Made by a program: the position numbers and the translations under genes
The notes under the pieces: model-generated
Seen by the model: only the letters and a program-made list of their open reading frames with translations
Databases searched by the model: none
What the model was told of the DNA's origin: nothing
Assembly (NCBI GenBank): GCA_002841865.1
Contig: PHBD01000001.1
Span: forward strand, 215,001-279,000
Direction of reading: 5' to 3'
DNA length: 64,000 nt
Source: Deltaproteobacteria bacterium HGW-Deltaproteobacteria-19
GTDB taxonomy: Bacteria; Desulfobacterota; Syntrophia; Syntrophales; PHBD01
Shown: one piece after another, positions 1 through 64,000 of the stretch
How positions within the stretch are numbered: the stretch's first letter is position 1
Layout: each line of letters opens with the position of its first letter

Positions 1-306
1 CGCCACTGCACCGGCGACAGCAGCCATTGGACCTACACCGGCCCGCTCCGCAGCCTCCAGCATATCCCGGACGATGGGCGGTGCAAGACCGTCTTTTTCC
101 AACGGAATCAAAGATTTCAAAAAGGGTGGCCGGGTCTCGATGTATGCCTCCAGTTGCCTGCGATACCTATGGATGGCCTGAAGAGCGGGTTCCGTAAGCT
201 CATGAGACGCACTGATCAACAGGTCCGTCTGGCCGACTTGGACGGAAAACGAAACCAGGTCTGTAGTTGAGACTCTCTGTCGATACGTTCGCTCCCGGTA
301 TTCCAT
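1..306 (-). CDS. UPF0280 family protein (ApbE-like fold), C-terminus cut by window edge
   Basis: The first 102 residues are visible; the rest lies beyond the left edge. The opening MEYRERTYRQRV and the stretch AGVGPMAAVAGAVA match the UPF0280 family, which is related to ApbE-type flavin-handling proteins. The biochemical role is not established. Its ATG (306-304) shares one base with the dnaE stop (TAATG arrangement), so translation is probably coupled to dnaE and the gene is the distal member of the dtd-guaB-dnaE run. No Shine-Dalgarno site is obvious inside the dnaE end, which fits coupling. The family call is from recognised motifs, not a search. Confidence 0.8.
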   Translation of the reverse strand, partial: MEYRERTYRQRVSTTDLVSFSVQVGQTDLLISASHELTEPALQAIHRYRRQLEAYIETRPPFLKSLIPLEKDGLAPPIVRDMLEAAERAGVGPMAAVAGAVA

Positions 307-3300
307 TAGTGAAAACGGGTCGTTCCTTCCCCCAGGAATTGTTCCGCCTCGGTCTTTAATTCATCCGAGATGTCCATGCGGGCATCCTGGCCAAGAAAGA
401 TGACCGTTTCGCATCCATTGACGTGTAGATGAAGGAATCCTTCGTATTTTCCAGGGTATTTCAGAATCAGTGCTTTCAGGGTCGCCAGATCCTCCGGCTG
501 GAAGCGGGATGCGTTAACCTCGAAATGAACGGACGAAAAAGGATGATCCGCAATCTCCGCAAGATTAAGTATTTCCGTTGCCTTGACCCGAACGTTCTCT
601 TCGTCCGCATCCAGGGTTCCCGTTACAAGAAGAGGATCCGCCCCCTTCAGCAGCGCTTCGTATTGACGATAGGTTTCGCCGAACACGATCACCTCAACAG
701 ATCCTTTGAGATCTTCAAATGTTACATAAGCCATGGTGTCTTTGCGCTTCGTCTTTAGTTCCTTGATGGCGCTGACGATCCCCCCGAAAGAAACAGTTTC
801 CTTGTCTTGCATTCCCTTCAGTGTCTCGATGTCCGCCGTTGCGACCCGCTTGAGTTTCTGTTCGACGAAGGCCAGGGGATGGCTGGTGATATAGAAACCG
901 ATCAGCTCCTTTTCATAGGAAAGCATTTCTTTATGATTCCAAGTGGTATTTCCTTCGTTGTTAAAGCTATCGTTTAGAGTATCGCCGTCATTTCCCTCCA
1001 GCGTGTCAAACAAACCGGTCTGTCCCGTTGCCCTGTGCTGTGAGTCCCTGCTCGCCAGCTCCAGGTCACGTTCATAGGATCCCATCAACAGCCGACGATT
1101 CGGATAAATGGAGTCGAAAGCGCCGCACTTGACCAGGCTTTCCACCACCCTCTTATTGATCTTCCGAAGATCCGCCCGTCGGCAGAAATCCTTGAAAGAA
1201 AGGAACTTTCCCCCTTCTCGGCGAGCCTCCAGAACGGCCTCCACTGCTCCAACCCCAACGTTTTTGACTGCCGCCAGCCCGAAGCGGATGTTTCCATCCT
1301 CGGAAACGCTGAAATCACGAAGCGACGAGTTTATGTCCGGGGGAAGGACACCAATTCCCAGGGACCGGCAGTCATGGATGTAACGGATGATCTTGTCGCG
1401 ATTGTCTTTTTCCGATGTGAGCAGGGCCGCCATGAATTCAGCCGGGTAATGGGCTTTCAGGTACGCCGTCTGGTAGGTGATCACCGCATAGGCGGCACTG
1501 TGCGATTTGTTGAAGCCGTACTCGGCGAAGGTCTCCATCTGATCCCAGATCTTCTGCGCCTTCTGCTGGGGAATGGAATTCTGTTTTGCTCCGTCGAGAA
1601 ACTTGGGCTTCTCCTTCTCCATCTCTTCGGGTTTCTTCTTGCTCATCATCCGGCGCAGATTGTCCGCATCGGCCATGGAGTAGCCGCCAATGGAGCCGGC
1701 GATCTGCATCACCTGTTCCTGATAGACGATAACCCCGTATGTTTCCTGAAGAATATCTTTAAGTTCCGGAACTTCGTAGGTGATTTTCGTCCGGCCCTGC
1801 TTCCGGGCGGTAAAATCAGGTATCTGGCTCATCGGCCCGGGACGGTACAGGGCGATCAGGGCGATGACATCCTCAATGCAGTCGGGCTTCAGGTTGAACA
1901 GCAGGTCCTTCATACCGGAGCTTTCGAGCTGGAAGACCCCGTCGGTGTCTCCCCTTCCCAGGAGCTCATAGGTCTTCGGATCGTCCAGCGGCAAGTCCTG
2001 CATATTCAGGTGAGTTCCCCTTCCCTCCTCGATGAACTGCAGACAGTTCTGGATAACCGTCAGCGTCTTGAGTCCCAGGAAGTCGAATTTGGTAAGCCCG
2101 ATGTCCTGGAGGTCCTTCATGGCGTACTGGGTGACCACCGAATCGTCGCCTTTGGGACTCCGATAGAGGGGAACCCGTTCCACCAGCGGCACATCGGAGA
2201 TGACGACACCAGCCGCGTGGGTGGAGGCATGACGGTTCAGACCTTCCAGCGAACGCGACAGCTGAAGGAGTTTCCGGACCTTTTCACTCTTCCGGGCCTC
2301 TTCCTGCAGGCGTGGCTCTTCCTGGATCGCAGTATCAAGGGTTATATTCAGGACATTGGGAATCAGTTTCGCGATGATGTCCACTTCGCCGTAGGGAATG
2401 TTGAGCGCTCGCCCCACGTCGCGAATGACCGCCTTGGCCTTCATCTGCCCGAAGGTGATGATCTGGGCCACCCGGTCGTGACCGTATTTGTCGGTCACGT
2501 AGCGGATGATCTCATCCCGCCCTTCCTGGCAGAAATCGATGTCGATATCGGGCATGCTCTTGCGGTTCGGATTCAGAAATCGCTCGAAGAACAGTCCGTA
2601 ACGGATCGGATCGATTGAAGTAATACCGATGGCAAAGGCGACCAGACTTCCGGCGGCGGAGCCCCGCCCGGGACCGACAGGGATCTTTTTTTCCTTGGCG
2701 TACCGCACGAAATCCGCCACGATGAGGAAATAGCCGGAAAAACCCATGGAGCGGATCATTTCCAGTTCTTCCCGAAGCCGCTTCAGGTATACCGCCTGTA
2801 ATTCCGATCCCTTGCCGCGGAGCAGTGCCGGCAGCTTCTCCGCCAGCCCCTTTTCAGCTTCCCGGACAAGCAGTTCGTCCAGGGATTCTCCGGAGTCGCT
2901 CTGGAATTGGGGTAGCAGGAACTCGCCGAAGGTGAAGGAAAGTTCGCAGCGTTCGGCAATCCGCAGTGTGTTTTCTATTGCGTCCGGGTGTTCCCTGAAC
3001 AGATGGATCATCTCCTCAGGCGAGCGGAAGTAAAGCTGATCCGTTCCGAACCGCATCCGATCCGTCTGCTCGATGTTTTTCCCCGTCTGGATGCACAGCA
3101 GGACCTCGTGGGCCTCGGCGTCCGACTGCTGCAGATAATGACAGTCGTTCGTCGCCACCAGAGGAATGGACCTCTTGCGGGCGATCTCGATGAGCCCGGC
3201 ATTGGCCGCTTTCTGCTCTTCCAGGCCGTTTTCCATGAGTTCGAGAAAGAAATTACCGTCCCCGAAAATATCCCTCAGCTCGTCAGCGGCCCGAATTGCG

Positions 3301-3767
3301 CTCTCCGGGCCTTCTTTCAGAAGACGGTCCACCACCTCGCCGTGCAGGCAGGCGCTCGAGGCGATGAGTCCTTCGTGGTGTTCCCGGAGCAGTTCCCTGT
3401 CTACGCGGGGCCGGTAGTAAAATCCCTCCGTCCATCCTGCCGTGACCAGCTTCATCAGGTTTCGGTACCCCGTCATGTTCTCGGCCAGAACGACGAGATG
3501 CCGGGCCGTTTCCCCGATCCCCTGGGACTGCCTGTCGAAGCGGCTCCCCGGGGCGACATAGAGTTCGCAGCCGATAATGGGCTTGATGCCCGCTTTCCGG
3601 GCTCGCTGATAAAAATCGATGGCGCCGAAGAGGTTGCCATGGTCCGTGATGGCCAGGGCCGGCATTTCATATTCCTTCGCCTTCTGGAACAGGTCCGCCA
3701 GGCGGATGGCACCGTCCAGAAGGCTATACTGCGTATGGACATGAAGATGAACGAAGTCGGAGGGCAT
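306..3767 (-). CDS. dnaE: DNA polymerase III subunit alpha
   Basis: Catalytic subunit of the replicative polymerase, acting in the holoenzyme with the beta clamp. The 1153 residues match the usual DnaE length of about 1160. An N-terminal PHP domain (about residues 5-200) keeps the HVHTQYSLLDG motif. The C-family palm has PGRGSAAGSL near 366 and the catalytic aspartates of PDIDIDF at about 407-411, with a further conserved aspartate in KFDFLG. A C-terminal OB fold (about 990-1070) binds single-stranded DNA. It follows guaB by 41 bases and is transcribed with it. The Shine-Dalgarno site before the ATG is weak. No sign of truncation. Confidence 0.97.
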   Translation of the reverse strand: MPSDFVHLHVHTQYSLLDGAIRLADLFQKAKEYEMPALAITDHGNLFGAIDFYQRARKAGIKPIIGCELYVAPGSRFDRQSQGIGETARHLVVLAENMTGYRNLMKLVTAGWTEGFYYRPRVDRELLREHHEGLIASSACLHGEVVDRLLKEGPESAIRAADELRDIFGDGNFFLELMENGLEEQKAANAGLIEIARKRSIPLVATNDCHYLQQSDAEAHEVLLCIQTGKNIEQTDRMRFGTDQLYFRSPEEMIHLFREHPDAIENTLRIAERCELSFTFGEFLLPQFQSDSGESLDELLVREAEKGLAEKLPALLRGKGSELQAVYLKRLREELEMIRSMGFSGYFLIVADFVRYAKEKKIPVGPGRGSAAGSLVAFAIGITSIDPIRYGLFFERFLNPNRKSMPDIDIDFCQEGRDEIIRYVTDKYGHDRVAQIITFGQMKAKAVIRDVGRALNIPYGEVDIIAKLIPNVLNITLDTAIQEEPRLQEEARKSEKVRKLLQLSRSLEGLNRHASTHAAGVVISDVPLVERVPLYRSPKGDDSVVTQYAMKDLQDIGLTKFDFLGLKTLTVIQNCLQFIEEGRGTHLNMQDLPLDDPKTYELLGRGDTDGVFQLESSGMKDLLFNLKPDCIEDVIALIALYRPGPMSQIPDFTARKQGRTKITYEVPELKDILQETYGVIVYQEQVMQIAGSIGGYSMADADNLRRMMSKKKPEEMEKEKPKFLDGAKQNSIPQQKAQKIWDQMETFAEYGFNKSHSAAYAVITYQTAYLKAHYPAEFMAALLTSEKDNRDKIIRYIHDCRSLGIGVLPPDINSSLRDFSVSEDGNIRFGLAAVKNVGVGAVEAVLEARREGGKFLSFKDFCRRADLRKINKRVVESLVKCGAFDSIYPNRRLLMGSYERDLELASRDSQHRATGQTGLFDTLEGNDGDTLNDSFNNEGNTTWNHKEMLSYEKELIGFYITSHPLAFVEQKLKRVATADIETLKGMQDKETVSFGGIVSAIKELKTKRKDTMAYVTFEDLKGSVEVIVFGETYRQYEALLKGADPLLVTGTLDADEENVRVKATEILNLAEIADHPFSSVHFEVNASRFQPEDLATLKALILKYPGKYEGFLHLHVNGCETVIFLGQDARMDISDELKTEAEQFLGEGTTRFH

Positions 3768-3808
3768 GTATTCTCGATGTCAGGCCGTAATGCCGGACGG
3801 GCCGGGGC

Positions 3809-5287
<1,479 letters not shown>

Positions 5288-5291
5288 TCAT

Positions 5292-5789
5292 TCAGGATTT
5301 TATCTCCGGGGATTTCCGCTGGAGGAGATCGTAGGTCTGCCCATTCAGGGCAAGATAGAATGCATCCCTTCGAGCATCGTATTCAATGTGTTCAGCCAGC
5401 TGGTAGTAGGCCGGCCGGGAAAAGCGGGCGGTAAAGCGGCCTCCGCGAACCGAGCAGTAGGGCACATTCTCTTCCGTCATGGAAAGGCTGGACGGATCGA
5501 GGGACTCGAACGTATCGTCGCACAGGAGCAGTTTGATCCCATCGCCGTTTCCGTCCTTTTCACCGGACCGGAAGACGGCCCGGATTACGAACGGTGTATC
5601 TTCCACTTCGACGACGCAGCAATCGTGCTCCAGGTCGATCCAGTAACGGCCTTCGTCGTCGAGCCGGAGATGCTCATAGAAATAATTGACGATTTCCTTT
5701 CGGAACATAACGGCACCACGGTAGTACCAGATGCCGTCCCGGTCGATTCGGATGTCACACAGAGGAATGTTTTCCTTTACGTTTTCCAT
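5292..5789 (-). CDS. DUF1285 family protein
   Basis: A 165-residue cytosolic protein without signal peptide or membrane segment. The pattern RDGIWYYRGAVMFRKEIV near the N-terminus followed by YWIDLEHDCCVVEVEDTPFV is typical of DUF1285, a small conserved proteobacterial family of unknown biochemical role. It lies 6 bases after dtd and 22 before guaB, so it is almost certainly cotranscribed with both. The context of translation quality control and nucleotide synthesis does not itself reveal a function. The family call comes from remembered sequence patterns. Confidence 0.8.
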   Translation of the reverse strand: MENVKENIPLCDIRIDRDGIWYYRGAVMFRKEIVNYFYEHLRLDDEGRYWIDLEHDCCVVEVEDTPFVIRAVFRSGEKDGNGDGIKLLLCDDTFESLDPSSLSMTEENVPYCSVRGGRFTARFSRPAYYQLAEHIEYDARRDAFYLALNGQTYDLLQRKSPEIKS

Positions 5790-5795
5790 GATGTA

Positions 5796-6248
5796 TCAGG
5801 GTTCTTTCCTGCTATCGATCCATATTGTTACAGGACCGTCGTTGACGAGCCGAACCTTCATCATAGCCTGAAACTCGCCTTCCGCGACACGCCTGCCGAG
5901 CCGTTCCCGCAATTTCCCGACGAAATAACTGTAGAGGCTCCTGGCGCGCACCGGTTCTTCCGCATGCACAAAAGAGGGGCGCCTTCCTTTCCTGCAGTCT
6001 GCCAACAGGGTAAACTGGGAAATGACCAGCATGGAACCTCCCGTGTCTACAAGGGAAAGGTTCATTTTGCCGTCCGGGTCTTCGAAGATCCGAAGGTTGA
6101 TGATCTTTTCCAGAAGGTACTCGGCATCCGCTTCCCCGTCTCCCTGCTCCACACCGAGGAAGACCAGGAGTCCGGCGCCGATTGCGGAAAGGTTTTTCTC
6201 TCCGACCGTTACTCCGGCTTCGGAGACACGCTGGATGACGGCCCGCAT
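5796..6248 (-). CDS. dtd: D-aminoacyl-tRNA deacylase
   Basis: Hydrolyses D-amino acids mischarged onto tRNA. The 150-residue protein has the two family signatures: [17 protein letters not shown] in the middle and [11 protein letters not shown] at the C-terminus, which together form the cross-dimer active site. A more distal in-frame ATG exists at 6257, but family members begin MRAVIQRV, so 6248 is chosen. It is the first gene of the minus-strand run leading through the DUF1285 gene, guaB and dnaE. The terminator of the upstream cyclase gene lies about 100 bases before it, so a promoter is expected in that gap. Confidence 0.95.
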
Positions 6249-6348
6249 CTGCAACACCCCGTCTCAATCGCGGCGCATGTTAGCAGCAATCGGGGTGACC
6301 TTCAAGTGCTTTGTGGAATCGGGCCCTGCGTTTTTCGGCATCCGGATG

Positions 6349-6373
6349 CAGAAAAGGCCCCTCGACGGGGCCT
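6349..6373 (-). terminator. Rho-independent terminator of the cyclase gene
   Basis: A perfect 7-bp stem (AGGCCCC / GGGGCCT, loop of 5) at 6355-6373 is followed on the minus strand by TTTTCTGC. It lies 39 bases after the cyclase stop and separates that gene from dtd. Confidence 0.8.
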
Positions 6374-6411
6374 CCTGCATTCGTAATTCTCTCCGGAATC
6401 CGGGAAACGGG

Positions 6412-8070
6412 TCAGAAATCCGGAGCCGGGGATACAGAAAGGATCTGTGTCACGGGAAGAGTGGCAATATCAAGGTATTTTCGATATTTGGGATCGTCCG
6501 GAGAAAGCATATCCATGACCCGCGAATACAGGTTTTCGATGATCAACTCACGTCCCTGATCAATCCTCGGGATGCCGAAGCGGATTCGCTTCCGCTCCTC
6601 TTCCGTCAGCTTGTTCATTAGGTTCTTCGTAGTCCAGATGGAGCCGCGGCGGGCGAAGTCGGAAAGCCTGGCTGCATAGTTGACCGAATCGCCCAGCGCA
6701 GTAAACTCTACAGACGGGGAGGTCGGGATCGTCCCGAAGAATTCCTGCCCCTCGTTGATCCCGATATTGAGATTCAGATCGGTGAACCAACCCTTGCGGA
6801 GCTTCCACTCGTAACTGAGGCGGGACATCTTTTCCTTCAGTTCAACCGAACAGGCGATCGCGTTCATCATGTAATTTGAGTTACGGTCTCTCAGGAAATA
6901 ATAGACCATTCCATCCCCGACGTGCTTGCCGTACGTTCCGTAATAACTTCTAAAAGAGCTTTCCATCGTCTTCCAGATCTCGTTGATGAGCTCGAAGTAT
7001 TCCTCCGGGGCCAATTCCGCACAGATTCTACTGGAGTCCTGTAGATCCGCGACAAGGACACAGAACGAGGTGAGGGTCGGCATGCGCTGCTTCAGGAGCT
7101 CCCGGACCACCTGATCCCGGCTGGAGAGAAGCTCAGCCACTCCTTTAAGTATCGTCTCCACCTCTCCGTATACAAAAAGTATTCCCTCACGAAATACAGC
7201 ATAATAGACATGATAGGGCTGGCTTTTCCCATGCACGACAGGCGTTTGCATGAAGATGTCCTTCACCTTGTCGAGAGGCGCGGCCTCCGCTCTTTCGTAA
7301 AGAGTCTCAAGATATTCAAGCTCTTCCTCAACCATGTCGCGGTACATTTTTCGAAGAAAATCTTTGCCCTGCCTGCCCTTGACGAACGACATGTGGAGAG
7401 CGCACAAATCAAGATCCATATTGCCCAGGATTCGGCTTGACGCCCCTCCTTGCAGGAGCAGGCGAAACACATTGCGATTCTCGGCGTCGCGAATCGTGCG
7501 TACGGACCTGCGAAAGATCTTTTCCTCCGCCAAGGGGTTGATCCAGTCGATCTCGAAATTGTTGTTCACGAGATAAGCGGGGCACGGGATTTCATCGATC
7601 GTGACTTGCAGCGGCGAAGCCTTTCGGTTTTCCCCTGCCTTCGCCTGACTCGAGGATGGACCTCCTTCACGAGAGACAGGAGGTTCCTCCATGTCTCCCC
7701 CGATCCCGTCCCTGTTCGGCATACGATGGTCCTCTATCGCCTCGGGCATTGTTTCCGGAAAGGAAACCTCCTTCCGCGCGTCACTTTCCGGCTCCTGATC
7801 AACGGGAAGACGAACACCCAACTCTTCAAGAATGTTTCGCATGATTTTCTTCTCCCTTTTCAGTCTTTTTACCGCTTCGATCCGCTCAAGAGCGGTAAGC
7901 GGAAAGTATCCTACCCGCCTCGCTTTGCCCTGTCCCTCTTCCGGTTTCAGCACCCTGGGTTTCGGGATAATCCCCATCTGGATATAATTGTTCAGGGTAG
8001 CCCGGGAGATCCCGGTCTTTCGGAGAATTTCCAGGCTGCTGATCCAGGCGGTATCATCCTTCTTTTCCAC
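6412..8070 (-). CDS. MerR-type HTH / PAS-like / class III nucleotide cyclase fusion
   Basis: A predicted soluble cyclase carrying its own DNA-binding domain. Residues about 8-75 resemble a MerR-family winged helix (ISSLEILRKTGISRATLNNYI, then GYFPLTALERIEAV). A low-complexity linker (about 85-145) follows, then a PAS-like region (about 150-230: IPCPAYLVNNNFEIDWINP), and the C-terminal class III cyclase domain (about 335-510). The two metal aspartates sit in VADLQDSSR and GDGMVYYF, and the transition-state residues in VNYAARL, so the enzyme is probably active, most likely making cAMP. The start is taken as GTG at 8070 because AAAGGG lies 7 bases upstream; a TTG at 8085 is an alternative. A terminator follows. 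Confidence 0.85.
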   Translation of the reverse strand: MEKKDDTAWISSLEILRKTGISRATLNNYIQMGIIPKPRVLKPEEGQGKARRVGYFPLTALERIEAVKRLKREKKIMRNILEELGVRLPVDQEPESDARKEVSFPETMPEAIEDHRMPNRDGIGGDMEEPPVSREGGPSSSQAKAGENRKASPLQVTIDEIPCPAYLVNNNFEIDWINPLAEEKIFRRSVRTIRDAENRNVFRLLLQGGASSRILGNMDLDLCALHMSFVKGRQGKDFLRKMYRDMVEEELEYLETLYERAEAAPLDKVKDIFMQTPVVHGKSQPYHVYYAVFREGILFVYGEVETILKGVAELLSSRDQVVRELLKQRMPTLTSFCVLVADLQDSSRICAELAPEEYFELINEIWKTMESSFRSYYGTYGKHVGDGMVYYFLRDRNSNYMMNAIACSVELKEKMSRLSYEWKLRKGWFTDLNLNIGINEGQEFFGTIPTSPSVEFTALGDSVNYAARLSDFARRGSIWTTKNLMNKLTEEERKRIRFGIPRIDQGRELIIENLYSRVMDMLSPDDPKYRKYLDIATLPVTQILSVSPAPDF

Positions 8071-8090
8071 GTCTGACCCTTTCAAAGCAT

Positions 8091-8187
8091 GCAGTCTATA
8101 CAGTCTAATAGATCTTCTTTCGCTCTGTTGTACAGATCAATACAAAAGCTTGGACAGACTGTCAAGAAATTATTTTGGACTGTCTAT
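8091..8187. promoter_or_regulatory. Repeat cluster in the divergent cyclase / radical SAM spacer
   Basis: This A/T-rich spacer holds repeated copies of an AGACTGT core. CAGTCTA occurs twice in tandem at 8092 and 8101. A perfect palindrome GACAGACTGTC lies at 8153-8163, and GACTGTCTAT at 8178-8187. In addition TTGTA (8128-8132) and TACAA (8141-8145) form an inverted repeat with an 8-base gap. The layout is that of operator sites, plausibly for the adjacent MerR-type domain, but no binding is shown. Confidence 0.5.
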
Positions 8188-8356
8188 CACTATCCACGGC
8201 CGATTCCGTATAACAAATCTCTATTCAGAGGCTTATACAGTACAATTCAATACCACTCCTTCCTTTGTATGTTCAAGCTCTTTCCGCATTGTCATCCCAT
8301 CTCCGGCTGTGATATGGTCCAGGCAACGAAACAGGTGCATGATTGCGCAGGCCATG

Positions 8357-9739
8357 ATGACCTCTTTCAAAAAGAATACCATCCTCCTTGTCAATCCGTG
8401 GATCCATGACTTTGCCGCGCACGATCACTGGGCAAAGCCGATGGGACTTCTCTATATTGCATCCTATCTTCGCAGATCAGGATATGATATAGATTTATTG
8501 GACTGTTTAAGTTCTAGCTATGGTTTAAGAACTCAGTTTCAAGCCCCACCTCTCGGGCGCAAGGGTGACGGTCGAGGATCATATCCGAGAGAAGAGATCT
8601 CCAGGCCCGTCGAACTGAAGGGCATCCCCAGGAAATTCAGCCGATACGGCTTCCCTCCCGGGATCGTGGAAGACAGGCTGAAAAAATTGGAGAGGCCCGA
8701 TCTTGTGCTCGTCACCTCTTTCATGACGTACTGGTACCCGGGTGTGGCTGAAACCATCGGATACATTCGGGCTAGGTGGAAAAATGTTCCCGTCGTTCTG
8801 GGAGGCATCTATGCAACCCTCTGTCCCGATCACGCGAAGCGGAATTCAGGTGCGGACGTCGTCATAGCCGGAGACGGCATTGCGGCTCTCCCTTCCATCC
8901 TGGCAGACATTTTCGGCGGAAACCCCTTGCTCCCCATCGGGGGAGATAACCTTGATGATCTCCCCTACCCTGCCTTCGATCTTGTCCCTTTTCTGGACCA
9001 GATTCCCATCCTGACGTCCCGCGGATGCCCTTTCCGCTGTACCTACTGTGCATCCTGCAGGATCGAACCGCACTTTCGCCGGCGCGATCCTCTTGCCGTT
9101 GCAGCCGAGATTGCCTATTGGCATGAACGATATGGAATCAGTGATTTTTCTTTTTACGACGATGCACTCCTGGTGAATCCGGAGGAGATGATTCTCCCGC
9201 TTATCCGGGAGATACTCCGCCGGGGGATCCGCCTGCGGTTCCATTGTCCCAATGGGCTTCATCTCCGGGAAGTGAACGATGAATTGAGCCGTCTGCTGTT
9301 TCAGGCAGGCTTCAGGACCTTGCGCTTCGGCTTCGAGACGGTAGATGCGGTCAGGCAACGGGAAACGGGCGGCAAGACCCGTTCCAGCCATCTGGCAAAG
9401 GCGATGAGATGCCTCCGCAAGGCAGGTTACCGGGATGGAGAGGTGGGGATCTACCTGCTCTGTGGCCTGCCGGGACAGGGTGTTGCGGAAATAGCTGAAG
9501 GAATTGATTTTGTCCATGCCTGCGGGGCGAGGCCCATCCTGGCGGAGTATTCGCCGATTCCGGGAACCGCCCTCTGGGAACAGGCGGTGCTCGCCTCACC
9601 CTACCCGATCGCCGAAGAGCCCCTTTTCCACAACAACACTCTGCTTCCCTGTGCGGAGAAGGAACTGACATTGTCGGTTTTCAGGGAATTGAAGCGCAGG
9701 GCGCTTACTCCCGGGGGGACACAGGGAGGGACGTTCTGA
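8357..9739 (+). CDS. B12-binding-domain radical SAM protein
   Basis: About 460 residues. The N-terminal half resembles a cobalamin-binding domain (NTILLVNPW, then KPMGLLYIASYLRRSGYDI). The radical SAM core follows with the [4Fe-4S] motif CPFRCTYC in the CxxxCxxC arrangement and later FGFETVDAVRQRETGG. Such proteins methylate or rearrange unactivated carbons in lipids, cofactors or natural products; the substrate cannot be read here. Three start codons are close together (8339, 8354, 8357); 8357 is preferred because AGG lies 5 bases upstream. It is divergent from the HTH-cyclase gene across a repeat-rich spacer, so the two may be coregulated. Confidence 0.85.
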   Translation: MTSFKKNTILLVNPWIHDFAAHDHWAKPMGLLYIASYLRRSGYDIDLLDCLSSSYGLRTQFQAPPLGRKGDGRGSYPREEISRPVELKGIPRKFSRYGFPPGIVEDRLKKLERPDLVLVTSFMTYWYPGVAETIGYIRARWKNVPVVLGGIYATLCPDHAKRNSGADVVIAGDGIAALPSILADIFGGNPLLPIGGDNLDDLPYPAFDLVPFLDQIPILTSRGCPFRCTYCASCRIEPHFRRRDPLAVAAEIAYWHERYGISDFSFYDDALLVNPEEMILPLIREILRRGIRLRFHCPNGLHLREVNDELSRLLFQAGFRTLRFGFETVDAVRQRETGGKTRSSHLAKAMRCLRKAGYRDGEVGIYLLCGLPGQGVAEIAEGIDFVHACGARPILAEYSPIPGTALWEQAVLASPYPIAEEPLFHNNTLLPCAEKELTLSVFRELKRRALTPGGTQGGTF

Positions 9740-9866
9740 GGGGATGAAGACCGGTCTGCAGAATGTGACGGTACCGGTTTTCAGGAGTGGAAATCGGACG
9801 CTGGCTGCCTGTATCCGTTTTGTATCCTGGCGGGAACAGCCTTCCGTCGCGAGTTGAAGAGTCGAG

Positions 9867-11006
9867 TCAGGACCTGGCCCGGCGGAGAATCTCCGTGGCC
9901 TGGATGATCTTCATGACCTCCACCGTTCCGGATGCCGGGAAGAGCTCCAGGGCATCGTTGAGAAGCCTGGGCAGGTGAGATTGGGGATTCACGCCCTGCC
10001 CGCCCAGGATCTGCATGGCCTTCTGGGTGACCAGCAGTGCCGTCTCGGCACCGACGGCCTTGGCCCGGGCCGCCCATTTCCCGACTCGTCGCGGCGGGAC
10101 TCCCCGGTCCAGTGCTGCCCCGGGATAATAAACGACCCACCGGGCCTTCTCGATCTCCGTTTCCATCTCCGCCAGCATGAACTGGATATGCTGGAGCCGG
10201 CTGATCGGTTTTCCGTACAGGACCCTCTCCCGGGCAAAGCGAAGTGCGATCTCGAAGGCGCCCTCTGCAATCCCGAGCCCGATGGCTCCGATGGTCGGAC
10301 GGGAAACGATGAAACTGGACAGCGCAATGGCATGCCCGTCGCCTTCCCGGGCAATCAGGTTCGCCGCGGGAACCCGGCAGTCCTCGAAGAGCAGTTCGCT
10401 GATCGGAACGGATCGAAATCCTGTCTGGCTTTCCCTCTGCCCGATCCGGAAACCCGGCGTCTTCTTTTCCACCGCCAGCATGCTGGCGCGGTTTCCCGTC
10501 CGGACGAGAAGGAGACAGAGATCCGCGATGCCGCCGTTTGTAATGTACACCTTCCGGCCCCGAACCCTGAATGTATCGCCTTCCCGCAAGGCCTCGGTGT
10601 TGAGGTTGGCCACGTCCGATCCGCCGGTAGGCTCTGTCGCCGCCAGGCAGACGATCTGTTTGCCCCGAATGATCGGGGCCAGATAACGGTTGCGCTGGAT
10701 GTCATTCCCGTAGTGCTCCAGGGCATGGACGGGAGCCTGCGTGCCTTCCAGAAAGAAGGCCAGGGAAGGATATACACGGGAGATCTCCTCGGCGGCCACC
10801 AGGCCCGCCACATAACCCATGGCCGACCCTCCGACATTCCGGTCTGCGGTGGTACCAATGATTCCAAGAGACGCGAGGGAAGGCAGCAGATCCCGGGGGA
10901 ACTCTCCCCGGTTGTCCAGATCGAGGGCGCGGGGCAAAAGAACCTCTTCCGCCATCCGCCGCACGGTTTCCCGAAACTCCTGCAGTTCCTCACTCATCTC
11001 AAACAT
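9867..11006 (-). CDS. Acyl-CoA dehydrogenase family protein lacking the canonical catalytic Glu
   Basis: A 379-residue FAD enzyme of the acyl-CoA dehydrogenase fold with the middle-domain motif ATEPTGGSDVANL near 123 and the C-terminal helical region. The segment that normally reads YEGT reads FPASGT here (residues 356-361), putting serine 359 where the catalytic base Glu should be. The alternative Glu site on helix G (isovaleryl-CoA dehydrogenase type) reads FIVSRP, also without acid. A glutamate at 87 lies in the substrate region. The start at 11006 is supported by GAGGA 8 bases upstream. It is divergent from a canonical paralogue and ETF genes, so electrons may pass to that ETF. Substrate unknown. 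Confidence 0.85.
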   Translation of the reverse strand: MFEMSEELQEFRETVRRMAEEVLLPRALDLDNRGEFPRDLLPSLASLGIIGTTADRNVGGSAMGYVAGLVAAEEISRVYPSLAFFLEGTQAPVHALEHYGNDIQRNRYLAPIIRGKQIVCLAATEPTGGSDVANLNTEALREGDTFRVRGRKVYITNGGIADLCLLLVRTGNRASMLAVEKKTPGFRIGQRESQTGFRSVPISELLFEDCRVPAANLIAREGDGHAIALSSFIVSRPTIGAIGLGIAEGAFEIALRFARERVLYGKPISRLQHIQFMLAEMETEIEKARWVVYYPGAALDRGVPPRRVGKWAARAKAVGAETALLVTQKAMQILGGQGVNPQSHLPRLLNDALELFPASGTVEVMKIIQATEILRRARS

Positions 11007-11329
11007 CGCTTCATTCCTCGCCCTAGGATGGTCAGCCGCCGACCGCAAAACTCTCTATCACATTACTCCACGCAATATCTCCACCTTTCTCCGATTCCGG
11101 TTGCTGATTCTCCACCTGTTCCCCGACCGATGAAACAATGCCCCGAAAGGGGTGCCAGCGACCCTCCTGTTGTTTCAGGAAGAACGGCGCTTTGCCGGTT
11201 GAAAAAAAGTCCGTCAACTGTTAGGGACAGGAGACGAAAAGGCAAACCCCAATCCGGCGCTTCATTCCTGCCGGAGCCTGCTGGACGACCACTTCCGGTC
11301 CTGAACAATCCCATCGAAGGAGGGCGATC
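11007..11329. other. Divergent intergenic region between two acyl-CoA dehydrogenase genes
   Basis: About 320 bases between the divergent starts. I see no convincing ORF or RNA. A small CCCC-GAAA-GGGG hairpin lies near 11140. A strong AAGGAGGG ribosome site precedes the plus-strand gene. Promoters must lie here but none matches a consensus clearly. Confidence 0.5.
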
Positions 11330-12469
11330 ATGGATTTCAGACTCACGGAGGAACAGGAACTCATTCGCAAGAACATGCGGGAATTCGCCGAGAAGTATGT
11401 AGACCCCATTGCCGCCGAGATCGACGAGAACAGCCGGCATCCCGCCGAACTGTTCAAGAAGCTCGCCGAGGGAGACTGGATGGGGATCCCCATACCCCAG
11501 GAATACGGCGGAGCCGGGGCGGATTACCTGACCCACACGCTGGTCGTGGAGGAACTGTCACGATCCTGTTCGTCAACGGGATTCACCGTCTCCATTCACG
11601 TCGGCATTGCCTGCATGCTGGTCAATTTGTTCGGCTCGGAGGATCAGAAAAAGAAATTCCTCGTTCCCATGGCCAAGGGCCAGCATCTGGGCGCTTTTGT
11701 CCTGACGGAGCCGGGTGCCGGAACAGACGTCATGGCGGCAACGACCACTGCCATGGCGGAGGGCGCCGATTACGTAATCAACGGGACAAAGACCTTCACG
11801 TCCAACGGCCCGACGGGCGACACCTACATGGTCTTCGCCTGGACCGACAAGGCAGCAGGACGGAAGGGCCTGAGCGCTTTCATCGTTCCCCGGGGAACCG
11901 TGGGCATGAAGGCGGGCGAACACTTCAATAAAATGGGGCTCCGTTCTTCCCAGACCTCCGAGATGGTCTTCAAGGACTGCCGGGTCCCGAAAGAAAATCT
12001 CCTGGGCAAGGAAGGCAACGGCCTCGCCATGGCCATGACGGGCTTCGATCACGGTCGCGTCGGGATCGCGGCCCAGTCCGTCGGGATCCTCCAGGCGGCT
12101 CTTGATGAGTCCATCCGCTATTCCAAGGAGAGGGTCCAGTTTGGAACTCCCATTGCACGGCACCAGGCCATCTCCTGGATGATCGCCGACATGGCCACGG
12201 ATCTGTCCGCCGCGCGCTATCTCACCTATGCTGCCGCCTGCCTGAAAGACCAGAAACAACCCTTCAGCAAGGAGGCCTCCATGGCAAAGCTGTTCGCCGC
12301 CGAGGCTGCCATGAAGCACACGATCAAGGCCGTCCAGATCCACGGCGGATATGGCTACTGCAAGGGCGCCAAAGTGGAGCGCCTGATGCGGGACGCCAAG
12401 ATCACCGAGATCTATGAAGGTACATCGGAGGCCCAGCGGATGGTGATCTCCGGTAACGTTCTGCGCTGA
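11330..12469 (+). CDS. Acyl-CoA dehydrogenase (short-chain/butyryl type)
   Basis: A 379-residue flavoprotein that oxidises acyl-CoA to enoyl-CoA and passes electrons to ETF. It has the FAD-binding motif TEPGAGTDVMA, the helix-G region FDHGRVGIAAQ, the KERVQFGTPI segment and the C-terminal IYEGTSEAQRMV, whose glutamate is the catalytic base. This makes it the canonical member of the pair. It begins the operon with etfB 40 bases downstream. The ribosome site is strong. In an anaerobe of this kind it would work in beta-oxidation or in reverse as an enoyl-CoA reductase; chain-length preference cannot be read from sequence. Confidence 0.93.
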   Translation: MDFRLTEEQELIRKNMREFAEKYVDPIAAEIDENSRHPAELFKKLAEGDWMGIPIPQEYGGAGADYLTHTLVVEELSRSCSSTGFTVSIHVGIACMLVNLFGSEDQKKKFLVPMAKGQHLGAFVLTEPGAGTDVMAATTTAMAEGADYVINGTKTFTSNGPTGDTYMVFAWTDKAAGRKGLSAFIVPRGTVGMKAGEHFNKMGLRSSQTSEMVFKDCRVPKENLLGKEGNGLAMAMTGFDHGRVGIAAQSVGILQAALDESIRYSKERVQFGTPIARHQAISWMIADMATDLSAARYLTYAAACLKDQKQPFSKEASMAKLFAAEAAMKHTIKAVQIHGGYGYCKGAKVERLMRDAKITEIYEGTSEAQRMVISGNVLR

Positions 12470-12509
12470 CGAGACGGGTTCGGGAACGTCCGGACGGAGG
12501 GGGCAAAGA

Positions 12510-13277
12510 ATGCCTGTCCTGGTTGCATGCTTCAAGTGGGTCGTCGACGAGGCCTATATCCGGCGGACGTCCGCCGGCGAATTGGACCTGTCTTCGGTCA
12601 GCTACAAGATCAGCGATTACGACCGCAACGCCCTGGAGGAAGCGGCCCGCATGAAGGAAGCATCCGGGGGATCCGTCCTGGCCGTTACCGTGGGCGTCCC
12701 CGAATCGACCAAGGGCGTCAAGGATGCCCTCTCTCGGGGTGCCGACCAGGCCTTTTTCATCGCCGATCCATCCTTCGGCATGCTGGGGGCATCCGAGACG
12801 GCGGCCATCCTGGCGGAGGTCATCCGGACCCGCATCGGAAACTTCGACCTCGTGCTCTGCGGGGAAGGATCGAGCGATCTCTACAATCAGCAGGTGGGAA
12901 TCCGCCTGGCGGAGCGGCTGGGCATCCCGTGCCTGTCCTTTGTTCAGAAACTGGAGTTGGAAGAAGGGCGTGTGGTGGCCGAGCGGCGACTTGAGGATGG
13001 GATCGAGCGGGTTTCCGCCCCGCTGCCCGCCGTCGTGACCGTCCTTCCGGACATCAACATCCCCCGTATCCCCGGCGTGAAGGACACCCTGTCGGCCTCC
13101 CGCAAGCCGGTCGTCACGATCGGAAAAGACGATCTGGCTGTCGCGCCGGACGCACACTTCCGCACCATCTCACTCGCGGCCTCCCGACTGGACAGGCAAT
13201 GTGAGCGCTTCGGGGCGGACGAGACGGATATCCGCCGCTTCATAGGAGCACTCCGGCAAAAAGGGGTTCTCCGGTAA
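12510..13277 (+). CDS. etfB: Electron transfer flavoprotein subunit beta
   Basis: 255-residue EtfB, which with EtfA binds FAD (and AMP or a second FAD) and accepts electrons from acyl-CoA dehydrogenases. Family features are the N-terminal PVLVACFKWVVDE, the YKISDYDRNALEEA segment, CGEGSSDLYNQQVG in the nucleotide-binding region and LPDINIPRIPGVKD near the C-terminus. It lies between the dehydrogenase (40 bases) and etfA (11 bases). A GGAGGGGG ribosome site precedes the ATG. Whether this ETF bifurcates electrons to ferredoxin cannot be decided by eye. Confidence 0.95.
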   Translation: MPVLVACFKWVVDEAYIRRTSAGELDLSSVSYKISDYDRNALEEAARMKEASGGSVLAVTVGVPESTKGVKDALSRGADQAFFIADPSFGMLGASETAAILAEVIRTRIGNFDLVLCGEGSSDLYNQQVGIRLAERLGIPCLSFVQKLELEEGRVVAERRLEDGIERVSAPLPAVVTVLPDINIPRIPGVKDTLSASRKPVVTIGKDDLAVAPDAHFRTISLAASRLDRQCERFGADETDIRRFIGALRQKGVLR

Positions 13278-13288
13278 AGGAACACATT

Positions 13289-14251
13289 ATGGCTGGAATC
13301 TGGATTTTCGCCGAAAAAACCGAACAGGCCCTGGAGCTGCTCCAGGCCGGGCAACTTCTTCTCGCCGCCGGGATGGGTGGCGAACTCATTGCCGTCACCT
13401 GGCCGGGGGGCCCTCGTCCTGAGGATCTCGGCGCCGCCGGGGCCGCCGAAGTGCTTCTCCTGCCGCCCTTGGCAGATCATCAGCCTCTTGAGTCATACGG
13501 GCCGTCCATCCTGGAGGAAGCCCGGAAAGTGCAACCCAACCTGCTGCTGTTCTCCTCAACAGCCCGTGGCAAGGACCTGGCGTCCCGTATTGCAGAGGGC
13601 CTGAACGCGGGACTCTGCAGCGGCTGCAATGCCCTCCACTGGAACAGCGAATCCGGAACCCTGGAAATGGAACGGCTTCTGTATGGCGGGGCGGCGGTTC
13701 AAAGAATCGCCCCCTTCACCTTCCCTGTTCTGGCGACCGTCCCCCCCGGAACGTTTCGTCGGGGCACCGGAAATCCGGATCGCGAAGCCACGATCCGCCA
13801 TCTGCCTGCCCCGCCCGTCTCACCGGTCTCTGTGCTGGAACACAAACCGAAGGAACGGAAGGGACAGGACGTCATGGCAGCGAAGATCGTCGTCTGCGCG
13901 GGCCGCGGGTTTGAAAAACCGGAAGACCTTGCCTTTGCCCGCAACCTGGCGGACACCCTGGGAGGCGCCCTCGCCTGTACAAGGCCGCTCTCGGAGGAAA
14001 TGCACTGGCTCCCGGAAGACCTCTGCATCGGCCTGTCGGGCATCCAGGTCAAGCCGGACCTGTATATCGGAATCGGCGTTTCCGGCCAGGTCCAGCATCT
14101 GACGGGGATCCGCGGCGCCAAGATCGTCTGCGCCATCAACCGGGACGAGCAGGCTCCGATTTTTGCTGCAGCCGATCTGGGCATTGTCGGCGACCTCTAC
14201 GCGGTCCTTCCCCGCCTCCTTCAGGCATTGAATGAAACGGCAGCTCCCTGA
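13289..14251 (+). CDS. etfA: Electron transfer flavoprotein subunit alpha
   Basis: 320-residue EtfA. The C-terminal FAD-binding domain is well kept: CAGRGFEKPEDL, then CIGLSGIQVKPDLYIGIG, VSGQVQHLTGI, AINRDEQAPIF and ADLGIVGDLY. The N-terminal half is more divergent, as is usual. It sits 11 bases after etfB and 36 before a small membrane protein gene, suggesting that the ETF complex may be linked to a membrane component. No ferredoxin-type cluster domain is fused to it. Confidence 0.95.
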   Translation: MAGIWIFAEKTEQALELLQAGQLLLAAGMGGELIAVTWPGGPRPEDLGAAGAAEVLLLPPLADHQPLESYGPSILEEARKVQPNLLLFSSTARGKDLASRIAEGLNAGLCSGCNALHWNSESGTLEMERLLYGGAAVQRIAPFTFPVLATVPPGTFRRGTGNPDREATIRHLPAPPVSPVSVLEHKPKERKGQDVMAAKIVVCAGRGFEKPEDLAFARNLADTLGGALACTRPLSEEMHWLPEDLCIGLSGIQVKPDLYIGIGVSGQVQHLTGIRGAKIVCAINRDEQAPIFAAADLGIVGDLYAVLPRLLQALNETAAP

Positions 14252-14287
14252 AAGGCCGGACAAGGGAAGGAGCAGAGAGGCATACTC

Positions 14288-14533
14288 ATGGGTAGTCCCA
14301 GCTGGTGGATCAGGAACATTGTCATTGCCCTGGGATCGGCTTTTTTTCTCGCCTTCGGCATCGAATCCATGGTCGCGGCGTACGGCCTCCGAAACGCCCA
14401 CGAGTTCATCGTCTATTTCTTCTCCTCCAGCTTCATCATCCTTCTCAGCCTAGTGGGGCTTCTTTACCCCATCCTGCAGGTTTACACCCTTTTCCGAGCC
14501 GGGAAAGACGAACGCCATGAAGAAAAATCCTGA
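14288..14533 (+). CDS. Small two-helix membrane protein of unknown function
   Basis: 81 residues with two strongly hydrophobic segments (about 8-30 and 40-65) and a charged C-terminal tail ending KDERHEEKS. I do not recognise the family. A GAGAGG ribosome site is spaced 8 bases from the ATG. It follows etfA by 36 bases and its last 17 bases overlap the start of the M16 peptidase gene, which argues that it is real and translated. The position suggests either a membrane anchor for the ETF/dehydrogenase or a partner of the exported peptidases; neither is shown. Confidence 0.7.
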   Translation: MGSPSWWIRNIVIALGSAFFLAFGIESMVAAYGLRNAHEFIVYFFSSSFIILLSLVGLLYPILQVYTLFRAGKDERHEEKS

Positions 14534-16013
14534 TTGGCACCTGCTTCCCCTTGCATTGGCGCTGCTTTTTGCCATGGAGGGCGCTGCCCATGCCCGGGAC
14601 CTGGAGGAGCGCGTCCTGCGCAAGGTCCTGCCCAATGGCCTTACGGTTCTCCTCCTGGAGCGCCCCCTGAGTCCCACCGTGTCGCTCTATATACGCTACA
14701 GAGCGGGAGCGGCCGACGATCCGGACGGCCGGACCGGGACGGCCCACCTGTTGGAACACATGCTCTTCAAGGGCACCGAAACCATCGGCCCCCTGGATCC
14801 GGCCGGGGATGCAGAGCTTCTGGAGCGGATCTTCCAGGTCGGCGGAGAGCTTGACCGGGAACGCGCCCGGGGCAACCGGGCCGACGCGGAAAAAGTGAAG
14901 ACCCTCGCCGCCCGGCTCGAGGACCTTCAATTCCGGCATCGGAAGACGTTCAGGTCCAACGAAATCGACCGGCTGTACACCATGAACGGCGCCGTGGGTC
15001 TCAATGCCTCCACGGGGCAGGACGTGACTACCTATCATGTCAGCCTACCCATGAACCGCATCGAGCTCTGGGCCCGGATCGAGTCGGACAGGATGATCCG
15101 TCCGGTATTTCGCGAATTCTACGCCGAGCGCGACGTGGTCCTGGAGGAGCGCCGGCAGCGCACCGAGACGGATCCGGGCGGCCTCCTCTATGAGCGTTTC
15201 ATGGCCTCCGCCTTCATCTCACATCCCTATCGCAGGCCGATCCTTGGCTGGCCTTCCGACCTGGCGTTCCTCGACCCGGCGGTACTACAGTCCTTCCTGC
15301 TCCATCACCATGCCCCGAACAACACCGTCATCGCCGTCGTCGGACGGATCCGACTCGATGACGTTATCCGACTGATCGAGCAATACTTCGGAGATATTCC
15401 CCGGCAGGCCCCCCTTCCCGCTCATCTCACGGAGGAGCTTACCCAGCGGGGCGAACGGAGGATCGGGGTGGAATTCGACGCCCGTCCGCAATTGATGATC
15501 GGCTGGCACAAACCGGCGCTCCCCCATTTCGACGACTATGTATTTGACGTCATCGAGGCGCTGCTCTCCCGCGGCCGGACTTCCCGGTTCTATCAAAAAC
15601 TCGTGGAGGAAACGGGCGTGGCGGAAAGCGCCGCCGCCGCAAGCAGCCTGCCCGGCTCCCGGTATCCGAACTTGTTCGTGTTCTTCGGGACGCCCCGGGA
15701 CCCGCATACACCGGAAGCACTGGAGAAAGCCGTCCACGCCGAGATCGCAAGACTGCAGAAGGAGCCCGTCCCGGAAAAGGAGCTGGAAAAAGTGAAGAAC
15801 CGGATGCGGGCCGATTACATCCGGGAGCTGGCTTCCAACGAGGGGCTGGCGAGCAAGCTGTCCTATTACGAAGCCATTGCGGGCGACTGGCGATACATCA
15901 CCGGACACCTGAAGGTCATCGATCGGATCACCCCGGCGGACGTCCAGCGCGTGGCCCGGACCTACCTGGTTCCGGAGAACCGCACCGTCGGCGTGCTGGA
16001 GAAAAAACCATGA
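14517..16013 (+). CDS. M16 family zinc peptidase, catalytic member
   Basis: 498 residues with an N-terminal signal peptide (hydrophobic core LLPLALALLFA, cleavage near AAHA), so exported to the periplasm. The inverted zinc motif HxxEH appears as HLLEHMLFKG near residue 80, with the distal glutamate in VVLEERRQR. The C-terminal M16 repeat carries RPQLMIGWHKPAL and SRGRTSRFYQKLVEE. It overlaps the preceding membrane protein gene by 17 bases and the next M16 gene by 4. Proteins like this usually form a heterodimer with an inactive sister subunit, here the next gene. The physiological substrate is unknown. Confidence 0.92.
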   Translation: MKKNPDWHLLPLALALLFAMEGAAHARDLEERVLRKVLPNGLTVLLLERPLSPTVSLYIRYRAGAADDPDGRTGTAHLLEHMLFKGTETIGPLDPAGDAELLERIFQVGGELDRERARGNRADAEKVKTLAARLEDLQFRHRKTFRSNEIDRLYTMNGAVGLNASTGQDVTTYHVSLPMNRIELWARIESDRMIRPVFREFYAERDVVLEERRQRTETDPGGLLYERFMASAFISHPYRRPILGWPSDLAFLDPAVLQSFLLHHHAPNNTVIAVVGRIRLDDVIRLIEQYFGDIPRQAPLPAHLTEELTQRGERRIGVEFDARPQLMIGWHKPALPHFDDYVFDVIEALLSRGRTSRFYQKLVEETGVAESAAAASSLPGSRYPNLFVFFGTPRDPHTPEALEKAVHAEIARLQKEPVPEKELEKVKNRMRADYIRELASNEGLASKLSYYEAIAGDWRYITGHLKVIDRITPADVQRVARTYLVPENRTVGVLEKKP

Positions 16014-17443
16014 GACGCCTGCCGGTTGTCTTTCTCGTGATTATGCTGACTCTTATTTCCTTCCTCCCGGCATCGGCAAAAGCTGAAGATCGTTCCAAGA
16101 CGGTGCCGGCGACCCGGATTTCCCCTGACCGCCTCTCCTATCCGCCCCTCGATTTCCAGGTCCCGCGGGCCGAACGCTTCCTCATGAAAAACGGCACTGT
16201 CGTCTATTTCTTTCAGGACCGCGAGGTTCCGGTCGTCAATGTTCAGGCATTTCTGAAGGCGGGCTCTCTGCAGGATCCGGACGGCAAGGAGGGGCTGGCC
16301 GAGCTCACCGCGACGGTGATGCGCACCGGCGGCATCCGCTCCCTGTCGGGACGCGGGGTGGATGAACGACTGGACTTCCTGGCCGCCGAAGCGGGACTGG
16401 CGGCGGGCCCGCAGGCCATCACGGCCACGCTTTCGGTCCTGAAAAAAGACTTGGAGGAGGGACTCGCGATCTTCTCCGGCATCCTGCGGTATCCCGTCTT
16501 CGAGGAAGAAAAGCTACATCTGGCGAAGGAACTGAAGAAGGAAGACCTGCGGAGAATCGCCGACGATCCCCAGCGACTGGCCTTTCGCGAATTCAATCGC
16601 TTTTTCTACCGGAACAGCCCCTGGGGCCGCCTCTCTTCCCTGGCGTCGATCGACGCCGTCCGCCGGCAGGACCTGGTTGGCTGGCACCAGAGCTTCTTCT
16701 CACCCCGAAATCTGTTGATCGCCATCAGCGGCGACGTAAGCCGCAAAGAGGCCGAGGCCGCCCTGGAACGCCATTTCGGAACCTGGACCGCCCAGGACTT
16801 CCCCGTGATGGTGACGTCCCCGCCCACTCCCCGGCAGCGCGGGATCCGGTTGATTCCCAAAGAGATATCGCAATCCATCGTCATCGTCGGTCACCCGGCT
16901 CCGCCGAAAAGCGCTCCGGATTACCACGCCTTCGAGGTCCTTGACTTTCTCCTGGGCAGCGGCGGCTTCTTCTCACGGATTTTCCAGGAAGTCCGCACCG
17001 ACCGGGGCCTTGCCTACAGTACGGGAAGCTTTTATCGGGACCGCCGCAACCACGGACTCTTCGGCGCCTATGCGTTCACCGGAACGAAGTCCACGCTTCC
17101 CGTCCTGACACTCCTGGAACAGATCCTGGCGAAGAGCGAAAAAGGCGCCTTCACGGAGAAAGACCTTCAACTGGCCAAGGATTCCCTGCTCAACAGCTTC
17201 CTCTTTTCGTTCCAGTCGCCGGAGCAGATCGTCAAGAGCCGTCTTTCCGTCGAGTTCGACGGCCTTCCCGCCGATTTTCTCGAGACCTACCGGGAAAGAA
17301 TCCGCCGCGTAACCCTGGATGATCTGCAGGTGGCGGCGGACCGCTGGCTGGACGCAGGCAGGGCGTCGATCCTCGTCCTCGGAAATCCCCGCGATTTCGG
17401 AGGCAGCCTCGAATCCTTCGGAAGCGTGACCAAAGCCCCGTAG
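16010..17443 (+). CDS. M16 family peptidase-like protein, zinc motif lost
   Basis: 477 residues, signal peptide at the N-terminus (VVFLVIMLTLISFLPASAKA). It has the M16 fold with a clear C-terminal repeat (GSGGFFSRIFQEVRTDRGLA), but the HxxEH site is replaced by EGLAELTATV, so it cannot bind zinc in the usual way. Such degenerate partners pair with an active M16 subunit. The ATG overlaps the previous stop (ATGA), implying stoichiometric coupled translation. A weak GACCCGG/CCGGGTC hairpin without T-run (17462-17488) follows the stop. Confidence 0.9.
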   Translation: MRRLPVVFLVIMLTLISFLPASAKAEDRSKTVPATRISPDRLSYPPLDFQVPRAERFLMKNGTVVYFFQDREVPVVNVQAFLKAGSLQDPDGKEGLAELTATVMRTGGIRSLSGRGVDERLDFLAAEAGLAAGPQAITATLSVLKKDLEEGLAIFSGILRYPVFEEEKLHLAKELKKEDLRRIADDPQRLAFREFNRFFYRNSPWGRLSSLASIDAVRRQDLVGWHQSFFSPRNLLIAISGDVSRKEAEAALERHFGTWTAQDFPVMVTSPPTPRQRGIRLIPKEISQSIVIVGHPAPPKSAPDYHAFEVLDFLLGSGGFFSRIFQEVRTDRGLAYSTGSFYRDRRNHGLFGAYAFTGTKSTLPVLTLLEQILAKSEKGAFTEKDLQLAKDSLLNSFLFSFQSPEQIVKSRLSVEFDGLPADFLETYRERIRRVTLDDLQVAADRWLDAGRASILVLGNPRDFGGSLESFGSVTKAP

Positions 17444-17594
17444 CCCGGCGGTTCCCGTTTGGACCCGGCGGAAACCGGCCTCCGGGTCGGGGAATACAGG
17501 CCCACCTTCCTCCACAGTTTTCTTTGCCTCCGGACCCTTCCTGTGGTAGAAATCGCGCTCCGTTTATCATTCAAGGAGCAGTGATCCGACGACC

Positions 17595-18842
17595 ATGATC
17601 CGGCAAGACATCTTCCAGCGCATATCCGCGCGCATCGATCGTTACGAAGCGGACATGATCCGCCTCCAGGCCGAGTTGACGGCCATTCCCGCCCTGGCAC
17701 CGGAAAACGGCGGAGACGGCGAATACAGAAAATCGCGCCGTCTGAAAGAGCTTCTCGAAGAGTATGGCTTCCCGGAGGTCCGGGAGATCAATGCCCCCGA
17801 CGAGCTAGTATCGGACGGCGTCCGCCCGAACCTGGTGACCCTGATCCCGGGGCGGACCGGCCGGAGGGTCTGGATCCTGTCGCACATGGACATCGTTCCG
17901 CCGGGAGAGCTCTCCTTCTGGGACGGAGATCCCTACACGGTCCGCGTCCGCGACGGCAAGGTCTTTGGAAGGGGGACGGAAGACAACCAGCAGGATCTGG
18001 TCGCCTCCGTCTTCGCCGCCAAGGCATTCCTCGACGAAGGAATCGTTCCGGAGGCCGCAATGGGGCTTGCTTTCGTAGCCGACGAGGAAACGGCCAGCCA
18101 CAAGGGGCTGGATTATATCCTGCAGAGTCCCGATAATCCGTTCCGCCGGGACGACCTGCTGGTCGTCCCCGATTCGGGAAACGAAGACGGCTCCCTCATC
18201 GAGATCGCCGAGAAGAGCATCCTCTGGCTGCGCTTCGAGACCATCGGAAAGCAGTGTCATGCGAGCCGGCCCGATATGGGCCTCAACGCCTTCCGGGCGG
18301 CGTCCCACCTGGTGGTTCGCCTGAACGGACTTCACGACCGTTTCGCAGCCGCCGATCCCCTTTTCAACCCTCCGCGAAGCACTTTCGAACCGACCCGGAA
18401 GGACGCAAACGTCCCCAACGTCAACACGATCCCCGGCGAAGACGTCTTCTACCTGGACTGTCGCGTTCTCCCTCAATACGACCTGTCGGAGGTCGAAGCG
18501 GTCATCCGGTCCATGGCCGATGAAATCGAAAAAAGCTTCGGCGTCTCCGTCTCCGTCGCACCGGTGCAGCGGATCCAGTCCCCCCCGGCGACTCCCGCCT
18601 CGTCGCCGGTCGTTTCAGCCCTGAAGAACGCCATCCGGGATGTGTACGCTGTTTCCGCCACGCCCCAGGGGGTGGGAGCGGGAACCGTTGCCGCCTTCTT
18701 CCGGGCCGCCGGGTATCCTGTGGCCGTCTGGAGCCGCTGCCGCTACATGGCCCATCAGCCGAACGAATACTGCCTCCTGTCCAGCATGATGGGCAATGCC
18801 AAGGTCTTTGCCCATCTGGCCCTCCAGGAAGCGGGATCCTGA
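17595..18842 (+). CDS. M20 family metallohydrolase (DapE/ArgE-like)
   Basis: 415-residue cytosolic zinc hydrolase. Metal-site motifs are LSHMDIVPPG (first His/Asp), FGRGTEDNQQ (bridging Asp), ADEETASHKG (Glu pair) and the C-terminal MAHQPNEYC (His). The dimerisation lid domain occupies about residues 185-310. Family members remove acyl groups from amino acids (succinyl-diaminopimelate, acetylornithine) or cleave dipeptides; the exact substrate is not decidable. It lies 151 bases beyond the M16 gene and probably has its own transcript. The AAGGAG upstream is about 15 bases from the ATG, a poor ribosome site. Confidence 0.85.
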   Translation: MIRQDIFQRISARIDRYEADMIRLQAELTAIPALAPENGGDGEYRKSRRLKELLEEYGFPEVREINAPDELVSDGVRPNLVTLIPGRTGRRVWILSHMDIVPPGELSFWDGDPYTVRVRDGKVFGRGTEDNQQDLVASVFAAKAFLDEGIVPEAAMGLAFVADEETASHKGLDYILQSPDNPFRRDDLLVVPDSGNEDGSLIEIAEKSILWLRFETIGKQCHASRPDMGLNAFRAASHLVVRLNGLHDRFAAADPLFNPPRSTFEPTRKDANVPNVNTIPGEDVFYLDCRVLPQYDLSEVEAVIRSMADEIEKSFGVSVSVAPVQRIQSPPATPASSPVVSALKNAIRDVYAVSATPQGVGAGTVAAFFRAAGYPVAVWSRCRYMAHQPNEYCLLSSMMGNAKVFAHLALQEAGS

Positions 18843-18912
18843 ACGGCATCGGGTCCCTGCAAACCGAACGGAACGGTGTCCGGAATCGTCCGCCTGACCC
18901 GCCACATTTCCA

Positions 18913-18941
18913 TTGACACGTCCTGCCGATTTCCCTATGCT
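18913..18941 (+). promoter_or_regulatory. Sigma70-type promoter of the hydrogenase operon
   Basis: TTGACA at 18913-18918 and TATGCT at 18936-18941 are separated by exactly 17 bases, close to ideal. Transcription would start near 18948, giving a leader of about 210 bases before the hydrogenase ATG. Confidence 0.75.
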
Positions 18942-18944
18942 CAT

Positions 18945-18956
18945 TTGAAATTTCAA
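18945..18956. promoter_or_regulatory. Palindrome TTGAAATTTCAA at the predicted start site
   Basis: A perfect 12-bp palindrome lies directly over the predicted +1 of the hydrogenase promoter, the position expected for a repressor operator. It is similar in style to, but shorter than, a Rex site, so the cognate regulator is not identified. Confidence 0.5.
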
Positions 18957-19039
18957 GCACTTGAATCGTATGTTGAAAGAAGCAGAGGGCCTGTCGAACA
19001 CCGGGCCCTGATTCATCCAGCGGGGGCGCGTTACAGCAA

Positions 19040-19070
19040 AGGGGGGTTTGCTCTTTCGGGCAAGCCCCCT
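19040..19070 (+). promoter_or_regulatory. Stable hairpin in the hydrogenase leader
   Basis: AGGGGG pairs with CCCCCT and TTGC with GCAA around an 8-base loop, with a small internal bulge. It lies in the untranslated leader about 90 bases before the ATG. No T-run follows, so it is not a terminator. No known riboswitch pattern is recognised. Confidence 0.5.
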
Positions 19071-19156
19071 GCTTGTCTGTCGCAGTCCACGAACGTATCC
19101 GGGCGCCGGGCAAACGAAACACAACGAATCATCGGAAGGTTTAAGACAGGTTCCAT

Positions 19157-22100
19157 ATGATCAGCATTCACATCGACGGGAAAGACTGTCTGGTAAATGA
19201 AGGACAGACCATCATCGATGCCGCGCGGGCCCACGGCATCGATATCCCCTCACTCGGATACGATCCCCGGGTCAGCCCGCCAAGCAACGTGGAAGCGGCC
19301 TTCGTGGAACTCCATGAAGGAGGCGGAATCAGATTCATCTCGGCGACGGCCACCGAGGCATCGGAAGGCATGGTCATCCGTACGGAATCGGATGCCCTGG
19401 CAAGTTACCGGAAAATCTACCTTCAGGCCATACTCCGCCATCACTACGGCGACTGCACCGCACCGTGCGTCCGGCGCTGCCCCGCCCACATCGACATCCA
19501 GAAGTACATCTACCACGTGGATGCCGGCAATTTCCGGGAGGCCCTGGAAGTCATAAAAGACAGCAATCCGCTGCCCGCCGTCTGCGGACGCGTATGCCCC
19601 CATCCCTGCGAATCCGACTGCCGGAGAAACGCCGTCGACGGCGCCGTCAATATCAACGGCATCAAGCGATTCGTCGCCGACTGGGACCGCTGCCAACTCA
19701 CCCCCTACCGGCCGGAGTGTGCGCCCGATACAGGATTTCGAGTCGCCGTCATCGGCGCCGGTCCCGCGGGTTTGACGGTGGCCTGGTTTCTCCGGAGGGC
19801 CGGACATCGGGTCGCGATCTTCGAGATGCAGGAGGCGGCGGGCGGCATGCTGCGCTGGGGAATCCCCTTCTACCGTCTTCCCGAGGAAGAACTCGACGCG
19901 GAGATCCGGTCCATTCTCGACATCGGTATCGACATTCATTACGGGAAGAAGCTGGGCCGCGATTTTACGCTGGATTCCCTGAAAAAGGACGGGTTTGACG
20001 CCATTTTCGCCGGCCTTGGCGCACAGAAGGCATCCCCGATCGGCGTGACGGGGGAAGACCTCCCCGGCGTCGTCTCCGGGCTCGATTTTCTCGCGTCACT
20101 GGCGCGGGGGGAAAAACCGGATACGGGGGAGCGGGTCATCGTTCTGGGCGGCGGAAACACCGCCATGGACGCGGCCCGCAGCGCCGTCCGGCTCGGAGTC
20201 AGGGACGTCGTCGTAGCCTACCGGAGAACCCGTCGCGAGATGCCGGCCCAGGAGGACGAGATCGAGGAGGCCCTGGAGGAAGGGGTCGAGATCCGATACC
20301 TGACGGCCCCGCTGGCCATCGAGAAGGAAGGCCCCCTGCTCCGGCTCACGTGTATAAAAATGGAACTGGGGGAACCGGACAGGAGCGGAAGAAGACGGCC
20401 CGTTCCCGTTCCGGGGTCCGAGTTCACCCTCATGGCGACGATGATCATTTCCGCCATCGGGCAGGCCGTGGACGGCCTCTGCCTCGGGCATGAAAAGCTC
20501 GTCGACCGCTGGGGAAACGTTCAGGCCGATCCCGGGACCCAACAGACGGCGATTCCCTGGGTCTTCTCGGGAGGTGACTGCGTAACGGGTCCCGATATCG
20601 CAATTGCCGCCATCGGCGCCGGCAGGAAAGCGGCCGTATCCATCGACCGTTATCTCCGCGAAGGAACGGTCCTGTCTCCCGACGAACCGTATACCTGCAC
20701 GAAGGGCGACTGGCAGGACATTCCGAAGGACGCCTTCAAGGACGTCCAGCCCGCGCGGAGAAACGGACTCATCGTTCTGCCGCCCGAAGAAAGAAAAACA
20801 ACCTTCGCGGAATCGACCCGGACCTGGGACGCCGATACGGCCATGGCGGAAGCCTCCCGGTGCCTCCTGTGCGGTTGCTCGGAGCGCTACGGATGCGATC
20901 TCCGAAGTTACGCAAGCCGCTACGGCGTCCAGCACGAGGAAGCCCAGCCGGGAACCTCCCTGCCGGTGGACGACAACCACCCGATCATCCGGCGTGACGC
21001 CGGCAAGTGCATCCTCTGCGGACTCTGCCTGAAGGTATGCCGCGAGATGGAGGGAGTCTCCGCGTTGAGCTTTTATGAGACGAACAACGTTCTCACCATC
21101 GGACCGAACGACCACCGCCCCCTCGATCTCACGACCTGCGTTGCCTGCGGTCACTGTACAACCATCTGCCCCACGGGAGCGCTGACCCTGAGGCCGGTTC
21201 TTCCCCACGTCTACCGGGCCCTCCACACGCCGGAATGGACGGTCGTCGCCCAGATCGCTCCGGCGGTGCGCGCCGCCTTCGGCCAGCACTACGGCATTCT
21301 GCCGGAAAACGTCATGCCCGTGCTGAGCGCGGGGCTGAAGGAACTGGGATTCGATTTTGTTTTCGACACCTGCTGGGCCGCGGACCTGACCATCATGGAG
21401 GAGGGTACCGAATTCCTGTCGCGCCTGGCGGAGGGCGGCGTGATGCCCCAGATCACGTCGTGCTGCCCGGCCTGGGTGAATTACTGCGAAAAAATGGCAC
21501 CGGACATCCTGCCCAACCTTTCCTCCTGCAAATCTCCCCAGCAGATGTTCGGCGCGGTCATGAAGCGCTATTTTGCAAAGCAGCTGCGGGTAAGGCCGGA
21601 ACTCCTCTGCTTCATCTCCATCATGCCCTGCAATGCCAAGAAATATGAGGCCAGCCGTCCGGAGTTCCGATCGGGAGACGTTCCCGACGTGGATATCGTC
21701 ATGACGACAACCGACGTCATCGCCATGTTCGAGGAGAGGCACATCGACCCCCTGTCGATCAAGCCCCTTCCCGTGGACGCGTTCTTCGGGAAGGCCAGCG
21801 GCGCCGGCATCATTTTCGGGGCCAGCGGCGGCGTGGCGGAAGCGGCTCTTCGGCTGGCATCGGAGAAGATCAGCGGCCGGAGAATGGAGAGCTTCAATTA
21901 CGAAGGCGTGCGGGGGATGCAGGGGGTCAAGGAGACCAGGGTCCGGCTGGGCGAGACCGACGTCCGGCTGGCTGTCGTCAGCGGGCTGCAGAACGCCCAG
22001 CGGTTGATCGACCGGATTCGGGCCGGCGACGCCCCCTACGACCTCATCGAGGTCATGGCCTGCCCGGGCGGATGCATCAACGGCTCGGGCAATCCGGCTC

Positions 22101-22603
22101 CCCAGCTGAAAAGCGACACGGAATACCGCCTGGAGGTTCTGTACCGTCTTGATCAGGAGGCGTCCATCCGGACCAGCCAGGACAATCCCTCGGTCCAGGA
22201 CGTCTATCGAAGCTGGCTGGGGCGGCCGGACAGCGACGCCTCCCATCATGCCCTTCACACGACCTACCGCCGCCGCTCCATGCGCCCGCAGGAACCGGCC
22301 GCTGCCGTTCCCCGTACCGAATATCCGGTGGTTGATGTGGGGGTCTGCATCGGAACGAACTGCTACGTCAAGGGATCCTGGAAATTGCTGGAGGGCCTGT
22401 CGGCCGAGTTGAAAAGACGGGGGCTCACGGAGCGGTGCCGAGTGAAGGCCCGTTTCTGCACGGGACAGTGCCAGGACGGCCCGAACATCGCCGTCAACGG
22501 CCGGATCATCGGCATTTCGAATCCGGAGGACGCGGCGGGCATCGTCGATCGGCACCTGATTCCCGCTCTGGACGGCCCCTTCAAGGAAAAGGAAGAGGAA
22601 TAA
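19157..22603 (+). CDS. [FeFe]-hydrogenase fused to GltD-type NAD(P)H flavoprotein
   Basis: A 1148-residue fusion predicted to couple H2 to NAD(P)H. In order: a ferredoxin-like N-terminus with no cluster cysteines (1-80); a GltD-type [4Fe-4S] domain (Cys 100-155); FAD and NAD(P) folds with VIGAGPAGL (198-206) and VLGGGNTAMD (329-338); a CxxCxC site at 569-574; two [4Fe-4S] motifs (Cys 618-628 and 661-671); the H-cluster domain with TSCCPAW (767-773), MPCNAKKYE (823-831) and EVMACPGGC (965-973); and a thioredoxin-like [2Fe-2S] tail (Cys 1064, 1069, 1101, 1105). The proton-relay cysteine 769 is present, so it should be catalytic. It resembles the glutamate-synthase-linked group A2. No signal peptide, so cytosolic. 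First gene of the operon. Confidence 0.93.
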   Translation: MISIHIDGKDCLVNEGQTIIDAARAHGIDIPSLGYDPRVSPPSNVEAAFVELHEGGGIRFISATATEASEGMVIRTESDALASYRKIYLQAILRHHYGDCTAPCVRRCPAHIDIQKYIYHVDAGNFREALEVIKDSNPLPAVCGRVCPHPCESDCRRNAVDGAVNINGIKRFVADWDRCQLTPYRPECAPDTGFRVAVIGAGPAGLTVAWFLRRAGHRVAIFEMQEAAGGMLRWGIPFYRLPEEELDAEIRSILDIGIDIHYGKKLGRDFTLDSLKKDGFDAIFAGLGAQKASPIGVTGEDLPGVVSGLDFLASLARGEKPDTGERVIVLGGGNTAMDAARSAVRLGVRDVVVAYRRTRREMPAQEDEIEEALEEGVEIRYLTAPLAIEKEGPLLRLTCIKMELGEPDRSGRRRPVPVPGSEFTLMATMIISAIGQAVDGLCLGHEKLVDRWGNVQADPGTQQTAIPWVFSGGDCVTGPDIAIAAIGAGRKAAVSIDRYLREGTVLSPDEPYTCTKGDWQDIPKDAFKDVQPARRNGLIVLPPEERKTTFAESTRTWDADTAMAEASRCLLCGCSERYGCDLRSYASRYGVQHEEAQPGTSLPVDDNHPIIRRDAGKCILCGLCLKVCREMEGVSALSFYETNNVLTIGPNDHRPLDLTTCVACGHCTTICPTGALTLRPVLPHVYRALHTPEWTVVAQIAPAVRAAFGQHYGILPENVMPVLSAGLKELGFDFVFDTCWAADLTIMEEGTEFLSRLAEGGVMPQITSCCPAWVNYCEKMAPDILPNLSSCKSPQQMFGAVMKRYFAKQLRVRPELLCFISIMPCNAKKYEASRPEFRSGDVPDVDIVMTTTDVIAMFEERHIDPLSIKPLPVDAFFGKASGAGIIFGASGGVAEAALRLASEKISGRRMESFNYEGVRGMQGVKETRVRLGETDVRLAVVSGLQNAQRLIDRIRAGDAPYDLIEVMACPGGCINGSGNPAPQLKSDTEYRLEVLYRLDQEASIRTSQDNPSVQDVYRSWLGRPDSDASHHALHTTYRRRSMRPQEPAAAVPRTEYPVVDVGVCIGTNCYVKGSWKLLEGLSAELKRRGLTERCRVKARFCTGQCQDGPNIAVNGRIIGISNPEDAAGIVDRHLIPALDGPFKEKEEE

Positions 22604-22608
22604 CGCCC

Positions 22609-22884
22609 ATGCTTGTGGTCACCATCTGTGTCGGCAGTTCGTGCAGCCTCCGGGGATCGGATGAACTGGCGTCCGGAATCCAGCGGCTCATCGTCAAGGA
22701 GCAACTCGAGGGACTGGTCGACATCGTCGGCGCCTTCTGCATGGATGCCTGTTCAAAAGGCGTTTCGGTGACGGTGGGAAGCCGCGAGTTCAGCGGCATT
22801 CGTCCGGAAGACGCCGACGCCTTTTTCTATCGCGAGATCTTTCCCCTGCTCAGTAACAATGAACTCGTGAGGGCTCGCTCATGA
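22609..22884 (+). CDS. Thioredoxin-like [2Fe-2S] ferredoxin
   Basis: 91 residues. Cysteines in CVGSSCSLRG (Cx4C) and FCMDACSKG (Cx3C) match the thioredoxin-like [2Fe-2S] family seen as HydC/NuoE partners of [FeFe]-hydrogenases. The same fold forms the C-terminal tail of the preceding fusion protein, so the operon encodes it twice, once fused and once free. The start 6 bases after the hydrogenase stop is chosen because the protein then begins at the domain. Its 3' end overlaps the sensor gene by 4 bases, so it may deliver electrons to the sensor rather than the enzyme. Confidence 0.85.
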   Translation: MLVVTICVGSSCSLRGSDELASGIQRLIVKEQLEGLVDIVGAFCMDACSKGVSVTVGSREFSGIRPEDADAFFYREIFPLLSNNELVRARS

Positions 22885-24599
22885 ACGAACCGGTCATCAT
22901 CACGAACCCCGCCCTGTGCCACGACTGCTACCGCTGCGTGCGGAACTGCGACGTCAAGGCAATCCGCGTCCGGGATGGACAGGCCCAGGTCGTTCCCGAA
23001 CTCTGCATCCTCTGCGGTACCTGCATCCGCGTCTGCCCCCAGAAGGCCAAAGGCGTGCGGGCCTCCAGGCCGGACGTCTTGAAGGCGCACCGGGAAAGCC
23101 GGAAAATCATCGCCTCGGTGGCTCCTTCTATTCCCGCGTTCTTTCCGCTCCGGAGCTTCGCACAGGTTGAACATGCATTGAAAGCACTCGGGTTCTACGC
23201 CGCCGAGGAAACGGCAGTCGGCGCCCACATCGTGGCCCAGGCCCACCGGGACTACATGGAGCAATCGAGAGACCGCTGGCCCGTAATCACCTCTTCCTGC
23301 CCGGTCATCGTCAATCTTGTCGAACAGTATTATCCGGATCTCATCGGCCATCTGGCGCCCATCGTATCGCCCATGATCGCACATGGCCGGATTCTGGCCC
23401 GGAAATACGGCCCCGAGGCATACATCGTTTTCATCGGTCCCTGCATCGCCAAGAAAATGGAAATCCACGACGAGACCATAAGCGGCGCCATCCATGCGGC
23501 CATGACCTTCCAGGGCCTTCAGGATTGGATGGCCGAGGCGGATGTTGCATGGCCCGAACCGGAGAACGTGCCCGAAAAAGCCGTTGAGGAAAAAGCGAGG
23601 CTGTTCCCCATCGAGGGGGGACTGATCGGGACGGCCAGGATGAGCACGGACATCCTGGACAAGCAGCTGGTGATCGCCTCTGGGCTTCGCGCCTGCCGGG
23701 ACGTTCTGAACGACATCCGGTCGAGACAGCTTCACGCCTCCATGGTGGAGCTCCTGGCCTGCAAGGGAGGATGCGTCAACGGTCCGGTTATGGCCGGTAT
23801 TGAGGGCGGCATCTATGCAGCCCGGGAGAAGGTGATCCGTTTCCACGGCCGCTGCCAGCCGGAATTGCCCGTTCCCCGGGACGAATGGCCCGACCTGGGC
23901 AGGGAATACCGGGACAGGAAGGAGCACGGCCCGGAATTCAGCGAGGAAGACATCCAGAATGTCCTGCACCGCATCAACAAGTACAGCCCCGACGACGAGC
24001 TGAACTGCGGCGCCTGCGGCTATTCGTCCTGCCGGGAAAAGGCGCTGGCGACCCTGCGGGGCATGGCCGAAGTGACGATGTGCATTCCCTACATGCGGCG
24101 CCGCTCCGAATCACTGCGCCAGGTGGTCATGGACGCCACACCGAACGCAATCATCATCGTCGACAACGACCTCCTGGTCCAGGACATGTCCCCGTCGGCG
24201 GAAACGCTGTTCCGGAAAACCCTGTCCGATGTGAAGGGGAGGCACCTCTCAAACCTCATCACGGTCATGGACGATTTCATTCATGTCCGCGACACGGGGC
24301 AGCCCGTCATCGGCAGGGCGAGACGGCTGAAGGAAGACCTGGTGGGTGAACAGTCCATTGTCCGCGTCGAGGGACAGCTTCTCATGGTGGCCATTATCCG
24401 CGATGTCACGGAGCGGGAGAAGGAACGGGAGCAGTTCCGCTCCATCCGTGAGGAAACCCTGGAGCGGACCCGGGAGGTCCTGGGCAAGCAGATGCGGGTC
24501 GCCCATGAGATCGCCCACCTTCTCGGTGAAACGACGGCGGAAAGCAAGACCATCGTGACCCATCTGGCCCGGCTACTGGAAGGGGATGATCAGGAGTGA
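22881..24599 (+). CDS. hydS: Group C [FeFe]-hydrogenase-type H2 sensor with PAS domain
   Basis: 572 residues, cytosolic. Two [4Fe-4S] ferredoxin motifs (Cys 13-23 and 42-52) precede an H-cluster domain whose motifs are TSSCPVI (137-143), IGPCIAKK (185-192) and LLACKGGC (291-298). Serine 139 replaces the proton-relay cysteine, the usual mark of sensory rather than catalytic [FeFe] proteins. Then come a CxxCx4C...C iron-sulfur site (Cys 376, 379, 384, 401), a PAS domain (about 405-505) and a helical tail (505-565) containing His 542 and 546 but no kinase domain. The start overlaps the ferredoxin stop by 4 bases and the stop overlaps the phosphatase start by 4, so output probably goes to that phosphatase. 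Symbol used by analogy with described HydS proteins. Confidence 0.9.
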   Translation: MNEPVIITNPALCHDCYRCVRNCDVKAIRVRDGQAQVVPELCILCGTCIRVCPQKAKGVRASRPDVLKAHRESRKIIASVAPSIPAFFPLRSFAQVEHALKALGFYAAEETAVGAHIVAQAHRDYMEQSRDRWPVITSSCPVIVNLVEQYYPDLIGHLAPIVSPMIAHGRILARKYGPEAYIVFIGPCIAKKMEIHDETISGAIHAAMTFQGLQDWMAEADVAWPEPENVPEKAVEEKARLFPIEGGLIGTARMSTDILDKQLVIASGLRACRDVLNDIRSRQLHASMVELLACKGGCVNGPVMAGIEGGIYAAREKVIRFHGRCQPELPVPRDEWPDLGREYRDRKEHGPEFSEEDIQNVLHRINKYSPDDELNCGACGYSSCREKALATLRGMAEVTMCIPYMRRRSESLRQVVMDATPNAIIIVDNDLLVQDMSPSAETLFRKTLSDVKGRHLSNLITVMDDFIHVRDTGQPVIGRARRLKEDLVGEQSIVRVEGQLLMVAIIRDVTEREKEREQFRSIREETLERTREVLGKQMRVAHEIAHLLGETTAESKTIVTHLARLLEGDDQE

Positions 24600-25774
24600 G
24601 GCAGGTCGTTGAATTTGCCTGGCGCAGTCTGAACAAGGCCGGGGAAGAGCTCTGCGGCGATTCGGTCATCATCCGGACCCGCCCCGATTCGTTCGTCGCC
24701 GTCCTGTCGGACGGCCTGGGCAGCGGCGTCAAGGCAAGCATTCTTTCCACCTTGACGGCAGAGATCGCCGCCCGCCTCTTCGAATCGGGGATCTCCGTGG
24801 AAGAGGTCATGCAGACGCTCGTGGAGACCCTTCCGGAATGCAACGTGAGAAAACTGGCCTATGCCACGTTCTCCGTACTCACCGTGATCGAGGGCCGTCG
24901 CGCCCATCTCGTGGAATTCGATTCTCCGCCCCTGATCATGATCCGGGACAACGCCCTCTTCGACCTCCAGACGGAAAAACGGGAGGTAGGCGGCCGGTTG
25001 ATCCGGGAAGCCCGTTTCGATGTCCGGGAAAACGATTACCTGGTGCTGATCAGTGACGGTTATGAGCATGCAGGCCTCGGAGGCATTTATCGCCTGGGGT
25101 GGAGATGGCCGAACATCGCCCTGGCCGTGCAGCGCTTTGTCCAGACGGGCGTGGACACGCACAGGCTCATGCTCGCCCTGTCGCGGACCTGCATGAAGCT
25201 TTACGACGACAAGCCCGGTGACGATTCGACGGTCATCGCCATGAAAATCCGGCCGGCCGTGTCCATCGCCATTCTCACGGGTCCCCCCGCCGACAGGGAT
25301 CTGGACGCCCACGCCGTTTCCAGGCTGATGGACGCCGAAGGCTGCAAGATCATCTGCGGAGGAAGCACAGCTCAGATGGCTGCCCGCGTCCTGGACAGGA
25401 AACTGGAGGTGGAGTGGGTTCCGCCCTGGAAACGGACGGAGGAAAAGCCCGCCCGGAAAAAAGGTTCGCCCCCTACGGCCCTTCTCCAGGGAGTCGATCT
25501 CGTGACCGAAGGGATCCTGACACTCGGCCAGGCCGTTGAAATCATGCGCAACGCCGGAACGAGCGACGATCTTCCCCGCGACGACGACGCCGCCACCCGC
25601 CTTGCCCGCCATCTTCTGGAGGCCGATGACATCCATCTGATCGTCGGCACGGCCATCAACCCCAACCAGGTTGCCGACCTGATCCGCGGCGAGCCCATGC
25701 GCATGGTTTATATCCGCGAACTTCTTCATGATCTTACTCAGAGGAACAAGCAGGTCCGGGTCGAGCGGATATGA
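24596..25774 (+). CDS. SpoIIE-type PP2C phosphatase with extra C-terminal domain
   Basis: 392 residues. The PP2C/SpoIIE domain (about 1-225) keeps the metal aspartates in ELCGDSVII, VLSDGLGSG, ISDGYEH and GDDSTVIAM, so it should dephosphorylate Ser/Thr-phosphoproteins such as anti-sigma-factor antagonists. Beyond it is a separate domain (about 230-392) with CGGSTAQMAARVL and GVDLVTEGILTLGQAVEIM, which I recall only from phosphatases next to HydS-type sensors. It begins with GTG overlapping the sensor stop (GTGA), a sign of tightly coupled expression. A substrate protein is not encoded nearby. Confidence 0.88.
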   Translation: MRQVVEFAWRSLNKAGEELCGDSVIIRTRPDSFVAVLSDGLGSGVKASILSTLTAEIAARLFESGISVEEVMQTLVETLPECNVRKLAYATFSVLTVIEGRRAHLVEFDSPPLIMIRDNALFDLQTEKREVGGRLIREARFDVRENDYLVLISDGYEHAGLGGIYRLGWRWPNIALAVQRFVQTGVDTHRLMLALSRTCMKLYDDKPGDDSTVIAMKIRPAVSIAILTGPPADRDLDAHAVSRLMDAEGCKIICGGSTAQMAARVLDRKLEVEWVPPWKRTEEKPARKKGSPPTALLQGVDLVTEGILTLGQAVEIMRNAGTSDDLPRDDDAATRLARHLLEADDIHLIVGTAINPNQVADLIRGEPMRMVYIRELLHDLTQRNKQVRVERI

Positions 25775-25785
25775 CCTGCACCGAA

Positions 25786-26307
25786 TCAGTCATGATCCAG
25801 AATGATCGAACGTAGCGAGGACGGGGGCTGGATCAGCCGTCTGGGGAGTGTAATTCTCACCGTAGTACCCGTTGGGCCTTGTTCCGGATAAGCATTCGAT
25901 TCAATACTCATTTCACCGCGATGCGCTTTGACCGTGCCGTACGCCGACGGCAGGCCGAGGCCCGTTCCCTCACCGACCGGTTTGGTCGAGAAAAAGGGCG
26001 TGAAAAGCTGCTCCAGATGATCCTTCAAAATTCCCGTTCCCGTGTCCCGGATCATAACCATGATCCTTTCGCCGTCGGCGCTCTCCTCCCCGAATACGGT
26101 GAGTGTGCCCCCGTCGGGCATGGCCTCAATGGCGTTTTGCTCGATGTCGACCAGGGCTTTCACAATGCGTTCGTGATCCAGCCAGACATCACCATTCGCG
26201 ATTTCGAACGTTAAAATGACGTGAATGGATGCCGGCACAGTGAGAGCGCGAATGCTTTCGTCCATGATACGCAGAATGTCCGTTTTTCTTAATTTCAATC
26301 CCTGCAA
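25786..26307 (-). CDS. Free-standing histidine-kinase-type ATPase domain
   Basis: 173 residues holding a complete HATPase_c domain: N box DIEQNAIEAMP, G1 RDTGTGI, F box LFTPFFSTKP and G2 GTGLGLPSAY. There is no dimerisation/phosphoacceptor helix, no sensor and no membrane segment. The TTG start is backed by GGGAGG 9 bases upstream. The motifs are of sensor-kinase rather than anti-sigma-kinase type. It is convergent with the phosphatase (11 bases between stops). It could be a trans-acting kinase half for another protein or a remnant of a larger kinase whose 5' part is gone. Confidence 0.75.
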   Translation of the reverse strand: MQGLKLRKTDILRIMDESIRALTVPASIHVILTFEIANGDVWLDHERIVKALVDIEQNAIEAMPDGGTLTVFGEESADGERIMVMIRDTGTGILKDHLEQLFTPFFSTKPVGEGTGLGLPSAYGTVKAHRGEMSIESNAYPEQGPTGTTVRITLPRRLIQPPSSLRSIILDHD

Positions 26308-26525
26308 GGTGCAAAGCCTCCCTTTATGAACAGGCCATGAGTCCCTCTCGTGCGTACATGATAATTGTCTCAGTGATTACGATAGGATGGCTTATGCCGA
26401 AAGCGATCGGTTCCTGAGAGCGCCGCCGGTTTCCACGGATGGCTGCTACTGCCAGTCAAGATCGGTGAGTGACTATACACAAGAACCCGGCATCCCGGCA
26501 AATCGTTTGCAATGGAGAAAAGATC

Positions 26526-26594
26526 ATGATAGCGTCTCTTCTCGTTTTTGGGTGTATTCAATTCCCTTTTCCCTTCATGCGATTAACGGTTTGA
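26526..26594 (+). CDS. Short leader ORF coupled to phoH
   Basis: A 22-codon ORF beginning MIASLLVFGCIQ with GGAG 8 bases before its ATG. Its TGA stop overlaps the TTG proposed as the phoH start (TTGA). The peptide is very hydrophobic. The start signal is better than any directly before phoH, so translation of phoH may depend on this ORF. Evidence is positional only. Confidence 0.5.
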   Translation: MIASLLVFGCIQFPFPFMRLTV

Positions 26595-27592
26595 AGCCTA
26601 GATCAGACTCCGCATCCGAGGAAAGAATCGTTTTCCCGGACAACAACACTCTTCGGACGCTGCTGGGAGAACATGACCGGCACGTCAAACTTCTCGAAAA
26701 ACTCCGGGCGGTCAGGATTGGAGTCCGTGGCAACGTCGTATCCATCTCCGGCGAAGCAAATGAAGTAGATCTGGTAAAAAACCTCCTTACCCAGCTGTAT
26801 TCCCTGACGGAAAAGGGGTATCCTCTCTACTCGTCGGACATCGATTACGCTCACCGGATTTTATCGGAAGATTCCAAGACGAACCTGGAAAAAATCTTCC
26901 TCGACACGGTCTTCATTCCCTCGAAAAAGCGTCCGATCTCTCCCAAGAGCATTGCCCAGAAGGGATATATTGACGCGATCCGCAAGCATGACATGGTCTT
27001 CGGCATCGGACCGGCCGGCACGGGAAAGACCTATCTCGCCATGGCAATGGCGGTTTCCTGTCTTCTGGAAAAAAAAGTGAACCGGATCGTCCTGGCGCGA
27101 CCGGCCGTCGAGGCGGGCGAGAAACTCGGGTTCCTCCCCGGAGACCTCTCCGAGAAGGTCAACCCGTATCTGCGTCCCCTGTATGATGCCCTCCATGACA
27201 TGATGGAATTTGACCGGGCCTCGGCCATGATTTCCAAAGGCATCATCGAAGTGGCTCCGCTCGCTTTCATGCGCGGCCGCACCTTGAACGATTCCTTCGT
27301 GATCCTGGACGAAGCCCAGAACACGACGTCAGAGCAGATGAAAATGTTCCTGACCCGTCTCGGCTTTGGATCGAAGGCGGTTATCACGGGTGATATCACA
27401 CAGATCGACCTGCCGGAAGACAAGGTCTCAGGCCTTGTGGAGGCGGAACGGATCCTCGGACAAATTTCAGGGATTCGCTTCGTTTATTTCAGCGAACTGG
27501 ACGTGGTCCGCCATTCTCTGGTTCAAGACGTGATCCGGGCATACAACCATCTGGGCAGGAGCCGCAGGCGGGCGGACGAAAACGGAAAATGA
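26591..27592 (+). CDS. phoH: PhoH family ATPase
   Basis: RNA-linked P-loop ATPase, probably cytosolic. From the TTG at 26591 the protein has 333 residues, normal for the family; an in-frame ATG at 26387 would add 68 residues with no resemblance to PhoH. Motifs are a KH-like N-terminal region (about 30-80), Walker [14 protein letters not shown], the segment [16 protein letters not shown] and Walker [12 protein letters not shown]. The TTG overlaps the stop of a short leader ORF and the end overlaps the next gene by 4 bases. The order phoH - 7TM-HD - ybeY is widely conserved in bacteria. Confidence 0.92.
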
Positions 27593-30003
27593 ATCCCATT
27601 GACCGCACCCTCGAGCGCATAACATCCTGGTTCCGGAAGTCCATCCGTGACGTGGATTTCCTTCCTCCCTTTGCCCGGAACCGGCAGTTCCAGATGTGGA
27701 CGACAGCCATTCTTCTGTCGATTATTGTAGCCTATCTGCTGACCCCCAGTGTCCATTTCATCCCGCCCAATTACAAGCTTGGCTCTATTGCCACCCGTGA
27801 CATCCGGGCGGACCGCGATTTCTTCGTCGAAGACAAGGCCGCAACGGAATTGAAGCGGATGGAAGCCGCCAATGCCGTTCCAGCGATTTATGACCTGGAT
27901 GTGGATGTTCCCGAGCGGCAGCGGCTGCAGATCGCCCGCGCTTTTTCCGCCATGGAGGGGACGGTCCGGGGCATCGACCGGACCGCGCTGTCGGTGGGCG
28001 TCCTGACGGTCAAGGACTTGGCGGATATCGCGAGAGGCCGCAAGGAACTGGAACAGATTCTCGGCGTATCCATCCCTGAACATGACTTCCAGGTATTTTT
28101 GAAACACCGCTTCTCGGCGGATACCTCGACGAAGGTTATCAAGCTGATCACCTCCGTTTACCGGACGGAATGGATCACGAACGTCAGTTTTCTTACCCGG
28201 GACGCCAGGAATGGCATCATCATCCGGGATCTCAAGTCGCAGCAGGAGGAGCGGCTGACAGACCTGTCTCCCATCTGGCATGTACAGGATGCAGTGAATC
28301 TGGCGCGCAGGAAAGCGTCGCTGGTCCTGAAGGAGGAGCGGGAAGACATTCGCAGGGCAGCCATAACTCTGACGTCAAGGCTCATTCAGCCCAACCTGAT
28401 CCTGAATCAGCCGGCAACGGAAAAGGAGCGCCAGGTTGCCCTCGACGGGGTGAAGCCTGTCCTGTACCAGGTCCAGAAAGGAGAGGTGATTACCCGGGAA
28501 GGACAGAAAATCACGCCGTCCGACCTGGAAAAAATCACGGCCCTTTACAAGTTGGAGAGCGACAGCGCCCTCGATAAGATTGCCATGTATGCCGGCATGC
28601 TGCTCCTGGTGATGTTTTTTGCGTTTACCCTGTATACCGTCGCCCGCCGCTGGCTTCGCAAACCGTATCGGGAAAACGCGGACCGCATATTCCTTTCTCT
28701 GACGATTCTCCTGCATTTCTTGCTGGTCAAGGCAGGCATTTTTGTCGCCGGCGCCGTTAACCGGGCCTTCCCCTTCATCCCCACAGAAGCGGTTTACTAC
28801 GCCATTCCTTTTGCCTTCGGACCCATGCTGGTCGCCTTCCTCATCATGAGGAAGCTGTCTCTTCTATTCGGTGTGTTCACGTCGATCCTGGCCGCGTTCC
28901 TCTTCGACAGCCTCATCTCCATGACCCTTTATGCCCTTCTGGGCAGCATCGTGGGTTCCTACTACATCGCCCACTGCCGTCAGCGGTCCTCTTTCCTGCG
29001 CGCCGGTTTCCTGCTCGGTGTCGTAAACGTGGGGGTCATTCTCTGCCTGGGACTCCTGGAAGGATCGCTGTCGGATCTGTCCATTCTGGCGAAACTGGCC
29101 ATGGGATTCATCGGAGGCCTCGTGTCCGGCATTTTCGTGGCCGGCATCAGCCCCCTGTTTGAAAGTGTGTTCCCCTACACGACCGATATCAAGCTCCTGG
29201 AGCTGGCGAACCTCAACCAGCCCATCTTTCAGCGCATGATCATCGAGGCGCCTGGAACCTATCATCACAGCGTCGTCCTCGGTTCCATGGTCGAGGCGGC
29301 TGCGGAGAGCATCGGCGCCAATTCCCTGCTTGCGAAAGTAGGCGCTTATTACCATGACATCGGCAAACTGACGAAACCCCTCTATTTCATCGAAAACCAG
29401 AGAAACGGGGAAAACCGGCACGAAAAACTTTCTCCCCGCATGAGTTCACGCGTCATTACGGCCCACATCAAGGACGGATGCGATCTGGCCATCCAGGCAG
29501 GCCTGAGCCGCGACGTTCTCAACATCATTCGGGAACACCACGGGACAAGCCTGGTCACGTACTTCTACGAAAAGGCGCGCAAGGACAAGGATCCTTCCAT
29601 CCGGGCACTCCCGGAAAGCGATTTCCGCTACCCGGGTCCGAAGCCTCAGAGCCGGGAGTCGGGTCTCGTTCTCCTGGGGGACGTCATGGAGGCTTCTTCC
29701 AGAACCTTGACGAATCCGACACCTGCACGAATCAGGCACTTCGTTCAGGAGAGGATCGAGCGCGTGGTCGCCGACGGGCAGCTCGACTCCTGCGCCCTGA
29801 CGCTGATGGACCTCAACCTGATCACCGAGAGTTTTACCCGCATCCTGACGGGGATGTTCCACCATCGCATTGACTATCCCGCTCCGCCCGCCCGGGAGCC
29901 AAACGGCCGGAAGGAACCGCCCGCTACCAATGGACATCTGGATCGAAAACCGGCAGACAAAGGAAAAGATCGACCGGCGTCGAGTGCGGAGCGCGCTGCG
30001 TAA
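27589..30003 (+). CDS. 7TM receptor-HD phosphohydrolase (PgpH/YqfF-like)
   Basis: 804 residues. One N-terminal membrane segment (about 36-52) is followed by a large extracytoplasmic 7TMR-HDED domain, then about seven transmembrane helices (335-530) and a cytosolic HD domain with TYHHSVVLG, YYHDIGKL and EHHGTSLVTYF. The PgpH branch of this family hydrolyses cyclic di-AMP; whether this organism uses that messenger is not shown in the window. It overlaps phoH by 4 bases and ybeY starts within its last 74 bases, so the three genes are translated as a unit. Confidence 0.93.
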   Translation: MNPIDRTLERITSWFRKSIRDVDFLPPFARNRQFQMWTTAILLSIIVAYLLTPSVHFIPPNYKLGSIATRDIRADRDFFVEDKAATELKRMEAANAVPAIYDLDVDVPERQRLQIARAFSAMEGTVRGIDRTALSVGVLTVKDLADIARGRKELEQILGVSIPEHDFQVFLKHRFSADTSTKVIKLITSVYRTEWITNVSFLTRDARNGIIIRDLKSQQEERLTDLSPIWHVQDAVNLARRKASLVLKEEREDIRRAAITLTSRLIQPNLILNQPATEKERQVALDGVKPVLYQVQKGEVITREGQKITPSDLEKITALYKLESDSALDKIAMYAGMLLLVMFFAFTLYTVARRWLRKPYRENADRIFLSLTILLHFLLVKAGIFVAGAVNRAFPFIPTEAVYYAIPFAFGPMLVAFLIMRKLSLLFGVFTSILAAFLFDSLISMTLYALLGSIVGSYYIAHCRQRSSFLRAGFLLGVVNVGVILCLGLLEGSLSDLSILAKLAMGFIGGLVSGIFVAGISPLFESVFPYTTDIKLLELANLNQPIFQRMIIEAPGTYHHSVVLGSMVEAAAESIGANSLLAKVGAYYHDIGKLTKPLYFIENQRNGENRHEKLSPRMSSRVITAHIKDGCDLAIQAGLSRDVLNIIREHHGTSLVTYFYEKARKDKDPSIRALPESDFRYPGPKPQSRESGLVLLGDVMEASSRTLTNPTPARIRHFVQERIERVVADGQLDSCALTLMDLNLITESFTRILTGMFHHRIDYPAPPAREPNGRKEPPATNGHLDRKPADKGKDRPASSAERAA

Positions 30004-30391
30004 AGCACTTCGCCGGCTTGGCCGGGAAGACGCCGAAGTCAGCCTGCTTTTCCTGGACGATGAAGGGATTCGGGAAATCAACCGGACCTATCTGAACCGC
30101 GATTATCCCACCAACGTGATTTCCTTCTCCATGACCGAAGGCCCCTTCGGAGATCTGAATCCCGGGGTCTTGGGCGACATCGTGCTTTCCGTAGAGCGGT
30201 CCCGTCGGGAAGCCCTTGACTCGGGGGTGGATCCGGAAGATTACCAGGACTACCTGCTGATCCACGGGCTTCTACACTTGCTGGGATACGACCACGAGTT
30301 CCCCCGGGAAGGGGATGGGAAATGCATGCGGGAAATGGAGCGGGAGTTGTTCTATTCTGTAAAAGGGTATCGGATTGACGGAGAGGATTGA
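29930..30391 (+). CDS. ybeY: Endoribonuclease YbeY (rRNA maturation)
   Basis: 153-residue metalloprotein for 16S rRNA 3' processing and ribosome quality control. The zinc site HGLLHLLGYDHE is intact near the C-terminus and NRDYPTNVISFSM matches the family. A longer reading begins at 29870, but known family members start close to MDIWIENRQT, so 29930 is chosen. The start lies 74 bases inside the upstream gene, with AAGGAA somewhat distant (about 13 bases). Convergent with mltD, 67 bases apart. Confidence 0.94.
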   Translation: MDIWIENRQTKEKIDRRRVRSALRKALRRLGREDAEVSLLFLDDEGIREINRTYLNRDYPTNVISFSMTEGPFGDLNPGVLGDIVLSVERSRREALDSGVDPEDYQDYLLIHGLLHLLGYDHEFPREGDGKCMREMERELFYSVKGYRIDGED

Positions 30392-30458
30392 CCAGGCTGC
30401 CGGTACCGCCGCCCCGGTCAGGAAACGGCGTCACCGGCGTACTGTCTGCCCGGGGATC

Positions 30459-32330
30459 TCACCGGATATGGATGATCTGCCCGGGACGAATGGAATCTCC
30501 ATCTCCCAGGTTATTGACCTTTCGAAGGCTGTCAACGCTTGTTCCATTGCGGGTGGCGATACGGAACAGGTTGTCCCCCTTTCGAACCTTGTATGTCTTA
30601 CCTCCCTCGCCGGCTGATGAGGTCGTCGCTTTTGCTTTTTTTCCGCTTCTCCGTACCCTCTTCTCCGCCATCTCCTCGGAATCCTCCCCACTCCCCTGGG
30701 GGGAAACCTTCAGTATCTGGCCGGCAAGGAGCTTGTTTCCCTTGATCCTGTTGAACTGGCGAAGCTGTTCGGGAGTCGTGTCAAATCGTTCCGCCAGTTC
30801 CTGGAGCGTATCTCCCCTTTTCACCTTATAGGCGGTAGCTCCTCCGCCGGAAGTTCCTTTTTTCTTCACTTCTTTGCTCGACGATGCGACGGCCTGTTTC
30901 GCGACAGGGATCGAGAGCGGCTGGCCGACCCGCACGCCCCTCTTTGCCACGGCGGGATTGCAGGACCGGATTGCCTTGGTCGTCGTCCTGTATTTCCTGG
31001 CGATGGAAGCCAGAGATTCACCCCGTTTCACCCGGTGCCGGACAAAACGGCGGGGATCACGCTCCGGTGCGGGCAGTTCCCAGCGGGGAATCTCGTCCAT
31101 TTTTTTGACCAGCACCTCCGCTTTTTCAATCGGCACCCTCAATTCGTAATCCTGATCCGGGGTGATGCCGTGTCGCAGTTCCGGATTTAGAAACACCAGA
31201 GTTTCCTCAGAGGTCTCGATTCGTGTTGCGATCTCTGCGAGTTTCATACACTTCCGGATCTTCACCGTTTCAAAAGGAACCTCCTTGTCCAGCGTATCCG
31301 GAAGCTCCATGCCGTACTTCTTCGGGTCCCGGATGATGTACAATGTCGCCAGGAACCGCGGGACATAGCGGGCCGTTTCGTACGGAAGCATGTGGTACAG
31401 ATCCCAGAATCGGTCCAGATAATTCAGCTTTTGCTGCGAAATGACCCGGAGCACCCTGCCTTCGCCACAGTTGTATGCCGCCAGCACCGTGAGCCAGTCA
31501 CCGAACATCTCGTGGAGGGCCTTCATGTAATCGATGGCCGCACGGGTCGACTTGTCCACATCCATTCTTTCATCGACCCAGTCCGTACGATTCAGGCCGT
31601 ACTTGTAGCCCGTGGAGGGAATGAATTGCCAGGGCCCCAGTGCACGAGCCCGGGAAAGGGCGCGAATCTTGAATCCGCTTTCCACGAGGGGCAGCCAGGA
31701 AAGCTCTTCCGGCAGGCCTGCCTTCTTCAGCTGTCGGACCATGGACGGACGGTACATGCCGGAACGCCGGTAGGACTCGATGAAGAAATTCCGTTCCACT
31801 GTCTGGAAGGAACGGATCTCCTTCTCCACATCAGCATTCATCAGGAGTGGGATCTCGCTGCGTTTACCCTTTGCCTCCGTCCTCATGGAGGTGTAGATGG
31901 CCATGATGCGCCTGGCCACGAGGAGCCTCAGGTCGTCCTTCTGCTGGGTAACGGCGGGGTCTCCATCCGTTTCCAGGACCAGGGCATAAGCCCGATCCAG
32001 GAGTTCCAGCGCCCCTTCCAGATCCCCCTTGGCCCAGGAGGCCTGTGATTCTTCCAGGAGGGCCAGGGCCTCTTCCATCAGGTCCTGATCCTGTCCCTCC
32101 CCGTTGTTCTCAGCCGGCTGTGAAGCCGCATCCGGGAGGGGGGGCTTCACCGCTGCGGAACCCGGAGTGTTTGTTGCCGGCGTTTTCTCCAAATATGGGT
32201 CCTTCGCATCTGTGGATGCGGGAAACAAGCGGTTCACCGCCGTCACTTCCTCCGCGGCCCCTGCTGTTCCGAGGAAACAACATACAAAAATAATCGAGAG
32301 GATGACCCAACAAACGGATCTTTTCGGCAT
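30459..32330 (-). CDS. mltD: Membrane-bound lytic transglycosylase with three LysM repeats
   Basis: 623 residues with a signal peptide (WVILSIIFVCCFLGTAGA), acting on periplasmic peptidoglycan. The SLT domain (about 190-310) has the catalytic glutamate in VESGFKIRALS, followed by GPWQFIPSTGY and AAYNCGEGRV. Three LysM repeats close the protein, starting HRVKRGES, YKVKRGDT and YKVRKGDN. An upstream ATG exists at 32351, but AAGGAG lies 8 bases before 32330, which is preferred. It follows prfB by 17 bases and is probably the last gene of the lnt-prfB transcript. Confidence 0.93.
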   Translation of the reverse strand: MPKRSVCWVILSIIFVCCFLGTAGAAEEVTAVNRLFPASTDAKDPYLEKTPATNTPGSAAVKPPLPDAASQPAENNGEGQDQDLMEEALALLEESQASWAKGDLEGALELLDRAYALVLETDGDPAVTQQKDDLRLLVARRIMAIYTSMRTEAKGKRSEIPLLMNADVEKEIRSFQTVERNFFIESYRRSGMYRPSMVRQLKKAGLPEELSWLPLVESGFKIRALSRARALGPWQFIPSTGYKYGLNRTDWVDERMDVDKSTRAAIDYMKALHEMFGDWLTVLAAYNCGEGRVLRVISQQKLNYLDRFWDLYHMLPYETARYVPRFLATLYIIRDPKKYGMELPDTLDKEVPFETVKIRKCMKLAEIATRIETSEETLVFLNPELRHGITPDQDYELRVPIEKAEVLVKKMDEIPRWELPAPERDPRRFVRHRVKRGESLASIARKYRTTTKAIRSCNPAVAKRGVRVGQPLSIPVAKQAVASSSKEVKKKGTSGGGATAYKVKRGDTLQELAERFDTTPEQLRQFNRIKGNKLLAGQILKVSPQGSGEDSEEMAEKRVRRSGKKAKATTSSAGEGGKTYKVRKGDNLFRIATRNGTSVDSLRKVNNLGDGDSIRPGQIIHIR

Positions 32331-32347
32331 GCTGCAACTCCTTCTCT

Positions 32348-33458
32348 TCATCGCTTCGAGGCCGCGAGGAGATAGGCCTCGATAAAATCGTCGATGTCCC
32401 CGTCGAGTACACGGGTTACATTGCCTGTCTCAAGGCTGGTCCGATGGTCTTTGACCATTTTGTAAGGATGAATGACGTAGGATCGGATCTGGCTTCCCCA
32501 GGCGATGTCCTTCTTCGACTTCTCCATTTCGTCCAGCTTGGCCCTCTGCTCTGTGAGTTTGCGTTCATACAGGCGGGACTTGAGGTATTTCATGGCCATG
32601 GATTTGTTTTTGTGCTGGGATCGTTCGTTCTGGCACTGGACGACGATACCGGTTGGAATATGGGTGATGCGGACGGCCGAGTCCGTCTTGTTGACGTGCT
32701 GACCTCCTGCGCCCGTGGATCGGTATGTATCGATGCGCAGGTCGCCCTCGTCGATGTCAATGACGATCTCGTCACTCACTTCGGGAAAGACGAACACGGA
32801 GGCAAAAGATGTGTGACGCCGGGCACCGGCATCAAAAGGAGATATCCGGACAAGGCGATGGATGCCGATTTCCGCCTTGGCGTATCCATAAGCATACGGC
32901 CCCTCCAGGGTCATGGAGGCACTCTTGATGCCTGCTTCTTCGCCGGGCAGCAGATCGATTACCTGCATCCGGTACCCTTTCCGCTCTGCCCATCGGCTGT
33001 ACATGCGGAAGAGCATCTCCGCCCAGTCCTGCGCCTCGGTACCGCCTGCACCGGCATTGATGTTCATGATGGCGTTGAGGCGGTCCTCTTCCGCACCGAG
33101 CATGAGGCGGAATTCATCATCCCGGACGCCCGTTTCCAGGCGGCTGAGATCCACGGAGATGTCCCTGAGGGTATCCTCGTCGCCTTCCTCCGACGCCATT
33201 TCAAAGAGCTGCGCAAGATCCCGGTAAACCCGCTCACGTTCTTTCCAGCCGCTGATGACTTCCTCCAGGCGGCTTTTCCGCTTCAGGACTTCCCTGGCTG
33301 CATCCGGATCGCTCCAGAAATCATCTTTCAGGACCCGGGTCTCCAGGGTGTTTTTTTCTATTTCCTTGCCGGCGACGTCAAAGACACACCCCCAGGTTTT
33401 CGATTCTTTTCTGAAGATCTTCAAATGTCTGTGACAGTGCCTCTGACCCTTCGATCAT
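32348..33458 (-). CDS. prfB: Peptide chain release factor 2, with programmed +1 frameshift
   Basis: RF2 recognises UGA and UAA and releases the peptide. The short first frame starts at ATG 33458 (AAGGAG 8 bases upstream) and ends ENLGVCL before an in-frame TGA (33380-33378); the remainder continues in the +1 frame from GAC (33379) as DVAGKEIEKNT. The coding parts are therefore 33458-33381 and 33379-32348. The GGQ loop (GAGGQHVNK) is present; the SPF-type stop-recognition motif appears as ISPFDAGARR. The start overlaps the lnt stop (ATGA). Low RF2 would favour shifting, the classic autoregulation. Confidence 0.95.
33377..33394 (-). promoter_or_regulatory. prfB programmed frameshift site
   Basis: On the minus strand a GGGGG stretch (33393-33389) precedes CTT TGA C (33383-33377). 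This is the same arrangement as the E. coli prfB site: internal Shine-Dalgarno-like purines, slippery CUU and a UGA stop followed by C. Confidence 0.92.
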
Positions 33459-35107
33459 GGTTCTTTCTCCTTCTTTTGTCGTCCTCTCGGGGGATCTGTC
33501 CGGCTGGAACGGGGCCGTCCGAAGCGGCCTGATGATGAAAAGCCGATCACCACGAGGGTGCCGCCCAGGCAAAGGTAAACAAAGATGTCCCCATATGCCC
33601 CATAAACTGTCTTCTCGTCAATGAATTTCACGCTTCCGGCCAGGGTTGTCCGCTCGAAGATGCCCGTCTGTGCTGTGATTCGTCCGACAGGATCGACAAT
33701 GGCCGAAATTCCCGTATTGGCCGCCCGAATGAGGAACAGACGGCTTTCCACGGCCCGAAAAACCGTCATCGAGAGGTGCTGGTAGGGAGCGGACGTCCGG
33801 CCGAACCAGGCATCATTGGTGATGTTCACCAGCAGATCCGCCCCCTGCCGCTTGTAGGCTCGTCCGGCCTCCGCAAGGATCCCCTCGTAGCAGATAAGGA
33901 CTCCGAGCCGGTGGGCGCCCATCACCAGGGCCCGGTATCCGGGTCCTGGTTCGAAATCGCCGATTCCCGCCGTCAGCGCGGTGAGAAAGGGAATGATCCG
34001 ACGGAACGGAACGTATTCCCCGTAGGGCACCAGGTGAACCTTGTCATACCGTCCGTGCAGGGTTCCTTCCGGTGAAACAAGGAAGGAGCTGTTGAAAGAG
34101 GCGATCTCCCCTTCCCTCTTTTCGTATCGAGGGCTTCCCAGGATCAGCCAGGATGTTGTTTCGCGTGGGAGTAGAACCACCTGCCGGTGCAGGTCGTTCA
34201 GGTCCTGGAAATAAAAGGGTGCGGCCGTCTCCGGCCAGACCACAAGGCTGCCCGGCGGTGGGGCCGCCTGGCGGGAAAGGGAGGTGTAGATGTCAACCGT
34301 CTCCTGCTGGTATGCCGGATCCCATTTCACGTCCTGTTCGATGTTTCCCTGGATGAGCCGAACGGCTAGGGAGGGGGCGCCATCGAGCTTCTTCTGGATG
34401 TCTCCGATCCGCCACCACCCGTAACCATGAACGGCAGCAAGCAGAACGACACAGGCCGCTACCTCACGAATCCATCTCCGGTCATCGATCCGGTCGAACA
34501 GAAGGCGGAAAAGTGCGGCATTGGCCATTACAACCAGGAACGTCAGTCCATAGGTGCCGGTGAATTCGGCCACCTGGATGAAAGGAAGGTTCGGATACTG
34601 GGAGGCTCCCAGGTTCGACCAGGGGAATCCGCTCAGCAGATGGGCTTTGACGAATTCCAGGGATGTCCACAATAGGGGGGCCGCAAGGATGATCGGGAAT
34701 CCCCGTTTTTCGAGCTGCACCAGGATTCCTGCGAATACAGAGACATAAAGTCCCAGGTACGCCGCCAGGAGCAGCATGACCGGAACTCCGACGGCAACGG
34801 GAAGTTGGCCGTAATGGACCACCACATGGACAATCCAGTACAGAATCCCGGCATAGCCGGAGAACCCGGCCAACCATCCCAACCCGAACGCCCGCAGGGG
34901 CGATGCGTCCCGGACGGCGAGAAAGAGTGGCAAGAGAGCCACCCATGCCACAAGAGCCGACCCGTAACGTGGAAATGAAAGACAAAGCAGCGCCCCGCTT
35001 GCCAGCGCCAGGAGCAAGCCGCGATATCTTGCATCTTCCGGAGCCCTTCCAGGTTCGCTGTTTCCGGCGATTCCGTTCTTTCTTCCCGTCCGGTCAGACC
35101 GCGTCAT
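33455..35107 (-). CDS. lnt: Apolipoprotein N-acyltransferase
   Basis: Adds the third acyl chain to lipoproteins at the inner membrane. The 550 residues show about six N-terminal transmembrane helices (30-225) and a periplasmic nitrilase-like domain with the catalytic triad: Glu in VVWPETAAP, Lys in GRYDKVHLVPYGEY and Cys in GVLICYEG. A last hydrophobic helix (VYLCLGGTLVVIGF) and a charged tail follow. It overlaps prfB by 4 bases and its own start lies within the last 14 bases of the CorC-like gene. That corC-lnt order is common in proteobacteria. Confidence 0.95.
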   Translation of the reverse strand: MTRSDRTGRKNGIAGNSEPGRAPEDARYRGLLLALASGALLCLSFPRYGSALVAWVALLPLFLAVRDASPLRAFGLGWLAGFSGYAGILYWIVHVVVHYGQLPVAVGVPVMLLLAAYLGLYVSVFAGILVQLEKRGFPIILAAPLLWTSLEFVKAHLLSGFPWSNLGASQYPNLPFIQVAEFTGTYGLTFLVVMANAALFRLLFDRIDDRRWIREVAACVVLLAAVHGYGWWRIGDIQKKLDGAPSLAVRLIQGNIEQDVKWDPAYQQETVDIYTSLSRQAAPPPGSLVVWPETAAPFYFQDLNDLHRQVVLLPRETTSWLILGSPRYEKREGEIASFNSSFLVSPEGTLHGRYDKVHLVPYGEYVPFRRIIPFLTALTAGIGDFEPGPGYRALVMGAHRLGVLICYEGILAEAGRAYKRQGADLLVNITNDAWFGRTSAPYQHLSMTVFRAVESRLFLIRAANTGISAIVDPVGRITAQTGIFERTTLAGSVKFIDEKTVYGAYGDIFVYLCLGGTLVVIGFSSSGRFGRPRSSRTDPPRGRQKKEKEP

Positions 35108-35924
35108 GATCGTCCGGCAGTTTCTTCATCCTGATCATACGGATGGTTCGTTCGTTCGCAGAATCGATCAGGATTTCAAAGGGCTCAATGATGATGGTCT
35201 CCCCGGGTTCCGGAATTCGCATGATATGATTGAGGATTAACCCACTCACGGTCTCGAACTTTCCCCGCGGCAGCTTCACATGGAAATGTTCTTCTATCTC
35301 CTCGATCTCAACTCGGCCGTCCAGGAGGAAATAGCCGTCCGCTACCGGAACGATGCGTCCCTCCCGGCTGTCATGTTCATCGTGGATCTCACCCACGATT
35401 TCCTCGATCAGGTCCTCGAATGTTACCAGCCCGGATGTCCCCCCGTACTCGTCGATAACAATGGCCATATGATGCTTCCGCTGCCTGAGCTCATGGAGCA
35501 GGATGTGGGTGTTCTTCGTTTCCGGGATATAGTACGGTTTGCGGAGCGCCTGCAGGACATCCTTTTCAGTCACTGGTTTGGACCAGAATTTGAGCAGATC
35601 CTTCACGTTCATGACGCCGACGATGTTGTCGACGTTTCCCTGGTAGACGGGCATCCGGGTGTGGCCGTGGACGCGCACCATCTCCAGAATCTCCTCAATG
35701 GTCGATCGGGAACTGATCGCCACCATCTCCGTCCTCGGGATCATGACTTCCCGGACGACGGTGTCACGGAACGCAAGGATGTTCTGGATCATGTCCCCCG
35801 ATTGGGAATCCAGCAGTCCCTTTTCCTCGCCGTCGTCGACAATGGATTGGATTTCCTTCTCCAGCCGGTCCGGATCGCTGGAAGTGAGAATTCCCCTGAG
35901 AAACGTGGAGACCTTGTTCTTCAT
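35094..35924 (-). CDS. CorC/HlyC-type CBS-domain protein
   Basis: 276 residues from the ATG at 35924, chosen because a purine-rich GGGGGGAAGG site lies just before it; the upstream ATG at 35972 would add 16 unrelated residues. Two CBS domains ([11 protein letters not shown], then [10 protein letters not shown] and the [20 protein letters not shown] segment) are followed by the CorC_HlyC domain. These proteins bind nucleotide and are linked to magnesium/cobalt efflux or membrane proteins. No membrane DUF21 part is present, as in CorC (YbeX). It overlaps lnt by 14 bases. Confidence 0.9.
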
Positions 35925-35968
35925 GCCTTCCCCCCTTCTCCCTAACGCCCTGTTTCCCGCGGACCCGG

Positions 35969-36850
35969 TCACAGGCCCCGAAGATATTCAGGCCTCAACA
36001 ACATCTTGTCCTGGGACTCGACCACTTCCCGAATGAGCCGAACCGTAGCCTCCTTTTCTTCCGGAAGCCGAGCCCGGATGGGAAGATAATTCGAGGCATG
36101 GTTGGACGTAAAGAAACAGTTCGTGAACCGGGAACGGCCGATCATGATTCCAAGCTCCTCAAGAAAACCATATTTATCGGGAAGAACGAATCGGCCAGCT
36201 TTCCAGTCGTCGTACAGGGGTGTACCCGGCACGAGCATCAGGGTTAGGGCGCCGGCATAGTCCGGATCCATCTCGGTCAGGATGTTTGCAGTATCCAATG
36301 CATGCCCGGCACTCCCCTCCACGCCGCCGATACCCAGCAGTACGGTTACAGACAGGCTGATGCCCGCCGCCTTCAGTTTTCTCGCGGCATCCACGAGCTG
36401 CTGGGGTGTTGCGCCTTTCCGGATTTTCTCCAGAATGGTCCCGCTCCCGGATTCCACACCCAGGTACGCTATTCCCAACCCCAGCGCATGAAGCTCCTTC
36501 AACTCCTCGGGACTCTTTTTCCGCACGCTCTTGGCGTTTGCATAAAGCCCGATCCGCTGAACACCCCGGATGTTTTCCCGGACGGAATTGAGGATTTCGC
36601 ACAGCCTCGGCTGCGGGAGAATGAGTGCATCTCCGCCGCAAAGGAAGACCCGCTCGACAGGGCGTCGTCTTGACAAGAGGGAGGCTTCGAGTATGTCTTC
36701 CCGGATTTCGTCAAAGGATTTGATCCTGAATTTCTCTCCTTTGTATGTCGGGCAGAATGTGCATCTGTTATGGGAACAGCCGACGCTCACCTGTAGAAGA
36801 AGGCTTCCGGCCTCGCTGGGTGGTCTGATGATCATTCCTTCGTATTTCAT
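35969..36850 (-). CDS. Radical SAM protein with a Cx4CxxC cluster motif
   Basis: 293 residues from ATG 36850, which follows CAGGGA; the longer reading to 36937 runs through the terminator and is rejected. The cluster motif is CSHNRCTFC, spaced Cx4CxxC rather than the common Cx3CxxC, as in a clostridial and deltaproteobacterial family of unknown function. Also present are CGGDALILP and YLGVESGSGTILE typical of radical SAM barrels. It lies 44 bases before the CorC-like gene. Its start sits directly behind the tRNA terminator, so it depends on readthrough or on a promoter inside that hairpin region. Confidence 0.85.
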   Translation of the reverse strand: MKYEGMIIRPPSEAGSLLLQVSVGCSHNRCTFCPTYKGEKFRIKSFDEIREDILEASLLSRRRPVERVFLCGGDALILPQPRLCEILNSVRENIRGVQRIGLYANAKSVRKKSPEELKELHALGLGIAYLGVESGSGTILEKIRKGATPQQLVDAARKLKAAGISLSVTVLLGIGGVEGSAGHALDTANILTEMDPDYAGALTLMLVPGTPLYDDWKAGRFVLPDKYGFLEELGIMIGRSRFTNCFFTSNHASNYLPIRARLPEEKEATVRLIREVVESQDKMLLRPEYLRGL

Positions 36851-36863
36851 ATCCGATCCCTGG

Positions 36864-36900
36864 AAAAAAAAGGGGGTTGACCTGTCTGGCCAACCCCCCT
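36864..36900 (-). terminator. Rho-independent terminator after the tRNA pair
   Basis: GGGGGTTG (72-79 of the line) pairs with CAACCCCC around a loop of 11, followed on the minus strand by eight T (36871-36864). It lies 10 bases after tRNA-Asp and ends only 14 bases before the radical SAM start codon. Confidence 0.88.
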
Positions 36901-36909
36901 CAGCATATT

Positions 36910-36986
<77 letters not shown>

Positions 36987-37059
36987 GTTATGCTCAATCT
37001 CTCTTCTTAAAAGAATACCCCTGTTTTTCCGCGAATGCAAACAAGAGTCTCTCTCTATT

Positions 37060-37135
37060 TGGTAGGCGGAACAGGACTCGAACCTGTGACATCCACGGTG
37101 TAAGCGTGGCGCTCTCCCAGCTGAGCTACCCGCCC
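37060..37135 (-). tRNA. tRNA-Val (TAC)
   Basis: 76 bases with encoded CCA. Acceptor GGGCGGG pairs with TCCGCCT (two G-U), discriminator A; stem CCACG/CGTGG around loop CTTACAC gives anticodon TAC. Confidence 0.96.
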
Positions 37136-37151
37136 AAATCCGGAGGACGCC

Positions 37152-37180
37152 CTTTAGCAGATCAAAAAGCGTCTTGTCAA
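37152..37180 (-). promoter_or_regulatory. Promoter of tRNA-Val/tRNA-Asp
   Basis: On the minus strand TTGACA (37180-37175) and CTAAAG (37157-37152) with a 17-base spacer, about 17 bases before tRNA-Val. The -10 is imperfect. Confidence 0.6.
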
Positions 37181-37203
37181 GCCCAACCTTGCTCAATATC
37201 CCA

Positions 37204-39657
37204 TCAATGCGTGATCGGCGTCACGGGTTTTCCGCAGGAATTGGATACTGCGTCGTCCCCGTTTTCCCGGCGCAGGCTTCCCGCAAACAGGGGCGCTTCC
37301 GTGGAGGGATCCCCCGCGAAGGCCACCTTGAGAACATCGTCCATATGCTCCACAAAGACAATCTCCAGCGCTTTCAGGACATTGGATGGGACTTCCGCCA
37401 AGTCCTTTTCGTTATCCTTGGGGATGATGACGGTTTTCAGATTGCCCCGATGGGCCGCCAGGAGTTTCTCTTTCAGTCCGCCGATCGGCAGAACCCTTCC
37501 CCGGAGCGTGATTTCTCCGGTCATGGCCAGGTCCCCCCTGATTTTTCTGCGAATGAACGCAGAAGCGATGGAGGTCGCCATGGCGATACCTGCCGAAGGA
37601 CCGTCCTTGGGAATTGCTCCCTCGGGAACGTGAATATGGACATCAATGTCCTTGTAGAAGTTTTCTTCCAGTCCGAATTTTTCCGCCCTTGCCCGCACAT
37701 AGGTAAGGGCCGCCTGAACCGACTCCTGCATGACATCGCCCAGTTTCCCGGTCATGACCATTCGGCCGGTTCCCTTCATAAGGGAGGATTCGATATTGAG
37801 CAGTTCTCCGCCCACTTCCGTCCACGCCAGGCCGATGCAGAGGCCGATTTCGTCCCGTCCCTCAACCTCTCCATGCCTGAATTTGGGCACACCCAGATAT
37901 TTTGAAATCTTTTTCGAAGTGATCTTCAACTGGCTCTTTTTCCCGTTCGTCACGATCTCCCGGACCACCTTCCGGCAAACAGAGGCGATTTCCCGCTCCA
38001 GGTTCCGCACCCCCGCTTCCCGGGTGTACTGGCGGATGATCCCCAGGATGGACCCATCCGTGAAAAGAATGTGCTCTGCTTGGAGCCCGTTGGCCTCCAT
38101 AGCCTTCTTGACAAGGAATTTCCTGGCTATATTCAGTTTTTCCGGTTCCGTGTAGCCGGCGATCCGGATGACCTCCATGCGGTCCTGAAGTGGAGCCGGA
38201 ATGGTCTGCAGAACATTGGCGGTGGTAATGAACATCACATCGGACAGGTCGTAATCCACCTCCAGATAATGATCGTTAAAGTTGCTGTTCTGCTCAGGAT
38301 CAAGAACCTCGAGGAGAGCCGACGAGGGATCACCACGGTAGTCGGAAGAAAGCTTGTCCACTTCATCCAGGCAGAATACAGGGTTGCTGGTACCGGCCTT
38401 CTTCATCAACTGTACGATCTTCCCCGGCAGCGCACCGATATATGTTCGGCGGTGCCCGCGGATCTCCGCCTCGTCCCGTACACCCCCGAGTGAGAAGCGA
38501 ACGAATTTGCGGTTCGTGGCCCTGGCCACGGACTTGGCGATGGATGTCTTCCCTACCCCCGGCGGACCCACGAGGCAGAGAATGGATCCTTTGTTCTTCT
38601 TTACCAGGCTCTGAACCGCCAGGTATTCAAGGATTCGCTCTTTCACCTGCTTGAGCCCGTAGTGGTCTTCCTCGAGTATGTTTTCGGACTCCTTCAGTGA
38701 GTAGGTGTTGTCCGTCTTCTCGAACCAGGGAATATCAATGAGCCAGTCGATGTAATTGCGGACCACCGTTGCTTCCGCCGACATGGGGGCCATCATCTGC
38801 AGTTTCTTGATCTCCTGACGGACTTTCTTTTCCGCCTCCTCTGAAAGCTTCTTTGCTTTCAGCTTCTTCTCCAACTCTTGAATCTCGTTCTTGAAGTCGT
38901 CCTTCTCCCCCATCTCCTTCTGGATGGCCCGCATCTGCTCGTTGAGATAGTAGTCTTTCTGGGTCTTTTCCATCTGTTTCTTGACCCGTTTCTTGATCTT
39001 CTCCTCCACCTGCAGGATCTCGATCTCGCCGATCATCAGCTCATAGACGGACTCCAGCCTCTCGTTGAGGTTTATGATCTCCAGGACGCGTTGCTTTTCC
39101 TCCAGCTTGACATTCAGATGGGAAACGACAATGTCCGACATCTTGGCAGCGTCTTCCATTGCGGAAACGGTGGCAATCATTTCCACGTGAATCTTCTTGC
39201 TGAGCTTTACGTAACTTTCAAAGGCTTCCTTTAAGTTTCTAACCAAAGCCTCCGTTTTAACTGGATCTTCGTCTTCGATGTCTTCCATTTCCCGGACACG
39301 AACCAGGAAGTAGTCCTCATTGGGGAGGTACTCCTCGACGATTCCGCGACTCTTCCCCTCGACCAGCACCTTCACAGTGCCGTCGGGAAGTCGCAGAAGC
39401 TGGATGATGATGCCGATGGTTCCGATCGAATAGATGTCTTCTTCCGCGGGTTCGTCCTTCTGCGCCAGTTTCTGGGCCACCAGGAAGATCCCCTTCTCGT
39501 GTTTCATGGCTGCTTCGAGGGCGGATATCGACTTTTCCCGACCCACAAAAAGAGGTACGATCATATGCGGGAAAACTACTACATCCCGAAGCGGCAGGAG
39601 CGGAATGGAAACGATCCTGGTTTTATCGTTTTCGGCGGTACTGTCAAATATTGCCAC
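37204..39657 (-). CDS. lon: ATP-dependent protease Lon
   Basis: 817-residue cytosolic AAA+ protease. The N-terminal LON substrate domain (about 15-210) and coiled-coil region ([20 protein letters not shown]) lead to the ATPase with Walker [10 protein letters not shown] and Walker [11 protein letters not shown]. The protease domain has the Ser-Lys dyad: Ser in KDGPSAGIA and Lys in [13 protein letters not shown]. It follows clpX by 52 bases at the end of the tig-clpP-clpX-lon run. The two tRNA genes lie immediately downstream under their own promoter. Confidence 0.97.
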
Positions 39658-39709
39658 TGGGTCACCCGTTCCGTTGTACGTTATTTAAGGCATCCGGCGT
39701 CTTTGCCGC

Positions 39710-40972
39710 TCAGGCCGTCTCGGTTTTCTTTTCCATGACGAAGAGCGGCATTTCCTTCCGGAGCACCACTTCATCGCTGATTATGCACTCCTGGATATCG
39801 GTCCGGGAGGGAAGTTCATACATAATGTCCAGCATTGTGTTTTCGAGAATCGCCCGCAACCCCCTGGCGCCGGCTTTCCGGTCCACGGACAGCTTCGCAA
39901 TGGAGCGAAGGGCTCCGTCCGTAACTTTCAGAGTCACATTCTCCATCTCGAAAATTTTCCGGTATTGTTTGATGATGGCGTCTTTTGGCTCCACCAGGAT
40001 CCGCATCATGTCATCCTGGGTCAATTCGTCAAGCGTTGATACAACGGGAAGCCGGCCGATGAATTCGGGAATCATCCCGAATTTCAGGAGATCCTCCGGC
40101 TGAACCTCTGCAAGGAGTTCACTCAGCCGCCGTTCCCGCTTGCTCCTCACCTCGGCACCGAATCCCATGGAAGTGGCCCCGATGCGCTTGGCGATGATGT
40201 CTTCAAGCCCGTTGAAGGCCCCACCGCAAATGAACAGGATGTTCGTTGTGTCCACCTGGATGAATTCCTGCTGGGGATGCTTCCGTCCCCCCTTCGGCGG
40301 AATGTTTGCCAGAGTTCCCTCAATGATCTTCAGCAGTGCCTGCTGGACACCCTCCCCCGACACATCCCGGGTAATCGAAGGATTTCCGGATTTCTTGGCA
40401 ATCTTGTCAATCTCGTCGATGTAAACGATTCCCCGGGATGCCCGCTCCACGTCATAATCGGCATTCTGCAGGAGGCTGAGGATAATGTTTTCGACATCCT
40501 CTCCCACATACCCCGCCTCGGTGAGAGTCGTGGCATCGGCGATGGTGAACGGAACGTTCAGGATCTTTGCCAGGGTCTTGGCAAGCAGCGTCTTGCCGGA
40601 CCCCGTGGGCCCGATGAGCAGGATGTTGCTCTTCTGGATTTCAACACCGTCCAGGCTGACATTCGAGGAGAGCCGGCGGTAGTGGTTGTAGACTGCCACG
40701 GAGAGCACCTTCTTCGGTTTTTCCTGGCCGATCACATACTGATCCAGAAAAGATTTCAGTTCCCTGGGCTCCGGGATGGACTGGCGAGGTTCGTCGAGAA
40801 GGGGTGCATCGGTTTCCTCTTCCACGATGCACCGGCAGAGTTCGATGCATTCGTCACAAATGTAGGCTGTGGGCCCGGCGACGAGCTTGCGAACCTCGTT
40901 CTGGCTTTTGCCACAGAACGAACAGTAAAGCATTCCCGGCCCGCCGTGCACATCCCGTCCTTTTCGTACCAT
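39710..40972 (-). CDS. clpX: ClpX ATPase, unfoldase of ClpXP
   Basis: 420 residues. The N-terminal zinc-binding domain has [11 protein letters not shown] and [10 protein letters not shown]; the AAA+ core has Walker [14 protein letters not shown], Walker B VYIDEIDK and the pore segment in the YVGEDVE region. The IGF-type ClpP-docking loop is replaced here by a sequence near [12 protein letters not shown] that keeps GF. AGGAGAG precedes the ATG at 40972. It is 65 bases after clpP. Confidence 0.97.
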
Positions 40973-41037
40973 GTCACTCTCCTGTTCGCTTCACCCGCTG
41001 TTTCCCGACCCATCCGGTCCGGATCCGTGAACGGACG

Positions 41038-41637
41038 TTACTTGTTATCCTTCACAGGCCTCTTCTCGAGTACCTCATCAATGATGCCGTATTCCCTGGC
41101 CTGCTGGCTCTCCAAATAATAATCCCGCTCCGTGTCCGCCTGCACCTTGGACAGGGGTTGTCCGGTCAGTTCGGACAGGATTGCATTCAATCGATCCTTC
41201 AGGCGCAGGATTTCTCTTGCCTGAATATCGATATCCGTCGCCTGCCCCTGAAATCCGCCAAGGGGCTGATGGATCAGGATCCGTGAATGTGGAAGGGCGA
41301 AACGCTTCCCCTTTTCCCCCGCGGCAAGCAGGAGGGCCCCCATGCTTGCTGCCTGTCCCATGCAAAAGGTATGGACCGGACAGCGAACGTATCTCATCGT
41401 GTCGTAAATGGCGAGCCCCGAACTGACATGGCCACCCGGAGTGTTCAGGTAAAAGAAGATTTCCCTGTCCGGGTCCTCCGACTCCAGATAGAGGAACTGG
41501 GCAATGATGAGATTCGAAACGTGATCGTCGATCGGCGTTCCCAAAAAAACGATCCGATCTTTCAGCAGGCGGGAATAGATATCGAAGGCCCGCTCTCCCC
41601 GACCGTCCTGTTCCACGACCATGGGAATCAGAGGCAT
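41038..41637 (-). CDS. clpP: ClpP protease subunit
   Basis: 199-residue serine peptidase forming the double heptamer used by ClpX. The triad is Ser in [11 protein letters not shown], His in [10 protein letters not shown] and Asp in [10 protein letters not shown]. Its ATG overlaps the tig stop (TGATG), so it is translated together with trigger factor. Length and N-terminal [19 protein letters not shown] are standard. Confidence 0.97.
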
Positions 41638-42965
41638 CAGGCAACCTCCCCGGCGTCGGCAGGTGCAGCTACAGGCGTGATCTTCCCGCGCTCGATGATG
41701 AACTCGAACACCTTTTCGTTCCGCAACTCCAGGCGGATATCTTCGACCCGCTCTTCCTCTTCGAGTTGCTGCTTCAGCGTCTCGACTGGCATTCCCCTCT
41801 TCTCGGCCAATTCGCGGATTCTCGCCTCGACTTCCTCATCCCCGACGTCAATCGTTTCAAGCTGGGCTATTTTCTTCAGTAGCAGAATCGATTTCACAAC
41901 CTTCTTCGCCTCTTCGCGCATCCGTTCAAGCTGCGAGAAGGCCTGCCTGGCGGCCTGCTCCTTGGCCATCCCCTTCGCCATCAGGGAACGCTGCAGATCG
42001 CCCATCATGAGGATCACCTGGCGATCCTGGAAAGATGGTGGAATTTCAAAATCATGAGCCGTTACCAGTTTGTCCAGAATCTGGTCCCGCAGGGCGGCCC
42101 GGGAGCGCGCTTCAGCTTCCCCCCCAAGGGATTTCCGGAGATCAGCGCGGAATTCTTCCATGTTTTCGAACTTATCAAAGTTCTTGACAAAATCTTCGTT
42201 TACCTCGGGAAGCTTTTTTTCACGGATGTCCCGGATCTTCACCTTGAAGATCGCTTCCTTCCCGGCCATTTCCGGGGCTCCGTACTCCGCAGGAAACGTG
42301 ATGGGGAATTCTTTCTCCTCTTCCTTGGACATCCCGATGAGCTGGTCCTCGAACCCCGGGATGAACCGGCCGGATCCCACTTCCAGGAAGTATCCGTCCG
42401 CCTTCATTTCGTCCCGGGCCACACCGTCCAGGGATCCCTCGAAGTCGAGTGTGACGAAATCACCATGGGCAATCGCTCTCTCGCTGCTGAGTTCCCCCAA
42501 TGTGGCGAACATTTCCCGGATCTGTTCGATCCGCCGGTCGATGTCCTCGTCCAGAACGGAGACTTCCTGCCTCTCCAGTTCCATCCCGACATAATCTTTC
42601 GGTTCGACCAACGGTTCCACTTCCACGGTCGCGGTGAAGGAAAAGCTCTTGTCAGGCTCGATCCCTTTCTGGTCGATGACTGGCTGAGCCACGGCCTGAA
42701 TATCATGAGCCTGAAGGGCATCCCAATAATGCCGATTTACCAGGTTGGTTACAGCTTCTTCTTCCGCCTGACCCTTATAATATACTTCCAGAACCTTCCT
42801 CGGCACTTTTCCCTGCCGGAAGCCCTTGACATGTGCCTTTTTCCCAACCTGGCGATAGGCTGTCTCCAGTTCCTTTTTTACGTCCTCCCAGGGAATGTCA
42901 AAAGACAGCTTCTTCTGGACTGGACTGATCTCTTCAATCTGAACCGCTGTTGTCGTCTCCGTCAC
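41637..42965 (-). CDS. tig: Trigger factor chaperone
   Basis: 442 residues, ribosome-bound folding helper. The N-terminal ribosome-binding domain has [13 protein letters not shown]. The FKBP-type prolyl isomerase domain (about 150-245) has [15 protein letters not shown] and [16 protein letters not shown], followed by the long helical C-terminal arms. The start is GTG at 42965, with AGGAGA 8 bases upstream; the ATG at 43019 would add 18 unrelated residues. First gene of tig-clpP-clpX-lon, with two tandem promoter matches upstream. Confidence 0.95.
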
Positions 42966-43101
42966 GATAAGTCTCCTGAACTGGGATAACGGCTGATGGA
43001 GAAAGGGGGTCGGGAACAAACCCGGGAATGGCCATGCGGGAAAAATGGAAAGTGAACCCTGATCGCGTCACCCGATGGATCCTGAATCCTCCAGTCGTGG
43101 T

Positions 43102-43155
43102 ATGATAATCATCCTACAGGGGTGCGTCAATAGTGAAAAGTACCCGTGCTGTCAA
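43102..43155 (-). promoter_or_regulatory. Two tandem sigma70-type promoters of the tig-clp-lon operon
   Basis: On the minus strand, TTGACG (43130-43125) and TATCAT (43107-43102) are 17 bases apart. A second pair further upstream, TTGACA (43155-43150) and TATTGA (43132-43127), also has 17 bases. The rest of 42966-43281 holds no gene I can support. Confidence 0.65.
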
Positions 43156-43281
43156 GCAAAACCTAACCCATGGCAGGGAAAAGGTATTTCTGCGGAAAGT
43201 GGCATCATCGGCGTATACGGTCTGCCGAAACCCCGACCGGGAATAACGATGCAGGGAATGCATGCGCTCCGATTTTTTTGA

Positions 43282-43368
43282 TGGTGCGAAAGGAGGGATT
43301 TGAACCCTCAAGGGCTCTCGCCCGCTGGATCCTAAGTCCAGTGCGTCTGCCAGTTCCGCCACTCTCGC
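43282..43368 (-). tRNA. tRNA-Leu (TAG)
   Basis: 87 bases with long variable arm and encoded CCA. Acceptor GCGAGAG pairs with CTTTCGC; stem CTGGA/TCCAG around CTTAGGA gives anticodon TAG. Confidence 0.96.
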
Positions 43369-43386
43369 AATATGAAAGAGTTTTTT

Positions 43387-43415
43387 CTTATACGCAGAAT
43401 CCTGCCGTTTGTCAA
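43387..43415 (-). promoter_or_regulatory. Promoter of tRNA-Leu
   Basis: TTGACA (43415-43410) and TATAAG (43392-43387) on the minus strand with a 17-base spacer, 18 bases before the tRNA. Confidence 0.8.
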
Positions 43416-43756
43416 CGAAGGGTCCTGAGAAGGGCCCTGCGACCGTCATGCCTAAGCGGTCGGGTTCCCTTCCGGATCCTTCGGCATTGGATGGATTCGT
43501 TCAGGGGAATGATTTAACAGGCGCGGCGCACGATATGCCAGACCGTCCGGGCGGTCAAGTCAAAATGTGCCGACATTTCATGCTCCGACTACATCAGGCC
43601 GACCAGAGAAACAGAACACCGTTTCAGCCGGTCAAGGCAGTCTCTCCCCGTCGCACAGGCGATACCGCATTGCCGTCATTCAGTTCACCATGTTAAAAGG
43701 TATTAGCTATTGAGCGACTGAGGCATACAGAGGTTCGAAATCAGGGAGGCTTGTGG
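43416..43756. other. Intergenic region before the flavodoxin-like gene
   Basis: About 340 bases. I see no ORF with family features and no RNA. A GGGAGG ribosome site lies at the right end, 7 bases before the next ATG. Confidence 0.5.
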
Positions 43757-44458
43757 ATGAATCCTTTGGATCGGACGAAACTGTTTTTCGGCTCTTCCCT
43801 CCTCGTCGCCTTCGTCCTTTTCCTCGTTTCGGCGCTTCCCTCCCAAGCCCTGGAAATGGCGAACAGAGACAAGCAATCCTCTCCTTGCCCGTCATCGGCA
43901 AAGATCCTCATCGGGTACTACAGCAAGTACGGGAGCACCCGCCAGTATGCCCTCTGGCTTCGCGAGCGCATTCCCTCCGATCTCGCAGAGTTGAGCCATG
44001 ACGAGCCGGACCTCTCCCGCTATGACCTGGTGGTCATTGGCAGCTACGTTCGGATGGGGAAGATCGCCGCATCTTCCTTCTTAAAGAAAAATTGGCCGCT
44101 TCTCCGGGAGAGAGAAATCATTCTTTTCACTGTTTCAGGAACGCCTCCCGATCATCCGGCCCTTGCAGAATCCTACAAAAGAAGCATTCCTTCCGAAATA
44201 AGAAGCAGAATGATCCATCACGCCCTGCCCGGCCGACTCATCCAGAAGGATTTGAGCCTGTTCGACAAAATCCTGCTTTACTTCGGCAGAACCTTTGAAA
44301 AGGACGAAGCCATTCGCAAGACCATGCTGGAGGATTACGACTATGTACGCCGCGAGAATGTGCTACCCCTGATTTCCGACATCCAGAAAATCATGCAGTC
44401 AAGATGCGACCGGAATCGTATGGAATCCATTGTTAATCCGAGCAGTACAGATCCTTGA
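43757..44458 (+). CDS. Exported flavodoxin-like protein
   Basis: 233 residues. An N-terminal hydrophobic stretch (FFGSSLLVAFVLFLVSALP) looks like a signal peptide or anchor. The body is flavodoxin-like: KILIGYYSKYGSTRQYALWL is the FMN phosphate loop, followed by YDLVVIGSYVRMGKI. Similar domains are found in HemG-type protoporphyrinogen oxidases and membrane-linked flavodoxins. An exported flavodoxin is unusual because FMN proteins normally act in the cytosol; an N-in anchor is possible. ATG 43757 is preferred over an in-frame TTG at 43751 from ribosome-site spacing. Confidence 0.75.
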   Translation: MNPLDRTKLFFGSSLLVAFVLFLVSALPSQALEMANRDKQSSPCPSSAKILIGYYSKYGSTRQYALWLRERIPSDLAELSHDEPDLSRYDLVVIGSYVRMGKIAASSFLKKNWPLLREREIILFTVSGTPPDHPALAESYKRSIPSEIRSRMIHHALPGRLIQKDLSLFDKILLYFGRTFEKDEAIRKTMLEDYDYVRRENVLPLISDIQKIMQSRCDRNRMESIVNPSSTDP

Positions 44459-44779
44459 GGCAACGCTTCACAAACACCGTTTCTCCTTATTCATCCCCAA
44501 AACAATCGAACGGGTGATTCTATACAATCCAATGTTATTAAGTATCTGCAGGTCGATTCTATCCGATTCGAAACACCGGAAGGACAATCAGCCGGTTGAC
44601 TTATCGCCTTCATTTCAGTAGGGTTCGGACTTGATTTTCGCCTTTTGCACATCACTGGTGGAATGTTGTGGCGCTGGTTTCAATAAAGATGATACTTCGA
44701 ACAGGCCTCGCAATCAGGAAGCGGGGTCTGAACTCCACTCGGAATAAATCTGTGTTTCGCTGTTTGATCAGGTGAACGG
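44459..44779. other. Intergenic region, nothing recognised
   Basis: About 320 A/T-richer bases between the flavodoxin-like and HD-GYP genes. No RNA, terminator or supported ORF is visible. Confidence 0.5.
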
Positions 44780-46423
44780 ATGTCGTATATAAAATCTGTG
44801 GCTGGGAATAAATCCAGAAAGATCTTCCTTATTTTTTTTATTCTTTCTTCCCTTGTTCCCATCTTCTTCATGATTTACATGACCTATGAATATATCCTTC
44901 CCCAAACCAGCACGAAAGATATCGAGGATATCAAGCAAACGATCATTTTCGGCCTTCTGGTGATGCTCCCGCTGCCGCTGGTCAGTTTTCTGCTCATGTC
45001 TCGCTGGATCGGCTCGCTGGAGACCGTTACAAGCGAAATCCAGGCAAGATCGGCAGAAGTTGCGGAAGGCAGGGTTGCCTTCTCATCCCAAGGTATCGAC
45101 GTTCATAATAAGGTACCGGAAGAAATCCTGGTCCGGGAAGAGAATCCGAATCGGGATAACGAAATCCGGGTCTTGATCGACTCCTTCAATTCCGTTTTCC
45201 AGACAGCGGCGGACCAGATTGCGGAGCGCCAGCGCCTGCGGGAACTGCTGGCCAAATTGATCGCCATCGCCTCGGATCTTACGTCGGAATTGGACTTCGA
45301 CCGCCTGTTCCCTCTCATCGTCGGCGAAGTTACCGCCGTGATGGGTGCGGAGCGAACCAGCCTTTATGTGATCGACTGGGAACGTCACGAGATATGGACA
45401 AAAGTCGCTGAAGGCATCCCGTCGATCCGTCTTCCTTTCGGCAAGGGGATCAGCGGCCGCGTTGCCGAGACCGGCGAGACCATCAATGCCCCCGACGCCT
45501 GGGAACATCCCTCATTTGACCGCACATTCGATGAAAAAAACCACTTCCGGACGCGATCAGTCCTCTGTGTGCCGATCAAGGGGCGGATGGGGGAGAGGAT
45601 CGGCGTTCTTCAGGTCATCAACAAACTGGATCGAAAGCAATATTTCGATCTGGAAGATGAGGTCTTTATGAACGCCTTGGGCTCCCAGGTAGGGATCGCA
45701 CTGGAAAACTCCCTGCTGGTGGAAGAGGTCCGGCTCTCCTTCACAAGCTTTGTTGTCACCATGTCCGCCATTGTAGACGCCCGCCACCCCCTCACGGCCG
45801 GCCACTCGGAACGGGTCACCGAATACTCTCTCCTGATCGCGTCAGATTTGAAGCGCGTCTCCATCGATCGGGAAGCCCTGCGCTACGCCGCCATGCTTCA
45901 CGACATCGGCAAGATCGGGGTGAGCGACGCCGTCCTGCTGAAAAATGGCCCCTATACCGATGAGGAACGGGGCGAGATGAACAGACATCCGGTCATGACG
46001 CGGACCATCCTGGAAAAATTCAGGTTTCCCAAGGCTCTCTCGCGAGTGCCTGTCATTGCCTGCTACCACCATGAAAAAATGAACGGCCAGGGCTATCCCG
46101 ACGGGCTGCAGGGAACGCAGATCCCGATGGAATCGAGGATCATTGCCGTCGCGGATGTCTTTGACGCCTTGACCTCAAAACGGGATTACCCAAAGTACGA
46201 CGAAGACACCCTGCTGACCTCGGACCCGCTGCCATTGGAAAAGGTGATTTCGATTCTCAACGATGGGGCCGGAAAACAATTTGATCCTGTCGTCGTGGAG
46301 AGTTTCCTGCATTGCCTTCCCAAGGCGTTGACGATGTACCGGGGGGCCCATTTCGAACCCTCGTATGTCGATTCATTCCTGAAAAGCCGGGAGTATACGG
46401 CATCACCGGCCACGATTCACTGA
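44780..46423 (+). CDS. Membrane GAF / HD-GYP phosphodiesterase
   Basis: 547 residues. Two N-terminal transmembrane helices (about 14-36 and 52-70) bracket a very short external loop. A HAMP-like/coiled linker leads to a GAF domain (about 170-310: GAERTSLYVIDWE, VLCVPIKGRMGERIGVLQVIN) and an HD-GYP domain (about 325-500) with AGHSERV, HDIGKIGVSD and HHEKMNGQGYPDGL. HD-GYP enzymes degrade cyclic di-GMP, linking it to the PilZ protein found 6 kb downstream. The signal sensed by GAF is unknown. Apparently a single-gene transcript. Confidence 0.9.
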   Translation: MSYIKSVAGNKSRKIFLIFFILSSLVPIFFMIYMTYEYILPQTSTKDIEDIKQTIIFGLLVMLPLPLVSFLLMSRWIGSLETVTSEIQARSAEVAEGRVAFSSQGIDVHNKVPEEILVREENPNRDNEIRVLIDSFNSVFQTAADQIAERQRLRELLAKLIAIASDLTSELDFDRLFPLIVGEVTAVMGAERTSLYVIDWERHEIWTKVAEGIPSIRLPFGKGISGRVAETGETINAPDAWEHPSFDRTFDEKNHFRTRSVLCVPIKGRMGERIGVLQVINKLDRKQYFDLEDEVFMNALGSQVGIALENSLLVEEVRLSFTSFVVTMSAIVDARHPLTAGHSERVTEYSLLIASDLKRVSIDREALRYAAMLHDIGKIGVSDAVLLKNGPYTDEERGEMNRHPVMTRTILEKFRFPKALSRVPVIACYHHEKMNGQGYPDGLQGTQIPMESRIIAVADVFDALTSKRDYPKYDEDTLLTSDPLPLEKVISILNDGAGKQFDPVVVESFLHCLPKALTMYRGAHFEPSYVDSFLKSREYTASPATIH

Positions 46424-47085
46424 CCCCGGTCACCGGGAATGGATCCACCGACCCGGGTTCCGCACCCCTACTGTGCCGTCTTCTCTGCATTTTCGAGCTG
46501 TTCCATAGCCGGTCTTCAAAATAACCTCCCGTTGGCCCGGCTATGTCGTCAGGTATTGTAACACCCCGCCTTTGGCATTGCCCCCGCCAGCCTCCTGACT
46601 CTTCCCGGATCACCTCGACGCTTCCAGGTCTCCGGACACCTGGCCGCCAAAATTGAAAGCCAGTAAATTACCGACCAGCGGCAGATCTGCGACAGGCCAC
46701 TGACGGGCAGCATGGGATCTGTCCGTGCCGAAGTTCCCCTCCGGAACGACTTAACGGAATCGAAACACTCCCTTCAGGAACGTTCTTGCGGCAGTATGCG
46801 GAAAAACGTCGAGTCGTCATATGGACCTTCCGCTGTCTTTCTCTGCGTTCTCTATTTGAACATACTGGTGGAAACAGACAATTTTGCAACGGAGTCCTCG
46901 CGAGCCGGACCGGTGCCTCATAATTAATATACTATTTCAAATAGTTATGACTCACTGTTGGAACGGAACAGCACGTGAGAATGGGAAAGTCGAATGCATT
47001 TCCTCGCTCTCGTGCGTCGGAAATGTTCCCTTTTCGTTGTGTGTTTAACTGTTACATTCTCTTGTTATTTCATAATCTTATAATT
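46424..47085. other. Long intergenic region with a palindrome, upstream of amt
   Basis: About 660 bases without a supported gene. It contains a perfect 15-base inverted repeat, ACTATTT-C-AAATAGT, at 46931-46945, about 155 bases before the sigma54-type promoter, a distance suited to an enhancer-binding site. Short ORFs here have no family features. Confidence 0.45.
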
Positions 47086-47103
47086 CTGGCACATCTCTGG
47101 CTA
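47086..47103 (+). promoter_or_regulatory. Sigma54-type promoter of amt/glnK (first pair)
   Basis: TGGCAC (47087-47092) and TGGC (47098-47101) place GG and GC exactly 10 bases apart, as sigma54 requires; the -12 reads TGGC instead of TTGC. Transcription would start near 47113. Confidence 0.6.
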
Positions 47104-47166
47104 CGAAACGGACAGGAATCACCGCCGCTGTTCGGCTGATTCAACATCTTTGCACGAGGAGGAAAT

Positions 47167-47271
47167 ATGATGAAGACGCATTTTGATTACAGGGAAATCG
47201 GATCATCCGTTTTCCGACATGGAGGAGTTGTCGTTTCATTTTGTGCGCTTTTCCCTGGGTCTGACCGATGA
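47167..47271 (+). CDS. Short ORF upstream of amt
   Basis: 34 codons (MMKTHFDYREIGSSVF...), preceded by a strong GAGGAGGA site 6 bases from the ATG. It lies between the sigma54-type promoter and amt, ending 61 bases before the amt ATG. It may be a leader peptide or the residue of a larger gene whose N-terminus survived. I do not recognise it. Confidence 0.4.
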   Translation: MMKTHFDYREIGSSVFRHGGVVVSFCALFPGSDR

Positions 47272-47332
47272 TCAAATCATCACAGGAAATGTTCTTAAAT
47301 CTGAAGAAGGCAACATCAACTGGAGGTATTCC

Positions 47333-48808
47333 ATGAAAAAACTAGGCATTATGTTCATCATTATGATTGGACTGATTTCAATATGGAATATGCCGGCCCT
47401 TGCCGAAGAAGCGGTTACGGGACCGGCGGGGGCGGCAGTCGCAGACGCCGCCGCGGTGGCTGCTCCGGCAAAAGCCGTAACGCAGGAAGCCCTGGATGCC
47501 CTGAAGGGTTCCCTCCAGGTGGGCATCGACACCACCTGGGTACTCTTCACCGCCTTTCTGGTTTTCTTCATGAACCTGGGATTTGCCATGGTGGAATCGG
47601 GACTCTGCCGCGCCAAGAACACGGTGAACATCCTGGCGAAGAACTTCATCGTCTTCGCCATTTCCTCGGCCGCCTTCTGGGTGATCGGCTGGGGGCTCAT
47701 GTTCGGAAACGGCAATCCCTTCGCGGGTCTCGAGGGGCTCTTCTTTGTAGGCGGGACCGACAACAGCCCCGCCATCGGCGACGCGTACAAGGGCGTCTAT
47801 GCGGCGATCAACTGGACCGGCGTGCCGCTGTGGGCAAAATTCTTCTTCCAGCTCGTTTTCGCAGGCACTGCGGCGACCATCGTCTCGGGGGCCGTGGCGG
47901 AGCGGATCAAGTTCCACTCCTTCATCTTCTTCTCCTTCCTGCTGGTGGGCATCCTGTATCCGATCACCGGCCACTGGATCTGGGGCGGTGGCTTCCTCGC
48001 ATCCCTGGGAATGTTTGACTTCGCCGGCTCCACGGTCGTACATTCCGTCGGCGGCTGGGCGGCCCTTGCAGGCGTGCTGCTCCTGGGATCGCGGATCGGC
48101 AAGTATCGCAAGGACGGCTCCATCAATCCGATCTTCGGGCACAACATGTCCATGGTCACCCTCGGGGGCCTCGTCCTGTGGTTCGGCTGGTTCGGATTCA
48201 ATCCCGGCTCCACCATGGGCGTGGGCGACGGCAGCGCCATCGCGCATATCGCCGTCACCACCAACACCGCCGCCGCGATGGCGATCCTCAGTTCAGCCGC
48301 AACATCGTGGATGATCCAGAAAAAACCGGATCTCTCCATGATCATCAACGGGGCGCTGGCCGGCCTGGTGGCCATCACCGCTCCCTGCGCCTTTGTCAGC
48401 GTCGGCTCGGCTGCGATCATCGGCCTGATCGCCGGCGTGCTCGTGGTCCTGGCCGTCATGATGTTCGACCGGATCAGGATCGATGATCCCGTCGGCGCCC
48501 TCTCCGTTCACCTGGTCAACGGCATCTGGGGAACCCTGGCGGTCGGACTGTTCGCAGTCGACAAGATTACGGGAACGGCCACGGGGAACGGCCTTTTCTT
48601 CGGCGGCGGCTTCAAGCTCCTCGGCGCCCAGACTGCAGGCGTCGCGGCCGTCGGCGCCTTTACTTTCATCGCTTCGCTCATTGTATGGTTTGTCATCAAG
48701 CAGGTGGCAGGCCTGAGGGTCTCCCGCGAGGAGGAGATCACCGGACTGGATCTCGGCGAGCACGGCACGAAGGCCTACCCTGATTTCCAGGGATTCCTGA
48801 CGAAGTAG
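47333..48808 (+). CDS. amt: Ammonium transporter Amt (first copy)
   Basis: 491 residues. A signal peptide (IMFIIMIGLISIWNMPALA) and an Ala-rich linker precede the eleven-helix Amt core beginning at about residue 55. Core motifs include FFMNLGFAMVESGLCRAKN, GHWIWGGGFLASLGMFDFAGS and the pore His region VHLVNGIWGTLAVG. The start is ATG 47333 with GGAGG 7 bases upstream; a longer reading to 47183 is rejected. It is followed by a PII gene 46 bases downstream, the classic amt-glnK pair, here behind a sigma54-type promoter. Confidence 0.94.
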   Translation: MKKLGIMFIIMIGLISIWNMPALAEEAVTGPAGAAVADAAAVAAPAKAVTQEALDALKGSLQVGIDTTWVLFTAFLVFFMNLGFAMVESGLCRAKNTVNILAKNFIVFAISSAAFWVIGWGLMFGNGNPFAGLEGLFFVGGTDNSPAIGDAYKGVYAAINWTGVPLWAKFFFQLVFAGTAATIVSGAVAERIKFHSFIFFSFLLVGILYPITGHWIWGGGFLASLGMFDFAGSTVVHSVGGWAALAGVLLLGSRIGKYRKDGSINPIFGHNMSMVTLGGLVLWFGWFGFNPGSTMGVGDGSAIAHIAVTTNTAAAMAILSSAATSWMIQKKPDLSMIINGALAGLVAITAPCAFVSVGSAAIIGLIAGVLVVLAVMMFDRIRIDDPVGALSVHLVNGIWGTLAVGLFAVDKITGTATGNGLFFGGGFKLLGAQTAGVAAVGAFTFIASLIVWFVIKQVAGLRVSREEEITGLDLGEHGTKAYPDFQGFLTK

Positions 48809-48854
48809 GAACCGCTGCAGGGAAGACCCTGTTTCTTGAAAAAGGAGAATGATG

Positions 48855-49196
48855 ATGAAACTGATCGTCGCAATCGTACAGCCGGAAAAGCTGACGGATG
48901 TCAAACAGGCCCTTTCCGAGGCCAAAGTGGGGAAAATGACCGTCTCCAACGTGATCGGCTGCGGATCGCAGGGCGGACATACCGAATCCTATCGCGGCAT
49001 CTTTACCGAGGTCAATCTTCTGGACAAGGTCCGCTTCGAGATCGCCGTAAACGACGAGTTCGTCAAACCCGCCGTGGACGCAATCATCCGGGGCGCACGC
49101 ACGGGGAAGATCGGGGATGGCAAGATCTTCGTGGTGCCCCTGGAGGAATGCATCCGGGTCCGTACGGGGGAATCGGGTGTCGATGCGATAGGTTAA
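48855..49196 (+). CDS. glnK: PII signal protein GlnK/GlnB with Thr at position 51
   Basis: 113 residues. Starting at 48855 (7 bases after GGAG) the numbering matches E. coli PII exactly; ATGs at 48849 and 48852 are alternatives. The T-loop reads [19 protein letters not shown]: Tyr46 is present but position 51, normally the uridylylated Tyr, is Thr and position 50 is Phe. Lys90 in GDGKIFVV and the RTGE motif are kept, so ATP/2-oxoglutarate binding is expected. It should gate the adjacent Amt channel but is probably not uridylylated. Confidence 0.93.
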
Positions 49197-49231
49197 GATC
49201 AAACCCCGATGATTGATTTGCCGTTTTCAAG

Positions 49232-49262
49232 GGAATACCCCGTCCCGGGGACGGGGTATTCC
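49232..49262 (+). terminator. Strong 13-bp hairpin after glnK
   Basis: GGAATACCCCGTC pairs perfectly with GACGGGGTATTCC around a 5-base loop, 35 bases after the glnK stop. No T-run follows on either strand, so it may protect the mRNA end or act with Rho rather than as an intrinsic terminator. Confidence 0.55.
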
Positions 49263-49338
49263 ACACGGTTCAGCCGTGCACCTTCAGGTCTATGCCATGA
49301 GTGTCGCCAGCCTGGTTCATTTTACCGGATCCGCAAGC

Positions 49339-49815
49339 ATGACGAGAATCCGCATTCGACGGGGAGAGACTCGGGATGTCGAGATGCTGGTTACTTTTTT
49401 CCGGGATCTCTTCACGATGGAAAAGGATTTTGCGACGGACGCCGAGAGCCAGCGGGCGGGACTGCTTCTGCTCCTTGCGAATCCCGGCGCAGCGGCCGTT
49501 TTCGTTGCCGAGACCGATGGCGTCGTCGTCGGCATGGCCACAGCCCAGATCGTCATCTCGACGTCCATTGGCGGATATTCGATCCTGCTGGAGGACATGT
49601 ATGTCTCCGCCGGATTCCGTCGGAAAGGGATCGGATCGAAGCTCCTGGAAAATGTCCTCGCCTGGGGGGCTGAACGCGGCGCGTGCCGCGTTCAACTGGT
49701 CGTCGCCTCGGCAAACGCCCGGGCATTCCGGTTTTACCGGCAGGCAGGCCTGCTGAAAAGCCACATGACGGCGTTTTACGGAAAACTGGACGTCATGAAC
49801 CCGGATTTCTCATGA
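49339..49815 (+). CDS. GNAT family N-acetyltransferase
   Basis: 158 residues. The GNAT core shows VFVAETDGVVVGMATAQIV, the beta4/acetyl-CoA loop MYVSAGFRRKGIGSKLLE and the closing ARAFRFYRQAGLL. The acceptor is unknown. ATG 49339 is chosen because the fold starts there (MTRIRIRRGE); ATG 49297 is in frame but gives an unrelated extension. It is convergent with the acyl-CoA synthetase gene (25 bases between ends). Confidence 0.88.
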   Translation: MTRIRIRRGETRDVEMLVTFFRDLFTMEKDFATDAESQRAGLLLLLANPGAAAVFVAETDGVVVGMATAQIVISTSIGGYSILLEDMYVSAGFRRKGIGSKLLENVLAWGAERGACRVQLVVASANARAFRFYRQAGLLKSHMTAFYGKLDVMNPDFS

Positions 49816-49840
49816 CCCACCCGGAACGACACGCCTCGAT

Positions 49841-52039
49841 TCACGCTCCGTCCACTGACCGGGCATTTTCTTTCCTCAGCCACTCCTCGTAGTCCACCAT
49901 CCGGGCCAGGGTCTTGACGGCACGCTCCGGCGTCAGGAAGGCGATGCCTTTGTAGGGACTTCCCTCCACCTCTCGGACGGTCTTGCTTTTCTCGTCGTCC
50001 AGGAACACGCCCAGGACCGGTTTCCCGTATTTTTCCATCATCCTCGCGCTGAAGGCGAAAAATTCCTCTTCGGCCCCGTCATACAGTTTCCGCCCCTCAT
50101 CGTAGAAAACCTGTTCGATGGCCTGCCCGGAGGCGCGGGCTGCATCGAGTGATTTGAGGACCATCCGGGTTCTCCCGACGACGCCCAGATGGATGACGGC
50201 GTCACATTCATCCCATGCGATGAGGGCTTCCAGGATTTTCCCCGGCAGCGAGGGCTCGAATTCGCCGACGAGATCGACGGGGTTCTCACGGCTCCAGTAC
50301 GGCGGAAGGATCCCGTCAATCCGGGCGATGACGTCCGGCGTCAGGTGAGGAACTTCGAGGCCCATCTCGACGCAGACGTCCGTTGCCACCACGCCCCATC
50401 CGCCTCCCAGGGTCATGATGGCCACCCTCTTGCCCCTGGGCAGGGGCAGAGAGGAGAAGGCGGCCGACAGATCCAGGAGATCCATCGGCTGATCGGCCAG
50501 AACCACGCCGGCCTGTCTGCAGGCTGCATTGAAAATCCGGATGTTGGACGCCATGGCCCCCGTATGGCTGGCCGCCGCCCTGCTTCCCGCCGCGGTCCGG
50601 CCGCCCTTGAGAACAACGACGGGTTTTTTCCTGGAAACCTGCCGGGCCGTCGAATAGAACCGCCGTCCGTCCTTGGTGCTTTCGACATAGAGGACGACCG
50701 TTTTCGTAATGTCGTCGACTTCAAAGGTCCGAAGGTAGTCTTCGATGGTGATCATGGCCTCGTTCCCGGATCCGCAGAAGGCGCGGATGCCGATCCCTTC
50801 CGCCTCGGCAAAATCCAGGAGCTGGATCCCCATGTTGCCGGACTGCGAGACCAGGCCGACCGGCCCGGGCTGGGGCCAGCATGACGTTCCGATGCAGAAG
50901 AACTTTGCATGGGGATTGCAGATGCCCATCGTGTTGGGACCGAGGATCGTGACGCCCGCCTCCGCGGCAGCTTTCACGAGGTCCGTTTCGGCCTGGCGGC
51001 CCTCGCCGCCCAATTCCCCGAAGCCAGACGTGATCAGGAGCATGTGCCGGATTCCCTTCGCCTTGAATTCTGGAATCAGGGCGGGGACATGGGCAGCCGG
51101 AATCGTGACGACGCCGAGATCGACCTCCCCCGGGATTTCCATGACGTTCCGGTACACCTTCCGGCCGGCAATCTCCCCTCCCTTTGGATTGACCGGATAA
51201 ACCTCTCCCCTGTAACCGCCGGCCAGAACGTTCGAGAAAAGCATATTGCCCCATTTCCCGATCTGGGGCGAAGCGCCGATCAGGGCGATGGAACGGGGAT
51301 AGAAAATCTTTTCCAGCTCCCTTGGATCCACGGGATGATGGGCGGTTTTTCCCGCGGGCCGGTCGCCGATGATGATCAGGGCGTCCACCGCGGTCACCCT
51401 GCCGTCGGCTCCGATGACCAGGGGATTGATGTCAACCTCCGTAATATCGGCCACTTCCTCCGCCAGGCGGGACAATCCGACGAGCGTCCGGACGATATCC
51501 TCCCTCCGGGCCGGCGAATCGCCTCGGAAAGCGTCCAGCAGCTTCGAGGAACGGATCTCGTCGATCATCCGTCCGGCCTCGGCTTCATCCAGGGGGGTGA
51601 GGCGGAAGACAACGTCCCCCAATGCCTCCGTGAAGATCCCACCGAGGCCGAACATGACGATGGGTCCGAACTGCGGGTCGCAGAACAGGCCCGCCACGAA
51701 TTCCCGGCGCCCCCGGATCATCGGCTGGATGAGATATCCTTCCAGGTCTTCCCCTGCTGAGCGGGCGATGGCCTTCGCCGCCGCCAGGACGTCACGCTTG
51801 TTTCTGAGGTTCAGGCGGACGAGCCCCCGCTCCGTTTTATGCGTCAGCCTGGTCCCCAATCCCTTGAGGACGACGGGAAATCCATATTGATGAGCCTGCC
51901 GAACCGCCTCTTCCGGATCGGCGGCGACCGATTCTTCAACAACGGGTATGCCGTATCGGCGCAGAACCTGCTTGGCCTCCGCCTCCGTCAGGGCCTTCCG
52001 TCCTTCTTTTTTTGCCTTTTCAATCAGTTTCTTCTCCAT
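49841..52039 (-). CDS. ADP-forming acyl-CoA (acetyl-CoA) synthetase, fused subunits
   Basis: 732 residues. Makes ATP from ADP, phosphate and an acyl-CoA, or the reverse. The order is inverted relative to the usual alpha-beta fusion: the ATP-grasp beta domain comes first (about 1-235, GFPVVLKGLGTRLTHKTERG, VDINPLVI), then the CoA-binding domain (about 255-380, IALIGASPQIGKWGN) and the ligase domains. The phosphohistidine region ASHTGAMAS and SQSGNMG are present. A GGAGAA site precedes ATG 52039. In a syntroph it would harvest energy from acyl-CoA. Preferred acid unknown. Confidence 0.92.
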   Translation of the reverse strand: MEKKLIEKAKKEGRKALTEAEAKQVLRRYGIPVVEESVAADPEEAVRQAHQYGFPVVLKGLGTRLTHKTERGLVRLNLRNKRDVLAAAKAIARSAGEDLEGYLIQPMIRGRREFVAGLFCDPQFGPIVMFGLGGIFTEALGDVVFRLTPLDEAEAGRMIDEIRSSKLLDAFRGDSPARREDIVRTLVGLSRLAEEVADITEVDINPLVIGADGRVTAVDALIIIGDRPAGKTAHHPVDPRELEKIFYPRSIALIGASPQIGKWGNMLFSNVLAGGYRGEVYPVNPKGGEIAGRKVYRNVMEIPGEVDLGVVTIPAAHVPALIPEFKAKGIRHMLLITSGFGELGGEGRQAETDLVKAAAEAGVTILGPNTMGICNPHAKFFCIGTSCWPQPGPVGLVSQSGNMGIQLLDFAEAEGIGIRAFCGSGNEAMITIEDYLRTFEVDDITKTVVLYVESTKDGRRFYSTARQVSRKKPVVVLKGGRTAAGSRAAASHTGAMASNIRIFNAACRQAGVVLADQPMDLLDLSAAFSSLPLPRGKRVAIMTLGGGWGVVATDVCVEMGLEVPHLTPDVIARIDGILPPYWSRENPVDLVGEFEPSLPGKILEALIAWDECDAVIHLGVVGRTRMVLKSLDAARASGQAIEQVFYDEGRKLYDGAEEEFFAFSARMMEKYGKPVLGVFLDDEKSKTVREVEGSPYKGIAFLTPERAVKTLARMVDYEEWLRKENARSVDGA

Positions 52040-52587
52040 TGTGTTCTCCTGTTTATTCAAGCCTGCCGGCATCCCTGCCACAACACATGCCATGTACCGT
52101 GACGCTGCATGTCTATCCCCGGACAGAGGCTGGTTGAAGGGTTATCCATTTCTCATGAAACTCAAACTTTTTCTTTCGACAATATGACCGCCCGCCCGGA
52201 TCGTCTGGCCGTGCTCACCGGTTATCGACGCACGTCGCCGGGATTCTTCCCGAAACAATCCCTGGTTTTTTCTACACATTTCAGCTCCTTTTATCAACGA
52301 ATCATATGCATCATGAAGGACCGTACGGTAGCCATGATCAGAGCAGCCAGAAACGGAATAAGAGACGTGGCATGGCACCCCGACCAGAATCTATTGGTTC
52401 TGCTACAAATGAATGCATGGAGAGAACAAGATGAAAATCGATGGTTTTATTGGGACGGAGTATAAGTGATCGGCAGCAACATACCGCCTTAAAAAACGTG
52501 CGTTTTGCAGTTCGTTTTCCATGCTCTATCGCAGCATTACTTCATCTGTCGTCGGATAAAGATAATCCTTCTCGGAACGGATTTCAC
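52040..52587. other. Intergenic region, left margin of the A/T-rich island
   Basis: About 550 bases between the synthetase and the PilZ gene. A 50-codon plus-strand reading (52313-52465) has no family features and no good ribosome site. Base composition shifts here toward A/T. Confidence 0.4.
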
Positions 52588-52935
52588 CTAGGAATGTTCC
52601 TTTCGTAGAAAATCAATACATTGCGACATTTCGTAATCTTCATCGAAGTGAATGGCTGTCGTCTCAGGTCCGAGTCGTACCACATGACCTGTAACGAACA
52701 TAATCAGGGTACCATTAGGATTTTCCTGGGATTCTAAATCTTCAAACTGAAATTCAACTTCAAGCTTTACCTCTGAACCTGCCGGAAGAGCGATCACCCT
52801 CTCAATCAAAATTCCTCCAGCCGCGAGATTGATCGCTTCGCATTGAATTATCTCTGATGTTCCATCTCGATTTTTAATTTTAACCTTGACCGGGACATTG
52901 ACATCGTACCGATCAAATATTCTTTTTTCGTCCAT
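52588..52935 (-). CDS. PilZ domain protein
   Basis: 115 residues, a single PilZ domain that binds cyclic di-GMP. The N-terminal RIFDRYDVNVPVKV matches the RxxxR part and NLAAGGILIE the (D/N)xSxxG part, although the usual Ser is Ala here. The rest is a beta-barrel pattern ending in HFDEDYEMSQCIDFLRK. Target process unknown (motility, biofilm or adhesion are usual). Codon use is more A/T-rich than upstream core genes. Confidence 0.85.
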   Translation of the reverse strand: MDEKRIFDRYDVNVPVKVKIKNRDGTSEIIQCEAINLAAGGILIERVIALPAGSEVKLEVEFQFEDLESQENPNGTLIMFVTGHVVRLGPETTAIHFDEDYEMSQCIDFLRKEHS

Positions 52936-53012
52936 GTCTTAACGCTTATCCACCTGTGATTATTTATTACAGTATCTGGTTTAGCGACTTGTCCGTCTCC
53001 ATGAGTATTGCA

Positions 53013-53234
53013 TCATCGCAATTTGCCCTTCATCACATAGATTTGACAGTTCACCCCCGAATTCACGTACATTTCCCTTGAAGGCATTGAACGCGACCTG
53101 AAACCTGCCCCACGACAGCCGTAAGGAAAGTTTACGTCATACGTAACATAGAAATAAGAACAGGAAAAACAATTAATTAATTTTTCCTGCCTTTCCTGAG
53201 TTTTATCGGAATCAGTTTCTTTGGTCATTTTCAT
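53013..53234 (-). CDS. Small conserved cysteine-rich protein
   Basis: 73 residues. The pattern CFSCSYFYVTYD..FPYGCRGAGFRSRSMPS...SGVNCQIY recalls a family of small proteins with CxxC...C...C that databases often label uracil-DNA glycosylase without grounds. Four cysteines could bind metal. No convincing ribosome site precedes the ATG, so the exact start is unsure. It lies 77 bases upstream of the PilZ gene on the same strand. Confidence 0.6.
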   Translation of the reverse strand: MKMTKETDSDKTQERQEKLINCFSCSYFYVTYDVNFPYGCRGAGFRSRSMPSREMYVNSGVNCQIYVMKGKLR

Positions 53235-53690
53235 GATTTTTTATGGTTCATCTTTATTTTAGAAGGACAGGTTAATATTCTATTATAAATGACCACATTT
53301 CAAGCTTTAAAAAAAACGATGTTAGAGAATCATATCAGAAACATATATTAATATGTAGCCCAGTCCCTGTTGCCTGTGCATGACCGAACCTTCTGAATCA
53401 ACATCCGTTTGTTTCCCGGAGCAGCGTCTTCCCGGCCTGAAACGAAAAAACTCCCCCACGCGATTGCCGTTCCGTCCAAGTGCGAACAAAAGTTTCGCAC
53501 ACTGACGCACAAGCAAATTATTCCGGGTACCCCATCGCATTTTCCCCTTTTGCAAAACAGTACGCTGCTCCCGGGTGAATGGTCATCCACGGGTATTTGG
53601 CACCGGGGTTGAGACTCTGACGTCTCACCCATCTTCATTTATTCCAGAATCAGAACAATTATGTCTAGCCGCTCTCGGAACGGACAATTA
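53235..53690. other. Intergenic region between the Cys-rich gene and the second amt
   Basis: About 450 A/T-rich bases; no supported gene or RNA. Short ORFs on either strand lack family features. Confidence 0.4.
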
Positions 53691-53733
53691 TGTATACGCA
53701 TACAATACTCGGGGATCATACAACTTGTTGTAT
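53691..53733. promoter_or_regulatory. Two inverted repeats upstream of the second amt
   Basis: TGTAT-ACGC-ATACA lies at 53691-53704 and a perfect ATACAAC-TT-GTTGTAT at 53718-53733. They share the TGTAT/ATACA core and end about 30 bases before the sigma54-type promoter. They look like sites for an activator or repressor of this transcript. Confidence 0.55.
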
Positions 53734-53759
53734 ATTAAGGGATATAACAAAAGCATGTA

Positions 53760-53777
53760 ATGGCAGGAGAATTGCAC
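53760..53777 (+). promoter_or_regulatory. Sigma54-type promoter of the second amt-glnK pair
   Basis: TGGCAG at 53761-53766 and TTGCA at 53772-53776 with GG and GC exactly 10 bases apart, very close to the TGGCAC-N5-TTGCA consensus. It lies about 40 bases before the amt ATG. Confidence 0.75.
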
Positions 53778-53817
53778 ATGCATCGTCTGTTTTATTCATT
53801 ATGCAAGGAGACTTGGC

Positions 53818-55044
53818 ATGGTCAGTCAGATCAACGCAGGCGACACCGCCTGGATTTTGGTTTGTTGTTCCTTGGTATTATTGATGACGCCGGCCTTGGC
53901 GCTTTTTTATGGCGGCATGGTACGCAGGAAAAATCTTCTTTCGACCTTAACCTTGAGTTATATCTTTATGGCACTGATCGGGGTCCAGTGGGTGCTGTAC
54001 GGATACTCCCTGGCCTTCGGAACCGACATTAATGGTCTTATCGGCGGACTGAATTATCTCGGATTTTTGGGTGTTGATGCATTACCTAATGGAGAATACA
54101 GCAAAACCATTCCTCATGGACTTTTTGCGGCATTTCAAATGATGTTTGCAGTTATTACACCTGCCTTGATCACTGGTGCTTTCGTAGAACGTGTGAAGTT
54201 TAAAAGTTTTCTTCTGTTCAGTCTCCTCTGGGCGACATTGGTCTATGATCCTTTGTGTCACTGGGTTTGGGGACAAGGTGGTTGGTTGAAACAAATGGGT
54301 GTCCTGGATTTTGCCGGAGGGACGGTCGTGCATATCTCCGCCGGTTTCTCAGCTCTTGCCTTTGCACTCGTGATTGGACCGCGTAAGGGGTTCGGCAAAT
54401 GCCCTATGGAACCTAGCAACATTCCGTTAACCGTTATGGGCGCAGGGTTGCTGTGGGTGGGATGGTTCGGCTTTAATGCCGGTAGTGCCCTGGCGGCCAA
54501 TGGCGTGGCAGTGAATGCCCTGTTGACCACCAACACTTCTGCAGCCACGGCAGGTCTTGTTTGGATGCTACTCTCTTGGCTTGACGGACGGCCCAGCACT
54601 CTTGGCATTGCCACGGGAATGGTGGTCGGTCTCGCAGCGGTGACACCTGCTTCGGGTTATGTTACACCATTGGCGGCTATGGTGATTGGGGCCGTTGCTG
54701 CACCACTGTCCTATTATGCCATGCGCTTCCGGGATAGGCGTAAACTGGATGAGACTCTGGATGTATGGGCTTGTCACGGCATTTCCAGTACCTGGGGCAT
54801 GATTGCTGCTGGTTTATTTTCAACCGTTGCCGTGAACAGTGATGGAGCCAACGGCCTCTTTTACGGTAATCCGGGGCAACTCAGCATCCAGATTCTGGCA
54901 GTGATTGTCACCATTGTCTTTTGTTTTGGAACGACCTATATATTAGCAAAACTGCTTAGTTGGAGCGTTGGACTGCGAGTCACCGCTATGGAAGAGGAGG
55001 TAGGATTGGATATCAGTTCCCACGGTGAGAGATCCTATTCATAA
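53818..55044 (+). CDS. amt: Ammonium transporter Amt (second copy)
   Basis: 408 residues without a cleavable signal peptide, eleven predicted helices. Motifs are LALFYGGMVRRKNLLSTL, CHWVWGQGGWLKQMGVLDFAGG, NAGSALAANGVAVNALLTTNT and ACHGISSTWGMIAAGLF. A GGAGA site precedes the ATG. It differs clearly from the first Amt in length, N-terminus and codon use (more A/T-rich), so it is not a recent duplicate. Followed by its own PII gene after 37 bases. Confidence 0.94.
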   Translation: MVSQINAGDTAWILVCCSLVLLMTPALALFYGGMVRRKNLLSTLTLSYIFMALIGVQWVLYGYSLAFGTDINGLIGGLNYLGFLGVDALPNGEYSKTIPHGLFAAFQMMFAVITPALITGAFVERVKFKSFLLFSLLWATLVYDPLCHWVWGQGGWLKQMGVLDFAGGTVVHISAGFSALAFALVIGPRKGFGKCPMEPSNIPLTVMGAGLLWVGWFGFNAGSALAANGVAVNALLTTNTSAATAGLVWMLLSWLDGRPSTLGIATGMVVGLAAVTPASGYVTPLAAMVIGAVAAPLSYYAMRFRDRRKLDETLDVWACHGISSTWGMIAAGLFSTVAVNSDGANGLFYGNPGQLSIQILAVIVTIVFCFGTTYILAKLLSWSVGLRVTAMEEEVGLDISSHGERSYS

Positions 55045-55081
55045 AACTGGGGTACTTTTTTTCCCCTGGGAGATTTTCAGT

Positions 55082-55486
55082 ATGCTGAAAAAGATTGAAG
55101 CCATTGTTCGCGAAGACAAAGTCAACGATATCAAAAATGCCTTAGCAGATATCGGCATTGTGGGATTGAATATGTTCGAGGTCCGCGGTCATGGACGTCA
55201 GGGTGGAATCCAGTTGGTGGGCCGTGCCGGTACTTACCAGGTAAACATGCTGCCGAAAATACAGATCAATATTGTCTTGAGCGACCGTAATCTGGAAGAT
55301 GCGATTGAAACCATCCTGAAATCAGCCTACACGGGAGAGCCGGGAGACGGCATCATCTTTGTTTCTCCCGTGGAAGAAGTGATTCGTGTCCGTACCAGGG
55401 AACGGGGAGAGGGAGCTATGATGTACCCAGATGATATTGATACAAAAAAGGCAAAAGCAAAGGATGACAGCAGATCTGTGCTATGA
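55082..55486 (+). CDS. glnK: PII signal protein (second copy)
   Basis: 134 residues, longer than usual because of a charged C-terminal tail (DIDTKKAKAKDDSRSVL). Start ATG 55082 follows GGGAG. The T-loop reads GRQGGIQLVGRAGTYQVNMLPK: the tyrosine equivalent to Tyr51 is present (residue 52 here), whereas Tyr46 is Val. GDGIIFVSPVEEVIRVRT covers the nucleotide-binding region; the Lys90 position is Ile. It is thus complementary to the first PII, which has Tyr46 but not Tyr51. Confidence 0.93.
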   Translation: MLKKIEAIVREDKVNDIKNALADIGIVGLNMFEVRGHGRQGGIQLVGRAGTYQVNMLPKIQINIVLSDRNLEDAIETILKSAYTGEPGDGIIFVSPVEEVIRVRTRERGEGAMMYPDDIDTKKAKAKDDSRSVL

Positions 55487-55562
55487 GTTATCCCATTTTT
55501 CAATACCAAAAGGTTGTCTTCACAATTCAGGCTTGGTTTCTGCAAGGTATGCGATTTATCAT

Positions 55563-55636
55563 TGAGGGGTCGTCTAATGGTAGGACGTCAGACTCTGGCT
55601 CTGAAGATTGAGGTTCGAGTCCTCGCCCCTCAGCCA
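55563..55636 (+). tRNA. tRNA-Gln (CTG)
   Basis: 74 bases with encoded CCA. Acceptor TGAGGGG pairs with CCCCTCA, discriminator G; stem TCAGA/TCTGA around CTCTGGC gives anticodon CTG. It lies inside the A/T-rich island. Confidence 0.95.
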
Positions 55637-55707
55637 TATTGTTCTTCTCCATTTATTAATAATCACAATATATTACGCTTTTCCAGGGACGACAAATTAT
55701 CTATGGC

Positions 55708-55833
55708 CTACGTTTTATCAAGCTCTTTCCTGACAGCCATGCCCAATCTCTCGATGACATAAGGTTTCATCACGTATTCACCCACTCCAAGATCCTGGGC
55801 CGTTTTGACCTGATCGGTCTTGGCGAAACCACC
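55708..55833 (-). pseudogene. C-terminal fragment of a response-regulator receiver domain
   Basis: About 42 residues in one open frame ending at a TAG (55710-55708), reading GGFAKTDQVKTAQDLGVGEY and then VMKPYVIERLGMAVRKELDK. The Lys-Pro pair and surrounding pattern are those of beta5-alpha5 of a receiver domain as found at the end of hybrid kinases. The upstream part is missing: the reading ends exactly where the IS3-type sequence begins. Confidence 0.7.
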
Positions 55834-55835
55834 AT

Positions 55836-56150
55836 GTCCTCGAAGAGGCAGGCATTCGCATCAGCATGGATGGTCGCGGCCGGGTCTATGACAACATCTT
55901 CGTCGAACGTCTCCGGAGATCCGTCAAATACGAGGAAGTCTACCTTCATGATTATCGGAGGGTCCCCGAGGCGCGGTCCCATCTCGGCGCCTATTTCCAC
56001 TTCTATAACACGGAGCGGTTCCATGAAGCCCTGAGTTACCGTACACCCCATGAGCTCTAATGGGGAAGACGGTTTGATGTTTTCCCTGTGCAGGCTACCC
56101 AAATGCACCTTAAACAACCCCATTTGCTGTCTTGACTACGGGGAGCACTT
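55836..56150 (+). mobile_element. IS3-family insertion sequence remnant (3' end)
   Basis: An open frame from 55836 to 56060 encodes the last part of an IS3-type integrase: VLEEAGIRISMDGRGRVYDN, FVERLRRSVKYEEVYLHDY and FYNTERFHEALSYRTPHEL. The 5' half with the DDE catalytic Asp residues is absent. The downstream non-coding end includes TGTCTTGACTACGGGGAGCA, like the right termini of such elements; the exact boundary near 56150 is inferred. Not capable of transposition alone. Confidence 0.75.
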
Positions 56151-56386
56151 TAAACGACTTGCTCAAAGGATTGTATGTAGGTGGCATAATCGGGGCGATT
56201 CTCGGGATTCTTTACGCCCCGAAAAGCGGGAAAGAGACACGGGAAGATATATCGAAATCCGCCGAGGAATTGTGCTATAAGAGCAAGGAGCAGTATGAGC
56301 GGGCAATTCAGAAAATAGAGAAACTGGTGGATGAGGGAAAGGATAAATTCGCGACGAAAAAGAGGGGGGCTGAAGAAGGCCATTGA
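56132..56386 (+). CDS. YtxH-like membrane protein, disturbed at both ends
   Basis: As read, 84 residues: a hydrophobic helix (LYVGGIIGAILGILYAP) followed by KSGKETREDISKSAEEL, the YtxH/gas-vesicle-like stress-protein pattern. The only upstream start, TTG 56132, lies in the terminal sequence of the IS remnant, so the original start was probably lost. The frame ends KRGAEEGH, but removing one base from a run of six G (56364-56369) gives KRGLKKAIDEGMEIIK and a stop at 56409-56411, the ending expected for this family. It may be a pseudogene, a slippage-controlled gene or a sequencing error. Confidence 0.6.
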   Translation: MTTGSTLNDLLKGLYVGGIIGAILGILYAPKSGKETREDISKSAEELCYKSKEQYERAIQKIEKLVDEGKDKFATKKRGAEEGH

Positions 56387-56448
56387 TGAGGGAATGGAAA
56401 TCATCAAGTGAGAGCAGGTACAGAAAACGATCCTTGAGAAAAGAATCA

Positions 56449-56760
56449 ATGCATATTTCTGACTGGCTTGATAAAGAGGAAACAAAAGGCGTTGATGTAT
56501 CTCAAATCACGTTGCCTGATGACATGTCTTATGACGAGGTCCCAGACGAAACTATTTTTTTCAAGGAAATTAATCCTTGCGGAATTCTCTGTCCAAATAA
56601 ACATCCATTTTCTACAGTCGAGCGCTTTGGTCACTGGTATTTTTGCAGAGGTCGAAACAAGGGGGACAGCATTCATTCGTCAGGAATAGAATGGAAATTT
56701 TTTACAAGAGATAGAGATCTCGCTGTTAAAACAGCTAAATCACACATCAAAGACACATAA
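56449..56760 (+). CDS. Hypothetical protein
   Basis: 103 residues from ATG 56449 (purine-rich GAGAAAAG nearby); a longer frame starts at 56383. No signal peptide or membrane segment. Cysteines in CGILCPNKHPFSTVERFGHW and YFCRGR could bind metal; the centre is rich in aromatic residues. I do not recognise a family. Its stop overlaps the next start by one base (TAATG), so the two are translated together and may act together. Confidence 0.6.
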   Translation: MHISDWLDKEETKGVDVSQITLPDDMSYDEVPDETIFFKEINPCGILCPNKHPFSTVERFGHWYFCRGRNKGDSIHSSGIEWKFFTRDRDLAVKTAKSHIKDT

Positions 56761-57929
56761 TGAAAATCTGGCCAATGATCTTTTCTTCCGGCGGTCGATG
56801 TTTGGCTACGGTAGCGATGCTTTTACTGATAGCACTATTTCAGCATCAACCAGCCTTGGCTCTTTCTCCCTCGGACAGTTCCAGCCCTATCCCCGCCGCA
56901 GCAGCGAAGCTTGTTCAGTTCTGCGCTGATCCCAAAGTTGGGCTCGATAACCAGGCCGTTGCCACCCTCGTAGATTACGTCATTGGACCTAAGTCGAAGA
57001 AAGAAGCCGATCTCCCAAAACATCAGGAATCTCCAGGGGCATATTATGAATTCGATACAAAGATCACCTTCCCCCGTTTTCTGAAATACGCCTATAGCCC
57101 CCAGATTCCAGCGGCCCTCACAAGGCCATCTTCCATGCGGTACTCTTTATGGATTGCCCCCCCGGGGAAATCACATAATATGCCGATTCACTGGAGATCA
57201 GCCTCTCCAGCCGGCGACCCTGTCATCATTCGCGGATTACAACGCGACTCGAACACTCCAGACGTAACCACCGGCGTTTACTATGAATACGATCTGAAAA
57301 GAACTCTCATCCTTCTCAACCATAAGGGTAGACAGGTTCTTATTTCCGTTTCTAAACAGATCAATAACTCCAGCGTCGGTAAAAAGGGGATCATCCTGGG
57401 AAATGATGACAATTGGAATTACTATTATTCGGGCGAACCCGGCTCATTCAAGGAAGGTATAGGTTGGGCTAAATCCTACATCTATGACTTTATTTCTGTG
57501 GGAGTCTATGTCGAGTCAGGCGTTATGGTGAGAACCGGTACTTTTCAATGGATTCGGGCTGGATGGTCTGGAATCAACTTTGTCCAAACGACTCATATAA
57601 CAAATGGCATGAAACGATTTGCCCGTAATTTTAAAACGATCCTTGAATCGCCTAACTTGCCCACTCCAAACCAGATGATTTCCACTTATCATCGACTTTC
57701 CGCATTGCCAAAGCCTGATTTAATTGAAAAATATGCCGCTCTGCAGAGGTCACAACAATCCTTGGCCGTCCGAACCGGCAAAATCGGAACAGCTGAAACA
57801 AATAAACTAGGCTCCTATGCTCAAATCCCCAAAGAGCAAATTGTTGGAGAACTGATGCTGGAATATCTCAAGATGGCCCTTGGCAAGCCATCATTGGTAG
57901 AAACAAAGGTTGTTTTGGGCGTCAAATAA
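56760..57929 (+). CDS. Secreted protein of unknown function
   Basis: 389 residues with a clear signal peptide (CLATVAMLLLIALFQHQPALA), so periplasmic or exported. The mature protein has an aromatic-rich middle (GAYYEFDTKITFPRFLKYAY, then GVYYEYDLKRTLILLNHKGR and DDNWNYYYSGEPG), suggesting beta structure and possibly carbohydrate or lipid contact. No cysteines beyond one early in the mature part and no known catalytic motif. Coupled by TAATG to the 103-residue gene before it. A hairpin follows the stop. I cannot assign a function. Confidence 0.7.
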   Translation: MKIWPMIFSSGGRCLATVAMLLLIALFQHQPALALSPSDSSSPIPAAAAKLVQFCADPKVGLDNQAVATLVDYVIGPKSKKEADLPKHQESPGAYYEFDTKITFPRFLKYAYSPQIPAALTRPSSMRYSLWIAPPGKSHNMPIHWRSASPAGDPVIIRGLQRDSNTPDVTTGVYYEYDLKRTLILLNHKGRQVLISVSKQINNSSVGKKGIILGNDDNWNYYYSGEPGSFKEGIGWAKSYIYDFISVGVYVESGVMVRTGTFQWIRAGWSGINFVQTTHITNGMKRFARNFKTILESPNLPTPNQMISTYHRLSALPKPDLIEKYAALQRSQQSLAVRTGKIGTAETNKLGSYAQIPKEQIVGELMLEYLKMALGKPSLVETKVVLGVK

Positions 57930-57953
57930 GATATGTCCTTCCTCAAGATCTCC

Positions 57954-57985
57954 CTCAATATGCCGAAGTTCCGCGGCATATTGAG
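57954..57985 (+). terminator. Hairpin terminator after the secreted-protein gene
   Basis: CTCAATATGCCG pairs perfectly with CGGCATATTGAG around an 8-base loop, 24 bases after the stop. T-rich sequence (ATTTTTGATTTT) follows about 12 bases later rather than directly. Confidence 0.6.
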
Positions 57986-58155
57986 GTCAAAAGAATCATT
58001 TTTGATTTTCTCCCCGATAACTGGTCCAATGGAGGAGGGTTATGCCATGAAGAAATGGAACCATCCTTTCGTTTTGCCCCATCGGTCCAAATGGCGCGGG
58101 ATAGGTTTGCACCGGTGAGCTTCATATAAGACAAATCCGCGGTGAGATGGGCCAC
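57955..58155 (-). pseudogene. Pentapeptide-repeat protein fragment
   Basis: The minus-strand reading contains ADLSY-MKLTG-ANLSR followed by AIWTDGAKRKDGSI, which looks like the last repeats and C-terminal cap of a pentapeptide-repeat protein. No N-terminal part is present and the 3' part runs into the hairpin. Treated as a remnant. Confidence 0.4.
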
Positions 58156-58320
58156 GGAACGCCCATCATCACCTGCCGGACCTACTACAAGTGGATACCG
58201 AGCGAGAGCAGGACAAATATCGACGAACTGGATTCAAACGGGGAAGATTTGACGGGTTGCGTCGAACACGCAACCACTATGCAACCAGACGAAAAAAGAG
58301 GGTTACGAAATCATGCGTAA
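58135..58320 (+). pseudogene. Tyrosine-recombinase (phage integrase) C-terminal remnant
   Basis: An open frame of 61 codons ending TAA, with MGHGTPIITCRTYYKWIPSE, the region of the conserved His-x-x and catalytic Tyr of integrases, then RTNIDELDSNGEDL. The rest of the enzyme is missing and a stop (58102-58104) lies just upstream. Its position immediately beside tRNA-Cys is what an integrated element leaves behind. Confidence 0.65.
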
Positions 58321-58335
58321 CCCCTTTGTATTATT

Positions 58336-58410
58336 TGGAGGCGGCAACCGGATTCGAACCGGTGAATAACGGTTTTGCAGACCGCTGCCTTGCCACTTGG
58401 CTATGCCGCC
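58336..58410 (-). tRNA. tRNA-Cys (GCA)
   Basis: 75 bases with encoded CCA. Acceptor GGCGGCA pairs with TGCCGCC, discriminator T; anticodon loop CTGCAAA gives GCA. Follows tRNA-Gly by 9 bases. Confidence 0.95.
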
Positions 58411-58419
58411 GGAAATGAC

Positions 58420-58494
58420 TGGAGCGGGCGAACGGATTTGAACCGTCGACGTCTACCTTGGCAAGGTAGCACTCTACCACTGAGTTACGCCCGC
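58420..58494 (-). tRNA. tRNA-Gly (GCC)
   Basis: 75 bases with encoded CCA. Acceptor GCGGGCG pairs with CGCCCGC, discriminator T; stem CTACC/GGTAG around TTGCCAA gives anticodon GCC. Confidence 0.95.
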
Positions 58495-58514
58495 TCTTGT
58501 TTTTGTGGAGCCGG

Positions 58515-58542
58515 ACTATAACAGATAAAAAGTGTTTGTCAA
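58515..58542 (-). promoter_or_regulatory. Promoter of tRNA-Gly/tRNA-Cys
   Basis: TTGACA (58542-58537) and TATAGT (58520-58515) on the minus strand with a 16-base spacer, 20 bases before tRNA-Gly. Confidence 0.8.
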
Positions 58543-58689
58543 CAAAAAATACTCCCGGGAAAATCGCCCTGACAGGCCATGGATAAGCGATAGCGCCCGT
58601 CGACAACCTGCACCATCGCTCTTCAATGTGCCCGGTGAACTGCTTGCCGAGAAAGCTGCCGCATGGTCCTGCATCCACCCCAAATGCGC

Positions 58690-60060
58690 CTATTCCGAGC
58701 GGTCGGTCAACCGGTCACCAAAACGCTCCAGGACAAACTGCCGGGCCTGGTCGACACCTTCAATCTCTCCCCCGAGCTGGGCATCCTCAACAGCGGTGAG
58801 GATTTCACGGAACAGGGGCCCCGGTGCAAATCCGAAGCGGATCAGATCCTCGCCATCGATCAGACGGGCCGGGTGGAGATCTTCCCGCGTCAGTTCCGCC
58901 ATCTTTTCTCGGCAGAACTCGTAGGAATCCAACATGCCGTGGCTTCCGAGGCAGTCTAGCCGGTGCAGCTCGAGATGAAGCGGAAAATCAGGGAGACGGA
59001 GAAAGCGCTTGAGCGTGCCGGGCCTCATATCGCCGACCGACATGAAGTGCATGTGGTAACGGATCAGATCAAGGACCGCATCGGTGTCCTGATTGGAAAA
59101 CCGGAGCCGCCGCAGGATGCCTTCCGCCAGCCTCATCCCCTCGCGGACATGCCCGTAAAAATGGACTCCCCGTTCGTCCTCCGTCCGGGTGACCGCCTTC
59201 CCGATGTCATGAAGCACCACGGCCCACGCCAGCCGGGCGTCGACCCGACCGTTCTCTGCAACCGGAAGCAGCTCCAGCATCTTGAGGACGTGGGTCCAGA
59301 CGTCTCCCTCCGGGTGAAAGCGTGGCGGCTGGGACACCTCGGCCAGGGCCCCCACGTCCGGTAGAAGTCGTGCGAGAAGCCCCGAGTCTGCCAGCAGTTC
59401 CATCCCCCGGCGGGCGCCGCGGCTGACCAGCATTTTCGTCAGCTCTTCCCGGACCCGTTCGCCGCTGATGCGGTGAATGGCGTCGGCTCCCCTGCGGATG
59501 GCATCAAATGTCGTGGGATCGATGGAAAAATCAAGAACGGCGGCAAAACGGACTGCCCGCAGCATCCGGAGGTGATCCTCGGCAAAGCGGGCCGCCGGTT
59601 CTCCAATGGTTCGGATCACCCGGTTGTGAAGGTCCGCGATGCCTCCTACGTGATCCGTGATACGGCCTGTCTCCGGCTCCATGAGGAGCCCGTTTACCGT
59701 GAAATCTCGGCGAAGCACGTCCTCCCGGGCATCGGAATAGCTGACCCGGGAAGGTCTCCTGCCGTCCACGTACCCACCTTCAACGCGATAGGTCGCTACT
59801 TCGAACGGCAGGCCCTCCTCTACAACCATGACGACGCCGAATCGGGCCCCCAGGGGCACCGTCCGGGCAAAAAGGGCCTGCACATCCTCCGGCGTTGCGG
59901 AGGTGACGATGTCGATGTCTTCCGGGTCCGTTCCGAGAAGGAGATCGCGGACGCAGCCGCCCACGAAAAAGACCTCGTAGCCCGCCGCCCTCAGCCGTCC
60001 GGCGATGGCGAGAGCAACGGTTCTCAGCCGGTTCTCCTCCTCCCGGGGCTTTTCATTCAT
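58690..60060 (-). CDS. cca: tRNA nucleotidyltransferase/poly(A) polymerase family, with HD domain
   Basis: 456 residues. Class II nucleotidyltransferase head with GGCVRDLLLGTDPEDIDIV and the RRDFTVNGLL segment, followed by the RNA-binding helices and an HD domain (VVLHDIGKAVTRTEDE). It adds or repairs CCA ends of tRNA; a poly(A) polymerase role is a less likely alternative. All tRNAs in this window encode CCA, so repair would be the role. Start 60060 (MNEKPREEENR) lies 8 bases inside the end of the small membrane protein gene; the reading to 60144 is rejected. Confidence 0.88.
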   Translation of the reverse strand: MNEKPREEENRLRTVALAIAGRLRAAGYEVFFVGGCVRDLLLGTDPEDIDIVTSATPEDVQALFARTVPLGARFGVVMVVEEGLPFEVATYRVEGGYVDGRRPSRVSYSDAREDVLRRDFTVNGLLMEPETGRITDHVGGIADLHNRVIRTIGEPAARFAEDHLRMLRAVRFAAVLDFSIDPTTFDAIRRGADAIHRISGERVREELTKMLVSRGARRGMELLADSGLLARLLPDVGALAEVSQPPRFHPEGDVWTHVLKMLELLPVAENGRVDARLAWAVVLHDIGKAVTRTEDERGVHFYGHVREGMRLAEGILRRLRFSNQDTDAVLDLIRYHMHFMSVGDMRPGTLKRFLRLPDFPLHLELHRLDCLGSHGMLDSYEFCREKMAELTREDLHPARLIDGEDLIRFGFAPGPLFREILTAVEDAQLGGEIEGVDQARQFVLERFGDRLTDRSE

Positions 60061-60268
60061 CCGTGTCCGGCAGGTCTTCCGACAGGGGATTGAGCCCCTG
60101 CCGACGGCGCCTGCGGCCGACCCAGTATGTCGCGCCAAAGACAACTACGAAAACAAGCGGCACAACACCCAGCAGAACATCCATGAACGACTCCGCCGAA
60201 GCCAGGATCAGGGCCGATACGGTAACGATTATGCCGGCAATGAAGATCCAGAGCGCGCCTTCCTTCAT
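60053..60268 (-). CDS. Small two-helix membrane protein in the thiamine operon
   Basis: 71 residues from ATG 60268, preceded by GGGAGGGG. Two hydrophobic helices (IFIAGIIVTVSALILAS and VLLGVVPLVFVVVFGATY) are followed by a basic RRRRR stretch and an acidic tail. Start overlaps the thiC stop (ATGA) and end overlaps the cca start. Its function is unknown; coupling to thiC is clear, a role in thiamine metabolism is not. Confidence 0.7.
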   Translation of the reverse strand: MKEGALWIFIAGIIVTVSALILASAESFMDVLLGVVPLVFVVVFGATYWVGRRRRRQGLNPLSEDLPDTDE

Positions 60269-61560
60269 GTCCCCTCCCGGCGGATTTTCCCCGCTCTGCC
60301 CATCCGGACGGCGCAGAATTCGCCGCACATGGTACAGCCTTCCTCATCTGCGCTACGGCTCGTCTCCAGCATGGCCCTGCTCTTCTCCGGATCGATGGAG
60401 GCGCCGATCTGTCCTTCCCAGTTCAGTTCCCTCCGGTAACGGGCCATGCTCCGATCCCGCTCCCAAGAGCCGGGGAGCCCCTTGGCAAGGTCCGCAATGT
60501 GGGCGGCGATGCGGGACGCCATGATTCCCTCCCGGACATCTTCCAGGGTCGGAAGCCGCAGATGCTCGGAGGGGGTTACGTAGCAGAGGAAATCCGCTCC
60601 TGCAGCGCCGGCGATGGCCCCGCCGATGGCCGACGTCAGGTGATCGTAGCCAGGTGCGATATCCGTCGGCAAAGGACCGAGCACATAAAAGGGCGCTCCG
60701 TTGCAGAGGCGCTTCTGGAGCTGGATGTTCGCCACGATGTCCTGGATCGGTACATGACCCGGCCCCTCAATCATGACCTGGACGCCCCGGTCACGAGCCC
60801 GTTTCGCCAGTTCGCCCAGGAGAACAAGTTCCTGAATCTGGCCCCGGTCCGTCGCATCGGCGATGCAGCCCGGCCTCAGGCCGTCTCCGAGACTGAGTAC
60901 CATGTCGTAGCGCCTTGCGATCTCGACGAGCCGATCATAATGCTCGAAAAGAGGATTTTCAAGGCCGTTGACCTCCATCCAGTGGGCCGTCAGCGACCCG
61001 CCCCGGCTGACGATGCCGAGAAGACGCCCCTGGGCCTCGACGGACGCGACGCTACGCCGCGTCACACCGCAGTGGACCGTGATGAAATCGACTCCGTCCC
61101 GGCCGTTCTCTTCGATGGCCTCGAACAGGTCCTCCCCGCTCAGGTCCACGAATGACTTCCCCTGCTCCAGCTTCCGGGCGGCGGCCTGATAGATGGGGAC
61201 GGTACCGATGGCCAGGGGCGACGCCTCCACGATGGCCCTCCGGATCGCCCGGATGTCCCCGCCGGTGGAGAGATCCATGACCGTGTCCGCCCCGGCCTCC
61301 ACACAGATCCGGACCTTTTCCAGCTCCGCCGCCACGTCCGCCCGATCCCGCGATGTACCGATGTTGGCGTTGATCTTCGTCCGCAGTCCCTTGCCGATCG
61401 CCAGGGGTTTGATGCCCTTGTGCAGGGCGTTGCGCACCACGACGACCGTCCCTTCCTCGATGCCACGCCGGAGGGTTTCGGGATCGGTTCCCTCCCCTTC
61501 CGCGCAAATCCGCATCTCTTCCGTGATTTGTCCGCTCCTGGCGGCTTCAAGCTGTGTCAT
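60265..61560 (-). CDS. thiC: Phosphomethylpyrimidine synthase
   Basis: 431-residue radical SAM enzyme that converts aminoimidazole ribotide to HMP phosphate. The C-terminal cluster motif is CTMCGEFC (CxxCx4C type, as in all ThiC). Other family blocks are KINANIGTS, VMDLSTGGD, TVPIYQA, TVHCGVTRRS and EGPGHVP. The start at MTQLEAARSG (61560) is chosen; the reading to 61809 only translates the thiD end in another frame. It lies 11 bases after thiD under the TPP riboswitch. Confidence 0.96.
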   Translation of the reverse strand: MTQLEAARSGQITEEMRICAEGEGTDPETLRRGIEEGTVVVVRNALHKGIKPLAIGKGLRTKINANIGTSRDRADVAAELEKVRICVEAGADTVMDLSTGGDIRAIRRAIVEASPLAIGTVPIYQAAARKLEQGKSFVDLSGEDLFEAIEENGRDGVDFITVHCGVTRRSVASVEAQGRLLGIVSRGGSLTAHWMEVNGLENPLFEHYDRLVEIARRYDMVLSLGDGLRPGCIADATDRGQIQELVLLGELAKRARDRGVQVMIEGPGHVPIQDIVANIQLQKRLCNGAPFYVLGPLPTDIAPGYDHLTSAIGGAIAGAAGADFLCYVTPSEHLRLPTLEDVREGIMASRIAAHIADLAKGLPGSWERDRSMARYRRELNWEGQIGASIDPEKSRAMLETSRSADEEGCTMCGEFCAVRMGRAGKIRREGT

Positions 61561-61571
61561 GATCAGACTCC

Positions 61572-62384
61572 CTACCCCTTCTTCCCGTCCAGTTTTTCGA
61601 TCAGCGGTGCCAGGTGGTTCGTGGGCCCGTGACCGCTGCCGAGGCGAAAACTGTGACGGATTGCCGATGTTACGTAACGCTTCGCTTCTGACACCGCTTC
61701 TTCGACCGAATCCCCTTTCGACAGCCCGACGGCCAGCGCGGCTGAAAATGTGCAGCCGGTTCCGTGTGTGTCGGTTGTCTCGATCCGGGGACTTCGGAAG
61801 AGGCGGCATTTCCCGTTCTCATAGAGCAGATCGACTGCCTCGCCATCCAGATGGCCGCCCTTGACGACCACACTCCGGGCCCCCATCCGGGCAATGGCTT
61901 CTGCGGCCCGCCTCATGTCATCCGTTCCCCGGATGGCAATGCCCGTCAGGACCTCCGCCTCGGGGATATTCGGCGTGATCACGCGGGCCAGCGGGATCAG
62001 TTCATTCACGAGGGTTCTCCGTGCGGCGGCCTCCATCAACGAGGCCCCTCCCTTGGCGACCATGACCGGATCCACGACCAGGTTCTCGATGCCGTATTCC
62101 CTGATCTTTTCCGCCACGATGCGGATGATCGAACGTGATGCGATCATTCCCGTTTTCGCCGCGTCCACGCCGATGTCCCCCGCCACAGCGTCGAACTGGG
62201 CCGCCACGAAGGACGCCGGCACCTTGTGAATCCCCCAGACGCCCAAGGTGTTCTGGGCCGTCAGGGCGGTGATGACGCTCATTCCGAAACCGCCCAGGAC
62301 CGTGATCGTCTTCAGGTCCGCCTGAATCCCGGCACCGCCTCCGGAATCGGAACCGGCGATCGTCAATACACGTTTTATACCCAT
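61572..62384 (-). CDS. thiD: Hydroxymethylpyrimidine (phosphate) kinase
   Basis: 270 residues. Phosphorylates HMP and HMP-P to HMP-PP. Ribokinase-fold motifs: LTIAGSDSGGGAGIQADLKT at the N-terminus, GHLDGEAVDLLY and the catalytic TDTHGTGCTFSAALA anion hole/aspartate region near the C-terminus. ATG 62384 with GGGAG upstream is preferred over 62435. It begins 4 bases after thiN. Confidence 0.95.
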   Translation of the reverse strand: MGIKRVLTIAGSDSGGGAGIQADLKTITVLGGFGMSVITALTAQNTLGVWGIHKVPASFVAAQFDAVAGDIGVDAAKTGMIASRSIIRIVAEKIREYGIENLVVDPVMVAKGGASLMEAAARRTLVNELIPLARVITPNIPEAEVLTGIAIRGTDDMRRAAEAIARMGARSVVVKGGHLDGEAVDLLYENGKCRLFRSPRIETTDTHGTGCTFSAALAVGLSKGDSVEEAVSEAKRYVTSAIRHSFRLGSGHGPTNHLAPLIEKLDGKKG

Positions 62385-62388
62385 ATGT

Positions 62389-63060
62389 TCAGTCTCCCAC
62401 GGGGAAGCCCCCCGCCTTGAAATAGCGAATGACAAGAAGCGCCCCCTTACGGACCCGGATCACCCCCCGGGGTGCTGCCAGGCGGTTGCTGACGCCATAA
62501 GGCTTCCCGGGCTTCATCGTCGCCCCGTCCAGGGGATACTCGAAGCCTTCCAGCGTGATCCCCTCCGCCGCATCGCCCAGAGGAAAGACGGACACAGTCT
62601 GCCCCGGTTCCCCCTCCAGCATCGACATCCCCCGGACGAGGAACACCTCGCAGAAAGGATCAACCAGGCGTACGTCCACCCCCCGCGCGGCCTCGCAGGC
62701 CAGGAGCGACAGGTTGGCCAGGGTGTGGTCCAGCCTCCTCCCCATGGCGCCGAAGATCCAGACGGCATCGGGGTTCATGCCCAGAGCCTCCGCCAGCGCC
62801 AGTTCCGTATCCGTCTCGTCCTTCTCCGGCGAATGCCTGAGGAGCCTGCACCCCCGCCTGGAGAAGAAGCGCGCCTTTTCGTCGTCCAGGGAATCCATGT
62901 CGCCGACGATCGCGTCGGGAATCACTCCCAGTCCGTAAGCGTGGCGAGCACCGCCGTCTGCGCAGAGGATCGCCACAGGCCGGATCGAAGCAATCCTCTC
63001 CCGGAGAAACTCCGGGTCCGAAACGGGCCCCCCCGCCAGGATGAAAACGATTCGCCCCAT
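62389..63060 (-). CDS. thiN: Thiamine pyrophosphokinase
   Basis: 223 residues. Converts thiamine to TPP using ATP. The N-terminal domain has CADGGARHAYGLGVIPDAIVGDMDSL (quoted only in part by motif: ADGGA and GDMDS) with EKDETDTELAL, and a C-terminal beta domain with SNRLAAPRGVIRVRKGALL. It is the first gene after the TPP riboswitch and its terminator, so its supply is feedback-controlled by its own product. Confidence 0.9.
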   Translation of the reverse strand: MGRIVFILAGGPVSDPEFLRERIASIRPVAILCADGGARHAYGLGVIPDAIVGDMDSLDDEKARFFSRRGCRLLRHSPEKDETDTELALAEALGMNPDAVWIFGAMGRRLDHTLANLSLLACEAARGVDVRLVDPFCEVFLVRGMSMLEGEPGQTVSVFPLGDAAEGITLEGFEYPLDGATMKPGKPYGVSNRLAAPRGVIRVRKGALLVIRYFKAGGFPVGD

Positions 63061-63090
63061 ACCTCACCGACCTGAAAAACCGCTTCTCGT

Positions 63091-63134
63091 CAAAAAAACA
63101 ACGGGGCCATCCCCTGCTCCGCGGGATATGGCCC
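63091..63134 (-). terminator. Riboswitch-controlled intrinsic terminator
   Basis: On the minus strand GGGGCCAT...CCC pairs with GGG..ATGGCCCC, followed by GTTG and seven T (63098-63092). It lies between the TPP aptamer and thiN, as expected for a transcriptional off-switch. Confidence 0.85.
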
Positions 63135-63154
63135 CTTCCGTTCGTCCTATCTCC

Positions 63155-63226
63155 GCTCCCTACGCTGGCATTAACCAGGTCAGGTTCAAAGGGTATTCTC
63201 TCAGCCTCTGCGGCACCCCCGTATGT
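63155..63226 (-). ncRNA. TPP riboswitch (THI element)
   Basis: On the minus strand the aptamer shows GGGGGTGCC, then CTGAGA, ACCCTTTGAACCTGA and the closing TAATGCCAGCGTAGGGA, the standard conserved blocks. It sits directly behind a promoter and ahead of a terminator and thiN-thiD-thiC. Confidence 0.96.
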
Positions 63227-63235
63227 CGAGTCGAA

Positions 63236-63264
63236 ATCCTAATCCCCTTTCCGGAAAAAAGCAA
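63236..63264 (-). promoter_or_regulatory. Promoter of the thiamine operon
   Basis: TTGCTT (63264-63259) and TAGGAT (63241-63236) on the minus strand with a 17-base spacer, placing +1 just before the riboswitch. Confidence 0.6.
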
Positions 63265-63280
63265 CCTGATTCCAGAGCAT

Positions 63281-64000
63281 TTACGGAATGTTGAAGACCT
63301 GCCGGGCGTTCCGGGAGGTTGCCTCCGCCACTTCCTCCAAGGAAAGGCCCCGGATCTCGGCGACCCTGCGGGCCGTGTACAGGACGTGGGCCGGTTCGTT
63401 TCTCTTGCCCCGGTGGGCCTGGGGGGTCAGATAGGGACAGTCCGTTTCGACGAGCAGCCGCTCCAGGGGGGTCAGGCGGACCACCTCCGCCAGCTTGTCG
63501 TTCTTCGGATAGGTGACCGGGCCGGCAATGGAGATGTAATATCCGCGGGATACGCATTCTTCCATCATGACGGCATCCCCGGAAAAGCAGTGAATAATGA
63601 CCGGTTTCTTTCCTGTCCAGGATCGCAGAGTCTTCAGTGTCTCCCGATGGGCCTCCCGGTCGTGGATGATCACCGGCAGGTTCAATTCCGCCGCCAGATC
63701 GAGCTGCTCGGCGAAGCGGCGGAGCTGCACCTCCCGGGGAGAACGATTCCGGAAGAAATCGAGGCCGATTTCCCCGTAGGCGACGACCTTCGGTTCCGCA
63801 GCCAGCTTTCTGATCATCCGGTACGTCTCGACATCGATTCCGCTGGCGTCATGGGGGTGAATCCCGATGGCGGCGTATACCTCCCTGAACTTCGCGGCGA
63901 TGGCGACGGCTTTCCGGCAGTCCCGGAGGTTCGTCCCCACCGTGACCATGACTGTGATCCCGTTCTCCACGGCCCGCCGGACGACTTCCTCGCGGTCGGG
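63281..64000 (-). CDS. tatD: TatD family metal-dependent deoxyribonuclease, N-terminus cut by window edge
   Basis: 240 residues are visible; the first part, including the HxH motif, lies beyond the right edge. Present are AIGIHPHDA, VAYGEIGLDFFRN, LPVIIHDREA, PVIIHCFSGD and VETDCPYLTPQ, which supply the remaining metal ligands. TatD proteins act as 3'-5' exonucleases or related hydrolases in the cytosol. It ends just upstream of the thiamine operon promoter. Confidence 0.93.
   Translation of the reverse strand, partial: PDREEVVRRAVENGITVMVTVGTNLRDCRKAVAIAAKFREVYAAIGIHPHDASGIDVETYRMIRKLAAEPKVVAYGEIGLDFFRNRSPREVQLRRFAEQLDLAAELNLPVIIHDREAHRETLKTLRSWTGKKPVIIHCFSGDAVMMEECVSRGYYISIAGPVTYPKNDKLAEVVRLTPLERLLVETDCPYLTPQAHRGKRNEPAHVLYTARRVAEIRGLSLEEVAEATSRNARQVFNIP

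Follow-up and report, generated by a model that had tools for sequence, protein, structure and literature searches.

The locus described here, within a 64,000-nucleotide stretch of Syntrophales DNA (the window), raises the question of whether an H2 sensor and a phosphatase encoded together with a catalytic [FeFe] hydrogenase also regulate it. All four genes of the original prediction were recovered by domain profiles with the domains attributed to them, on the + strand, where they span 19157-25774 (Table 1). They succeed one another with gaps of 5, -4 and -4 bases; the two overlaps had been given correctly, whereas the first gap had been put at 6. The start had been placed at 18913, which turns out to be the -35 hexamer of a promoter-like match, the first gene beginning at 19157.

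Table 1. Features of the operon and its surroundings (positions in the window)
Feature	Position	Strand	Evidence
Sigma-70-like promoter TTGACA-17-TATGCT, candidate operon start	18913..18941	+	consensus match only
13-bp GC-rich leader hairpin, promoter-to-first-gene interval	19041..19070	+	folding, kept in G020
HydA-GltD fusion, 1148 aa	19157-22603	+	domain profiles, tree, motifs
Free thioredoxin-like [2Fe-2S] protein, 91 aa	22609-22884	+	domain profiles, class conservation
Group C3 sensory [FeFe] hydrogenase HydS, 572 aa	22881-24599	+	domains, tree, motifs
HydS C-terminal cluster domain Cx2Cx4Cx16C (C376, C379, C384, C401)	24000..24089	+	PF04060, conserved Cys
HydS near-invariant C-terminal output helix KQMxVAxEIAxLLGETTAExK	24486..24548	+	99 C3 sensors
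SpoIIE-type PP2C phosphatase, 392 aa, GTG start	24596-25774	+	domains, orthologue alignment
Standalone GHKL HATPase without HisKA, 173 aa, TTG start	25786-26307	-	PF02518

A conserved operon and its candidate promoter region

The order of the four genes was expected to be conserved across Syntrophales, and 17 of the 18 class genomes carrying the fusion do keep it. Fusion and close sensor co-occur in 18 genomes of the class, and the close sensor without fusion was found in one, on a short contig. Compared with the sister genome G020, the sensor has a dN/dS of about 0.10 and the phosphatase one of about 0.05. Recurrence of the gene order together with these low values argues that the arrangement is not due to chance. 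The [2Fe-2S]-sensor-phosphatase trio is present at about 70 further loci in other phyla. The partner of the cassette varies: HydABC, the GltD fusion, a GltD-molybdopterin fusion (L085) or nothing. In G350, a genome outside the class, the fusion adjoins the sensor and phosphatase in a different order, with HydABC genes alongside. Gene content was probed genome-wide, family by family. The carrier bacteria are oxygen-avoiding.

The promoter-like sequence, the best such match, agrees with the consensus at 10 of 12 positions and is kept in G020. Folding of the 5′ leader beats that of shuffled sequences (z -3.1). Rfam gave no match to the leader at gathering threshold, and loosening the threshold added only a single hit without meaning; a known RNA element was therefore rejected. 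In Smithellaceae-type genomes the palindrome TACTGACGGTCAGTA has the HydGltD promoter as its sole site in each of three genomes, which rules out a regulon-wide operator; with up to one mismatch, it is found neither in the genome of the window nor in G054.

The catalytic fusion and the sensing cassette

The fusion opens with a degenerate 2Fe-2S domain (1-78), whose [2Fe-2S] cysteines are lost, and a GltD-type FAD/NADPH module (100-500). There follow two [4Fe-4S] sites (611-680), a group A H-cluster domain (695-976), an SSU domain (to 1040) and, at the C-terminal end, a thioredoxin-like [2Fe-2S] domain (1060-1131). The H-cluster motifs TSCCP, MPCNAKK and ACPGGC are of the catalytic type, the score against TIGR02512 (446 bits) exceeds the cut-off of 406, and GltD-fused H-cluster domains form one clade within group A (support 99). 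In the flavoprotein module, GGGNTA (331), a motif of the NADPH type, and GIPFYRLP (235) correspond to what has been described for StnC, and the HydF maturase is encoded in the genome. Judging from these sequence features, we infer that this group A [FeFe] hydrogenase is linked to NADP(H), probably with NADPH as carrier. A bifurcating HydABC (A3) is ruled out, since none of the four operon genes encodes a NuoF-like HydB; a NuoF-type HydB lies on another contig of the genome, with its own HydA. If so, the fusion links NADP(H) to H2 in one compact enzyme, which is of interest for syntrophic redox balance.

The free [2Fe-2S] protein, 67-98% conserved within the class, resembles the C-terminal domain of the fusion. 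Among solved structures it matches only 7p5h, in the C-terminal portion of the alpha subunit of a hydrogenase.

As predicted, the H-cluster tree separates the two hydrogenases, the fusion falling in group A and HydS in group C, within a 26-row C3-type clade of a tree built without the curated HydDB reference set. HydS comprises two N-terminal [4Fe-4S] clusters, the H-cluster domain, an FeS domain and a PAS domain. Its motifs read TSSCP, GPCIAKK and ACKGGC: the group A proton-path Cys and the Met of MPC are replaced (in TSSCP and GPCIAKK), while the four H-cluster Cys ligands and G186 are invariant among 99 C3 sensors. A phosphatase gene directly follows the sensor gene in 90 of the 99 loci by an ORF test and in nearly all by tblastn, and a 4-base overlap is the commonest junction. 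By tree, clusters, motifs and neighbouring phosphatase, HydS is a group C3 (phosphatase-linked) sensory hydrogenase.

The phosphatase comprises a PP2C domain (1-220) and a conserved, unannotated alpha/beta C-terminal domain (221-392). The PP2C acidic residues D22, D39, D154 and GDD 208-210 are kept in at least 90% of 92 orthologues; with this fold and the metal-binding Asp conserved, it is a SpoIIE-type PP2C. Sporulation SpoIIE proper is ruled out by a TIGR02865 score of 34.6 bits, far under the cut-off of 490.8. The C-terminal domain is predicted with a pLDDT of 91, and Foldseek returned no match to this model at E <= 0.001, only weak Rossmann-like alpha/beta resemblances.

Beyond the region originally described, an HATPase gene converges on the phosphatase gene and belongs to a separate transcript. 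In about 17 Syntrophales loci it is conserved at this position, and its dN/dS is 0.29. Special kinship to the histidine-kinase-type group C sensors was rejected, as the protein shares about 31-44% identity with dozens of ordinary kinases of the genome.

Proposed hydrogen feedback and competing explanations

The natural reading of this gene arrangement is a phosphatase driven by the H2 sensor, and the proposed H2 feedback loop on the fusion operon is plausible. H2, or the redox potential that it sets, would change the state of the HydS H-cluster, and the signal would travel by way of the [4Fe-4S] clusters, the C-terminal Cx2Cx4Cx16C one among them, until it reached the PAS domain and C-terminal helix. 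The helix would dock on the separately encoded PP2C and switch its activity, the two proteins behaving as the halves of a divided PAS-coiled-coil-PP2C protein. The phosphatase would then dephosphorylate a Ser/Thr-phosphorylated regulator setting operon expression or activity, so that NADPH-driven H2 release or H2 uptake would be matched to H2 pressure. Here we infer the response to H2, the direct HydS-PP2C contact, the phosphatase target and the sign of control. As the pairing of one cassette with one single-chain enzyme is kept very faithfully, this target may be nearby. We favour the whole model, a group A NADP(H) hydrogenase with a C3 sensing cassette in H2 feedback, as probable, although several observations count against it. 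The operon contains neither a phosphatase target nor a STAS or RsbW-like gene, promoter architecture varies from genus to genus, no HydS-SpoIIE fusion that would prove contact was present among the fetched loci, and in three genomes a paralogue of the sensor lacks a phosphatase, so that action via the phosphatase need not be obligatory for the sensor.

The three STAS genes of the genome all lie outside the operon, and a STAS, an RsbW-like and a likely PP2C gene are clustered on another contig. The sensor and phosphatase could thus report H2 to a cell-wide switch, such as an anti-sigma/antagonist pair elsewhere, the shared transcript only timing their production with that of the hydrogenase. 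The variety of partners with which the cassette travels would agree with this explanation; since in the class fusion and sensor almost always occur together, and since their re-association in G350 likewise suggests a specific link, we consider it unlikely, though worth keeping in mind. It is hardly probable that the phosphatase instead gates the enzyme after translation, by dephosphorylating the fusion or the [2Fe-2S] protein: gene overlaps would favour co-translation and complex formation, and the likeness of the [2Fe-2S] protein to the fusion's own C-terminal domain points the same way, but the operon lacks a Ser/Thr kinase and phosphorylation of such hydrogenases was not found in the literature examined. 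HydS might even be a slow redox enzyme serving the fusion, with the phosphatase as an unrelated passenger, since group C enzymes turn over H2 in vitro (PMC10055695) and direct physiological support for sensing is thin (PMC8924675). The PAS domain, the near-invariant output helix, phosphatase adjacency in several phyla and loss of the group A proton-path and MPC residues make this very improbable.

Within the feedback reading, PP2C and the convergent GHKL ATPase could form an antagonistic phosphatase/kinase pair that reads HydS and controls how far a dedicated regulator is phosphorylated; in Smithellaceae-type genomes this regulator would bind the once-per-genome palindrome at this promoter. 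This extension is quite unlikely; if true, the whole would constitute a complete H2-responsive circuit for an NADPH hydrogenase, working where syntrophic growth reaches its thermodynamic limit.

Comparison with known systems

In Thermotoga maritima, the partner of TmHydS is the bifurcating HydABC and not a GltD fusion. There too the sensor lies within a group A hydrogenase operon, and a [2Fe-2S] protein of the iron-hydrogenase operon is cited (PMC10055695). The HydDB A2 (glutamate synthase-linked) enzymes also couple a group A hydrogenase to a GltD-type flavoprotein, but as the product of the next gene, whereas here GltD is inserted in the catalytic chain and the next protein is [2Fe-2S] only; the published rule thus rules out A2. 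A gene for the large subunit of glutamate synthase was likewise not noted near the operon, a further difference from A2. StnC, the GltD-NuoG fusion of Sporomusa-type Nfn (PMC7483475; PDB 8oh5), shares the [2Fe-2S]-GltD-[4Fe-4S] N-terminal half, with HxxxCxxxCxxxCP, GxGxxA and the FAD-tuning Arg. A StnC/Nso-type fusion is nevertheless ruled out, as the NuoG/molybdopterin-like C-terminal half is replaced by an H-cluster domain. The N-terminal [2Fe-2S] cysteines are also lost, and the operon has no StnB-like partner. The phosphatase has the PP2C fold and metal ligands of Bacillus SpoIIE and RsbU-RsbP, but its sensor is separately encoded and its conserved C-terminal domain distinct.

New here are the single-chain NADP(H)-type fusion as cassette partner, with its lost N-terminal [2Fe-2S] cysteines, the near-invariant HydS output helix, the conserved unannotated phosphatase C-terminal domain, the GHKL ATPase encoded on its own by a gene convergent with that of the phosphatase, and the palindrome found solely at the Smithellaceae-type promoter; the last four are concrete experimental handles. 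We found no published account of a single-chain HydA-GltD fusion in a search chiefly of open literature, which leaves its absence unproven. In the literature examined, the H2-sensing role of group C enzymes is called putative and no phosphatase target of these sensors is named.

The presence of sensor and phosphatase in one cluster with a catalytic hydrogenase has precedents. HydDB class C3 is the 'phosphatase-linked' group C sensory hydrogenase, with the same H-cluster domain and Ser/Thr phosphatase neighbour (PMC5037454); the class takes any partner, while the Syntrophales catalytic partner is the GltD fusion. A catalytic [FeFe] hydrogenase, a PAS-containing group C sensor and a Ser/Thr phosphatase are clustered in Thermoanaerobacterium hfsABCD (PMC11837493) and in Ruminococcus albus, where the cluster comprises ferredoxin-hydrogenase, HydS and phosphatase and the H2 feedback loop, a precedent for H2-dependent regulation, was already spelled out (PMC6776011). 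Both the clustering and the proposed loop are therefore already known. The partner is of the ferredoxin type in these systems; here it is a fusion of the NADP(H) type, and a free [2Fe-2S] protein is encoded beside it. Compared with the clusters of the literature, only this identity of the catalytic partner, the GltD fusion, is unusual.

The four-gene operon, its leader and its neighbour

The gene 1 product opens with a 2Fe-2S-type domain at its N-terminus, followed by a flavoprotein module of GltD type, two [4Fe-4S] sites, a complete H-cluster domain together with its small-subunit segment and, at the C-terminus, a thioredoxin-like [2Fe-2S] domain. The original prediction gave intergenic gaps of 6, -4 and -4 bases; both overlaps hold while the first gap measures 5. 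Because the genes overlap, genes 1-4 are likely carried on a single transcript. The start given in the original prediction, 18913, corresponds to a promoter-like site and not to gene 1 itself, the -10 box ending 215 bases upstream of the start codon. The sister genome G020 retains this site as well as a strong leader hairpin, which matched no Rfam family. In G020, an in-frame TAG (locus L042, 5684-5686) lies two codons ahead of where the window's reading frame stops; its fusion is simply two residues shorter.

Coordinates of the features (window positions unless a locus is named)
Feature	Coordinates	Strand	Remarks
Promoter-like site	begins 18913	+	sigma-70-like consensus match only
Leader hairpin	19041-19070	+	GC-rich
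Gene 1, HydA-GltD fusion, 1148 aa	19157-22603	+	domain matches
Gene 2, free thioredoxin-like [2Fe-2S] protein, 91 aa	22609-22884	+	
Gene 3, H-cluster protein (sensor HydS), 572 aa	22881-24599	+	two [4Fe-4S] sites before, FeS and PAS domains after
Gene 4, SpoIIE-type PP2C, 392 aa	24596-25774	+	
HATPase_c gene, 173 aa	25786-26307	-	no HisKA domain; converges on phosphatase gene
Second hydrogenase, L039	9327-12404 and 7481-9277	both -	
Phosphatase-less sensor paralogue, L034	5918-7642	-	
Phosphatase-less sensor paralogue, L035	5389-7101	-	
Phosphatase-less sensor paralogue, L061	2867-4591	+	
Palindrome upstream of fusion gene			L047, L049, L050, L055, L056, L058

In several Smithellaceae-type loci, the palindrome TACTGACGGTCAGTA lies across or downstream of the -10 box. 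G026, G060 and G070 each contain a single copy, at the fusion promoter (at most one mismatch), and this uniqueness points to a putative dedicated regulator.

About 17 Syntrophales loci have the convergent HATPase gene in this position. It starts mostly with TTG or GTG with little open frame ahead, and is under selection (dN/dS 0.29); no match was found beside the phosphatase in L044, L047, L049 and L050. A histidine-kinase-like ATPase has likewise been reported next to the Thermoanaerobacter mathranii group D sensor (PMC8163306). The HATPase may be a kinase opposing PP2C.

Catalytic and sensory H-cluster proteins

In a tree of H-cluster domains (121 rows, quick method, with long branches that make deep joins unsure), both domains fall where they had been predicted to: the fusion in the catalytic group A, within a GltD-fused clade (support 99) adjoining HydA subunits of HydABC-type clusters, and the sensor with C3-type sensors. 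The A/C split is independent of these deep joins: H-cluster motifs differ between the two proteins and the group A family model separates them (fusion 446 bits, above the cut-off of 406; sensor 98 bits, below). The H-cluster cysteines C140, C188, C294 and C298, together with G186 and K191, are invariant in 99/99 C3-type sensors. Among these sensors the position before C140, which in group A holds the proton-path Cys, is occupied by C, A or S, in agreement with variation already published for this site (PMC10055695). Residues 376-401 of the sensor contain the Cx2Cx4Cx16C cluster known from group C and D enzymes (PMC8163306).

Residues 1-680 of the fusion best match StnC-like GltD fusions among solved structures, and carry the StnC signatures (PMC7483475): HxxxCxxxCxxxCP (96), the GxGxxA NADP(H) motif as GGGNTA (331) and, within GIPFYRLP (235), the Arg that tunes the FAD. 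The cluster cysteines of the N-terminal [2Fe-2S] domain (LGYDPRVSPP stretch) are lost in the Syntrophales fusions examined and in G350, a genome outside the class; CGLC-type sites are retained in the fusions of G398, also outside it, and of the Calditrichales locus L085. Given this loss, and since no NuoF-like subunit is encoded together with the fusion in the window operon, a non-bifurcating NADP(H):H2 enzyme would be the simplest reading. It is also possible that the fusion recruits a HydB encoded elsewhere. The window's genome encodes HydF and a second hydrogenase, in which a 1025-aa HydB, a NuoF-GltD fusion, lies beside an ordinary HydA; L083 likewise encodes a long HydB that matches GltD. 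Elsewhere in this genome (L041, contig C65, 5094-6407), a MoaA-like radical SAM N-terminus and the C-terminal portion of a HydA domain share a single open frame close to the end of a 6.9-kb contig; they were probably joined in the assembly.

At its C-terminus the sensor has a near-invariant helix (KQMxVAxEIAxLLGETTAExK) retained in C3-type sensors of several phyla, and the phosphatase gene lies directly 3', most commonly with a 4-base overlap. Judged from this anatomy and by comparison with RsbP, RsbU and SpoIIE, HydS and PP2C would represent a PAS-coiled-coil-PP2C protein divided over two genes. With its metal-binding residues conserved across 92 orthologues, PP2C should be active. The C-terminal domain of PP2C (221-392) is likewise conserved (GPP, GG[ST]T, PP, DLxTEG, GxAxN) and predicted with high confidence; a structure search with the model gave no clear relative among known structures. 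In three genomes there is a further sensor paralogue (about 60% identical) that lacks a phosphatase and has an altered H-cluster P3 motif (e.g. ACKGGCVSS); in L035, the locus whose neighbour was checked, it lies after an acetyl-CoA hydrolase/transferase-GNAT gene.

Distribution of the cassette and known systems

The full-length fusion is present in 18/155 genomes of the Syntrophales class. All 18 also encode the close sensor, and the four-gene order, expected to recur in relatives, is identical in 17, counts which are not independent events because the genomes are related. In the exception, G074, the fusion sits on a different contig, which lacks the sensor; one further genome, G136, has a close sensor on a 5.4-kb contig. 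Outside the class, G350 has the same members in changed order on one strand (HydB-HydA-HydS-PP2C-fusion), and the more distant fusion of G398 (45%) has no sensor nearby.

A scan of the genome collection gave 80 loci, in which [2Fe-2S]-HydS-PP2C forms a near-constant core (Bacillota, Chloroflexota, one Calditrichales genome, others), often adjoined by a HydA-type hydrogenase. In L085 (4460-12885) the partner is a non-hydrogenase: NuoF, a GltD-molybdopterin fusion (StnC/formate dehydrogenase-like), [2Fe-2S], HydS and PP2C follow in one run. This recurrence with differing partners across phyla makes the cassette a portable module, which Syntrophales have wired to the GltD fusion.

In principle, HydDB names both halves of the operon, as phosphatase-linked group C3 and glutamate synthase-linked group A2 (PMC5037454). 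However, A2 has GltD in the next gene whereas here it lies within the hydrogenase chain; no description of such a single-chain fusion was found in the literature searched, of limited coverage. C3 sensors have been noted as subunits of bifurcating-enzyme clusters in Hydrogenedentota (PMC11406978). A sensor and phosphatase tied to a hydrogenase in an H2 feedback circuit, as originally predicted, is not novel as such. Thermoanaerobacterium groups a catalytic hydrogenase, a PAS sensor and a Ser/Thr phosphatase in one cluster (PMC11837493), as does R. albus, where a feedback loop via the phosphatase was proposed and strong regulation measured in co-culture (PMC6776011). The circuit type is alike, but its catalytic partner here is different and unusual: what is new is a GltD-fusion partner for a known circuit type, tightly conserved in one bacterial class.
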